This document shows positions 1-45,301 of a DNA stretch of 45,301 nucleotides, piece after piece (the first letter of the stretch is position 1; each line of letters starts with the position of its first letter). A program made the translations under genes and the position numbers. A model generated the notes under the pieces. That model was not told the DNA's origin. It did no database searches and worked only from the letters and a program-made list of their open reading frames with translations. Location of the stretch: positions 1 to 45,301 of the forward strand of contig JAITUY010000107.1 in assembly GCA_031286095.1 (NCBI GenBank), given 5' to 3'. This DNA is from Treponema sp. Its GTDB lineage: Bacteria; Spirochaetota; Spirochaetia; Treponematales; Breznakiellaceae.

Positions 1-840
1 CTGTGGATAGACTGGAAAGGCGACAGCGCGCTTGAAGACTCGACGCCATTCAGGTTTACCGGCAAGGAAATGGACGCCGAGACCGGCTTTTACTACTACG
101 GCGCGCGCTACCTTGACCCGAAAACGAGCAGGTGGATAAGCGCAGACCCCGCATTGGGGGAATACGTGCCGTCAGCGCCCGTTGATGAAGAAGCGAAGAA
201 GCGCAATGGGAACCTGCCTGGCATGGGGGGTGTGTTTAATTACGTCAATCTGCACGTGTACCACTATGCGGGGAATAATCCGGTTAAGTACACCGACCCG
301 GATGGAAGGAAACAGAATATTGCTCAAAAATTATTAACTGTTATTTTGGCTACAATTGCAAAAACTGAAAAAGGCGGTGAGTTTATTAAAAATATAACCA
401 CAGTTACAACCACCCGAAATTATTATGAAGGTTTAAAAGTAAGTGGGTATAGTGAAAAATTTTACAAAGATAAAACATCCGTTAAAGTTGCTGGTATTCC
501 TCTTAATACTATTCAAACGCAATCGACAGTTGACAGTTCAGGATATAGTGCATCAGAAGCAATGTCTGACGATACAACTTACGATGCCAAAGTAGGCCAG
601 AGTGGGGCAACAAATCCACTGATAAAAAACACAATACAAATAGATCGTGATAATTTTTTCCACCGTCCAAAAAATGAAAAAGGAAAACCAGATAGCGGGG
701 GTTGCGTAATTCCGCCGACAGTAGCAGATGCAGATGAATTAAATCAAATCGTGAAAGATTTAGGCTTTAAAAAGGACAATACTATAAAGTGGAAATTTAC
801 AAAACCTAGAGAGGGAACGCCTAATGCCAATTTGGATTAA
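1..840 (+). CDS. RHS repeat-associated protein, 3' end, with variable C-terminal tip
   Basis: The frame is open from base 1, so the gene starts outside the window and only the last 279 residues are visible. Residues 17-102 are the end of an RHS core: FTGKEMDAETGFYYYGARY, then SRWISADP, then NPVKYTDPDGR. RHS proteins are large shell-forming proteins, secreted or surface-exposed, that carry a swappable toxin at the C-terminus after this boundary. The roughly 175 residues after DPDGR do not look like RHS and are much more AT-rich. Near the end there is a His followed by an SGGC motif (FFHRPKNEKGKPDSGGCVIP), which loosely recalls the His and Gly-Cys motifs of L,D-transpeptidase-like or DUF5675-like enzymes; that is a weak resemblance, not an assignment. 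The stop overlaps the next gene, as toxin-immunity pairs often do. Confidence 0.85.
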   Translation: MWIDWKGDSALEDSTPFRFTGKEMDAETGFYYYGARYLDPKTSRWISADPALGEYVPSAPVDEEAKKRNGNLPGMGGVFNYVNLHVYHYAGNNPVKYTDPDGRKQNIAQKLLTVILATIAKTEKGGEFIKNITTVTTTRNYYEGLKVSGYSEKFYKDKTSVKVAGIPLNTIQTQSTVDSSGYSASEAMSDDTTYDAKVGQSGATNPLIKNTIQIDRDNFFHRPKNEKGKPDSGGCVIPPTVADADELNQIVKDLGFKKDNTIKWKFTKPREGTPNANLD

Positions 841-1309
841 TAAAATGAAAATATTATTTTTTTTACTATCTGTATTAACTTTTTATAATTGTTGTAGCAG
901 AGAGATAATAATAAAAAAAATAGGAGATCCTATATATAGTAATTATATAAAATGGGAATTAGAAATAACATCAGAGCGGGAAAATGATACAATTATCCCG
1001 TCATTTAATGTGACTCTGATGAAAAAAACGGATGACTTTATAAAATTTTATAAGTTCAGGACACTGTATTATTATGGGCAACTCCACGATTTTTCTGATA
1101 TAGTCTATTATGAATGGACAGAGGAAATGCCGGAATTGATAGAATTAAATGAAAAAGGATTCGTAACGATTAGAAGGACATTGCCTGCTATGCAACGCGA
1201 AGAGTTGATAAAAAAAGAAAAAGATGTTCAAAAATATTTTGTGTACACAGATCCTGATGGTGAAAATTTGGAAGGAATAACTTATAAAATGATTATTGTT
1301 CCTAAGTAG
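824..1309 (+). CDS. small lipoprotein, probable immunity partner of the RHS tip
   Basis: I do not recognise the family. The 161-residue protein starts with a short N-region and a hydrophobic stretch (ILFFLLSVLTFY) ending in Cys-Cys at residues 23-24, a loose spirochaete-type lipobox, so it is likely exported and lipid-anchored. The ATG at 824 overlaps the RHS reading frame by 17 bases and has a fair Shine-Dalgarno (gagaggga) just upstream; a second in-frame ATG at 845 would also leave the signal intact. The rest is charged and AT-rich with no motif I can name. Position directly behind and overlapping an RHS tip suggests an immunity protein. If so, the lipid anchor suggests that the toxin acts outside the cytoplasm. 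This is inference from context. Confidence 0.6.
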   Translation: MPIWINKMKILFFLLSVLTFYNCCSREIIIKKIGDPIYSNYIKWELEITSERENDTIIPSFNVTLMKKTDDFIKFYKFRTLYYYGQLHDFSDIVYYEWTEEMPELIELNEKGFVTIRRTLPAMQREELIKKEKDVQKYFVYTDPDGENLEGITYKMIIVPK

Positions 1310-1826
1310 TTCGTGCCAACAAAAACTTTACAAGACATTTGGATAAAACCTTTTCAGTTTGGTACGCGCATCTGAGGAGGTAAACTGCCAGTCAGCGCCT
1401 TTCTGCGCCCGAAGTGTAACCTTATTTAAGATAGCAAGGAAAAGTGATTTTCAGCAAAAAAAGGCTGTTAAAAAAACTACAGAAAAAGTCTTGCGGTTAG
1501 AGAATTATGATGAAAAACTGTCGTTTCCGAGAACTTGCACACATAGCTTTCCCTTTACGAAAAACAAGAGTAATAAAATTATGCTGTCGCTTTTTACGCA
1601 GTTTCCCTGTAATAATGGTTATGCAGTCCCAAAAGCAATGGTTTCTGTTTAATCTGCCCATTGCCCTGACTTTGTTCCGGCGGGTCGTTAGGTATGCTCT
1701 TCAACCCAGTAAGGTAAAATAATGACGCGGATAAGCCATATGCGGTTTAAAAGCCCGCACCCAAGAGGATCGGTATATGAGAGTTACGCAGTGCAAAAGT
1801 GCAAGAGACCAATGGACCAATGGGTC
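1310..1826. other. 517-base stretch with no credible gene
   Basis: Two short plus-strand reading frames lie here (1359-1652 from a TTG, 1507-1722 from an ATG), but neither has a ribosome-binding site, a recognisable domain or a credible start. I see no tRNA, no terminator hairpin with a T-run and no intergenic repeat of the family found elsewhere. A short doubled motif, accaatggaccaatggg, sits at about 1807. The stretch may be decayed accessory DNA between the RHS cassette and the regulator. Confidence 0.4.
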
Positions 1827-2183
1827 TTACCTTTCTTTTTTGTCTTCAGGAAAGTACAGTTCTGTTAGATCAGAAACGGCTTTTAAAAACGACACATTTA
1901 AATCCTTCACGTAGCTCCTCATGTTTTCGCTACACATATCTTTCTGAAGGAAAAACTGATACGGTTCGACATTCAGGGCATTAGAAAGTTTAGCCAAAGA
2001 TTTGGCGGAGATGCCTTTTTTGCAATTTTCAATATCATTGATAAAGTTGTGCGTAAGACCTGTAATAACCGAAAGGTCTAACTGCGAAATATTACGCATC
2101 TTTCTAAAACGCTTAATGTTACTGCTAACCAAATTATGTATATAGTTTTCATCAATTTTCTTAGTCATAAGTAACATTCTCAT
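1827..2183 (-). CDS. XRE/Cro-type helix-turn-helix regulator
   Basis: A small DNA-binding protein of 118 residues. Residues about 20-78 form an XRE-type HTH domain: NIKRFRKMRNISQLDLSVIT, then GLTHNFINDIE (recognition region), then KSLAKLSNALNVEPYQFF. The remaining C-terminal 40 residues are charged and could mediate dimer contacts or partner binding. No enzymatic domain is attached. The start is uncertain: the first ATG at 2183 has no good Shine-Dalgarno, and the ATG at 2168 (MTKKIDEN) has a weak gaga about 9 bases upstream. It is AT-rich, stands alone on the minus strand and faces the RHS cassette, so it is probably accessory. Its target cannot be read from the sequence. Confidence 0.8.
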   Translation of the reverse strand: MRMLLMTKKIDENYIHNLVSSNIKRFRKMRNISQLDLSVITGLTHNFINDIENCKKGISAKSLAKLSNALNVEPYQFFLQKDMCSENMRSYVKDLNVSFLKAVSDLTELYFPEDKKER

Positions 2184-2305
2184 TTTTTAAAGGGAAATAA
2201 ACAAACAACCGTTGGCGTATAAATTGTCGCTGTTGGAATTTGTCATGAAACGACACTAAATGCATTACTGACGAGAGCGCGCGGGGAATGATAATACGGA
2301 AAAGA

Positions 2306-2601
2306 TTTCTCGCAGAGGTCGCAAAGACGCAGAGTCCTAGTCCGATTACTCCTCTTCATACTAATATATTATCTAAATACGAAAATCTTGAAAGTATAAT
2401 GAAATTTTACAAACAACAACTTTGCGCCTCTGCGCCTTTGCGAGAGGTATTTCTTTCTGCTCTTTCGGAGACGCAAAGGCGCTGAGTCCTAGTCCGGTTA
2501 CTCATCTTCATACATGATATATTATCTAAATACGAAAATCTTGAAAGTATAATAAAAATTTTACAAACAACAACTTTGCGCCTCTGCGAGAGGTATTTCT
2601 T
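2306..2601. repeat. two tandem copies of the dispersed 'cgcagagg' intergenic repeat
   Basis: Unit 1 (2306-2454) begins ctcgcagaggtcgcaaag and ends with the inverse arm ctttgcgcctctgcgcc followed by gcgagaggtatttctt. Unit 2 (2467-2601) repeats the same interior (atctaaatacgaaaatcttg, then caaacaacaactttgcgcc) with a slightly different left arm and a shortened right arm. Each unit is thus a pair of GC-rich inverted arms around an AT-rich core, like a small non-coding mobile element or a large hairpin. It fills most of the gap between the regulator and recA. The short reading frame crossing it (2288-2485) is an artefact of the repeat. Confidence 0.85.
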
Positions 2602-2736
2602 CCGACTCTTCTCTAAATTCGGCCTATTAAATAAATGTGAATTCCCTATAGATTTTTTTTGTTAAATTTGATAAATTTTCCTTCTAGAGTAAAGCACCGT
2701 TCATATACGCGCCAATTATAGGGGGAGGAGATAATT

Positions 2737-3864
2737 ATGGCAAAGACAAATGATTCAGAAAAGTCCAGAGGCAATCCTAACGCTTCAAGCGAGGAAAAAG
2801 CAAAAGCCCTGGAAGCGGCCCGCCTACAAATTGAAAAACAGTTTGGCGCGGGGTCATTGATTAAATTGGGGGCGCATAATGCCGCCTCTGGTATTGAAGT
2901 TGTGCCTTCAGGCTCTATTCTGCTTGATGAGGCGCTTGGAATCGGCGGCTATCCGCGCGGACGCATCATCGAGATTTTTGGACCTGAGTCTTCGGGAAAG
3001 ACTACTCTGGCTCTGCACGCGATTGCCGAAGCCCAAAAACTTGGCGGAAATGCGGCGTTTGTGGATGCGGAACACGCGCTAGACCCTGTGTATGCTAAAA
3101 ACCTTGGCGTAAACATCGACGAATTGTGGGTTTCCCAGCCGGATAACGGCGAACAGGCTATGGAAATTACCGAAAGCCTTGTCCGCTCGGGCGCGGTAGA
3201 CGTAATCGTCGTGGACTCCGTAGCGGCGCTTACCCCTCAGTCGGAAATTGAGGGCGAAATGGGGGACGCGCAAATGGGAGCGCAGGCGCGACTTATGAGC
3301 CAGGCCCTGCGCAAACTTACCGCCACAATCGGTAAATCGCGCACGATTCTAATTTTCATCAACCAGATACGTATGAAGATTGGCGTCTTCTTCGGCAACC
3401 CTGAAACTACCACAGGCGGAAACGCGCTTAAATTTTATTCGTCTCTCAGGCTGGAAGTGCGGAAGACTGAAACAATCGAAGTGAGTAAAGATGCGGACGC
3501 GATCGGCAACAGGGTGCGCGTTAAAGTTGTAAAAAACAAGGTAGCCCCGCCTTTCCGCAGAACGGAAATGGAACTGATGTTCGGCAAGGGGATTTCCGCG
3601 ATCGGCAGTTTGCTGGATTGCGCGGTAAAGTACGACCTTATCAAAAAAAGCGGCGCGTGGTATTCTTATAATGATGAAAAAATAGGGCAGGGCAAGGACA
3701 ATACAAGAGAGTATCTTGAACAGCGCCCCGATTTTGCTAGGGAACTGGAAATTAAACTGCGAAAGACAATTTTTCCAGACAGGGAATTCCCTCAGTTTAA
3801 AACTGAAAAGGTTAAGGCGTCCAAGGAATCAAAACCAGCGCCGGAAATAAAACCTGAAGAATAA
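2737..3864 (+). CDS. recA: RecA recombinase
   Basis: RecA forms filaments on single-stranded DNA and catalyses homologous pairing and strand exchange with ATP. The 375-residue protein is full length. The Walker A motif GPESSGKTT is at residues 82-90, the catalytic Glu lies in DAEHALD at 110-116, the Walker B strand is VDVIVVDS at about 154-161, and loop L2 follows NQIRMKIG at 209-216 ([11 protein letters not shown]). The ATG at 2737 follows the strong Shine-Dalgarno gggggaggag. The C-terminal tail from residue 350 is lysine- and glutamate-rich. The gene stands alone behind a repeat-filled 550-base gap. I see no convincing SOS box upstream. Confidence 0.98.
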
Positions 3865-3888
3865 ATTACAGCGGCGCTTATATGCCGG

Positions 3889-3912
3889 TATCTGCCATTA
3901 AAACGGCAGATA
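3889..3912 (+). terminator. possible hairpin after recA
   Basis: tatctgcc at 3889-3896 pairs perfectly with ggcagata at 3905-3912 across an 8-base loop. It lies 25 bases after the recA stop. There is no T-run behind it, so it may be a transcript-end hairpin rather than an intrinsic terminator. Confidence 0.35.
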
Positions 3913-3974
3913 TCAAAACGATAAGAGGCATTAAACGTCGCTTCTCTATATAAAACTAACAAAGGCGGTAAAAA

Positions 3975-4418
3975 ATGAATAAAGAAAAAAAGAATACAGT
4001 GCTTATTGTTGATGACGAGCATGTAAACCTAAAAATTTTAACTCATATACTGGAAAATGAATACACAATTTATACAGCGCAAGACGGTATAAGCGCCATT
4101 AAAAAAGCAATGGAGGTTTCGCCCGATCTTATTTTACTGGATATTGTTATGCCGGAAGCGGACGGATACGAGGCCCTTACCATGTTAAAAAAATTGAAAG
4201 AAACACAAAATATACCTGTTATCTATATATCGGGTTTAGATCATACAGGTGAAGAAGAAAAAGGATTGGCGCTTGGCGCTGTTGACTATATTACAAAGCC
4301 GTTCAGCTCCAAAATATTAAGATTAAGAGTAAGACATCAGATTCAAATTATTAATCAAATGCGGACGATTGATCAATTAAAGAAAGACGAACCGCAGGAA
4401 ACAGAACAATCTGCATAA
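3975..4418 (+). CDS. stand-alone response-regulator receiver protein
   Basis: A 147-residue protein that is almost entirely one CheY-like receiver domain. The acidic pocket is DD at residues 13-14, the phospho-acceptor Asp is D56 in ILLDIVMP, the switch Ser is in YISG at about 84-87, and the conserved Lys is K108 in DYITKPF. The last 30 residues form a short charged tail with no DNA-binding or enzymatic output domain. It would be phosphorylated by an unlinked histidine kinase and act by protein contact. The ATG follows aaggcggtaaaaa. Only 9 bases separate its stop from purE, so it may be co-transcribed with the purine genes; a functional link to purine synthesis is not shown. Confidence 0.9.
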   Translation: MNKEKKNTVLIVDDEHVNLKILTHILENEYTIYTAQDGISAIKKAMEVSPDLILLDIVMPEADGYEALTMLKKLKETQNIPVIYISGLDHTGEEEKGLALGAVDYITKPFSSKILRLRVRHQIQIINQMRTIDQLKKDEPQETEQSA

Positions 4419-4427
4419 GGGGAAAAT

Positions 4428-4919
4428 ATGAAAAAAGTTGCCGTTCTTATGGGAAGCGACAGCGATTTGCCTGTTCTGGAGCCGGTTTTCAAAAGGCTGA
4501 AAGATTTCGGCGTTCATTACGAGGCGCATATTATAAGCGCGCACCGCACTCCGGCTCTTGCCGCCGGTTTCGCTTCTGATGCGCGAGAAAACGGGTTTGG
4601 GGTCATTATCGCCGCGGCGGGAAAAGCCGCGCACTTAGCGGGCGTTGTAGCCGCGCACACGACTCTTCCGGTTATCGGTATACCTGTTAAATCTTCTACG
4701 CTTGACGGTCTTGACGCGCTGTTGTCGACGGTTCAGATGCCTTTGGGGATTCCCGTAGCTACGGTAGCAATCGACGGAGCCGACAACGCGGGTATTCTTG
4801 CAGTCCAAATTTTATCGCTGGAAGAAGACGCGCTCGCGGATAAACTTTCTAAAATGAAAACAGATATGACGGAACAGGTAATTGAAAAGGATAAAAAATT
4901 ACAGGAGAAAATAAAATGA
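4428..4919 (+). CDS. purE: PurE, N5-carboxyaminoimidazole ribonucleotide mutase (class I)
   Basis: Converts N5-CAIR to CAIR in de novo purine synthesis. The 163-residue protein shows the class I signature: GSDSD at 9-13, SAHRTP at 37-42, GKAAHLAGV at 65-73 with the conserved His, and [16 protein letters not shown] further on. Class I enzymes need PurK to supply N5-CAIR, unlike the class II enzyme described from Treponema denticola, which uses CO2 and AIR directly. No purK is in this window. The start follows ggggaaaat. Its stop overlaps the purC start (ATGA), making it the first purine gene of a six-gene operon. Confidence 0.95.
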
Positions 4920-5626
4920 AAAAACTTGAACAGCTTTACGAAGGAAAGGCGAAAAAAGTTTTTGCGACCGACACCCCTCAACTTTTAATTGTCGATTACA
5001 AGGACGACGCTACGGCGTTTAACGGCGAGAAAAAAGGGACAATTGCTGGAAAGGGAGTTATAAACAACCGCGTTACCAACCACCTTATGAAACTTTTGGA
5101 ATCAAAAGGAATTCCAACCCACTTTGTAGAGGAAATTTCTGAGCGCGAAACTGTGGTAAAAAGGGTAAAAATAATTCTGCTGGAAGTTATCGTGCGCAAT
5201 ATCGCGGCTGGTTCCCTTTCAAAAAGGCTTGGGATTCCAGAAGGCACAAAGCTCGCGTCCACCGTTCTTGAATACTGCTACAAGGACGATGCGTTAGGCG
5301 ATCCAATAGTCAACGATTATCACATCGTGGCGCTGAATCTTGCCACAAAAGCGGAACTGGAAAAAATTGCGGACTATTCGTTTAAAATCAATCAGATACT
5401 GTCCGACTACCTTAAGGATTTGGGCATAGAGCTTATTGATTTTAAACTTGAGTTCGGACGCACAAGCGATGGAACGATTGTTCTCGCAGACGAAATATCT
5501 CCCGACACCTGCCGTTTCTGGGACAGCAAGACCGGAGAAAAACTTGACAAAGACCGCTTTCGCAGAGATATGGGCGGGGTAGAGGATGCTTACAAAGAAA
5601 TATTGAAAAGACTGCTTGGAGAATAA
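4916..5626 (+). CDS. purC: PurC, SAICAR synthetase
   Basis: Joins CAIR and aspartate using ATP to give SAICAR. The 236 residues match the usual short bacterial form. The N-terminus has [10 protein letters not shown] at 7-16. [13 protein letters not shown] at 191-203 is the family's second signature, and the nucleotide-binding KLEFGR is at 177-182. The ATG overlaps the end of purE by four bases with aggagaaaat just upstream, so translation is probably coupled. The next step, PurB, is not encoded here. Confidence 0.97.
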
Positions 5627-5627
5627 A

Positions 5628-7058
5628 ATGCTGGAAGGCCTGCAGGAAAAGTGCGGAGTATTTGGAATATACTCTAATGATACAAACTCCGATGTAACGG
5701 CGAAGGCATATCTTTCGCTTTTTGCGCTTCAGCACCGGGGGCAGGAAAGTTGCGGTATTGCCGTCTGCAACGAAGGGATTATGCAGTACCATACCGATCT
5801 TGGGCTTGTTCCCGACGTTTTCACGAGGGAAACGCTGGAAAAACTGGGGAAGGGCAATATGGCTGTCGGCCACGTGCGCTATTCAACAGTAGGGCAAAAA
5901 AGCAGGGCGAACGCCCAGCCGCTTGTCGTAATGCACATCAAAGGCAGTATGGCGATAGCGCATAACGGAAACATAACCAACGCCGCGGAACTTCGTGAAA
6001 AACTGGAGTTGGACGGCGCTCTGTTTCATTCTACAAATGACACGGAAATTATCCTGCACATAATCACGAAAAAAAGAATACAGGCGCAGTCAATTGAGAC
6101 AGCGATCGAACAGGCGATGTTTGAAATACAGGGCGCGTACTCGCTTGTAATAATGTCGCCAAGCAAGTTAATCGCCGTGCGCGATCCTTGCGGTTTCCGG
6201 CCGCTTTGCATGGGGTCTTTGGGAAAAGATTTTGTGTTTGCCTCGGAAAGTTGCGCGTTAGACAGTGTCGGCGCGAAATTTATCCGCGACATAGAACCAG
6301 GGGAGATTGTTATAATCGACGGCGACGGGCCGCGAAGTATAAAAACCCACTGCGGGAAACATGGCGGAATGTGCATTTTTGAATTTATCTATTTTGCGCG
6401 CCCCGATTCTGTAATTGAAGGGGCGAGCGTACACACTGCGCGCCAGAGGGCAGGCTCTTTTCTGGCTCTTGAACACCCTGTTCAGGCTGACGTCGTTTTC
6501 GGAGTGCCTGATTCCGGTCTTGACGCCGCGCTTGGCTATTCGCGCCAGTCGGGTATTCCTTACGGAGTAGGCTTTATAAAAAACCGTTACATAGGGCGCA
6601 CGTTCATTCAGCCTTCTCAGGAAGAGCGCGACCGTTCCGTGCGCATAAAACTTAACACGATAGAAGCCACAATTAAAGACAAGCGCGTCGTTTTAATCGA
6701 AGACTCCATAGTGCGCGGAACTACAATGAGAAGGATCGTAAAACTGGTGCGCGAATCAGGCGCGAAAGAAATCCATTTGCGTATATCGTCCCCGCCCTTT
6801 GTAAATCCATGCTATTTTGGAATCGACATAGACAGCCGTGATAATCTTATCGCCTGCAAGATGAACATTCAGGAAATCCGCGAATATCTTGGCGCGGACA
6901 GTCTCGGTTACCTTTCTGTGGATAATGTTACAAAAATAGCGCAAAACGCAAAATGTAACTTTTGTAGCGGCTGTTTCAGCGGGAAATATCCAGTGCCTGA
7001 ACCAGCGCCTTTTGCGAAAAATAAATTTGAACACAAAATAGGCAGGGTTGTAAATTAA
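5628..7058 (+). CDS. purF: PurF, amidophosphoribosyltransferase
   Basis: First committed step of purine synthesis: PRPP plus glutamine gives phosphoribosylamine. I place the start at the ATG at 5628, behind ttggagaataaa; an upstream in-frame TTG at 5616 has no support. The protein (476 residues) has a short propeptide, MLEGLQEK, before Cys9, which becomes the N-terminal glutaminase nucleophile in CGVFGIY. The C-terminal half has the PRPP loop VVLIEDSIVRGTT. Cysteines at 443, 446 and 449 (CNFCSGC) fit the Bacillus-type enzyme, which carries a 4Fe-4S cluster and is self-processed. It starts one base after the purC stop. Confidence 0.97.
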   Translation: MLEGLQEKCGVFGIYSNDTNSDVTAKAYLSLFALQHRGQESCGIAVCNEGIMQYHTDLGLVPDVFTRETLEKLGKGNMAVGHVRYSTVGQKSRANAQPLVVMHIKGSMAIAHNGNITNAAELREKLELDGALFHSTNDTEIILHIITKKRIQAQSIETAIEQAMFEIQGAYSLVIMSPSKLIAVRDPCGFRPLCMGSLGKDFVFASESCALDSVGAKFIRDIEPGEIVIIDGDGPRSIKTHCGKHGGMCIFEFIYFARPDSVIEGASVHTARQRAGSFLALEHPVQADVVFGVPDSGLDAALGYSRQSGIPYGVGFIKNRYIGRTFIQPSQEERDRSVRIKLNTIEATIKDKRVVLIEDSIVRGTTMRRIVKLVRESGAKEIHLRISSPPFVNPCYFGIDIDSRDNLIACKMNIQEIREYLGADSLGYLSVDNVTKIAQNAKCNFCSGCFSGKYPVPEPAPFAKNKFEHKIGRVVN

Positions 7059-7059
7059 C

Positions 7060-8100
7060 ATGCAAAACAGTTACAGCGAAAGTTACAAGAACTCGGGAGT
7101 GGACGTAACCGCAGGTTACCGCGCCGTTGAATTGATGAAAAAACATGTTCTGCGCACAAAGATTCCAGGCGTTATTGATGAAATCGGCGGTTTTGGCGGG
7201 CTATTCGCCCTTCCGAAGGGCTATGCTGAACCTGTGCTTGTTTCCGGCACGGATGGAGTAGGTACGAAATTAAAAATAGCAATGTTAGTTGACAAGCATG
7301 ACACTGTGGGAATCGACTGCGTGGCGATGTGCGTTAACGACATAATCTGCGCGGGCGCGAAGCCGCTTTTTTTTCTTGATTATATAGCGTTAGGCAAAAA
7401 TATTCCCGAAAAAGTTGAACAGATAGTCGCAGGTGTCGCCGAGGGCTGTGTGCAGGCAGACTGCGCCCTTGTAGGCGGAGAAACCGCCGAACACCCTGGA
7501 ATAATGGCGGAGAACGAATATGATATTGCGGGGTTTTCCGTAGGCATAGTAGAAAGATCAAAAATACTTGACAAGAACTCTGTTAAATCAGGCGATGCGG
7601 TTATAGGAATAGCGTCATCCGGCGTTCATTCCAACGCTTTTTCCCTTACGCGCAAAGTTTTTGGAATAGACGGCGATATTAGCGTGCTTGAAAGGCGCTT
7701 TACGGAGCTTGGCTGTACATTGGCGGAAACTCTTTTAACTCCCACAAAAATTTATGTTAAGCCAATTCTGGAACTTTTAGAAAAAGTAAACGTACGCTCA
7801 TTATGCCACATAACGGGAGGCGGCTTTTACGAGAACATTCCGCGCGCCTTCGGCGATGATGTGGGGGCCGTTATTCAAAAAAGCGCGATAAAAATTCCGC
7901 CTGTTTTTAACATTATTGCGGAGATGGGAAAAATCCCCGAAAGAGATATGTTTAACACTTACAATATGGGTATAGGAATGTGCGCAATTGTTCCGCCGCA
8001 AAACGCGGATTCAGCCGTGCGCATCCTGCGCGAGTTGGGTGAATCTGCGGACGTAATCGGAGAGATAAAAAGCGGCGTAACGGGAGTTGTTATAGAATGA
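7060..8100 (+). CDS. purM: PurM, phosphoribosylformylglycinamidine cyclo-ligase
   Basis: Makes AIR from FGAM with ATP. The 346 residues carry the family motifs SGTDGVGTKLK at about 62-72, CVAMCVNDI at 87-95 and ALVGGETAEHPG at about 136-147. The second-half motif HITGGGFYENIPR is also intact. The ATG is one base after the purF stop, with ggcaggg as the likely ribosome-binding site inside the purF end. Its last four bases, ATGA, contain the purN start, so the two are translationally coupled. The purM-purN-purD order is common in bacterial purine operons. Confidence 0.97.
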   Translation: MQNSYSESYKNSGVDVTAGYRAVELMKKHVLRTKIPGVIDEIGGFGGLFALPKGYAEPVLVSGTDGVGTKLKIAMLVDKHDTVGIDCVAMCVNDIICAGAKPLFFLDYIALGKNIPEKVEQIVAGVAEGCVQADCALVGGETAEHPGIMAENEYDIAGFSVGIVERSKILDKNSVKSGDAVIGIASSGVHSNAFSLTRKVFGIDGDISVLERRFTELGCTLAETLLTPTKIYVKPILELLEKVNVRSLCHITGGGFYENIPRAFGDDVGAVIQKSAIKIPPVFNIIAEMGKIPERDMFNTYNMGIGMCAIVPPQNADSAVRILRELGESADVIGEIKSGVTGVVIE

Positions 8101-8693
8101 CGCGCATTGCCGTCCTTGTAAGTGGCGGCGGCACTAACCTTCAGGCTCTTATTGACGCGCGCGAAGGGGAAAAGCTGGCGGACGGGGAGCTTTCGCTTGT
8201 TATCTCATCAAGGGCGGGCGTTCAGGCGCTGGAACGCGCGCAAAAAGCGGGAATAAAAACCCTAACGGTAGAAAGAAAAAAGTTTTCCGCTCTTGAAGAT
8301 TTTGACACCGCCATTTCCTGTGCGTTATCCGAAGAAAAAATAGACCTTGTAGTTCTTGCGGGGTTTTTGTCAATACTGGGAAAGAAAACGCTGAAACTTT
8401 TTAAAGACCGCATAATAAACGTTCATCCTGCCCTGATACCGTCTTTTTGCGGAAATGGATTTTACGGTCTTCGTGTTCACGAGGAAGTTCTTAAAAAAGG
8501 CGTAAAAGTAACCGGGGCTACAGTCCACTTTGTGAACGAAATCGTGGACGGCGGCAAAATTATTCTTCAAAAAGCTGTGGACGTTCTGCCGGACGATACG
8601 CCAGAAATATTACAACAGCGTGTTATGCGCGAGGCGGAATGGACGCTCCTTCCCAAAGCCGTGGCTATGTTTTGCAAAGGGGAAATAAAATGA
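8097..8693 (+). CDS. purN: PurN, glycinamide ribonucleotide formyltransferase
   Basis: Transfers a formyl group from 10-formyl-tetrahydrofolate to GAR. The 198 residues include the glycine-rich start VLVSGGGTNLQAL and the catalytic residues Asn108, His110 and Asp151 (INVHPALIPSF and VDGGKIIL). The loop after the active site reads CGNGFYGLRVHE instead of the more common PG...HA form; I recall this variant in Clostridia and spirochaetes. The start overlaps purM by four bases and the stop overlaps purD by four bases. Confidence 0.95.
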   Translation: MTRIAVLVSGGGTNLQALIDAREGEKLADGELSLVISSRAGVQALERAQKAGIKTLTVERKKFSALEDFDTAISCALSEEKIDLVVLAGFLSILGKKTLKLFKDRIINVHPALIPSFCGNGFYGLRVHEEVLKKGVKVTGATVHFVNEIVDGGKIILQKAVDVLPDDTPEILQQRVMREAEWTLLPKAVAMFCKGEIK

Positions 8694-9958
8694 AAGTTTT
8701 AGTCATAGGTAGCGGAGGCAGGGAACACGCGATAATAAAGACGCTGAAAAAAGACGAACGCATAAGTAAAATTTACGCGGCTCCGGGAAACGGCGGAATA
8801 AGCCTTGATGCGGAATGCGTGCAGATTAAGGCTGTGGATATTCCGAATATGACCGGGTTCGCCGTACAAAATAAAATTGACTATGTTGTCGTCGCCCCCG
8901 ATGATCCGCTTGTACTTGGAATGGTTGATGCGCTTAACGCAAAAGGCATCCGCTGTTTCGGGCCGGACAAAGAGTCCGCGCGCATAGAGGGCAGTAAGGT
9001 CTTCGCTAAAAATTTAATGAAAAAATACGGTATACCGACTGCGGAGTACGAAACATTTTCCGATCCTGAAAAAGCGGCGGAATATTTAAAACGGGATAAT
9101 CAGTCTTTTCCGGCGGTGATAAAGGCGGACGGTCTTGCGTTAGGCAAAGGCGTAATAATAGCGGAAAATCTTACGCAGGCATTGGATGCGGTAAATTCAA
9201 TAATGAAGGAAAAAAAATTCGGCGACAGCGGAAGAAGTATAGTAATTGAGGAATTTTTGACTGGACCGGAAGTTTCCGTTCTTGCCTTTACGGACGGAAA
9301 AACAGTCGTGCCGATGATTTCATCAATGGATCATAAACGCGCTTTTGACGGCAACACAGGTCCTAATACTGGCGGCATGGGCGTAATCGCGCCTAATCCC
9401 CATTACACGAGGGAAATTGCCGAGACGTGCGAAAAAACGATTTTTCTTCCGACAATCAGGGCGATGAAAGAAGAAGGCTGTCCCTTCAAAGGCTGTCTGT
9501 ACTTCGGGCTTATGCTCACAAAGCGCGGACCCGCCGTTATTGAGTATAACTGCCGTTTTGGGGACCCGGAAGCGCAAGCGGTACTTCCTTTGCTTGAAAC
9601 AAGCCTATTTGAAATAATGTCGGCAGTTACGGACGGCACGCTTTCCGAAACTTATATTCGCTGGAAAAACGCACATTGCGCCTGCGTAATACTCGCTAGC
9701 GGGGGATATCCGGACTCTTATAAAACAGGTTTCGCCATCACAGGGCTTGCCGGGGCAGAAAACTGCGGTGCGCAGGTTTTCCATGCCGGAACTGAATACA
9801 AACAGGCGGAAAACACGTTTTACACAGCCGGAGGCCGTGTTTTGGGCGTAACTGCGCTTGCACCGGCTATTGAAAACGCGCTTGAAAAGGCGTACAAAGC
9901 TGTGCAATTTATCAATTTTGAGGGAATTCACTACCGCAAGGACATCGGAAAATACTAA
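8690..9958 (+). CDS. purD: PurD, phosphoribosylamine-glycine ligase
   Basis: ATP-grasp enzyme joining phosphoribosylamine and glycine to give GAR. I choose the ATG at 8690 (MKVLVIGSGGREHA) because it matches the family N-terminus, follows ggggaaataaa and overlaps purN as ATGA; the upstream extension to 8639 lies inside purN. The 422 residues show the ATP-grasp core AVIKADGLALGKGV, then DHKRAFDGNTGPNTGGMG, then EYNCRFGDPEAQ. It is the last gene of the purE-C-F-M-N-D run. No clear terminator follows; the next gene begins 57 bases downstream. Confidence 0.97.
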   Translation: MKVLVIGSGGREHAIIKTLKKDERISKIYAAPGNGGISLDAECVQIKAVDIPNMTGFAVQNKIDYVVVAPDDPLVLGMVDALNAKGIRCFGPDKESARIEGSKVFAKNLMKKYGIPTAEYETFSDPEKAAEYLKRDNQSFPAVIKADGLALGKGVIIAENLTQALDAVNSIMKEKKFGDSGRSIVIEEFLTGPEVSVLAFTDGKTVVPMISSMDHKRAFDGNTGPNTGGMGVIAPNPHYTREIAETCEKTIFLPTIRAMKEEGCPFKGCLYFGLMLTKRGPAVIEYNCRFGDPEAQAVLPLLETSLFEIMSAVTDGTLSETYIRWKNAHCACVILASGGYPDSYKTGFAITGLAGAENCGAQVFHAGTEYKQAENTFYTAGGRVLGVTALAPAIENALEKAYKAVQFINFEGIHYRKDIGKY

Positions 9959-10015
9959 AGCGGGGATTTACATATTTCAATTTATAGATAATAATTAAAG
10001 CAGGGTGTTTTTTAT

Positions 10016-10456
10016 ATGAAACGTAGTCTTTTTTTGTTTATTCTCTGTTTCCTTGTTTTTTCAAGCCTATGCCTATACGCGCAGGAATATGATAATCAGG
10101 CGTTAAGGTATTTAAAAAGCGGCTTGTTAAACCTTATGAACGGCAATTATAAAAAAGCAATCGAAGAATGTAACAAGGTAATAAGGATCGATCCTGATTC
10201 AGCGGTTACTTATGTCTTACGCGCAAGGGCATATTTTGAATTAGGCGATATTGACAGGGCGATTGCGGACAGTACTCAGGCTATAAAACGCGACAAGGAA
10301 AACATAGGGGCATATTTAATCCGTGGCAACGCTTACGGAAAAAAAGGCGATCTGGAAAGGGCAATCGCGGACTGGAACGCGATATTAAAGATTAACCCGG
10401 ATTTTGACGACGCAAAATTGAATATCGAAAAAGCGGGCTTACAGCGGGGTTTTTAA
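10016..10456 (+). CDS. exported TPR-repeat protein
   Basis: A 146-residue protein with a signal peptide: KRS, a hydrophobic stretch through residue 20, and a likely cleavage after YA at 21-22. About three tetratricopeptide repeats fill the rest, at roughly 27-60, 61-94 and 95-128 (for example YKKAIEECNKVIRIDPDSA and LERAIADWNAILKINPDF). TPR proteins act as protein-binding scaffolds, here probably in the periplasm. The ATG is preceded by gcagggtg at a rather long distance. It is 3 bases upstream of the Cys-cluster gene and may be co-transcribed with it. A specific partner cannot be read from the sequence. Confidence 0.85.
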   Translation: MKRSLFLFILCFLVFSSLCLYAQEYDNQALRYLKSGLLNLMNGNYKKAIEECNKVIRIDPDSAVTYVLRARAYFELGDIDRAIADSTQAIKRDKENIGAYLIRGNAYGKKGDLERAIADWNAILKINPDFDDAKLNIEKAGLQRGF

Positions 10457-10459
10457 TGT

Positions 10460-10912
10460 ATGGCAAATATTCCTTTTTACGCTGAGGGGTTAAAATTTTC
10501 CTGTAAACGCTGTTCATCGTGCTGTCGTTATGAATCCGGCTTTGTATTTCTCTCAAAAAACGATCTTAAAAAACTGACATCGCGGACAAAAATGGACAAT
10601 ATTAGTTTTATAGACACTTATTGCAGGTGGGTGATAGATTGGCAGGGGAAAGAGGTTCTTTCGCTAAAGGAAAAAAGCAATAAAGACTGTATTTTTTGGG
10701 ATTCAGGCTGTATGATATATTCTGCGCGTCCGCTTCAGTGCGTTACTTTTCCGTTTTGGGAAAATGTAATTTCTTCGGCATATAACTGGAAAACAGCGGC
10801 CTCCGGTTGTCCTGGAATTAATACAGGAGAACTGCATAGCGGAACAGAAATAGGACAATATTTGGAATTGCGTACGTCGGAACCGATTGTATACAGGGGG
10901 AGCGAGCTATGA
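10460..10912 (+). CDS. YkgJ-family cysteine cluster protein
   Basis: A 150-residue soluble protein with the CxxCxxCC cluster CKRCSSCC at residues 15-22 and further cysteines at 55, 77, 84, 94 and 117 (CIFWDSGCMIYSARPLQC), the typical layout of YkgJ-like Zn- or Fe-binding proteins. The biochemical role of this family is not well established. The ATG at 10460 has gcgggg about ten bases upstream. Its last codons overlap the start of the metallo-hydrolase gene (ATGA), so the two products are probably made in fixed ratio and may share a metal-related job. That link is inference. Confidence 0.85.
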   Translation: MANIPFYAEGLKFSCKRCSSCCRYESGFVFLSKNDLKKLTSRTKMDNISFIDTYCRWVIDWQGKEVLSLKEKSNKDCIFWDSGCMIYSARPLQCVTFPFWENVISSAYNWKTAASGCPGINTGELHSGTEIGQYLELRTSEPIVYRGSEL

Positions 10913-11850
10913 ATATCCGTTTTTGGGGAGTACGCGGTTCTCTTCCTGCGCCGATAACCCCCGAGCGCGTTAAAAGTAAAATATCCGCAATTATAGAGCA
11001 GATAACGCCCGAAGACATAATAAACGCCGAATGCAGGGAACGTTTTTTGGCCGAGCTTCCCCCGTGGCTTTTTGGAACCGTAGGCGGAAACAGCCCATGC
11101 GTAACCGTAGACTTCGGAGATGCAAAAGAATGTATTATTTTTGACTGTGGTACGGGTATTCGTGAATTTGGAATGTCTCAGATAAAAGATGGACGTAACT
11201 CAGCTCAATACTATATTTTTCTTTCGCACTTTCACTGGGATCATATACAGGGACTGCCGTTTTTCGGTCCAGGGTATAACCCGTCCGTGGCGATGAATTT
11301 TTACACGCCTTTTGAAAATATCGAAAAATTATTAAGCGGACAAATGGTAGGCCCGTATTTTCCGATTGGGCTTGACGCTATGGGGGCGAGGAAAACTTTT
11401 AACCAGCTTACGGGTAAAGTAAATGTCGCTGGTAAGACTGTAAGTTATAAAAGAATGAACCATCCCGGCGGTTCTTACGCATATTGCGTCAACGATAACG
11501 GCAAACGGATAATTTATTCTACGGATACGGAGCTTACCTCGGACGATTTTCAAAAAACGGAAGAAAACGTTTCTTTTTTTAAAAACGCCGACATGATTAT
11601 TATCGACTGCCAGTATACGCTTGGCGAGGCTATTGAAAAATATAATTGGGGACACAGCGCGTTCAGCCTTGCCGTAGACTTTGCGGCTAACTGGGGAATT
11701 AAGCGCATGGTTATGTTCCACCACGATCCTTCCTATGATGATCATAAACTTTACGGGATACTGCAATCCGCAAGGTGGTATCTGGAAAGAATGAACATAA
11801 AGGGAATTGAACTGACTCTTGCCTATGAAGGTCTGGAAATTTCCATATAA
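10909..11850 (+). CDS. metallo-beta-lactamase-fold hydrolase
   Basis: A 313-residue cytoplasmic enzyme of the MBL fold. The metal-binding motif HFHWDH lies at 107-112, with further likely ligands His185 (NHPGGSY), Asp206 (YSTDTE) and His271/272 (FHHDPSYDD). The N-terminus FWGVRGSLP and the GGNSPCVTV segment at 59-68 resemble the phosphodiesterase-like branch (PhnP and class III cyclic-nucleotide phosphodiesterase relatives) rather than lactamases. An insertion of about 40 residues lies between the FWGVRG start and GGNSPC. The substrate is unknown. It overlaps the YkgJ-type gene by four bases and precedes mltG by 9 bases. Confidence 0.88.
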   Translation: MNIRFWGVRGSLPAPITPERVKSKISAIIEQITPEDIINAECRERFLAELPPWLFGTVGGNSPCVTVDFGDAKECIIFDCGTGIREFGMSQIKDGRNSAQYYIFLSHFHWDHIQGLPFFGPGYNPSVAMNFYTPFENIEKLLSGQMVGPYFPIGLDAMGARKTFNQLTGKVNVAGKTVSYKRMNHPGGSYAYCVNDNGKRIIYSTDTELTSDDFQKTEENVSFFKNADMIIIDCQYTLGEAIEKYNWGHSAFSLAVDFAANWGIKRMVMFHHDPSYDDHKLYGILQSARWYLERMNIKGIELTLAYEGLEISI

Positions 11851-11859
11851 GTATTAAAT

Positions 11860-12978
11860 ATGCGCCAGCCGTCGTCAAAAAAAGAAAAGCGTAAACATTT
11901 TCCGCGTTTATTGATATTTATCACAGTATTAATCGCGCTCTTTCTTATGTTAACTCCTGTTTTACTCGGCGCTTTTATGTATTTTAACGCGCCTGCTGTG
12001 CCAAAAGAGGAAAGCGTCATATCCGATCTTCGTATTTCACCTCCCGATGGAATAACAAAAACAGATGACGGCGCTTATTACATTGAGATACGCAAAGGAG
12101 AAAGCGCCCAATCGGTAGGAAGGCGGCTTGAAAGGGCGGGGCTTATAAAAAACAGGTACTTTTGGAATTTAATCTGCCGTTTTAATAAAGAGCAGATAAA
12201 AACAGGCACATACCGCATTGAAATTCCCGCGAGCCAGATTGCAATAAGGCGTATTTTTGTTTTGGGCAGGCAAATTCTTTACAGGGTAACAATACCGGAA
12301 GGGGTAACGCTAAAAAAAACCGCCGCTATTCTTGAAGAAGCCGGCATTTGTTCCGCGCAGGATTTTCTTGACGCGGCAAAAGAGCCGTCCGTACTTGCGC
12401 GTTACGGAATACCCAACGCCACAATGGAAGGTTATCTTTTTCCCGACACCTACCTGTTTCCGTCAGAATATCCGGCGGAGCGGGTTATTATTTCCATGGC
12501 GAATACATTTTTCGAGAAAATAAAAAAGGTTGAACCTTCTTTTATCAGTTTGACCCACGCTGAATTTAATGAAAAAGTGGTTCTCGCGTCCATTATCGAA
12601 CGAGAATACAGGGTAGAAAGCGAAGCGCCGCTTATGGCTGGCGTTTTTTACAACCGTCTTAATATAGGCATGGCGCTTCAATCCTGCGCAACCGTCGAAT
12701 ATATAATTACGGAAATACAGGATAAGCCCCATCCTCCGGTGCTTTTTAACAGAGACCTTGAAATACGCAGTCCGTACAACACATACCTTGTCCCAGGTCT
12801 TCCTCCAGGACCTATTTCCGCTCCCGGGGAAGTTGCCCTTAAAGCGGCGTTTTTCCCTGAAAAAACAGGATATTTTTATTTCCGTCTGGAAGACCCAAAA
12901 AGCGGCAGGCATTACTTTTCGGCCACGTTAGATGAACATATCAAAGCGGGCCAGCTCGTGCCGAAAGGCCGCCTGTAA
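11860..12978 (+). CDS. mltG: MltG, endolytic peptidoglycan transglycosylase
   Basis: Cleaves nascent glycan strands and is thought to set their length. The 372-residue protein has a basic N-terminus, one membrane anchor at about 16-42 and an external YceG-like domain. Catalytic Glu248 lies in VLASIIEREY, followed by GVFYNRL and SPYNTYLVPGLPPGPI, all family hallmarks. A LysM-like segment (IEIRKGESAQSVGRRL) follows the anchor. The start has only a weak ribosome-binding site. It precedes dnaG by 11 bases. Confidence 0.95.
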   Translation: MRQPSSKKEKRKHFPRLLIFITVLIALFLMLTPVLLGAFMYFNAPAVPKEESVISDLRISPPDGITKTDDGAYYIEIRKGESAQSVGRRLERAGLIKNRYFWNLICRFNKEQIKTGTYRIEIPASQIAIRRIFVLGRQILYRVTIPEGVTLKKTAAILEEAGICSAQDFLDAAKEPSVLARYGIPNATMEGYLFPDTYLFPSEYPAERVIISMANTFFEKIKKVEPSFISLTHAEFNEKVVLASIIEREYRVESEAPLMAGVFYNRLNIGMALQSCATVEYIITEIQDKPHPPVLFNRDLEIRSPYNTYLVPGLPPGPISAPGEVALKAAFFPEKTGYFYFRLEDPKSGRHYFSATLDEHIKAGQLVPKGRL

Positions 12979-12989
12979 ACGGAAGGCGC

Positions 12990-14843
12990 ATGGCTTTAAT
13001 ATCAAAGACAACTATTCAGGAAGTAAATAACCGCCTTGACGCTATTTCCGTAGTGGGCGAATATGTCAGCCTTGAAAAAAAAGGCGGACGCTGGTGGGGC
13101 AGGTGTCCTTTCCACGCCGGCGGACAGGAAAAAACCCCGTCTTTCAAAGTTGATCCCGATCTTAAAATGTACCACTGTTTCGGTTGCAGTAAGGGCGGAA
13201 GTGTTATCAGCTTTATCATGGAAATGGAAAAAATTTCCTATCCCGAAGCTATAAAAAGCCTTGCGCGCAAAATAGGCATAGAGATCATTTATGAAGAAGG
13301 CGGCGCGCAGGAAGAACAGGACACTTCGCAAAAGGAAGAACTATATGAATTGTACCGAAGAACAACAGTAACATTTACGCATTTTCTCCTTGAAAAACAG
13401 GAAGGGAGTAGCGCGCTGAACTATATTAAATCAAGAGGTTTTTCGCGTGAAATGATCGATCGTTTTAAACTTGGTTTCTCTTCGCCCGACCGTGATTTTT
13501 TGCATAAGTTTTTAATCTCAAAAGGCTACTCGGACGCTTTTCTTGAAAAGTCGGGGCTGTTTTCCTCGCGTTATAAAAACCTGCCGCTTTTTACCGGAAG
13601 GCTCATGTTCCCAATCGCCGACAGGCAAGGCAGAATTTCCGCTTTTGGCGGCAGGGCTTTACCGGGCGTTCTGCAAAGCGACGGCAAAGAGCCGCCCAAA
13701 TACATAAATTCCCCGGAAACTGAAATCTACAAAAAAGGGCAAACCCTTTACGCCCTCGATCTCGCCCTTCCCGCGATAAGACAGACAAAAACGGTATACC
13801 TTGCGGAAGGGTACATGGACGTTATCGCCCTTCATCAGGCGGAAGTTACAAACGCGGTAGCTCCCCTTGGGACGGCGTTTACGGAAGATCAGGCCGCCCT
13901 TTTGCGGCGCTGGGCGGATAAAATCGTACTTGTTTTTGACACTGATTCTGCGGGCGAAAAGGCGGCGTACAAGGCGATTATCACCTGCCGTAAAAACGCG
14001 CTTTCCTGCGAGATTTGCCAAATACGGCGGGGGTTAAAAGAGGAAATTCCGCAGTCCGCTACGGAAAAATTTAAAGACCCCGCCGATATTTTGCAAGAAT
14101 TTGGTCCCAAGATATTGAATAAAGTTGTTAATTGTACTATAAATGACTTTGAGTACCTTGTTTCGCACAGCAGATTACAGTATAAAGCGGAAGACGGCGG
14201 TATAAACCGCGCGGCGGAATTTATGTTTCCGTATTTGGACGCGCTTGATACTGAAGTTGAACGGGATAACGGTATTTCTCTTGTAGCGGACGCTTTCAGA
14301 ATAGAGCGTAACGCCGTTCAAGACGATTATCACAGATGGAAGAAGGAAGGACGTTCGCGGCAGTTTCAGGAAAGGTCAAAACAAACTGATGTTTTGCAGG
14401 ATAAGCCGGTTAAATCGAATGTTGAACTTTCCCTTCTTACCGCTGTGGCTCTAAATATGACGCTGTATCAGGAATTCCGCACAGCGCTGGAGATTAAGGA
14501 GATTGATGATCCTTCTGCAAAGGAACTTTTTGTCGCAATGGAGGAATGTTATATCCATGAAGAAAGCGGCATTGATTCTTTGCTTGCAAGGATTAAAAAC
14601 GAACAGCTTAAAAAATTTATTGCCGAACGGGGGGCTTCTGCGGAATTTAACTCCGGTTACGCAAGGCGTCTTATGGAGGACGGAATAAAAAAGATCAAAA
14701 TAAAAAAACTCCGTAAGAGAGTTGTAGAAATAGGCGCGGAAATGAGGGACAGCGAACGTTCAGGCGCTGAAATTAACCTTGATGAACTTCTTGCCGAAAA
14801 GAAGTCCATTGATTCGCAAATTCGTAAACTTGAAGGAAGATAA
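12990..14843 (+). CDS. dnaG: DnaG, DNA primase
   Basis: Makes RNA primers for replication. The 617 residues contain the CHC2 zinc finger with Cys39, His42, Cys63 and Cys66 (RCPFH and YHCFGCSKGG), a catalytic core with FSSPDRDF and GRLMFPI, and a TOPRIM fold with Glu273 in LAEGYMDV and DTDSAG at 317-322. The C-terminal helicase-binding part (from about 430) is divergent, as is usual. The ATG follows ggaaggcgc. The stop is three bases from the rpoD start, giving a dnaG-rpoD pair as in the classical macromolecular synthesis operon, here led by mltG rather than rpsU. Confidence 0.97.
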   Translation: MALISKTTIQEVNNRLDAISVVGEYVSLEKKGGRWWGRCPFHAGGQEKTPSFKVDPDLKMYHCFGCSKGGSVISFIMEMEKISYPEAIKSLARKIGIEIIYEEGGAQEEQDTSQKEELYELYRRTTVTFTHFLLEKQEGSSALNYIKSRGFSREMIDRFKLGFSSPDRDFLHKFLISKGYSDAFLEKSGLFSSRYKNLPLFTGRLMFPIADRQGRISAFGGRALPGVLQSDGKEPPKYINSPETEIYKKGQTLYALDLALPAIRQTKTVYLAEGYMDVIALHQAEVTNAVAPLGTAFTEDQAALLRRWADKIVLVFDTDSAGEKAAYKAIITCRKNALSCEICQIRRGLKEEIPQSATEKFKDPADILQEFGPKILNKVVNCTINDFEYLVSHSRLQYKAEDGGINRAAEFMFPYLDALDTEVERDNGISLVADAFRIERNAVQDDYHRWKKEGRSRQFQERSKQTDVLQDKPVKSNVELSLLTAVALNMTLYQEFRTALEIKEIDDPSAKELFVAMEECYIHEESGIDSLLARIKNEQLKKFIAERGASAEFNSGYARRLMEDGIKKIKIKKLRKRVVEIGAEMRDSERSGAEINLDELLAEKKSIDSQIRKLEGR

Positions 14844-14846
14844 TTG

Positions 14847-16730
14847 ATGTTAAATTTTGCAAAGATGATACACAAAAAAAGTTCTCCCCTTATAAAACAT
14901 TTTTCAAAAAAATCCGTACGCATGATGCAGTTTAAGTCCAAAACGGAATCAGCCTCGAATAATATTAACGGTAATTCGCAAACGGACGCCGATCTGCTTT
15001 CTGCTTCTGATTCAGCTGTCGCCAAATTGCTTGAGTACGCAAAAGAGAAAAAAATTCTTTCGTATGAGGAACTTTCGGATTTTCTTCCTGAGCATATCAC
15101 TAACACTGATAAGATTGAACAGGTTCTTGCCCTGCTGGAAGCCAACAGTGTCCAGCTTATAGAAGAAGACAACACGTCGGAAGATGACGAAAGCGAAGAC
15201 AGTAAAAACGCAAAAAATTCCAAGAAACGTACGGCTACTAGCGATAAGGAAACGTCACTTGTTGACGATCCCATAAGACTGTACCTTCGTGAAATAGGAA
15301 GAGAACATCTTTTAACGGCGGAACAGGAAATTGAGCTTTCCAAAAAAATGGAAGAAGGGGAAAACATTATCAAGGGAGTGATAAAAAGATCAGGCATGAT
15401 AATACCTGAATTTTATCAAATAGCCCAAAAAGCATTTGCGAAAAAAGACATGAAGGAAATGAATTTTTCCAAAAAAGAAATAACTGAATATATGACCGAG
15501 TGCCGTAGGCTCAATCAGTTTTACAAAGACACGTTACGCGCAATCATGACAGATTTAAGAAGCTATATTGATTTAAAAATGCATTTAATTTCCAAGGACA
15601 CGGATTATCTTGAAGACAAGGAATGTTCGGCTATCCGCAAGCGTATAATGAGGTCTTTAAAAAATATCCATATTCACCCGGACGAAATACTGTCTTTTTC
15701 AGAAAAATTCCTTCAGGCTTCAAAAAAGATCAAGCGTTATATTAAAGAGCAGGAACGTCTTGAAAAACATCTGAAAGTCGCCTCCCTTAAGGAACTTCGC
15801 ACGCTGGGACGCTATCTTACAATAAAAGACGAGCGAGAAAGGGTAGAAGCGGAACTTGGACTTTCTTCCGATGAAATCAAGGAAAAAATTAAACTTATTC
15901 AGGTTACTCAAAAGAAATTAAGAACGCTGGAAGCCGAATTTGAGGAAACTACCGATAACATTAATCAGATGGCGAACGAAATACAGCATGGCAGAATAAT
16001 GATGAAGAACGCAAAAGACAGGCTTATAAGGGCAAACTTAAGGCTTGTAGTTTCTATCGCTAAAAAGTACACGAACAGGGGACTCCATTTCTTTGATCTT
16101 GTTCAGGAAGGCAACATTGGTCTTATCAAGGCGGTAGAAAAATTTGAATATCAAAAAGGATTTAAATTTTCGACTTACGCTACTTGGTGGATCAGGCAGG
16201 CGATTACCCGCTCCATTTCCGATCAGGCAAGGACTATCCGCGTTCCGGTACACATGATCGAACAGATTAACAAAGTTGTCCGCGAATCAAGACAGCTCCT
16301 TCAGTCTTTGGGGCGCGAACCCACGGACGAGGAAATTGCCGAAAAACTGGGCTGGACCGCTTTGCGGGTAAAATCCGTAAAGAACGTGGCGCGCGAGCCT
16401 ATCAGCCTTGAAACCCCTATAGGCGAAGAGGAAGATTCGTTGTTAGGTGATTTTATAGAGGATAAAGACGTTGAAAATCCAGCTAACCAGACCGCGTTCA
16501 CGCTTCTTCAGGAACAGCTTGGCGGGGTCCTTTCGACCCTTCCGGCGCGCGAGCAGGAAGTGCTTAAAATGCGCTTCGGTCTTGACGACGGCTATTCGCT
16601 TACGCTTGAGGAAGTGGGCTTGTATTTTAACGTAACCCGTGAAAGGATAAGGCAGATAGAGGCAAAAGCGTTGCGCCGTCTGCGGCATCCGAAAAGAAGC
16701 AGGCGCTTAAAAGATTATTTAGACCATTAA
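14847..16730 (+). CDS. rpoD: RpoD, primary sigma factor (sigma-70)
   Basis: Housekeeping sigma factor that directs RNA polymerase to -10/-35 promoters. I choose the ATG at 14847 behind gaaggaag; a TTG immediately upstream is less likely. The 627 residues include region 1.1-like sequence (about 50-110), region 1.2 ([12 protein letters not shown]), a long non-conserved acidic/basic insert, region 2 ([19 protein letters not shown] and [15 protein letters not shown]), region 3 and region 4.2 ([17 protein letters not shown]). The extra N-terminal segment of about 26 basic residues before MMQFKSKTE is unusual. The gene is followed after 9 bases by the zinc-ribbon gene. Confidence 0.98.
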
Positions 16731-16739
16731 GGAGGGAAC

Positions 16740-17585
16740 ATGGTAACCGAAAAAGACCTTGAAAAACTGCGTTCGTTACAGGATATTATTTACGAGAAAA
16801 TTAATCTGGAAAAGAGTATTCATGAAATTCCAAAGCTTTTAGGAACTCAGACTGAACTTCTTACAAGGCTGAAAAAAACCTTTATAGAAAAAAATCATGA
16901 GTACGAAAAAATAAAGGGTGAAGAAGGCGAATTTAAAAACAAATTGATCGAGGCGGAATCGGCAAGAGAAAAAGCGGAAAAGAATATGGACGCGATAAGT
17001 ACTCAGCGCGAGTATGAGGCGCTGGACAAGGAAATCCGCGACGCTTCTGAAAAAGAACAGCAGTACCGCAAGGATTTACAGCAAAGGGAGCGTCTTCTTG
17101 TAGAACTTGACGAGCAGATTAAACAGCATACGGCGCTTATTGAACAGCAGGAAGCGGAGCTTGAAGACCGCAGAAAAAAGATCGAGGCGGAAATCGCGGA
17201 AAAACAAAAACAGATAGATTCGCTTAAGAAAAAAGAAGAAAAACTTACTGAAAATCTTGATTCCGAAATGGTCTTTAAGTTTGAGCGCATTATCAATAAT
17301 AAGATGGGTATTGGAATTGTAGCTATTAAGGGAAATGTCTGCATGGGCTGTCATATGATTCTTCCTGTTCAATTTGCGAACAAAGTTCATCTTGGCGAGG
17401 AATTTGTATTTTGCCCTTATTGTTCGCGCATTCTTTATTATGAGGAATCCGCCGAAGGCGACGAAGACTTCTTTAACACCGACGACATGGGCGCTCTTTC
17501 CGATCTGGACGAAACGGAAGACGAAGAGTACGATGAAGAAGATGATGAAGAGGAAGAAATCGTAAATATTGATTCCGAAGAATAG
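16740..17585 (+). CDS. coiled-coil protein with C4 zinc ribbon (DUF164/CdsZ-like)
   Basis: A 281-residue protein. Residues about 5-175 are a long charged coiled coil. A C4 zinc ribbon follows, with Cys201, Cys204, Cys225 and Cys228 (CMGCHM and CPYCSRIL). The last 35 residues are almost all Asp and Glu, a very acidic tail. The domain order matches the DUF164 family, some members of which have been linked to transcription or translation control. The ATG at 16740 follows the strong Shine-Dalgarno aaggaggga. It lies nine bases after rpoD and upstream of rnpB, so it sits among information-processing genes. The exact function is not known. Confidence 0.85.
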   Translation: MVTEKDLEKLRSLQDIIYEKINLEKSIHEIPKLLGTQTELLTRLKKTFIEKNHEYEKIKGEEGEFKNKLIEAESAREKAEKNMDAISTQREYEALDKEIRDASEKEQQYRKDLQQRERLLVELDEQIKQHTALIEQQEAELEDRRKKIEAEIAEKQKQIDSLKKKEEKLTENLDSEMVFKFERIINNKMGIGIVAIKGNVCMGCHMILPVQFANKVHLGEEFVFCPYCSRILYYEESAEGDEDFFNTDDMGALSDLDETEDEEYDEEDDEEEEIVNIDSEE

Positions 17586-17809
17586 GGAAGGTTTTTTTAC
17601 CGCGAATCGCATATTTTTGGAACGCTCATGGATTTTTAAAGTTCCGCCGTATGCGGTGTTTTTGTGTAACCATGCACTTTTTGCGCGCAAAAAAATGCGT
17701 ACGGAGCAGGATGCGGGAGTGAGCAAAGCAAAAACTCTCCTTGCGGGAACCACGAGCGTTGTTGATTCATGGTAAATTAGGATTTGAATAATATCATTAA
17801 ATATGCTAA
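17586..17809. other. gap before rnpB, no gene
   Basis: No credible coding frame. A weak hairpin (ccgccgtatgcgg then gtgtttttgtg) near 17644 could end the rpoD-zinc-ribbon transcript. A palindrome tttttgcgcgcaaaaa lies at 17678-17693. Confidence 0.35.
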
Positions 17810-17815
17810 TATAAT
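17810..17815 (+). promoter_or_regulatory. -10 box of rnpB
   Basis: A perfect TATAAT lies five bases before the first base of the RNase P RNA helix P1 at 17821, so transcription probably starts at the mature 5' end. A -35 candidate, TTGAAT at 17784, is 20 bases away and is weak. Confidence 0.6.
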
Positions 17816-17820
17816 TTTAC

Positions 17821-18275
17821 GATGAACCAGGCCGCCGCTCAACGCTTGTTTTTTACAGGTATTGGGAGGAAAGTCCGGGCTCCGCAGGGCATGATGCCGG
17901 GTAACGCCCGGGCTCCGTTAATTCGGAGACAGACAGCGCCACAGAAAATATACCGCCCCGCCTGACCACTAAAACGCATAGGCAATGTTGTTTAAACTTA
18001 TAATTTTTTTATGCGTTTTAGTGGTCAGGCGGAGTAAGGGTGAAAAGGCGGGGTAAGAGCCCTCCTCGGCATTGGCAACAGTGCCGGCAAGATTCCGGCT
18101 ACGCCGGAAAAAGGCAAGCCTCATCAGGAGCAAAGTCAAATATGCGCTGTAACCGGTTCGCCGGTTACGCCGGCTGACCCGCCGGTTAAACGCGGGTAGA
18201 CTGCTAAAAAGGGGCCGGAAACGGCTTTTTTAGACAGATGGCGGCATTTTTACAGAACCCGGCTTATGGTTCATC
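17821..18275 (+). ncRNA. rnpB: RNase P RNA, bacterial class A
   Basis: Catalytic RNA that trims tRNA 5' ends. The 5' end gatgaacca pairs with tggttcatc at the 3' end as helix P1. The conserved core ggaggaaagtccgggctcc is at 17865-17883, acagaaaatataccgcc at 17941-17957, agggtgaaaaggcggggtaa at 18036-18055, and acagaacccggctta at 18252-18266. Two features are enlarged. The position of helix P12 holds a perfect 23-bp stem (17958-17980 with 18010-18032) around an AT-rich loop. The 18085-18200 region holds several ccggtt/ccggc hairpins. The gene is about 455 bases, longer than the roughly 380 of E. coli. Confidence 0.95.
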
Positions 18276-18290
18276 GTTTTTTTTTTCAAT
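18266..18290 (+). terminator. probable terminator of rnpB
   Basis: The end of helix P1 is followed at once by a run of T residues (cgttttttttttc) at 18275-18287, as expected for intrinsic termination at the RNase P RNA 3' end. Confidence 0.55.
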
Positions 18291-18318
18291 ATTATGGGGT
18301 TAAAAACACCTGTTTTCA

Positions 18319-18347
18319 TTGACACTTTGTTAAATTTCCTATTTAAT
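18319..18347 (+). promoter_or_regulatory. promoter of the cell-shape operon
   Basis: A perfect -35 TTGACA at 18319-18324, a 17-base spacer and TTTAAT at 18342-18347 (one mismatch to TATAAT). The predicted transcription start, about 18354, is only about 7 bases before the ATG at 18361, leaving no room for a Shine-Dalgarno. Confidence 0.75.
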
Positions 18348-18360
18348 AATATTAAAGTAG

Positions 18361-19296
18361 ATGTTTAGCAGTAAAATCAGGTCTCGTTCTGGGCGACATA
18401 TATACCGTCTCAACAAAATCCGTAAGTTTACGGTTATTTTTATATTAATTTTTGCAGTCGGCATTACTACGCTTATTGTTTCGGGCTTTCAAAACAGGGT
18501 AAAAAACAACAAGAGGGAACTTTTGCGTATCTGGAACGCAGGTAATTACGAACAGGCGTATGAAATTAGTAAGAATGCGCTGAATGAGAAACCTGTGGAT
18601 TATTTTCTTTTAACAACAAACGGTTTTTCCGCTTATCAATGGGGAATATCGCAGATTAACAATCATAATACGCTTACTTATATTAACGACTGTATAAGAT
18701 CATTAAGAAAAGCAATACTTTTAAGAATTTCTTCTAAAGACGCGCGCGTTTTTTATGTTCTTGGAAAAGCGTACAGTTATAAGGGACCGGAATATTCCGA
18801 TCTTGCGGTAAAGTATCTGGAAATGGCGGATAACCTTAACTATTCAGCGCAGGATATTCCCGAGTATCTTGGACTTGCGTACGCCGCCGCCGGAGATTAC
18901 CGCAATAGCGTATCGGCGTTTACGAAAGCGTTTAACAAAGGTTCGGTCTCGGATAATTTATTAATGTCAATAGCGCGTTCATATATGGGAATGGGAGAAT
19001 ACGATATGGCGGTAAGTTATCTTAAGCGCTGTACCGAGCTTTCGCCGGATTCTAAATCGGTATTTGCCGCCCGTCTGCTTCTGGCGGAAGTTTATATACA
19101 TTCAGGCGATCATAGCGGAGCCCAGGCGCAATATTTAAGTATACTTGATGAATACGGAGAAAACGCCGAAGTCCGTTATCAACTTGGAGAGTTGTTTAAC
19201 CTTATAGGCGATACGACGCGGGCGCGCGCCGAATGGAGAATCGCATACAGACAAGACCCGGCCCATACGAAGGCAAGGGCGCGTCTTAATATTTAG
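18361..19296 (+). CDS. membrane-anchored TPR protein at the head of the mre operon
   Basis: A 311-residue protein with a basic N-terminus, one transmembrane segment at about 24-42 and a TPR-rich external or cytoplasmic part (motifs such as YSDLAVKYLEMADNLNYSA and YDMAVSYLKRCTELSPDS). The start is well fixed from upstream, because an in-frame TAG directly precedes the ATG. There is no Shine-Dalgarno, and a strong promoter ends 13 bases before the ATG. It lies 30 bases ahead of mreB, so it is probably part of the elongation machinery, perhaps as a scaffold. The family has no name I can support. Confidence 0.82.
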   Translation: MFSSKIRSRSGRHIYRLNKIRKFTVIFILIFAVGITTLIVSGFQNRVKNNKRELLRIWNAGNYEQAYEISKNALNEKPVDYFLLTTNGFSAYQWGISQINNHNTLTYINDCIRSLRKAILLRISSKDARVFYVLGKAYSYKGPEYSDLAVKYLEMADNLNYSAQDIPEYLGLAYAAAGDYRNSVSAFTKAFNKGSVSDNLLMSIARSYMGMGEYDMAVSYLKRCTELSPDSKSVFAARLLLAEVYIHSGDHSGAQAQYLSILDEYGENAEVRYQLGELFNLIGDTTRARAEWRIAYRQDPAHTKARARLNI

Positions 19297-19326
19297 GTAT
19301 TTGCGCACAAATTAGTTGGAGGTAGT

Positions 19327-20355
19327 ATGTTTGGCAATCTTTCGTCAGATCTCGGCATTGATTTAGGGACATGTAACACGCTTATTTATATTAAGGGGAG
19401 AGGTGTTGTCTTAAACGAACCGTCGGTTGTAGCAGTTGAACGCGGCACAAAAAAAATTGTCGCGGTTGGAGCCGATGCAAAACGTATGTTATGGAAAACG
19501 CCGGAAAATATTATCGCCATAAGACCTATGCGCGACGGGGTAATAGCTGATATAGAATCAACCGAAAAAATGATCCGTTATTTTATACTTCGTGTTTTTC
19601 CGCGTTACCGTTTCTTAAAACCGCGGATGGTTATTGGTATTCCATCCTGCATTACAGAAGTTGAAAGGCGCGCCGTGGAAGAAAGCGCGTATAAGTCAGG
19701 CGCGAGGGAAGTATATGTTATCGAAGAAAGCCTTGCCGCCGCAATCGGCGCTGATATTCCGATAAGAGAACCGGCCGGTCACATGATATGCGACATAGGC
19801 GGCGGCACTTCTGAAATTTCAGTAATTTCACTTGGAGGCATGGTTGTTACAAGCGCTATCCGTATAGGCGGGGACGAATTTGACGAAGCGATAATTAAGC
19901 ATATACGAAGCGTTCATAACCTTGTAATCGGCGAACAAATGGCTGAAAAGTTAAAAATAGAAATTGGAAACGCTTCGCCGGATAAGACCATCGAAAAATT
20001 GGAGGTAAAGGGAAACGACGCCATTACCGGTCTTCCGCGCCGTCTTGAAATTGATTCCGTAGAGGTAAGGGAAGCGCTTAAAGACCCGATAACGGCGATA
20101 ATCGACGAAATAAAAGCGGTCTTTGGCAAGACGCCGCCGGAACTTGCCGCCGATATTGTAGATCGCGGCATTGTAATGACAGGCGGCGGCTCCATGTTAA
20201 AAGGGCTTGATAAACTTATTGCGAAAGAAACGGGAGTTCCGGCGATTATAGCTGATAACCCCGAACTCTGCGTCGCTTTAGGGGCCGGTAAATATTTTGA
20301 CTACATGAAGGGCTCGGAACTTACAAAAAATATTTATGATAAATTAAACGGTTAA
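19327..20355 (+). CDS. mreB: MreB, actin-like cell-shape protein
   Basis: Forms membrane-bound filaments that guide lateral wall synthesis. The 342 residues show the actin-fold phosphate loops [14 protein letters not shown] (8-21) and [12 protein letters not shown] (about 155-166), the connecting segment [14 protein letters not shown], and the adenosine motif [13 protein letters not shown]. The length is normal. The ATG follows ttggaggtagt, a strong ribosome-binding site. mreC begins two bases after its stop. Confidence 0.98.
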
Positions 20356-20357
20356 TT

Positions 20358-21281
20358 ATGCGGCAGGGATTCTTTAATGAATTCAATTCCGGCGCGTTAT
20401 TTCAAAAAGGCGGCGGAAAATCACATGGGACAGTATTAAATTCGTCTTTTTATGTTTTTGTATCGCTTGTTATAATATCAATTTTACTTTTAATGTTTTC
20501 CGGCGGCAATTTTATTTTTCATTTTAAAAACGCGGGTTTGTCTCTTTTTTCAGGCGTCAGGGGAAGTCTTTACGAAATGTCCTCTTTTGTTTCAAGGACT
20601 GTTCTTTCCGTAAAAGAACTTGCGGATTTAAGAAAAGAATACGCCGAATTAATAAAACGCCTTGAACGTTATGAGGAACTTGAACGCAGTAACGCGGAAA
20701 TATACCAGGAAAATATCCGTCTTCGTGAACAGCTGGGTTTTGCGCAAACTCTGCGTTACAAACGGATTCCGGCGCAGATTTCAGGCCGCGATCCAAATAA
20801 TCTTTTTTCCGCTGTGGTAATTAACAAGGGCAGTTTTGCAGGTGTTACGCGCGATATGATCGTAGTGGCATGGCAAGACGGTACGCAGGCGCTTGTGGGA
20901 AAGGTAATACAAATAGGCGCTCTCGAAAGCCTTGTTATGCCCATATTTGACAACAACCTGCATATTTCCTCGCGCCTGTCTGTTACGCGCTATGAGGGAA
21001 TTGTCGAGGGACACGGAAATCAGGAATCTCCGCTTTTAATGCGTTTTGTGCCAAAACGCGCGCGGGACGAAATAAATATCGGAGATATTGTCGTTTCAAG
21101 CGGAATGGGAGGCGTGTTTCCGGCGGAAATAAACATAGGACGGGTCAACGGAATATTTTCGCCTGAATATGAAACAACTTTGGAAATAGAAGTAATGCCC
21201 ATGATCGATTTTTCAAGACTGGAGTACGTTTATTTAATAGAGAGGGAAATTCCCGCTGATACAGGATTAACAGATGATTAG
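20358..21281 (+). CDS. mreC: MreC, cell-shape scaffold protein
   Basis: Periplasmic scaffold that links MreB and PBP2 and activates wall synthesis. The 307 residues have one transmembrane segment at about 31-48, a coiled coil at about 85-120 (LRKEYAELIKRLERYEELER) and the two-barrel MreC domain, with GRDPNNLFSAVVINKGSFAG and VGKVIQIGALESLVMPIFD. The start at 20358 is two bases after mreB. Its stop overlaps the mreD start by eight bases. Confidence 0.95.
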   Translation: MRQGFFNEFNSGALFQKGGGKSHGTVLNSSFYVFVSLVIISILLLMFSGGNFIFHFKNAGLSLFSGVRGSLYEMSSFVSRTVLSVKELADLRKEYAELIKRLERYEELERSNAEIYQENIRLREQLGFAQTLRYKRIPAQISGRDPNNLFSAVVINKGSFAGVTRDMIVVAWQDGTQALVGKVIQIGALESLVMPIFDNNLHISSRLSVTRYEGIVEGHGNQESPLLMRFVPKRARDEINIGDIVVSSGMGGVFPAEINIGRVNGIFSPEYETTLEIEVMPMIDFSRLEYVYLIEREIPADTGLTDD

Positions 21282-21771
21282 AAATATTATTTGGACAATA
21301 ATCCTTGCCATAATCGCGGGTATATTACAATCCACAGTGCTTGGAAACATAGCGCTTTTCGGCGCAGTTCCTGATTTGGCTTTATGCATTGTTGTTTATT
21401 CAGCCTATGTAAATGGAACCATGACAGGTCAGCTTTCAGGTTTTTTATCAGGTCTACTGCTGGATTTTCTTTCTGCGGCTCCTCTTGGGCTTAATTGTCT
21501 TATCCGTACAATTATAGGCGCGGTTACGGGACTTTTTAAAGGCGCGTTCTTTCTTGATGTGTTTTTTCTGCCGCTTATTCTTTGCGCTTTGGCGACAATA
21601 GCAAAAGCCTTAATTTTATTTTTACTTAATCTTATAATGGGGCAAATAGTGCCGGTTTATTCGCTTTTTTCGGCGTTGTTTTGGGTCGAGTTTGGTCTTA
21701 ATTCTTTAAGCGCTCCTATTTTATTTTTTATTTTAAAGCATTTTAAATTCATTACGCCGGGGCGAAATTAG
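21274..21771 (+). CDS. mreD: MreD, integral membrane shape protein
   Basis: A 165-residue, very hydrophobic protein with five to six predicted membrane segments (for example TIILAIIAGILQSTVLG and ALATIAKALILFLLNLIMG). The motif GAVPDLALCIVVYSA followed by GFLSGLLLDFLSAAPLGLN is typical of MreD. It overlaps mreC and ends one base before PBP2. The sequence family is poorly conserved, so the assignment rests partly on operon position. Confidence 0.92.
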   Translation: MIRNIIWTIILAIIAGILQSTVLGNIALFGAVPDLALCIVVYSAYVNGTMTGQLSGFLSGLLLDFLSAAPLGLNCLIRTIIGAVTGLFKGAFFLDVFFLPLILCALATIAKALILFLLNLIMGQIVPVYSLFSALFWVEFGLNSLSAPILFFILKHFKFITPGRN

Positions 21772-21772
21772 T

Positions 21773-23620
21773 ATGACGGAAGATCAAGGATGGCGCGTTA
21801 CAGTATTTAAAGCTTTTTTAGTTATGCTTTTTGCCGTTTACAGCATAAAACTTTTCAGTATGCAGATATTGTCAGGAGACGTATACTTGACGCGCGCCCA
21901 GGACATTTCGCGCAGAACATTTGTAATTCCGGCGCAACGCGGAGAAATATATGACAGGAATTACACAAAACAGCTTGCGATGAACAAAGATTCTTTTGCG
22001 GTAAGTATTACTCCGGCCGAAGTTCCGCGCGGCAGTATGGAAACAGTTGTTAACGCCGTTTCCTCAATTACAGGCATTCCGGCCGATGAAATAAACGCAA
22101 AAATGCCGAAACAGTACCTGCAGTTTTTTCAGCCTGTGGAAATTGCCGCCAATGTCCCGTTTACAACCATTGCCGCCCTTGCCGAAAGAAAAAACACCCT
22201 TCCCGGAGTTTCATGGCAGAGTAAGCCTGTACGCAATTACGCTGATTCTGGAAGCCTCTCTCATATTTTAGGTTATGTAGGGGATATTACGCGCGATGAG
22301 CTGACGTCACTTTACAATCATGGATATAAACAGGGAGATGTTATCGGAAAATCGGGGATTGAAAAACAATACGACGAGCTTTTAAGGGGAAAGGAAGGCA
22401 GGGAAATAAGAACGGTTGATGTCAGCGGCAGGCGCATCGCGGGGCGTGAAAATGTGCGCGTCCATCCCGAAACGGGAAAAAATCTTGTTTTGACAATAGA
22501 CGCGAATCTTCAAACGCTTGTAGAAAAGGCGCTGGGACCGCGGATTGGAACGGTTCTTGTTATGCGCCCTTCGACAGGGGAAATACTAGCGATGGTTTCC
22601 TATCCGTGGTACGACCCCAATATTTTTACAAACGATCCCGGTTCCGGTTACAGGGCGCTTGCGGACGATCCCAACAAACCTTTATTAAACCGCGCAATTC
22701 AGTCAAGTTACGCCCCCGGCTCAACTTTTAAAATTGTGCTTTCAACAGGCATATACTCGGAAAAAACATTTTCACCCGAACAGACAATTCTTTGTCAGGG
22801 AGTTCTTAATTTTGGAAACCGCGACTGGTTGTGCCATATTAAACGTCCCGGACACGGCAGGTTAAACCTTCACAACGCTCTTGCGCAGTCGTGTAACATA
22901 TATTACATGACGGCTGGCAGGGAATATCTTGGTCCCGACAAGATCGCCTCTTACGCAAAGGAATATGGTTACGGCGAATTAACGCAGATCGATCTTCCCG
23001 GCGAGACGGCTGGTTTTATTCCCAGTCAGCAATGGAAGGAAAACCGTTTTCACGAAAGATGGGTGGCGGGAGATACGATGAATATGTCCATAGGTCAGGG
23101 ATATGTTTTGGTTACTCCGGTTCAAATGGCAAATATGATCTGCATGCTGGTAAATGACGGAAAAATATATAAACCTCATATATTAAAAGAAGTGCGCGAT
23201 CCTTCGACAGGGGCGGTAGAAAGAAGCGTAAGACCCGTACTGTTACACGAAAGTAACATGTCCCCTGAAATTTTTGAATCGGTACGCCGCGATATGAGGA
23301 ATGTAATTACACGCGGAACGGCGCAATATCCCTTGAATATTAAATCGGTTCAGATCGCGGGAAAAACGGGAACTGCCGAAGTTGGTTTTATCGACCGCTG
23401 GCATTCATGGTTTACCGCTTATGCGCCTTATGATAACAGGAATGATGAAAACGCAATTGTTGTTACAGTCATTGTTGAAGCCGCAAACAAGTGGGAATGG
23501 TGGGCGCCTTATGCGTCGGCTATAATTTTTCAGGGGTATTTTCAGAATCAAACATACGAAGAAGCGGTGCGCGCCCTTGGGTTCCAGTATTTAATGCCAG
23601 TACAGGGGCGCAGAGAATGA
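21773..23620 (+). CDS. mrdA: PBP2, peptidoglycan transpeptidase
   Basis: Cross-links peptidoglycan during elongation. The 615 residues have a membrane anchor at about 11-30, a dimerisation/pedestal region beginning with PAQRGEIYDRN (53-63), and a transpeptidase domain. The active-site Ser317 is in SYAPGSTFK with Lys320; SCN is at 373-375 and KTGTAE at 531-536. The tail is rich in Trp near residues 577-584. It starts one base after mreD, and its stop overlaps the rodA start as ATGA. Confidence 0.97.
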   Translation: MTEDQGWRVTVFKAFLVMLFAVYSIKLFSMQILSGDVYLTRAQDISRRTFVIPAQRGEIYDRNYTKQLAMNKDSFAVSITPAEVPRGSMETVVNAVSSITGIPADEINAKMPKQYLQFFQPVEIAANVPFTTIAALAERKNTLPGVSWQSKPVRNYADSGSLSHILGYVGDITRDELTSLYNHGYKQGDVIGKSGIEKQYDELLRGKEGREIRTVDVSGRRIAGRENVRVHPETGKNLVLTIDANLQTLVEKALGPRIGTVLVMRPSTGEILAMVSYPWYDPNIFTNDPGSGYRALADDPNKPLLNRAIQSSYAPGSTFKIVLSTGIYSEKTFSPEQTILCQGVLNFGNRDWLCHIKRPGHGRLNLHNALAQSCNIYYMTAGREYLGPDKIASYAKEYGYGELTQIDLPGETAGFIPSQQWKENRFHERWVAGDTMNMSIGQGYVLVTPVQMANMICMLVNDGKIYKPHILKEVRDPSTGAVERSVRPVLLHESNMSPEIFESVRRDMRNVITRGTAQYPLNIKSVQIAGKTGTAEVGFIDRWHSWFTAYAPYDNRNDENAIVVTVIVEAANKWEWWAPYASAIIFQGYFQNQTYEEAVRALGFQYLMPVQGRRE

Positions 23621-24924
23621 AATTAAACGACATACTAAAAATTGATTATTTATTGCTTCTTCCGGTTATGGTTCTATTAATAATTGGAATCTTATTTATT
23701 TATTCATCGGGTATAACGTCAGACGGCGTTCAGGTTTCCAATGAATATATCCGCCAGATTATCTGGTCGGCAATAGGATTAATCATAGCGCTTGTCATAG
23801 CGCTGACAAATTACCGCCTGTTTTATAATTTGTCTGTCTACATTTATCTTGTTTCACTGTTGCCGTTAATTTACACATTACTTTTCGTAAGAATAACGCA
23901 CGCGGCGCGCTGGCTCAGAATAGGCTCGTTTGGAATACAGGCTTCCGAGTTTGTAAAAATTTCCGTTATTATTCTTCTTGCGCGTTTTCTTGCGGACACG
24001 GACAGAAACAAGGACGCATTCCAGCGTTTTATGGTTTCCTGCATTATTGTCATGATTCCGATGCTGATTGTCGTTATTCAGCCTGATCTTGGAACGGCGC
24101 TTGTTTTTATCGCCATTCTTATGATTATGACTTTTATGGCGGGAGTAGCGATGCGTTATGTGGCATTTATGATTTTAAGCATCGCGTTTACGGGCATTTT
24201 TTTGGTACTTCCTTTGTGGCAGTCTTATATACAAAAAAAGTCAATTCCCCTTCTTGCATTATTGACAAATCCTAAAATAATTTTTCTGGTTTTGCTTTTT
24301 CTGATGGTTATCGCGGCAATAGCCTTATTCGGATACATCAAATTTAAAAGAAAATATTTTTACTGGATTGTTTACGCATCGGCAATAATAGTTTTTTCGC
24401 TCGGCGTTTCCTTTGCGGGACGGATCGTATTAAAAGAATACCAGATTATGCGCCTGATTGTTTTTATTGATCCTAACATTGATCCGCGCGGCGCGGGATG
24501 GAACATTATTCAATCCGTAACGGCAATAGGGGCGGGTGGCTTTATGGGCAGGGGGTATTTACAGGGAACTCAGAGCCATTACCGTTTTTTACCGGAACAA
24601 AGCACCGATTTTATTTTTTCCATTTTTTCCGAAGAAGCCGGTTTTTTGGGAGGGCTTGTTGTTTTTCTTCTTTTCCTTTTAATAATTACCCGCCTTTTAG
24701 CAACTATGAAAATCACGACCGATCCTTTTGCGAAATATGTATGCGCGGGGCTTGCCGGCATGTACGGTTTTCATTTTATGATTAACGTTGGTATGACAAT
24801 GGGAATTATGCCGATAACGGGCATTCCGCTTATATTTGTGTCATACGGAGGTTCCGCAGTTTTTTCAGGTATGATCGGAATAGGGCTTGTGCTCAGTATT
24901 TTCATAAGAAGGTACAACCGTTAA
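23617..24924 (+). CDS. rodA: RodA, SEDS-family peptidoglycan glycosyltransferase
   Basis: Polymerises glycan strands together with PBP2. The start at 23617 (MKLNDILKIDYLLLL) overlaps the mrdA stop and matches the family N-terminus; a longer frame from 23491 lies inside mrdA. The 435 residues have about ten or more membrane segments and the SEDS motifs IQPDLGTALVFIAI, GAGGFMGRGYLQGTQS, LPEQSTDFIFSIFSEE and PLIFVSYGGSA. An extra hydrophobic hairpin (about 208-250, with KIIFLVLLFLMVIAAIALFG) makes it longer than E. coli RodA (370). The stop overlaps the next gene by one base (TAATG). Confidence 0.96.
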   Translation: MKLNDILKIDYLLLLPVMVLLIIGILFIYSSGITSDGVQVSNEYIRQIIWSAIGLIIALVIALTNYRLFYNLSVYIYLVSLLPLIYTLLFVRITHAARWLRIGSFGIQASEFVKISVIILLARFLADTDRNKDAFQRFMVSCIIVMIPMLIVVIQPDLGTALVFIAILMIMTFMAGVAMRYVAFMILSIAFTGIFLVLPLWQSYIQKKSIPLLALLTNPKIIFLVLLFLMVIAAIALFGYIKFKRKYFYWIVYASAIIVFSLGVSFAGRIVLKEYQIMRLIVFIDPNIDPRGAGWNIIQSVTAIGAGGFMGRGYLQGTQSHYRFLPEQSTDFIFSIFSEEAGFLGGLVVFLLFLLIITRLLATMKITTDPFAKYVCAGLAGMYGFHFMINVGMTMGIMPITGIPLIFVSYGGSAVFSGMIGIGLVLSIFIRRYNR

Positions 24925-27389
24925 TGAGGAACGGCGGCGGCAATTCTCTTTCGTATGTTGATCCTGTAACAGAATTGGGCTGTAAATTACTGACTGTTGA
25001 CAAGCCTGCGCGTTATTCAGGCGGCGAATACGGAATTCAAACAAATAAAGACGCCTTTTTCAGAACGCTTATCGCTTTTCCCGATCTTTATGAGATAGGA
25101 ATGGGAAATCAGGCGTTAAAAATTATCTACAACCGCATGAACAAGATACAAGGTGTTTCATGCGACCGCGCTTTTGCTCCCGCCCCCGATTTTGAAAAAC
25201 TGTTACGCGAAAACAATATTCCGCTTTACGGTCTTGATACGGGTATCGCCCTTTCCTGCCTTGATCTTCTTATGTTCACGGCAGGTTACGAACTGGGGCT
25301 TGGCGGAATACTTTTAATGCTGGACGCCTCTTTTATTCCCCTGCGCTGTGAGCAAAGAGGGGAAGATTGTCCTATCGTAATAGCGGGAGGTCCCGCCGTT
25401 TCCAACCCCGCGCCGTTTTCCCCTTTTATCGATGCGTTCTGGATAGGGGAGGCTGAAGCCGGTTTTTTTGAATTGGTTTACGAACTTGCTCAATTGAAAA
25501 AGAGCGGGAAGAGCAGGGGGGCGCTACTGGAAAAAATATCCTCGCATCCCAATATTTTTGTGAAAGGTAAAAACAAAGCGTTACGTGCTATTTATGCGAA
25601 TTTTGGCGCTGACGGCTGTGAAACTCAGGCGGATGTGTTTCCTGTTCCAAGCATGAAAATTGTGCAGAACCACGGAAGCGTGGAAATAATGCGCGGCTGT
25701 CCCAATGGTTGCAGATTTTGCCATGCCGGTATCTGGTACAGGCCAATGCGGCAAAAAAGTCCAGCCCTTGTCGAGACGCAAACGAGGGAAATGGTAATAA
25801 AAGGGGGCTGGCGGCAGATAAGTCTTTCTTCCCTTTCTTCCGGCGATTATAACGGCATAGACAGCCTTGTGGAAAACCTTAACGCCAAGTTCAGCGGAAT
25901 GCATGTTTCATTCCAACTGCCATCCTTAAAAGTTTCAAGTTTTTCGCTTTCGCTTCTTGAAAAAATTTCCGTAACAAGAAAAAGCGGTCTTACCTTCGCC
26001 GTTGAAACGCCCCGCGACGCGTGGCAAATGGCAATCAACAAGGAAGTTACGATTAATTCAGTTTCCGCGATACTTGACGAAGCTAAAAAACGCGGCTGGA
26101 AAACTGCAAAATTTTATTTTATGATAGGTCTCCCGCTCCCGGCATCGGATACAAGCGAAGAGGAGGAAATCGTCAACTTTATTTCTGCCGTAGGACGCAG
26201 GGCGCGTATGCATTTTAACATCAATGTAGGGATATTTGTTCCGAAACCGCACACCCCATATCAATGGTCGCCGCAGTTAGACGGGGACTTGGCGTTTAAA
26301 AAGACGGACTTTATCCGCAACAGGCTAAAGCCGCTTGGACATAAAGTAAGCGTTTCCGATGCGTTAATTTCGAGGATTGAGGGAATGTTAAGCAGGGGAG
26401 ACGAAAAGGCGGGACTGCTTTTTGAACAAGCTTATCTTGCCGGAAGCAGGCTGGACGCGTGGAACGAATACATCGACAGGGATAAGTGGCTTTTACTTTT
26501 TAAAGAAAATAAGGAATTAATTGCGTCATTCTTGAACGGGAAAAGAGAATTGCCGTGGGATGAAGTTGATTCTTGCGTATCTGCCGGATACATACGCGGA
26601 GAGAAAGATAAATCGGAGAACGCGCAAATTACTCCTTCATGCAAAGAAAAATGTTCAGCGTGCGGGGTGTGCGGTAAAGACGTTAAAACAAGAGAAAACG
26701 CGTCTGCTGACGTAAATTTATCCGGTAGTATCGATAAAAACAGCGCATGCACCGGAAATTCAAATCTTCTTATTAACCATAATAATGTTGAAGTTAACAA
26801 GAAGAAGACTGATCCTGATATTTACAGGCTGTTGTTCAGTTTCAGTAAGTCTGGAAACGCTGTTTTTCATGGACATCTTAGCCTCATAGAGATTTTTTCT
26901 ATGGCTTTTACCCGCGCTAATATACCCGTAATGTACACAAGGGGCTTTAATCCTATTGCAAAGATGGAATTTGCCTCTCCGTTGTCCACAGGGATAAGCG
27001 CGGACGCGGAGATAGCTTCGGTTGATTTTTTTGAATTTATGCCGCCTGAAAGATTTATTTCCGCGCTTAATTCAAACTTGCCGCAGGGCATTCGTATCGA
27101 AAACGCCGAATGTTTTTATATTCCGTCCGGGATGAAAAAACATTCATTGTCATCGCTTTTATGGGGTTTCGGGTACGCGAACAAGGATGCGACAGATTAT
27201 GTGAGCGCAGACAGGGAAAAAATCTACAGGCAGGAACGTTTGAAAGAATGTGAATCGTTATTTTACTTGAGGCGTAATTATGTTTTGGCGCGAAGAAATG
27301 AAGAAATTTTTACCGCAGAGATATACAGTTCTTATTTTAGTGTGTATGAATCGCTGTATAAGCGCTTTTCACACAGTGTACCCAAGTAG
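24924..27389 (+). CDS. two-part radical SAM protein (TIGR03960/TIGR03936-like)
   Basis: An 821-residue protein. An N-terminal part resembling a B12-binding fold is followed by the radical SAM cluster Cys259, Cys263 and Cys266 (RGCPNGCRFC) and a SAM barrel (about 250-480). A spacer holds four cysteines at 573, 577, 580 and 583 (CKEKCSACGVC), probably another metal site. The C-terminal domain (about 630-821, YRLLFSFSKSGNAVFHGHLS and TRGFNPIAKMEF) matches the DUF2344-type module. The family is widespread, often near ribosome or cell-shape genes; its substrate is not established. It overlaps rodA by one base and ends the operon, with a repeat block behind it. Confidence 0.88.
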   Translation: MRNGGGNSLSYVDPVTELGCKLLTVDKPARYSGGEYGIQTNKDAFFRTLIAFPDLYEIGMGNQALKIIYNRMNKIQGVSCDRAFAPAPDFEKLLRENNIPLYGLDTGIALSCLDLLMFTAGYELGLGGILLMLDASFIPLRCEQRGEDCPIVIAGGPAVSNPAPFSPFIDAFWIGEAEAGFFELVYELAQLKKSGKSRGALLEKISSHPNIFVKGKNKALRAIYANFGADGCETQADVFPVPSMKIVQNHGSVEIMRGCPNGCRFCHAGIWYRPMRQKSPALVETQTREMVIKGGWRQISLSSLSSGDYNGIDSLVENLNAKFSGMHVSFQLPSLKVSSFSLSLLEKISVTRKSGLTFAVETPRDAWQMAINKEVTINSVSAILDEAKKRGWKTAKFYFMIGLPLPASDTSEEEEIVNFISAVGRRARMHFNINVGIFVPKPHTPYQWSPQLDGDLAFKKTDFIRNRLKPLGHKVSVSDALISRIEGMLSRGDEKAGLLFEQAYLAGSRLDAWNEYIDRDKWLLLFKENKELIASFLNGKRELPWDEVDSCVSAGYIRGEKDKSENAQITPSCKEKCSACGVCGKDVKTRENASADVNLSGSIDKNSACTGNSNLLINHNNVEVNKKKTDPDIYRLLFSFSKSGNAVFHGHLSLIEIFSMAFTRANIPVMYTRGFNPIAKMEFASPLSTGISADAEIASVDFFEFMPPERFISALNSNLPQGIRIENAECFYIPSGMKKHSLSSLLWGFGYANKDATDYVSADREKIYRQERLKECESLFYLRRNYVLARRNEEIFTAEIYSSYFSVYESLYKRFSHSVPK

Positions 27390-27455
27390 ACAGAATACGC
27401 ATTATGATTAGTAACGTATTGGGTAAATGTTCACAATAACTTATTACCAAAAATC

Positions 27456-27624
27456 CTCACGCAGAGGTCGCAGAGACGCAGAGACGCAGAGGAACAAGGG
27501 TGATTAGGCTCTTGTATCCCTTTCTTTCATGTTGTTTTTCATTATAAGAAATAAAAAAGCTAGCGGGAAACGCGCAATTAGGTAAAACAAAGCGCAGTTC
27601 TCCGCGTCTTTGCACCTCTGCGAG
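27456..27624. repeat. dispersed intergenic repeat between convergent genes
   Basis: Left arm ctcacgcagaggtcgcag at 27456, right inverse arm gcgtctttgcacctctgcg ending near 27622. The interior is AT-rich. The arms can pair into a long hairpin that would sit between the radical SAM gene and the lipoprotein gene, where it could serve as a two-way terminator. Confidence 0.75.
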
Positions 27625-27646
27625 ATAAAAAACAAGTGGTCTTGCT

Positions 27647-28390
27647 TTAATTTCGAGGAAGTTTGAAAATACTAATATGGGTGGGTTTGCTGTATATAGG
27701 CGTAAACTGCACCGTGTGTATACCTTTCGCTACGATATACATGGAAACATAAGCGTAATCCAGTAAACCGCTACGAGCGGATACATCGGCATTAATAGTT
27801 GAGATAGCTTTTTCAAACGCTCTTAAATCGGCTGTATTTCTAAAATATCTATCGCCTTTCGGTTCGGGAGAGATTAAATCACCTGAACGGTAAAGGCGGT
27901 ACGGAGTTCCATCATTGAATGACAATTCAGGATAATCTCCTAGACTCTGAGGAAATGATATTCTGACATTTCCGCCGCCTTTTGACAATATATTATCAAT
28001 ATCTACTCCCTCCAATTCCAGTTTAAAATACTTGCGATTATCAAACAAAGTATTGGCAGGGGTTCCAGACGCTGTACTGGTAGGATCCGTATTTGGATAA
28101 ATAGCGTTATAATCGCCGGCAAGGTCTGAACTAATAATACTTCTAATCGAAGATGTGTTAATTGTACCTGGCTCATCATGTCCGCTTGTATAAATACGGT
28201 AATAAATTAAATAATTAAACGCATAGTCATAATTTGTTAATGACGGAAGAGTTATTACCGCTGAAGTAGTAAATTCGGTTCTGATATTTATTTCCGGCAC
28301 TTGCGGAAGATAATAATATTGCTCTATGCCGCATGTCAACAAAAACACGCTTGCGGCAATGCATAGCAATATCAGCGGCTGTTTAAACAC
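27647..28390 (-). CDS. lipoprotein of unknown function
   Basis: I do not recognise the family. The 247-residue protein has a hydrophobic signal ending in LLTCG, with the lipidated Cys at 20. The start is a GTG at 28390 behind gaggagtaat; an overlapping ATG is in another frame and leads nowhere. The mature part is rich in Tyr, Ser, Thr and Asn and predicted beta strands (ISFPQSLGDYPELSF, YAYVSMYIVAKGIHTVQF), suggesting an envelope or surface protein. It begins one base after the TPR gene stop and is the last gene of the long minus-strand operon. Confidence 0.8.
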   Translation of the reverse strand: MFKQPLILLCIAASVFLLTCGIEQYYYLPQVPEINIRTEFTTSAVITLPSLTNYDYAFNYLIYYRIYTSGHDEPGTINTSSIRSIISSDLAGDYNAIYPNTDPTSTASGTPANTLFDNRKYFKLELEGVDIDNILSKGGGNVRISFPQSLGDYPELSFNDGTPYRLYRSGDLISPEPKGDRYFRNTADLRAFEKAISTINADVSARSGLLDYAYVSMYIVAKGIHTVQFTPIYSKPTHISIFKLPRN

Positions 28391-28391
28391 A

Positions 28392-29060
28392 TTACTCCTC
28401 TATTGCGATAATACGGCTCTGGGCAAGATTCGCCCATGTCTCAATATTCGGCCAATTGGTTAAAATCGCGCGGTACGCTGATACTGCGGCGGAAATGTCG
28501 CCGCGCTGTTCGTTCAGCCTGCCTATAGAAAATTGAGCGCGCGGCGCAGATGGAAAATCAAATTTATAGGAGACGCTTTTTTCCAAAAGCTCAATGGCGT
28601 CATCTATCTTGCCCTGATTTTCTGCGGCTACCGCGGCGTTAAAAAACGCGGCTGGAGCAAGATATGTTTTAGCGCCTGTTTTTGCCGCGTTACGCCACGA
28701 TTCTTCCGCATTCTGCCAGTCTTCCCTGCCGGAATGAATCTGGGCTATAATCGTCCAGCCTCTGGCTCCGGCGTAACCTCTTTTGCCTTTTACAAAAGCG
28801 TTAAGGTCTTCAAGTAATGCGTTTACCTTTTCGGCGGAATCTTCTTCTTTAAGCGATGAGTGCAATTCCGCGTATCTGGAATTTAATTCTTCTGCTTCGG
28901 CGATTGCCTTCTTACGTAAACCAGCTTCCAAAGAAAGATATACAATCGTCCCCGCGAACAGGAAAATAATTATACCCATGATTATATATATGCCTTTTCT
29001 GTTTCTCTTTACAAATTCGCTGAATTTGTCCTCTTCTTTTTGCGTGTTTCCGTTCTGCAT
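28392..29060 (-). CDS. membrane-anchored TPR protein (YfgM/YbgF-like)
   Basis: The start at 29060 (MQNGNTQKEEDKF) follows aaggagaaaga; a longer frame to 29099 lacks such a site. The 222 residues have a basic segment, one transmembrane helix at about 23-43, and then TPR-like repeats (WQNAEESWRNAAK, IDDAIELLEKSVSYKF, ISAAVSAYRAILTNWPN). The layout is like YfgM-type periplasmic chaperone-associated proteins. It lies between an AAA+ activator gene (63 bases upstream) and a lipoprotein gene, so it may help assemble envelope proteins. The role is inferred only from topology. Confidence 0.85.
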   Translation of the reverse strand: MQNGNTQKEEDKFSEFVKRNRKGIYIIMGIIIFLFAGTIVYLSLEAGLRKKAIAEAEELNSRYAELHSSLKEEDSAEKVNALLEDLNAFVKGKRGYAGARGWTIIAQIHSGREDWQNAEESWRNAAKTGAKTYLAPAAFFNAAVAAENQGKIDDAIELLEKSVSYKFDFPSAPRAQFSIGRLNEQRGDISAAVSAYRAILTNWPNIETWANLAQSRIIAIEE

Positions 29061-29123
29061 TTCTTTCTCCTTACGTTTTATGGCGGTTTCGCATTTCACC
29101 GCAGGTGGAATACCGTAAACCGT

Positions 29124-30074
29124 TCAGATACCAAGCTCCCTTATCAATTTTGACAAATAAGTGCGCTGTATGGCAAGTACCCTAGCGGCCTCCGTCTGGT
29201 TCCAGCCGTTTTCCTCCAGTACCTTGCGGATAAAATTCGCCTTAAACACGTTAACGGCTTTTTTAAGATTACGGCCGGGAATTTGCCCGTCCGTACCGGC
29301 AAAATCCCCCTGCTTCATAAATAGGTCTTCTTTGCCTACAAGCTTGTTCCTGCCTATTACACAGGCGCGTTCTATGCAATTTTGAAGTTCTCGGACATTG
29401 CCAGGCCATGAATATGAAATCAGGGCGGAAAGCGCGTCCTCCGTAAACCCCTCAAACTCCTTTTGACCCTGTCTGGCATAATTGTCAAGGAAAAAGCGCG
29501 CCAGTTCGGGGATATCCTCCGGCCTTCTGCGGAGCGGGGGAATAAAAATGGGAAATACGTTCAGGCGGTAGTACAAGTCCGCTCGAAACTTGCCGGTCTG
29601 TACAAGTTCTTCGATGTCCTTGTTTGTGGCGGCAATTATTCGGACATCCACGGTAACGGTAATATCGGAGCCGACTTTTTCAAATTTTCTTTCCTGAATT
29701 ACTCGTAAAATTTTCGCCTGAAGCGGCAGGGGTATGTCGCCGATTTCGTCCAGCAAAATTGTGCCGCCATCCGCCATTTCAAAACGTCCCTGCCTGTTGG
29801 AAACGGCGTTGGTAAAAGCGCCCTTCACATGACCGAACAACTCGCTTTCCAAAAGACCTTCCGGCAGGGCGGCGCAATTTACTTTTATAAAAGGCGCGCC
29901 TGCGCGCCTGCTCCCTGAATGTATAAGCCCCGCAAAAACTTCCTTCCCTACCCCGCTTTCCCCCAAAATAAGCACGGAAGAATCCGTTTTTGCCACCCTT
30001 TCAATAATTTCAATTTGTTCAAGAATTGCGGGGCTTTTCGCTATTATCTTCTGATACCCGTCATTCGGATTCAT
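29124..30074 (-). CDS. sigma-54-type AAA+ activator without sensor domain
   Basis: A 316-residue protein that is just an AAA+ ATPase plus a Fis-type helix-turn-helix. Walker A GESGVGKE is at 38-45, the sigma-54 contact loop reads GAFTNA at 85-90 rather than GAFTGA, Walker B GGTILLDE is at 103-110, and the R-finger region LYYRLNVFPI follows. The HTH (NQTEAARVLAIQRTYLSKLI) is at about 292-311. No receiver, GAF or PAS domain precedes it, so activity would be controlled by expression or by a partner, as with PspF. The start lies 14 bases inside the rpsA end and has no Shine-Dalgarno, suggesting coupling. It is transcribed with rpsA and the two envelope genes downstream. Confidence 0.92.
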   Translation of the reverse strand: MNPNDGYQKIIAKSPAILEQIEIIERVAKTDSSVLILGESGVGKEVFAGLIHSGSRRAGAPFIKVNCAALPEGLLESELFGHVKGAFTNAVSNRQGRFEMADGGTILLDEIGDIPLPLQAKILRVIQERKFEKVGSDITVTVDVRIIAATNKDIEELVQTGKFRADLYYRLNVFPIFIPPLRRRPEDIPELARFFLDNYARQGQKEFEGFTEDALSALISYSWPGNVRELQNCIERACVIGRNKLVGKEDLFMKQGDFAGTDGQIPGRNLKKAVNVFKANFIRKVLEENGWNQTEAARVLAIQRTYLSKLIRELGI

Positions 30075-31797
30075 TTGATTGGGAATTTTTGGACTTTAAC
30101 AGAGAACCTAGCGTGTATGTGGAATCGGAAACTTCCTCCTCCGTCATGTAACGCGACATTTCATCTTTTTGCGCCTTCTTCTGGTATCCGCGCATGGAAA
30201 ACGCGACTTTCTGCTTGTCGCCTTGTATTTCCAGAACGATGGCTTTTATTTTGTCGCCTACATTGATCTTTTTAAGCGCCTCGTCTGGATCATCCTCGCG
30301 GTTTTCCGTAAGGTTCGATTTGTGAATAAGCCCCTCTATTCCGCCTGGTATGCGAAGGAAAATTCCGAAATCGGTAACAGACGCGACTTCGCCTTCCACA
30401 GGTGAGCCGGGTTTGTAAGTTTCGCAGAATTTTTTCCACGGGTCTTCGGAAAGCTGTTTCATGCCTAGTTTTACATTACGGTTGGCCGTATCTACGGAAA
30501 GAACCATAACTTCAACTTCCTGACCGGCAGAAAGCGTGTTCCCAGGATTTTTAACCTTTTTCGTCCATGACATATCATCAATATGAAGGAATCCATCGAT
30601 GCCGTTTTCAAGCTCGACAAACGCCCCTACGCTGGTAACCTTTACCACTTTGCGCTTTATCCTTGTTCCTACGGGATATTTTTCCTCGATGGTTTCCCAC
30701 GGGTTGTCATTAACCTGCTTGAGACCCAGCGATACCCTTCCCGCTTGAAGATCGTAGCCAAGTACCATGCACTCTACAACGTCGCCGCTTTTTAACAAGT
30801 CCTGCGGTTTTTGAATTTTCTTTATCCATGAAAATTCGGAAATATGCGCAAGACCTTCTACGCCTTCTTCAAGTTCGATGAACGCGCCGAAGTCGGTAAG
30901 TTTTGTAACTTTGCCTTTAACAATATCGTTAACGTGGTATTTTTCTTCAAAATGAACCCATGGATCATCGGTGTAATGTTTAAGGGAAAGATTGATTCTT
31001 TTTTCCTTGTTGTCTATGCGTATAACTTTTAATTTTATTTCCTGACCCTTTTTCACATAATCTTTAGGGCGCGTAACATGACCCCAGCTCATGTCGTTAA
31101 TGTGCAAGAGACCGTCAAAACCGCCAAGATCAATAAACGCGCCGAATGAGGTGAAACTTTTTACGATACCGGTAACGTCCGAGCCGATGGGGGTGCTTTC
31201 AAAAAACGCTTTGCGTTTGGTGTCATGCTCCTCTTCCATGCACTTGCGCCTGTTTACGACAATATTTATTTTTCCGTCCGAATAAAGCCTTTCGACATAA
31301 ACGCGCACTTTTAAATTTAGAAGTTTCTCGGGCTTTTCAACTTTCTGTATGTCGGACTGGCTGACGGGAAGAAAAGCGCGGACGCCAGCGCCGAGATTCA
31401 CGTCGAAGCCGCCCTTTACCTGTTTTTCTATAACGCCTTCCACCGCAATATGGTCGGAAAACGCCTGCCTTAAATTTTTCCAGAAAAGTTTCGCGTCCGC
31501 TTTTTGTTTGGAAACAATAACTTCCCCGTATTTATTTTCTTTTGTTATTAAAATAACCTGTACGGTGTCGCCGACTTTCGGAATATCCTGAAATTCCGAA
31601 ATTGGAATTTTACCTTCCGATTTGCCGCCGACGTCGATAAACACCTGATCCGGCGTTACCTGTATTACCTTCCCCTCGATCATCTGGCCTTCTTCCAGCC
31701 TTTCAAAAGATTTAAGGGATTCTTCCTGCAACTGAGTTTGAATGTTCTCAGCTTTTTTTACCGGACTCGTGTCCGATTCCACTTCCTTTTCAGCCAT
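30061..31797 (-). CDS. rpsA: 30S ribosomal protein S1
   Basis: Binds mRNA and helps it load on the 30S subunit. The 578-residue protein holds six S1 RNA-binding repeats, beginning at about residues 36, 117, 203, 288, 375 and 462; repeats 3-5 are closest to consensus (FTSFGAFIDLGGFDGLLHI, LTDFGAFIELEEGVEGLAHI, VTSVGAFVELENGIDGFLHI). A short Lys/Glu-rich head and a Ser/Asn tail flank them. The start follows aaagagaaag. It lies 57 bases downstream of cmk, the classical cmk-rpsA neighbour pair. Confidence 0.97.
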   Translation of the reverse strand: MAEKEVESDTSPVKKAENIQTQLQEESLKSFERLEEGQMIEGKVIQVTPDQVFIDVGGKSEGKIPISEFQDIPKVGDTVQVILITKENKYGEVIVSKQKADAKLFWKNLRQAFSDHIAVEGVIEKQVKGGFDVNLGAGVRAFLPVSQSDIQKVEKPEKLLNLKVRVYVERLYSDGKINIVVNRRKCMEEEHDTKRKAFFESTPIGSDVTGIVKSFTSFGAFIDLGGFDGLLHINDMSWGHVTRPKDYVKKGQEIKLKVIRIDNKEKRINLSLKHYTDDPWVHFEEKYHVNDIVKGKVTKLTDFGAFIELEEGVEGLAHISEFSWIKKIQKPQDLLKSGDVVECMVLGYDLQAGRVSLGLKQVNDNPWETIEEKYPVGTRIKRKVVKVTSVGAFVELENGIDGFLHIDDMSWTKKVKNPGNTLSAGQEVEVMVLSVDTANRNVKLGMKQLSEDPWKKFCETYKPGSPVEGEVASVTDFGIFLRIPGGIEGLIHKSNLTENREDDPDEALKKINVGDKIKAIVLEIQGDKQKVAFSMRGYQKKAQKDEMSRYMTEEEVSDSTYTLGSLLKSKNSQSNESE

Positions 31798-31854
31798 TTC
31801 TTTCTCTTTACCTTGCCTTTCTTTTACTTACTGAATTGTTTAAAAATTTAAAAT

Positions 31855-32496
31855 TTAAACAACTCTACTTATTAATTTGTCATAAACTTGAATAATGGTC
31901 AAGTCTGATGTGTCCAAATATTGAACCCCTTGAGCGATTTTCAGGCTTCCTTCGGGCTTGTTTTTGTCGATTTCATCGCGCTTTAAAATAGCCGTTTTTA
32001 TCTCCTGTAAACTGAGGTTTGACACCCCCTGTTCAAAGCGCCTTTTCGCCCTTGAATCGGCGGACGCATCAAGGTAGAAACGGTACGGAGTGTCTGGGAA
32101 AACCACAGTGGTCATGTCCCTGCCCTCCACCACTACGTTCCGTCCTTCCGCCAAGGAACGGATTAAATCATTGACCATGCGCCTTACAGGAACTATAGCC
32201 GAAAGCGGTGAGGAATTGCGGTCTATTTCATCAGTATGAAGAAGGGGGGTAACATTCTCTCCGTCAAGAAAAACCTGATCTTTTTGGTAGGAAATTTTGA
32301 TGTTTTTGGCAAATTCGATAACTTTTTCGCTGTCTGAGATGTCGATTTTTGCCCTTAAACAGCCTAAAGTTATAGCTCTGTAAAGATTTCCCGAATTGAT
32401 ATAGGTAAAATCCATTTTTTCCGCCAGTAACTTGGCGATTGTGCTTTTACCCGAGCCTGCCGGGCCGTCGATAGCGATTACCATGTGTCCCTTCAT
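31855..32496 (-). CDS. cmk: cytidylate kinase
   Basis: Phosphorylates CMP and dCMP with ATP. The 213 residues show the P-loop GPAGSGKST at 11-19, the NMP-binding NSGNLYRAITLG, the EGRDMTTVVFPD motif and the lid RRFEQG. The ATG at 32496 overlaps the rluB stop as ATGA; a second Met at residue 5 could also serve. It lies between rluB and rpsA. Confidence 0.97.
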   Translation of the reverse strand: MKGHMVIAIDGPAGSGKSTIAKLLAEKMDFTYINSGNLYRAITLGCLRAKIDISDSEKVIEFAKNIKISYQKDQVFLDGENVTPLLHTDEIDRNSSPLSAIVPVRRMVNDLIRSLAEGRNVVVEGRDMTTVVFPDTPYRFYLDASADSRAKRRFEQGVSNLSLQEIKTAILKRDEIDKNKPEGSLKIAQGVQYLDTSDLTIIQVYDKLISRVV

Positions 32497-33179
32497 TGTA
32501 ACTCAGATAACTCCTTTTTTGTAAGGGGTCTGGACCCGCCTTCGGGCAGGTCTCCCAAAAGCACGTTCCCGATTCTGACCCTGCGAAGTACATCGGGGTG
32601 CAAATGAAAATGGGAAAAAACTCTGCGAATTTCGCGGTTTTTGCCTTCTATCAGAATTATCCTAATGCTCTTTCGCCCTGTTCTTTCAGCGGTTTTAGCT
32701 TTGTAGCTTACTCCATCTATCGTTATTCCAGCGCAAAATGCGTCAATCGCGGAATCAGGGATTGGACCCGCCGCCTCCACGACATACTCTTTTTCAAGAC
32801 CGCAGGACGGGTGTCCCAAACGCGCGGCAAAAGCGCCGTCATTGGTAAAAAAGATAAGTCCGCATGACAGGAAATCCAGCCGCCCCACATTGTACAGCCG
32901 CTCTTTTGCCGGAGGAAGCAGGCTAAGCGCAAGCGGCCTCCCCTGCGGATCGCCGGAACTGCAAATGTAGCCTGGCGGTTTGTTCAGAGCGATATAATGT
33001 TTGTTTGTTTCAGGCAGAACGGGTTTTCCGTCCAAAAGTACGGTGTCGCCCTCTTCCACTTTGGTTCCCTGCGCGGTAATTGTTACGCCGTTTACGGAAA
33101 CCCGCCCGCTGGCGATAATTTCTTCCGCGGACCGCCTTGACGCGACACCCGCATGGGAGAGAAAAACTTGAAGCCTAAT
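32493..33179 (-). CDS. rluB: pseudouridine synthase, RluB/RsuA family, with likely ATT start
   Basis: Converts a uridine in rRNA to pseudouridine. The 228 residues comprise an S4 RNA-binding domain (RLQVFLSHAGVASRRSAEE) and the catalytic domain with Asp102 in VGRLDFLSCGLIFFTNDG, followed by KEYVVE and EGKNREIRR. Start choice: the family begins M-RLQ, and the codon at that point is ATT (33179-33177), overlapping the scpB stop and four bases after the strong Shine-Dalgarno ggagggggag. In-frame TTG codons upstream (33242, 33224, 33200) lie deep in scpB and lack ribosome-binding sites. The ATT is therefore the best start, though unusual. Confidence 0.9.
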   Translation of the reverse strand: MRLQVFLSHAGVASRRSAEEIIASGRVSVNGVTITAQGTKVEEGDTVLLDGKPVLPETNKHYIALNKPPGYICSSGDPQGRPLALSLLPPAKERLYNVGRLDFLSCGLIFFTNDGAFAARLGHPSCGLEKEYVVEAAGPIPDSAIDAFCAGITIDGVSYKAKTAERTGRKSIRIILIEGKNREIRRVFSHFHLHPDVLRRVRIGNVLLGDLPEGGSRPLTKKELSELQ

Positions 33180-33726
33180 ACTTCTCCCCCTCCAGTTCAA
33201 ATTTTTCGATATCGCTTTCGCCAAGTTTTGGAAGCTCCGCAATAGAGGAAAGACCGAATATTTTTAGAAATTCCTTCGTTGTTCCGTACATGACGGGACG
33301 GCCGGGAATGTCTTTTTTCCCCGCTTCGCGCACAAGGTTTTTTTCCAGCAAAAGGCGTATCATATTGTCGGCTGAAACGCCGCGTATTTTTTCTATTTCA
33401 GGCCGCGTTACAGGTTGCATATATGCGACTATAGACAGCGTCTCCATTGCGGCGCGCGAGATTTTTCCCTCGCCCTTCCTGCCGTAGCGTTCTTTCAGCG
33501 TCTCCCAGTATTCGCGCTTTACGGAAATCATTATTCCGCCGCCGATATTAGAAAGTTCAAGCCCACAGTCCGTTTCCGCGTAACGGTTTTTTATGTTTTC
33601 AAGCGCGGAAATTACGGTTTCGTTTGAAAGACCTGATATGCGCGAGATAGCGCCCTCGTCTATGGGACATGATTCAAGGTAGAGGATCGCCTCGACAATG
33701 GCGGTTTCTTTTTCAGTACTGCTCAT
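33175..33726 (-). CDS. scpB: ScpB, segregation and condensation protein B
   Basis: Partner of ScpA in the SMC condensin complex that compacts and separates chromosomes. The 183 residues have two winged-helix domains, with the family motif ISRAAMETLSIVAYMQPVTR and RGVSADNMIRLLLEKNLV, then GRPVMYGTTKEFLKIFGL. The ATG follows gtggagcag. It lies 15 bases after scpA and overlaps rluB by three to five bases. Confidence 0.96.
   Translation of the reverse strand: MSSTEKETAIVEAILYLESCPIDEGAISRISGLSNETVISALENIKNRYAETDCGLELSNIGGGIMISVKREYWETLKERYGRKGEGKISRAAMETLSIVAYMQPVTRPEIEKIRGVSADNMIRLLLEKNLVREAGKKDIPGRPVMYGTTKEFLKIFGLSSIAELPKLGESDIEKFELEGEKY
33184..33193 (-). promoter_or_regulatory. strong Shine-Dalgarno that points to the ATT start of rluB
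   Basis: The minus strand reads ggagggggag, then aagt, then ATT. The ggagg core ends nine bases before the ATT, close to ideal spacing. It is inside the last codons of scpB. Confidence 0.65.
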
Positions 33727-33741
33727 TTTACTGCTCCACTG

Positions 33742-34482
33742 CTACGCTTCTACGCTTGCGCTTATATTTGCGCTGGGTTTGATAAGAATATCGCCAAACA
33801 GGCGGTTTTGAAAAATTACAATCATGCGCATTTTTGCGGCTTCCAGAACCGCGAGAAAAGAACATACGATATCGATAACGCCGGAGCGCACGACAAGTTC
33901 CGTAAACCTGCACTCCCCTTTGTTTTCCAGATACTCCATAAGAAGGGCGGTTTTTTCGTTTACTGTAATTTCTTCGTAAAGGTCGATAATACGTTCCGCG
34001 CCTATATTCACGGTCATGGCGGAAAATGTTTTTAAAAGGTCCCAGATGTCCACTTGTTCCCAAATATCGTCGTCTGTAAACGGAAGGTTGTGCTGTAATC
34101 TACGCCTTTCTATTACCCACTCGTTTCCCATTTCCTTTTCTTCCATGAGTTCGGAAAGTTTTTTAAATTTCTGGTATTCGATAAGGCGCTCGACAAGTTC
34201 CGCCCGTGGGTCTTCGCCTTCGCCGTCCGCGTCCATTTCGACAGGCAGAAGGGTACGGCTTTTAATGTATAAGAGCAAAGCCGCCATCGCGTGAAAGGAA
34301 GTAATGTCGTCCAAATCCATTGTTTCGGCATAGCGCAGGTACTCAATGTACTGATCGGTTATCTGGGCGACAGGAATGTCGTAGATATTTATTTCGTTCT
34401 TACGGATCATGTACAAAAGGAGATCAAGCGGCCCTTCAAAATCACTAAGCTTAAAACTATGCGCCTGGGGTTTCTCGTCCAT
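33742..34482 (-). CDS. scpA: ScpA, segregation and condensation protein A (kleisin)
   Basis: Kleisin that bridges the two SMC heads. The 246 residues begin near the canonical FEGPLDLLLYMIRKNEINIYDIP and contain ITDQYIEYL and AALLLYIKSRTLLP. The C-terminal winged helix ends with VVCSFLAVLEAAK-like sequence (IVCSFLAVLEAAKMRMI). The ATG at 34482 lacks a Shine-Dalgarno and lies only about 9 bases after an extended -10 box, so the mRNA may be leaderless. First gene of the minus-strand operon scpA-scpB-rluB-cmk-rpsA and onward. Confidence 0.95.
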   Translation of the reverse strand: MDEKPQAHSFKLSDFEGPLDLLLYMIRKNEINIYDIPVAQITDQYIEYLRYAETMDLDDITSFHAMAALLLYIKSRTLLPVEMDADGEGEDPRAELVERLIEYQKFKKLSELMEEKEMGNEWVIERRRLQHNLPFTDDDIWEQVDIWDLLKTFSAMTVNIGAERIIDLYEEITVNEKTALLMEYLENKGECRFTELVVRSGVIDIVCSFLAVLEAAKMRMIVIFQNRLFGDILIKPSANISASVEA

Positions 34483-34490
34483 ACCGGCTC

Positions 34491-34499
34491 AGTATAGCA
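34491..34499 (-). promoter_or_regulatory. extended -10 promoter of scpA
   Basis: The minus strand reads TGCTATACT, an extended -10 (TGn plus TATACT). The predicted transcription start is near 34484, two bases before the ATG at 34482. A -35 is weak (GGAACA). Confidence 0.6.
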
Positions 34500-34611
34500 T
34501 AAATGAAACGTTTTGTTCCAGTGGGGGGAAAAGTCTGATACAATAAAATTTATATTATCACCATGTTTCCTTATTCCATAATACTCCCTCAATCTATATT
34601 GAACTTACCTT

Positions 34612-34777
34612 TAAATATTCTCACGCAGAGGACGTAAAGGCGCAGAGAGCTGTAATGCGTAAGCCAACCGCTGTTTTCATGCTTCTTCTTCAAAAAAGAT
34701 AAGAAAAACATATTGCAGACGCACAACAAGGTAATTAGGTCCCGTTCTCTGCGTTCTCCGCGAGCTTTGCGTGATGA
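34612..34777. repeat. dispersed intergenic repeat, left flank of GNAT-purL
   Basis: Begins taaatattctcacgcagagg and ends ctccgcgagctttgcgtgat, with inverted GC-rich arms. The interior (gcttcttcttc, then attgcagacgcacaacaagg) is nearly the same as that of the copy at 39396-39567 and lies in the same orientation. Confidence 0.88.
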
Positions 34778-34821
34778 ATTTTTCCGGTGTTTCTTAAACT
34801 TTAAATTACTGTTTTTCAGGG

Positions 34822-35433
34822 CTAAAGATTGCTTAAGCCCGAAAAAATGCAGGACTTGTGAGATAACCAACCGGGTTGTCGAATAAGTCCAATATTTGGT
34901 TTTGCAAAATATTTCTCTTTTTTTATTTCAAAAATGTAATGTAACATATCCATATTATAATAATGTTTCATTATTTCTCTTGATTTTTTCATTCCTATTC
35001 TCTTTGCCACATTTTGTGAAGCAATATTATTACCTCTTATTATTGAATACACCTTTTCAGCATTTAATTTTTCAAATGCATATTTTTTACAACTAAATGC
35101 CGCTTCAACAGCATAGCCATTATGCCAGTGCTTCTTTTTAAATAAATATCCTATTTCTAAATATTCACTTCCGTTTAAATCCTGAATTGTTAAACCGCAT
35201 TGTCCTAAAAATTCATTTGTCCTTTTATGTATTACAGCCCATAACCCAAAGCCATGTTTTTCATAATGCCCAACAATTAATTTATTGTACCAGTTTTTTA
35301 CTTCATCGTCTGAAAACGAATGTTCATAAGCATACATAACATCTTTATCCTGTAATATCTCACATAAATCATTATAATCGCTATCAAGAAATTCACGTAA
35401 AAACAACCTGTCAGTTTCCAATATTGTTCCCAT
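34822..35433 (-). CDS. GNAT N-acetyltransferase, RimJ/RimL-like, with repeat-derived C-terminus
   Basis: A 203-residue acetyl-CoA-dependent transferase. The N-terminus TDRLFLREFLDSDYNDL, the central EYLEIGYLFKKKHWHNGYA and the acetyl-CoA motif NNIASQNVAKRIGM place it in the RimJ/RimL branch, which acetylates protein N-termini or small amines. The substrate is unknown. The last 24 residues (from about 180) come from a dispersed repeat and probably replaced the native stop. The gene is clearly more AT-rich than its neighbours, suggesting transfer. Its start lacks a good Shine-Dalgarno, although TTGACA lies upstream at 35468-35463. Confidence 0.85.
   Translation of the reverse strand: MGTILETDRLFLREFLDSDYNDLCEILQDKDVMYAYEHSFSDDEVKNWYNKLIVGHYEKHGFGLWAVIHKRTNEFLGQCGLTIQDLNGSEYLEIGYLFKKKHWHNGYAVEAAFSCKKYAFEKLNAEKVYSIIRGNNIASQNVAKRIGMKKSREIMKHYYNMDMLHYIFEIKKEKYFAKPNIGLIRQPGWLSHKSCIFSGLSNL
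34838..34895 (-). repeat. second repeat type, copy 1, fused into the GNAT reading frame
   Basis: On the minus strand: aatattggacttattcgaca, then acccggttggttatctcaca, then agtcctgc. The same sequence with a few changes is found on the plus strand at 39768-39826. It encodes the last part of the GNAT protein (NIGLIRQPGWLSHKSC). Confidence 0.85.
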
Positions 35434-35541
35434 ATTTAATATCTCTAATATTTTACTTCTTTTGTCAATATCTTATTTCTAGCTAGCTAATTTAACTGTC
35501 GCATAACTCCCCTTTTAAAAGTACTAAAAAGAAAAACATGT

Positions 35542-35599
35542 AAACAACAACTTTGCCTCCGCAAACCAAAGGTTCAACGCCTTTGAAAGAGGTTTCTCT
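35542..35599. repeat. degenerate half of the dispersed repeat
   Basis: aaacaacaactttgcctccg and aacgcctttgaaagaggttt resemble the right arm of the repeat at 2411-2450 with losses. It lies just upstream of the purL promoter. Confidence 0.5.
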
Positions 35600-35639
35600 T
35601 GGTTTTATTAGGGGGCTTTTTTATTTATATGAATTACCG

Positions 35640-35645
35640 TATAAT
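35640..35645 (+). promoter_or_regulatory. -10 box of purL
   Basis: A perfect TATAAT ends eight bases before the purL ATG at 35654. The predicted start, about 35652, would leave a two-base leader. The -35 region is T-rich and weak. Confidence 0.6.
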
Positions 35646-35653
35646 CTATAAAA

Positions 35654-38600
35654 ATGGACGTTTTTGGTATTTATGTTGAAAAAAAGGCTGAATTTGCGCA
35701 GGAGGCGGCTGACGTAGCAGGCGATTTGCGCCTTGCCTTTCAAATACAGATAGAAAAAGTAAGGATAATCAACCGCTATTTCGCGCAGGGAATTTCCCCG
35801 CAGGATTTTGAATCGGCGAAAAACACGATTTTCTCAGAACCGCCTGTCGATACCGTTTATGAACAGCCGCCCGATTTTGAAAGCGCGCGCGTTTTCGCCG
35901 TTGAATTCCTGCCGGGACAGTTTGATCAGCGCGCCGATTCCTGCGCCCAGTGTATATCGCTCGCCACGGGAAAAGAAAGACCGGTTGTTCATTCGTCAAA
36001 AATATACGCCCTTTACGGAAATATTACGGACGAACAGTTTAGCCGTATAAAATCATGGCTTATAAACCCTGTCGAAAGCAGGGAATCGTCTCTGGAAAAA
36101 CCGCGCACCCTGCTGATTGAATACGCCAAGCCCAATGAGGTCGCTGACATAAACGGATTTATCTCCCTTTCAAAATCCGCGCTTGATGAATTGCGCGTAA
36201 CAATGAACCTGGCTATGGATTCGCAGGATATTCTCTTTTGTCAGGATTATTTCCGCGACAGGGAAAAACGCGACCCAACCGTTACGGAAATCCGCGTTCT
36301 TGACACATACTGGTCAGACCACTGCAGGCATACGACGTTTTTAACGGAACTGGACGAAGTGGAAATTGAAGATTCCGCGTTACGTCAAAGTTATAAAAAT
36401 TACCTTGAAATAAAGGCTGATATTGGGCGGGGCGCAAGACCTGTAACGTTGATGGATATCGCCACTATCGGCGCAAAAGCGCTGAAAAAGCGCGGGCTTT
36501 TGCCGGATTTGGACGAATCCGAGGAAATTAACGCCTGTTCGGTAAAAATAAAAGTTGATGTTGACGGCGTTGAACAGGACTGGCTTTTGATGTTCAAAAA
36601 TGAAACCCACAACCACCCGACAGAAATTGAACCGTTCGGCGGGGCCGCAACTTGTCTTGGCGGCGCTATACGCGACCCGCTTTCAGGGCGCGCCTTTGTC
36701 TATCAGGCTATGCGCATAACGGGAGCCGCCGATCCGCTGGAAAGCGCGTCCCGCGCCTTGAGCGGCAAACTGCCGCAATGCAAAATCTGCAGAACTTCCG
36801 CGGCGGGCTACAGCTCTTACGGCAACCAGATAGGGCTTGCAACAGGCCACGTTCATGAAATTTATCACCCGGGCTATGCCGCCAAACGCATGGAGATAGG
36901 AGCAGTAATCGGGTCGGCGCGCGCTGAAAATGTTATACGCAAAACGCCGGAGGCCGGAGACGTTGTAATTCTTCTCGGCGGACGCACGGGACGGGACGGA
37001 ATCGGGGGGGCGACAGGTTCGTCAAAATCGCACACTTCCCTCTCTTTGGAAACATGCGGCGCGGATGTTCAAAAAGGAAACGCGCCGGAAGAGCGGAAAC
37101 TTCAAAGGCTTTTCCGCAATCCTGATGTAGCGCGGCTTATAAAACGCTGTAACGATTTCGGCGCGGGAGGGGTCAGCGTCTCAGTGGGGGAACTTGCGGA
37201 CGGTCTTTTGATCAATCTGGACAAAGTAACAAAAAAATATGAAGGGCTTGACGGCACGGAACTCGCGATCAGCGAAAGTCAGGAAAGAATGTCCGTTGTA
37301 ACAACAAAAAAAGACGCGCAAAAATTTATTGCCCTTGCCTCCGAAGAAAATCTTGAAGCGGTTGTAATTGCCGAAGTTACAAAAGAAAAACGCCTTGTAA
37401 TGAACTGGAACGGAAAAACAATAGTAAACCTTTCAAGGGAATTTCTTAACAGCAACGGGGCGGAAAAACACGCGAAAGCCCGTATCGCCGTAACGCGGTT
37501 TGTTCCTGAAAAAATTGAACCTGATGCTGATCGGCTGGAAGAATTTATCGGCGGCTTAAATATATGCTCCCAGAAAGGACTTACAGATCGTTTTGACTCA
37601 AGCATTGGGGCCGCTACCGTCATCGCGCCATACGGCGGGAAATACCAGCTTACGCCCGCGCAGGCAATGTCGGCGAAGATTCCCGTTCTTGACGGCGAGA
37701 CAAAAACCTGCTCCATTATGTCATGGGGTTTTGATCCTGAAATTTCGTCCGTAAGTCCGTACCACGGGGCGGTTTTTGCCGTCGTCTGGTCGCTTGCGAA
37801 AATTATTTCCGCGGGCGGAAGCAGACAGCGATGCTGGCTTTCTTTTCAGGAATATTTTGAAAAGTTACGCGATGATCCAGTCAGATGGGGCAAGCCCGTA
37901 TCGGCTCTGCTTGGCGCGCTTGACGCTCAGCTTGGACTTGAAATTTCCGCTATAGGCGGCAAGGATTCAATGTCCGGTTCTTTTACGCTGAATAACGGCG
38001 AAAACATCGACGTTCCGCCGACTCTCGTATCATTCGCCGTTTCCACCGCAAAGATTGGCAACATAGTAACGCCGGAATTCAAGCGCGCGGGAAACTATGT
38101 TTATCTTTACAAACCGCCGTGTCCCATTTTTGAAAAGGCGGATTTTGCCGCCCTTCGCGGATATTTTGACGCTGTAGAAAAATTAATTTCAGAGCGAAAG
38201 ATACTTTCAGCGTGGGCCGTCGGCTCGGGCGGCACTGCCGAGGCTATAGTAAAAATGTGCGCCGGAAACAGGATTGGCTTTAAGGCGGAACAGCCGCTTT
38301 TCTTAGAGTATGGTTTTGGCGGTTTTGTTTTTGAAACAGAGGCTCCGTTACAAACAGGCGAATTGTTGGGACGCACGGCGGACGAATACGCCATTAGTAC
38401 AAAAACTTTTAATATTTCACTTGACAAACTGCAAAGCAAATGGGAAAAAACGCTTGAGCCTGTTTATCCGTACAATATAAAACAGGAAGGAAAAACAGAA
38501 TCATTTTTTTACGGCAAAGGCGTAACAATTAAGGCAAAAGAACGTTACACAAAACCTAAGTTTATTATACCCGTCTTTCCCGGAACGAACAGCGAGTACG

Positions 38601-39349
38601 ACACGGCAAGGGCTATTGAAAAGGCGGGAGGTTCGGCTCAAATATTTATAATCCGCAACCTTACCCCTTCTTTAATCGCCGAAAGCGCACGCGCCTTTGA
38701 AAAAGCCGTCCGTTCGGCGCAGGGGCTGGTCATTCCGGGAGGGTTTTCAGGCGGCGATGAACCTGACGGCTCCGGCAAATTCATAACGGCTTTTATCAGA
38801 AATCCTGAAGTTTCCGATTCCGTCATGGAGCTTTTGCAAAAAAGAGACGGTCTTGTATGCGGCATTTGCAACGGGTTTCAGGCTCTTATAAAACTAGGTC
38901 TTGTTCCTTACGGTGAAATACGCGCCATGACACACGACTCCCCCACTCTGACATTTAACACAATCGGGCGGCATCAGGCGGTTCTTGTAAGAACAAAAGT
39001 ATGCTCGAACAAGTCGCCGTGGCTCTCCCATCTTGAACTTGGGGGAAGCTACATTGTTCCCGTATCGCACGGCGAGGGGCGCTTTATCGCAAGCGAGGAG
39101 CAGATTTGCCGTCTTGCCGAAAACGGACAGATAGCGACGCAGTATGTTGACATGGACGGCGCGCCTTCGCAGGACATACTTTTTAATCCAAACAATTCCA
39201 ACTTCGCGGTTGAAGGCATCACCTCGCCAGACGGCAGAGTTTTTGGCCGTATGGCGCACAACGAGCGATTTGACGACGGACTTTTCAGAAACATACCGGA
39301 AATAAGAAAGATGGACATATTCGCCGGAGCGGTGTGTTATTTCAGATAG
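35654..39349 (+). CDS. purL: PurL, single-chain phosphoribosylformylglycinamidine synthase
   Basis: Converts FGAR and glutamine to FGAM with ATP. The 1231-residue chain carries a PurS-like N-terminal domain (to about 160), a linker with DTYWSDHCRHTTF, two AIRS-type lobes (FKNETHNHPTEIEPFGGAAT and IGGKDSMSGSF among their motifs) and a C-terminal class I glutaminase (from about 975). The glutaminase has nucleophile Cys1072 in CGICNGFQAL and a His in PVSHGEGRF. The length and motifs fit the clostridial/spirochaetal single-chain type, not the three-part PurSQL. The ATG has no Shine-Dalgarno and sits close behind a -10 box. The gene is separate from the purE-D operon and flanked by repeats. Confidence 0.97.
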   Translation: MDVFGIYVEKKAEFAQEAADVAGDLRLAFQIQIEKVRIINRYFAQGISPQDFESAKNTIFSEPPVDTVYEQPPDFESARVFAVEFLPGQFDQRADSCAQCISLATGKERPVVHSSKIYALYGNITDEQFSRIKSWLINPVESRESSLEKPRTLLIEYAKPNEVADINGFISLSKSALDELRVTMNLAMDSQDILFCQDYFRDREKRDPTVTEIRVLDTYWSDHCRHTTFLTELDEVEIEDSALRQSYKNYLEIKADIGRGARPVTLMDIATIGAKALKKRGLLPDLDESEEINACSVKIKVDVDGVEQDWLLMFKNETHNHPTEIEPFGGAATCLGGAIRDPLSGRAFVYQAMRITGAADPLESASRALSGKLPQCKICRTSAAGYSSYGNQIGLATGHVHEIYHPGYAAKRMEIGAVIGSARAENVIRKTPEAGDVVILLGGRTGRDGIGGATGSSKSHTSLSLETCGADVQKGNAPEERKLQRLFRNPDVARLIKRCNDFGAGGVSVSVGELADGLLINLDKVTKKYEGLDGTELAISESQERMSVVTTKKDAQKFIALASEENLEAVVIAEVTKEKRLVMNWNGKTIVNLSREFLNSNGAEKHAKARIAVTRFVPEKIEPDADRLEEFIGGLNICSQKGLTDRFDSSIGAATVIAPYGGKYQLTPAQAMSAKIPVLDGETKTCSIMSWGFDPEISSVSPYHGAVFAVVWSLAKIISAGGSRQRCWLSFQEYFEKLRDDPVRWGKPVSALLGALDAQLGLEISAIGGKDSMSGSFTLNNGENIDVPPTLVSFAVSTAKIGNIVTPEFKRAGNYVYLYKPPCPIFEKADFAALRGYFDAVEKLISERKILSAWAVGSGGTAEAIVKMCAGNRIGFKAEQPLFLEYGFGGFVFETEAPLQTGELLGRTADEYAISTKTFNISLDKLQSKWEKTLEPVYPYNIKQEGKTESFFYGKGVTIKAKERYTKPKFIIPVFPGTNSEYDTARAIEKAGGSAQIFIIRNLTPSLIAESARAFEKAVRSAQGLVIPGGFSGGDEPDGSGKFITAFIRNPEVSDSVMELLQKRDGLVCGICNGFQALIKLGLVPYGEIRAMTHDSPTLTFNTIGRHQAVLVRTKVCSNKSPWLSHLELGGSYIVPVSHGEGRFIASEEQICRLAENGQIATQYVDMDGAPSQDILFNPNNSNFAVEGITSPDGRVFGRMAHNERFDDGLFRNIPEIRKMDIFAGAVCYFR

Positions 39350-39395
39350 ATTATTTTCAAATTTACTCAAAAACTGCAAATTTAGACGGGGCATA

Positions 39396-39567
39396 TAAAT
39401 ATTCTCACGCAGAGGATGCAGAGGCGCAAAGAGCTCTATAAGTAATGCATAAGTTAATCGCTGTTTTCATGCTTCTTCTTCTAAAGAGATAAGAAAAATT
39501 TATTGCAGACGCACAACAAGGTAATTAAGTCCAGTTCTCTGTGTTCTCCGCGGGCTTTGCATGATAA
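39396..39567. repeat. dispersed intergenic repeat, right flank of GNAT-purL
   Basis: Begins ataaatattctcacgcagag and ends ctccgcgggctttgcatgat. It is the closest relative of the copy at 34612-34777 and runs in the same direction, so the two copies form direct repeats around GNAT and purL. Confidence 0.88.
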
Positions 39568-39765
39568 ACTCGGCTTCCAGTACAGTACTACTACGGTTAT
39601 TCTAAAACGGTCGGAACTTACAGGATCAATGGAGGTAACATAATATTAGGCGGCGAATGGCTAACAGGCGATTCCGAAGGCGCTCAATTTGTTATGTCTG
39701 GTAATTTTTCCAGTGAAACCATTGAGATTACGGACACCGGTTACTGGGAAGGTTTTGGGGGATAA
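39568..39765 (+). pseudogene. remnant of a coding sequence, start missing
   Basis: A 65-codon open stretch without a start codon runs to a TAA at 39763-39765. It encodes a beta-rich segment (VGTYRINGGNIILGGEW, then AQFVMSGNFSSETIEITDTG). It is cut at its 5' side exactly where the repeat at 39396-39567 ends and stops two bases before the second repeat. It looks like the C-terminal end of a lost exported or lipocalin-like protein. I cannot name the family. Confidence 0.5.
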
Positions 39766-39767
39766 AG

Positions 39768-39826
39768 ATATTGGACTTGTTCGACAACCCGGTTGGTTGT
39801 CTCACAAGTCTTGCAGTTTTTCAGGC
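39768..39826 (+). repeat. second repeat type, copy 2
   Basis: atattggacttgttcgacaa, then cccggttggttgtctcacaa, then gtcttgcag. It is an inverted copy of the element at 34838-34895. Confidence 0.85.
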
Positions 39827-39858
39827 TAAAGCCTTACAAAACTGCATTTTTTATATGA

Positions 39859-39890
39859 AGTTGTTCAGAAACTGAAGTTTCCGAACAACT
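39859..39890. other. near-perfect hairpin next to the second repeat
   Basis: agttgttcagaaact pairs with agtttccgaacaact with one mismatch. It may be the end of the same mobile-like element or a terminator between the convergent purL and purH. From 39891 to 40008 no gene is visible; an open stretch there without a start (about 39893-40008) has no recognisable product. Confidence 0.5.
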
Positions 39891-40008
39891 CTATTCAACA
39901 AAGCGACACAACCGTGGTACACAAAACCTTGACGTATGGCGCGGTGGATATTACAAACAGATTTTATATTCCTGCGGCGATTTCCTTTTGCGCTTTTTAC
40001 AAATAACC

Positions 40009-41619
40009 TCAATGCTTGAAATGCCTTGTGCCTGTGAAGACCATCGCTATGCCGTGTTTGTCGCAGGCCTCAATTGATAATTTGTCGTTCATGGAGCCGC
40101 CGGGCTGGATTATCGCTTTAACTCCTGCTTCGGCGGCGGCTTCCACTATGTCGGGGAACGGGAAAAAAGCGTCTGACGCAAGCACTCTCGCGGGCTCGCT
40201 GTCTTTCCACGGGTGATCTGTTTTTAACACGCCCGCGCTCCTTTCAAGGGATTGCATTGCCGGCCAGATGCGGTTCACCTGTCCGCCGCCTATGCCTGTA
40301 GCGGACTGCTCTTTCACTATCATAATGGCGTTCGATTTGACGTAAGTTACCGCCCTCATTCCAAAAATCATGTCGGGAATGTCGCGGGCGGCCGGAGGCG
40401 TCTTTGTTACCACTTCCCACTTTTCCAACAGCCTGCGGTCGCTCTGCTGTACCAAAAGACCGCCGTCAACCGCGATATATTCATGGGTTTCCTGAGGGGA
40501 CTTTTTCAGTTTTAAAATACGCAGGTTCTTTTTCTTTTTTAAAATCTCAAGCGCGTCTTCGTCAAAATCAGGAGCCGCAACAATCTCCAAAAATAACTCG
40601 CCAAGTTTCTCCGCGACTGCGGAATCTACTGCGGTGTTACAAGCGACTATGCCGCCATATATCGAAACAGGGTCGCAGGCGAATGTTTTGCTGTACGCTT
40701 CAATTAGCGTGTCCCCAAGCGAAATTCCGCACGGGGTGTTGTGTTTTATTGCGGTACAACACGCTTTTACAGTGTCGTTAACCGCAGGAACAAACAGGTT
40801 AACATCTTTTGCCCCTGCCGGCTGGGTTCCATCGGCGTTTAGACCAAAAGCGCAGGCCGCTTTCCACGCAAGATCAAGGTCTCTTATATTGTTGTACCCA
40901 AGTTCCTTACCGTGCAGTTGTTCCATGCCTTTTAAGACCCCGGCGCTGTCCGTGTGCAGGTATAGCGCGGCGGACTGGTGTCCGTTCTCCCCGTAGCGCA
41001 GAAGTTGACCCTTCTCCAGAGAAAGAGGCAGATACTTGGGATATTCGTCTTCCAAAAGATAACGCGCTATCGCCGCGTCGTAGGCGGAGGTTAAATCAAA
41101 AACCTTTCCGGCAAGCTGTTTTCTAAGTTCCTGCGGAACATTACCCGCTTTCAGCCCTTCAATTACCTGCGGATAATCGGCTGGGTCGGTAAGAACGATT
41201 ACGTCCCGGAAGTTTTTTGCCGAGGAACGGAGCATGGACGGTCCGCCGATATCGATAAATTCGATCGTATCCTGCATGGAAAGCCCCGCCTGCACTTTCT
41301 CAAAAAATGGATAAAGATTGACGCAGACAAGATCGATATATCCGATATTCAGGTCTTTAAGCGTATCTACATGGGTTTGAATGTCCCTGCGGGCAAGAAT
41401 TCCAGCGTGAATAGCCGGATGCAGGGTCTTTACACGCCCGTCAAGACATTCGGGAAAGCCTGTAACGGCCGAAACATCGGTAACCGGAATTTTATTTTCC
41501 TGCAAATACTTGGATGTTCCGCCTGTGGAAAGTATTTCCCACCCCGAACCCGTCAAAAATTCAGCCAGTTCAAGAATACCGTCTTTATAAAATACGCTGA
41601 CAAGCGCCCGTTTTTTCAT
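40009..41619 (-). CDS. purH: PurH, AICAR transformylase / IMP cyclohydrolase
   Basis: Catalyses the last two steps to IMP. The 536 residues combine an MGS-like cyclohydrolase domain at the N-terminus (KKRALVSVFYKDGILELAEF, STGGTSKYL, GRVKTLHP) and the formyltransferase domain (RYGENGHQSAALY, AIKHNTPCGISLG, and a C-terminal IQPGGSMNDKLSIEACDKHG). I choose the ATG at 41619 because the strong Shine-Dalgarno gaggaggggg is seven bases upstream; the frame reaching 41655 crosses the promoter. It lies convergent to purL and downstream of tRNA-Leu. Confidence 0.97.
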   Translation of the reverse strand: MKKRALVSVFYKDGILELAEFLTGSGWEILSTGGTSKYLQENKIPVTDVSAVTGFPECLDGRVKTLHPAIHAGILARRDIQTHVDTLKDLNIGYIDLVCVNLYPFFEKVQAGLSMQDTIEFIDIGGPSMLRSSAKNFRDVIVLTDPADYPQVIEGLKAGNVPQELRKQLAGKVFDLTSAYDAAIARYLLEDEYPKYLPLSLEKGQLLRYGENGHQSAALYLHTDSAGVLKGMEQLHGKELGYNNIRDLDLAWKAACAFGLNADGTQPAGAKDVNLFVPAVNDTVKACCTAIKHNTPCGISLGDTLIEAYSKTFACDPVSIYGGIVACNTAVDSAVAEKLGELFLEIVAAPDFDEDALEILKKKKNLRILKLKKSPQETHEYIAVDGGLLVQQSDRRLLEKWEVVTKTPPAARDIPDMIFGMRAVTYVKSNAIMIVKEQSATGIGGGQVNRIWPAMQSLERSAGVLKTDHPWKDSEPARVLASDAFFPFPDIVEAAAEAGVKAIIQPGGSMNDKLSIEACDKHGIAMVFTGTRHFKH

Positions 41620-41645
41620 TGTTTCCCCCTCCTCTAACCCGCTTG

Positions 41646-41654
41646 AGTCTACCA
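41646..41654 (-). promoter_or_regulatory. extended -10 promoter of purH
   Basis: The minus strand reads TGGTAGACT. The predicted start, about 41639, gives a 20-base leader that contains the full Shine-Dalgarno, unlike scpA and purL. Confidence 0.5.
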
Positions 41655-41781
41655 TTAAAAATAAAAACTTTTAAATTATTTCCCTTTTTATTTCGCCGCG
41701 CCGTAAAATAATGGCTGTTTATGAGATTCTGCATATGGCAGAACGGCAAACGGCAAAACAGCTAAAATGTCATTATCAAGG

Positions 41782-41824
41782 CAATAAGCGCATTTGACCA
41801 CTTTGTGTTCAAATGCGTTTATTG
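41782..41824 (-). terminator. hairpin at the 3' end of tRNA-Leu
   Basis: caataagcgcatttga at 41782-41797 pairs with tcaaatgcgtttattg at 41809-41824, with one mismatch, across an 11-base loop. The stem includes the last two bases of the tRNA. There is no T-run after it, so it may guide 3' processing or end the transcript. Confidence 0.5.
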
Positions 41825-41904
41825 CGGCCTAGAAGACTTGAACTTCCATGCCTCTCGGCACCAGCACCTCAAGCTGGCGTGTCTACCAGTTCCACCAAGG
41901 CCGC
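41823..41904 (-). tRNA. tRNA-Leu (anticodon GAG)
   Basis: An 82-base class II tRNA. The acceptor GCGGCCT pairs with AGGCCGC plus discriminator A, the anticodon stem CCAGC/GCTGG encloses TTGAGGT (anticodon GAG), the variable arm is TGCCGAGAGGCAT, and the T loop is TTCAAGT. CCA is not encoded. Confidence 0.96.
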
Positions 41905-42008
41905 AAATTTTTCCGGGTTAAGTCCCCAAAAAATGCATTTTTTATAAGAAAATCAGCAACTTCAAGTTCTAATTTTCTCTCTTACTTTTTTAACAGAAAC
42001 TTAAAGGT

Positions 42009-42044
42009 TTGTCAATATTATTTTTCCAATGCCGATTATATAAG
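42009..42044 (+). promoter_or_regulatory. promoter of the ankyrin gene
   Basis: TTGTCA at 42009-42014 is one mismatch from the -35 consensus. A TA-rich block, gattatataag, at 42034-42044 supplies the -10. It ends one base before the ATG at 42046, so the transcript would start at or very near the start codon. Confidence 0.5.
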
Positions 42045-42045
42045 T

Positions 42046-44862
42046 ATGAAAAAGGCATTTTTTTTCCATGCGCTAATCAGCGTTTTTGTCGTCGTATTAC
42101 TTCTGGCTTTTGCCGGTTGTAAGAGTACCCCAAAAGAGACTGAAGAAGCAGTCGAAGCCGAAGAACCCGGCAAATTAAGCGGTATCTGGCTGTTACTGCA
42201 AAAAGGGGACAGTAAGGCAAAGGATTACTTTGTCGGCGAATTTGAAGTGAACGCAAGAGACCCCGAAGGCAAGACTCCCCTTCACTATGCCGCCGAAAGG
42301 GGCGATTCCAAGCTTGCCGCTTTTTTCATTGCGCATGGCGCTAATGTAAACGCCGTAGACGATTCAAATCAAACCCCGTTGGGAATAAGCGTGGAAAAAG
42401 GAGACGCTAAAATTGCCGAACTGCTGGTCAGCGCAAAGGCGGACATTTTTTTACCGATCAAGGGAAACACAAACGCGGCAAAAATCGCATTTTCCAAAAA
42501 TGGCTCCGTTCTTAGATCAATTATAAATCCCTTTACAGTCGAAGCGGCCGATAAAGACGGTAAAACTATTCTTCATCTTGCCAGTATCGAAGGCAATGTT
42601 CTTGCGGCGCATGACATACTTGGGATAACGTCTTCCGGCGCGATTGTAAATAAAAAAGACAAGGCTCAAAAGAACGCGCTGGATTACGCGCTTGCAAGAC
42701 CGGACTCAAGGGATCACATGGAAATTGCAGAAAGGCTGATACTGGCCGGCGGAAATTCCGAAGACCCTAAATTTTATTACCTCGCGCCTGCCGTGCGCAG
42801 TAACAATTACAATATCCGCCGTAGCGATGGTCTCGCGCCGATTCATTACGCGGTAAGCGAGAACTATCAGGGGCTTATCAATTTTCTTCTTGAAAAAAAA
42901 GTTGACATCAACATAAAGACTTCTTCCGGCTCTACTCCTCTGCATTCAGCGGCGAGAATAGGGAATATTCAATTAATGACTATGCTTCTTGATCTTGGGG
43001 CGGATCCTAACGCCGTTGACGCAAAGGGCAACGCTCCAATTCATGTAGGAATTCCCGCAAACGTTCACAATGAAGCGATAAACCTTCTTCTTGAAATGAA
43101 AGCCAATCCCAATCTTAGGGACGAACACGGCGACACTCCGCTTCATATTGTTATTATTTTAAACCGTCCTGTCGAGCTTGTTCAAACTCTGCTCGGCGGC
43201 GGCAGTGATGTTTTTATAAGGAACATTCAGGGTAAAACTCCCTTGTATATCGCCATAGAGGAAAAAAGAAAAGAGGTTATTCCGCTTTTATTAACTTACG
43301 GCTCCGAGATTTTTGCGGCGGATAATACCGGGGTAACGCCTTTTGCGCTCGCCGTCCGAGACGGGGAAGAAATTTTTGACATGCTTGTTACCGAAGATAC
43401 CGTAAACCAAAGAGACGGCGCGGGAAATACCATGCTTCATTCCGTAGTAAAAAACAAGGGGATTCCGCGTCATATTGGCGTAATTCTTGATAAACGCGCC
43501 ATTGTAGACGCGAGAAACAGGGATGGAGACACCGCCCTTCATATCGCGGTAAGAATGAATCTGCGCGAAGACGGTGAATTTTTAATCTCCCGCGGGGCAA
43601 ATATATTTTCGGCTAACGCCGCAGGAGACAGCCCGTTGTACAACGCGCTTACTTCACCTGGAGGAATACGCTACTGGATAGTAAACCCCAATACGGTCAA
43701 CGCGAAGGACGGTTTGGGAAACAATATGCTTCATTATGCGGCGGGCTGGAAACTGGATAAAGCTATTCCCGGTATTATTCAAAGGGGCGTGCCTGTTGAA
43801 TCGGCAAACGCGACCGGCGAGACTCCCCTTTTTATGGCTGTAAAAGCAAACAGTCCTTCTACAATAAAGGCTCTGCTTGACAATCGCGCTAACATTAAAG
43901 CGACAGACAGTCAGGGGTACAATCTCCTGCATTCTGCAGTCAGGTGGAACGCGGTTGACGCCGCGTCTTTCCTTATCGCAAACGGCATTGATATTGACGC
44001 GCACACGTTAAGCGGAGACACTGCCCTTCATATTGCCGTAAGTCTGGGGCTAACGGATATTTATTCCCTGCTTATAAGCAAGGGAGCTAATCTTGAAGTC
44101 CGCAATATAGACGGCAATACTCCTTTTATGGAAGCCGTAAGAACAGGCTTAATGCCCATCATAGAAAAACTTGCATCTAACGGAGCAGACCCGAACACAA
44201 GGAATATCAGGGGCGACACGCCTCTTCATATCGCGGTAACTATGGAAAGGCAGGATATTGTAACCCAGCTTTTGCGTATGAGGGCTAACATTCACGCGCG
44301 CAATACATTGAACAAGACTCCTTTTCAGCTTGCGCTTGGAGTATCGCCGCAAATGACTTCCGTTCTTTTGACAAAGGACAGGGTCAGCGCCCCTGATGAT
44401 ATTGGTAATTCAGTTCTTCATATCGCGTTAAGGGAAAGATCGTCAACGGAAATTATAAAAGCAATAATTAACCGCGGCGGAAGAATTAACGCCGTTGATA
44501 ATAACGGAAAAACCCCTTTAAGAATCGCCGTAGATTTAGGCTTACTGGAACAAGCAAAACTGCTTGCGGACGCCGGGGCAGACCCTTTCCTTACCGCTGT
44601 TGACAACAAAAGCCCCGCGGAAATCGCGTTTACAAAAGGCGAACCCTGCATAAGGGCGCTTTTTTCCGGCAAGGCGATAAACGCAAAGGACAATTCTTCA
44701 AATACTATACTCCATCACGCGGCAAGATTCGGAACTCCGCAGATTATTTCTACTCTGCTGGAGTTGGGGGCGAATAAAAATATCAGAAATATTTCGTACG
44801 AAGCTCCGGCTGATATAGCGATCAGGTGGAACAAAACGGAAAACGCGGAACTTTTAAGGTAG
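42046..44862 (+). CDS. large ankyrin-repeat lipoprotein
   Basis: A 938-residue protein. I choose the ATG at 42046, where a signal peptide begins (MKKAFFFHALISVFVVVLLL) and ends in a lipobox with Cys25 (AFAGCKS); the longer frame from 41848 crosses the tRNA-Leu gene. After a short Glu-rich linker, nearly the whole protein is ankyrin repeats, roughly 25 of them (for example GKTPLHYAAERGDSKLAAFF, GDTALHIAVSLGLTDIYSLL). Shortened repeats carrying VNxxDGxGNxxLH recur at about every third repeat. Ankyrin arrays bind proteins; the lipid anchor places it in the periplasm or on the surface. No enzymatic domain is seen. The start lacks a Shine-Dalgarno. Confidence 0.93.
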   Translation: MKKAFFFHALISVFVVVLLLAFAGCKSTPKETEEAVEAEEPGKLSGIWLLLQKGDSKAKDYFVGEFEVNARDPEGKTPLHYAAERGDSKLAAFFIAHGANVNAVDDSNQTPLGISVEKGDAKIAELLVSAKADIFLPIKGNTNAAKIAFSKNGSVLRSIINPFTVEAADKDGKTILHLASIEGNVLAAHDILGITSSGAIVNKKDKAQKNALDYALARPDSRDHMEIAERLILAGGNSEDPKFYYLAPAVRSNNYNIRRSDGLAPIHYAVSENYQGLINFLLEKKVDINIKTSSGSTPLHSAARIGNIQLMTMLLDLGADPNAVDAKGNAPIHVGIPANVHNEAINLLLEMKANPNLRDEHGDTPLHIVIILNRPVELVQTLLGGGSDVFIRNIQGKTPLYIAIEEKRKEVIPLLLTYGSEIFAADNTGVTPFALAVRDGEEIFDMLVTEDTVNQRDGAGNTMLHSVVKNKGIPRHIGVILDKRAIVDARNRDGDTALHIAVRMNLREDGEFLISRGANIFSANAAGDSPLYNALTSPGGIRYWIVNPNTVNAKDGLGNNMLHYAAGWKLDKAIPGIIQRGVPVESANATGETPLFMAVKANSPSTIKALLDNRANIKATDSQGYNLLHSAVRWNAVDAASFLIANGIDIDAHTLSGDTALHIAVSLGLTDIYSLLISKGANLEVRNIDGNTPFMEAVRTGLMPIIEKLASNGADPNTRNIRGDTPLHIAVTMERQDIVTQLLRMRANIHARNTLNKTPFQLALGVSPQMTSVLLTKDRVSAPDDIGNSVLHIALRERSSTEIIKAIINRGGRINAVDNNGKTPLRIAVDLGLLEQAKLLADAGADPFLTAVDNKSPAEIAFTKGEPCIRALFSGKAINAKDNSSNTILHHAARFGTPQIISTLLELGANKNIRNISYEAPADIAIRWNKTENAELLR

Positions 44863-44925
44863 GGGGATTTTGCCGTAAACCGCATAATTTTGGTTAGCTA
44901 GGTTTGCGGTATAAAACCCGTATCA

Positions 44926-44954
44926 TTGACCAATGGCGGAATTTAAGATACTCT
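44926..44954 (+). promoter_or_regulatory. promoter of tRNA-Arg
   Basis: TTGACC at 44926-44931, a 17-base spacer and TACTCT at 44949-44954. The predicted start, about 44961, is seven bases before the tRNA. Confidence 0.5.
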
Positions 44955-44967
44955 ATTCATTACAGCG

Positions 44968-45041
<74 letters not shown>

Positions 45042-45072
45042 AAGACCAAAGCTAACAGAACAAAAATAATAA

Positions 45073-45301
45073 TTTGCGCCTCTGCGGGAGATTTTTTCTG
45101 TAAAAAAATTAACAGAGAGACATCTCGCAGAGGCGCGGAGACGCAAAGGTGCAGAGTTGTTGTTTGATATATTTATCTTTTTCTTAAAGATTTTCGTTTT
45201 AAGATTATTGTGGGGGTATAAAAAAGAATTAACGTACCAAAACTTTGCGCCTCTGCGCCTCCGTGGGAGATTTTTTCTGTAAAAAAACTAACAGAGAGAC
45301 A
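45073..45301. repeat. dispersed repeat block at the window end
   Basis: A 50-base piece (tttgcgcctctgcgggagat, then ctgtaaaaaaattaacagag) at 45073-45122 recurs at 45244-45301 with 8 added bases. Between them lies a left arm (tctcgcagaggcgcggagac) and an AT-rich core that is an inverted relative of the core at 2306-2601. The block runs out of the window. Confidence 0.8.

Follow-up and report, generated by a model that had tools for sequence, protein, structure and literature searches.

A candidate toxin-immunity cassette at the 3′ end of a treponeme RHS gene, with a tip predicted to adopt the L,D-transpeptidase fold and a lipoprotein partner

The first 1,309 nucleotides of the analyzed stretch of treponeme DNA (the window, 45,301 nucleotides at full length) probably comprise the 3′-terminal part of a gene for an RHS polymorphic toxin, a large surface protein, and the lipoprotein gene that confers immunity to it, with the tip of the toxin being a thiol enzyme of the L,D-transpeptidase fold that attacks peptidoglycan. 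The assignment of the two genes as a toxin-immunity pair is well supported computationally, toxicity being predicted, and peptidoglycan is the likely target. The tip represents a new sequence family that has hitherto remained unnamed, as has its lipoprotein partner, and toxins of such kind are already known in outline.

The window (G000:C232) starts at a contig end and does not include the upstream part of the RHS gene. Frame +1 is uninterrupted from base 1, at the contig edge, to base 840 and encodes 279 amino acids. The C-terminal end of the RHS protein, with the RHS-associated core, is encoded by positions 1 to 306 of the plus strand (TIGR03696, E = 1.7e-18, residues 13-51) and terminates at base 306 with DPDG, a junction of the type conserved in RHS cores. 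The 177 residues beyond this junction are unrelated to the core and form the exchangeable tip (307 to 840, coding 307-837, plus strand), a predicted toxin domain of the L,D-transpeptidase fold. The gene for the lipoprotein (824 to 1309, plus strand), a predicted immunity protein of 161 amino acids, starts with an ATG at 824, shares its first 17 bases with the tip gene and has a GAGGG ribosome-binding site (811 to 815, plus strand) located within the tip gene, 8 bases 5′ of the start codon; its product begins with a signal peptide, namely a hydrophobic N-terminus with a Cys-containing lipobox, MPIWINKMKILFFLLSVLTFYNCC. The sequence-only reading of this DNA had described a core running to DPDGR, an unrelated tip of about 175 residues, a His...SGGC pattern within the tip and an overlapping gene with a lipobox, all of which are confirmed. 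Among the collected treponeme RHS loci, cores closely similar to that of the window bear many unrelated tips. Downstream of the cassette, a small HTH (XRE-type) regulator is encoded on the minus strand (1827-2183) between the lipoprotein gene and recA, and two near-identical short intergenic copies with GACGCAAAGGCGC and GCGCCTCTGCG-like ends are found at 2288-2620, between the RHS locus and recA.

Both the tip and the lipoprotein stay below every family cut-off of Pfam and NCBIfam, in agreement with the earlier impression that both fall outside known families, and no convincing match to either was found in PHROGs or among PDB sequences. Searches with the single tip yielded only chance matches in the GTDB family of the window (f1, 200 genomes) and in a collection of genome contigs, and no tip relatives were found in plasmids, phages or viral contigs. 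When both GTDB families were searched in this manner, relatives surfaced only in the sister family (f2), where two true relatives were located at RHS C-termini (G351 and G463, E = 5e-9 and 7e-9) and two more (G567 and G501) were picked by eye from weaker matches. A profile search of 274 genomes gave 20 matches, distributed over 18 of them, and at least 12 full-length homologous tips are present in related treponemes; five of these tip loci come from metagenome assemblies assigned to Treponema or Treponemataceae, among them Candidatus Treponema caballi. The closest intact relative, the tip of G698, shares 39% identity with the tip of the window. Against a profile of 11 tips that was built without these two sequences, the window tip scores E = 8e-14, compared with 0.017 for the top-scoring one among 998 shuffled versions of it, and the G698 tip scores E = 7e-19. 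The window tip is of full length, contains no stops and aligns end to end with the intact tips. Two profiles of the tip family (A2 and A3) produced no convincing match among PDB sequences.

In the alignment of 12 tips (A3), in which identity to the first sequence drops to 23%, four residues are invariant, namely R37 (415 to 417), S73 of a QST motif (523 to 525), H119 (661 to 663) and C133 (window tip numbering; all coordinates on the plus strand). H119, the predicted catalytic His, corresponds to the His of the YkuD/Csd6 motif, and C133 closes the predicted catalytic Cys motif S130-G-G-C133 (694 to 705, plus strand), in which the Ser is shared by nearly all rows. The motif of the tip family can be written as H...S-x-[GA]-C-x-I, with a variable loop between the His and the Cys. 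All 12 tips thus contain the catalytic His and Cys of the YkuD family, and the second His of the published motif HXX14-17-(S/T)HGC (PMC9638812) is absent across the aligned family. The weak L,D-transpeptidase-like His/Cys pattern proposed from the sequence therefore holds in part: the two residues are invariant and a homologue has the corresponding fold (see below), but the tips carry S-x-[GA]-C instead of [ST]HGC. The Pfam YkuD model (PF03734) does not match the window tip, and no sequence profile ties the two together; the best YkuD score within the tip family is 15.8 bits, compared with a Pfam cut-off of 23.4, and a divergent member, G763, matches the model at E = 0.022. The Tlde1 domain model in Pfam is not among the matches of the window tip up to E = 10. 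By the strict standards of profile and full motif, the window tip is outside Pfam YkuD.

The AlphaFold2 model of the homologous tip of G351 (L192, 33% identical to the window tip), built from six sequences, has a pLDDT of 80.6 and a pTM of 0.81, and the top 24 PDB matches obtained with it by Foldseek are all L,D-transpeptidases or L,D-carboxypeptidases, including Csd6 (1.1e-4) and YkuD (8.7e-4). VIA-align superimposes the same model on YkuD with a Z-score of 10.2 and an rmsd of 3.2 over 108 residues; 77 chains score Z >= 8, and every one of the 50 entries listed belongs to the L,D-transpeptidase/carboxypeptidase class. The best structural matches are Csd6, which ranks first by Foldseek, Pgp2 and Bd1075, all three with Z of about 10. 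The modeling thus provides strong support for an L,D-transpeptidase fold in L192, and the same fold is predicted for the window tip by homology. The model of the window tip itself, one element of the structure prediction suggested at the outset, turned out poor (pLDDT 64), because the alignment used for it (A5) misplaces H119, which is placed correctly in the 12-row alignment that includes G698. The three best VIA-align matches of this low-confidence model are L,D-transpeptidases (Z of 5.3, 4.8 and 3.8), and no L,D-transpeptidase is among the Foldseek matches listed for it, so that the window tip owes its fold assignment to homology to L192. The window tip most likely functions like a YkuD enzyme.

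The probable chemistry of the tip is suggested by Csd6, an L,D-carboxypeptidase without transpeptidase activity, whose oxyanion hole consists of backbone groups of Lys174, Gly175 and Cys176 (PMC4599014). Like the window tip family, Csd6 (Lys174-Gly175-Cys176) retains the H...C pair and lacks the second His; because it is only a carboxypeptidase, the trimming of tetrapeptides is favored over cross-linking activity and, by analogy, is the most likely reaction of the tip. Under the proposed mechanism, the Sec-exported RHS protein would reach a competing cell, where the tip would attack the stem peptides of peptidoglycan in the periplasm; H119 would activate C133, giving rise to an acyl-enzyme, and the residue after position 3 would be trimmed or exchanged, leaving the wall weaker. 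Anchored in the envelope of the producer, which it very probably protects, the lipoprotein would bind and block the tip. A toxin-immunity pair with the same fold and a different target, for example an amidase of the DpaA type, which would release lipoproteins from peptidoglycan, or a thiol protease directed at envelope proteins, has to be considered, given that the amidase DpaA shares this fold with transpeptidases and carboxypeptidases (PMC10653827), that the second motif His is missing from the tip family and its H-C loop is variable, and that proteases (M91, C10) occur among other treponeme RHS tips. The closest structural matches, Csd6, Pgp2, Bd1075 and YkuD, however, all act on stem tetrapeptides, and nothing in the fold speaks positively for a protein substrate, which makes such a target unlikely.

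The lipoprotein is linked to this tip or to RHS remnants throughout its family. Relatives of the window lipoprotein were detected in G542, G485 and G310 (E = 7e-12 to 7e-10), weakly in G269, and also in G698; against the profile of these five relatives, the window protein scores E = 1.1e-18 (best shuffle 2e-5), and its mature part alone, with the signal peptide removed, scores 1.4e-12. All six members found are encoded directly behind a tip of this family, a C-terminal tip remnant or an RHS remnant. The tip is intact in the window and in G698; in the latter, both genes are intact, and the RHS tip is followed, with a 4-base overlap, by the homologous lipoprotein. In G310, G269 and G485, a C-terminal remnant of the tip directly precedes the lipoprotein gene, the remnant in G485 consisting of 14 residues, SSEYRQNHRKENQQ, with which the G698 tip also ends, residue for residue; in G542, a truncated RHS gene is located upstream. 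Remnants of tips and RHS genes next to a retained lipoprotein are the expected debris of cassette exchange. No lipoprotein of this family was found away from RHS material in approximately 395 genomes of the two families searched, contrary to what the sequence-only reading had named as grounds for abandoning a toxin-immunity pair, and the conserved pairing supports that proposal. The weak lipoprotein matches in f1 proved to be chance ones upon inspection of those looked at. For the window lipoprotein and for its G698 and G269 relatives, no known immunity family in Pfam or NCBIfam scores above the cut-off. The conserved pairing places the lipoprotein gene directly 3′ of the tip, the position occupied by immunity genes of RHS toxins, and protection is predicted accordingly.

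Behind other tips of the window family lies a different partner, an exported protein of approximately 260 residues with an F5/8-type domain of the NADase_transloc family (PF25302, E = 9e-22 and 5e-20 in the two partners tested). These pairings bear on the notion that the tip is not a toxin at all and instead links the RHS protein, or else the partner lipoprotein, to the producer's own peptidoglycan, in wall attachment or processing. Some YkuD-family enzymes do attach lipoproteins to peptidoglycan (PMC10653827), and the partner in this case is a lipoprotein; yet whole tips are swapped between RHS cores that closely resemble one another, relatives of the window tip pair with the unrelated PF25302 protein, and the lipoprotein persists beside mere fragments of the tip, all of which fits toxin-immunity cassettes and not an attachment machine, so that this role is highly improbable. 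That the locus is non-functional, being an incomplete or decaying RHS cassette or an inactive structural extension of the RHS protein, is scarcely credible because, even though the contig edge truncates the gene and this tip family includes decayed cassettes, the window tip is of full length and stop-free and has kept all four invariant residues along with the downstream gene.

The argument from the lipid anchor was examined against the background of other treponeme RHS cassettes. Signal-peptide-like N-termini, many of them with a lipobox, are present in the products of 33 of the 34 genes found directly behind treponeme RHS tips of all types, whereas the same hydrophobicity threshold is passed by 5 of the 35 ORFs of the window; the count is based on N-terminal hydrophobicity of genes behind tips found by a pattern search in the collected loci (L041-L201), with the start codon chosen that gives the most hydrophobic N-terminus and with some of the loci being related. 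Exported partners being near-universal behind these tips, export alone does not indicate a peptidoglycan target. The argument from an exported partner to peptidoglycan was accordingly dropped as non-specific, and the lipid anchor, taken in the sequence-only reading as a pointer to a toxin acting in the periplasm, carries little weight here. Behind a second RHS tip of the window's genome lies a member of Imm-NTF2-2, a curated immunity family (PF15631, E = 1.4e-22), also with a hydrophobic N-terminus, which indicates that this position does hold immunity genes. In this second locus (L103, G000:C156, minus strand), a LysM-like stretch forms the end of the tip, and the Imm-NTF2-2 protein behind it is a membrane protein or lipoprotein.

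A separate set of RHS tips (L077, L105, L111, L112, L114, L115 and L120) displays the motif H...T-[NDH]-G-C and is likewise followed by exported proteins. Three of the members tested show borderline matches to Pfam YkuD (E = 2e-4 to 5e-4), and PF25302 proteins are encoded after the tips of two members, G379 and G570; thus, two sets of tips with related predicted chemistry have one partner family in common. Comparison of the profiles of the window tip family and this parallel YkuD-like set gave no significant match, and therefore no sequence link between the two is claimed. Exported proteins of approximately 260 amino acids are found behind both tip families (L142, L146 and L176-L191, as well as L114 and L120) and match PF25302 where tested; proteins of this type are possibly a widely shared immunity family. 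A standalone secreted protein akin to the YkuD-like RHS tips is encoded in G504 (L113:1336-1965), with the gene for another exported protein behind it. Two long RHS carriers, those of G501 and G012, have N-terminal Sec signal peptides, the tip of the latter belonging to the parallel YkuD-like set, and a Pfam search of 23 other tips identified peptidases of the M23, M91 and C10 families as well as DUF4329, DUF4347 and Ntox44. Export may be the rule for RHS immunity proteins of treponemes. It is conceivable, and put forward here only tentatively, that the whole treponeme RHS arsenal is extracytoplasmic, combining Sec-exported carriers, envelope-directed tips (L,D-transpeptidase-like, M23 and other peptidases) and exported immunity proteins, often with a lipid anchor, in practically every cassette.

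The closest known systems are the RHS toxins with L,D-peptidase domains described by Zhang et al. in 2012, a subset of whose immunity proteins are secreted or membrane proteins (PMC3482391). These toxins share with the window the RHS carrier, a C-terminal domain of the L,D-peptidase type and a linked immunity gene; the window family differs from them, as described, in the absence of the second motif His and in its lipoprotein partner, and remains below every current Pfam and NCBIfam cut-off. In the same collection, the immunity proteins of polymorphic toxins are cytoplasmic in all but a few cases, and the sole lipoprotein among them is Imm65, which is paired with Tox-JAB-1 (PMC3482391). Another counterpart is the experimentally studied L,D-transpeptidase effector Tlde1 of the Salmonella T6SS, together with its cognate immunity protein Tldi1 (PMC9638812). 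The L,D-transpeptidase fold, the Cys/His active site and the partner immunity protein, all of which are predicted for the window, are common to both; however, Tlde1, an antibacterial enzyme, is a T6SS effector and has the full HXX14-17-(S/T)HGC motif, whereas the window tip is RHS-borne, carries S-G-G-C and has no match to the Pfam Tlde1 model. The structurally closest enzymes, Csd6, Pgp2 and Bd1075, are cell-shape enzymes and not RHS tips with immunity genes, and their sequence similarity to the window tip is not detectable. On the immunity side, Imm-NTF2-2 (PF15631) and NADase_transloc (PF25302) proteins are exported and occupy the same position behind treponeme RHS tips as the window lipoprotein, which matches neither of them and forms a small family of its own.

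These results assign a mechanism and named catalytic residues, both predicted, to an unannotated toxin family present in many treponeme genomes, and propose a role for a lipoprotein family that has no apparent relatives. With exported partners behind 33 of 34 tips, competition of this kind among treponemes seems to take place at the envelope and not in the cytoplasm, and many unannotated treponeme lipoproteins become candidate immunity proteins. If the arsenal is indeed extracytoplasmic as a whole, it would stand opposite to what is described for polymorphic toxins generally, whose immunity proteins are mostly cytoplasmic.
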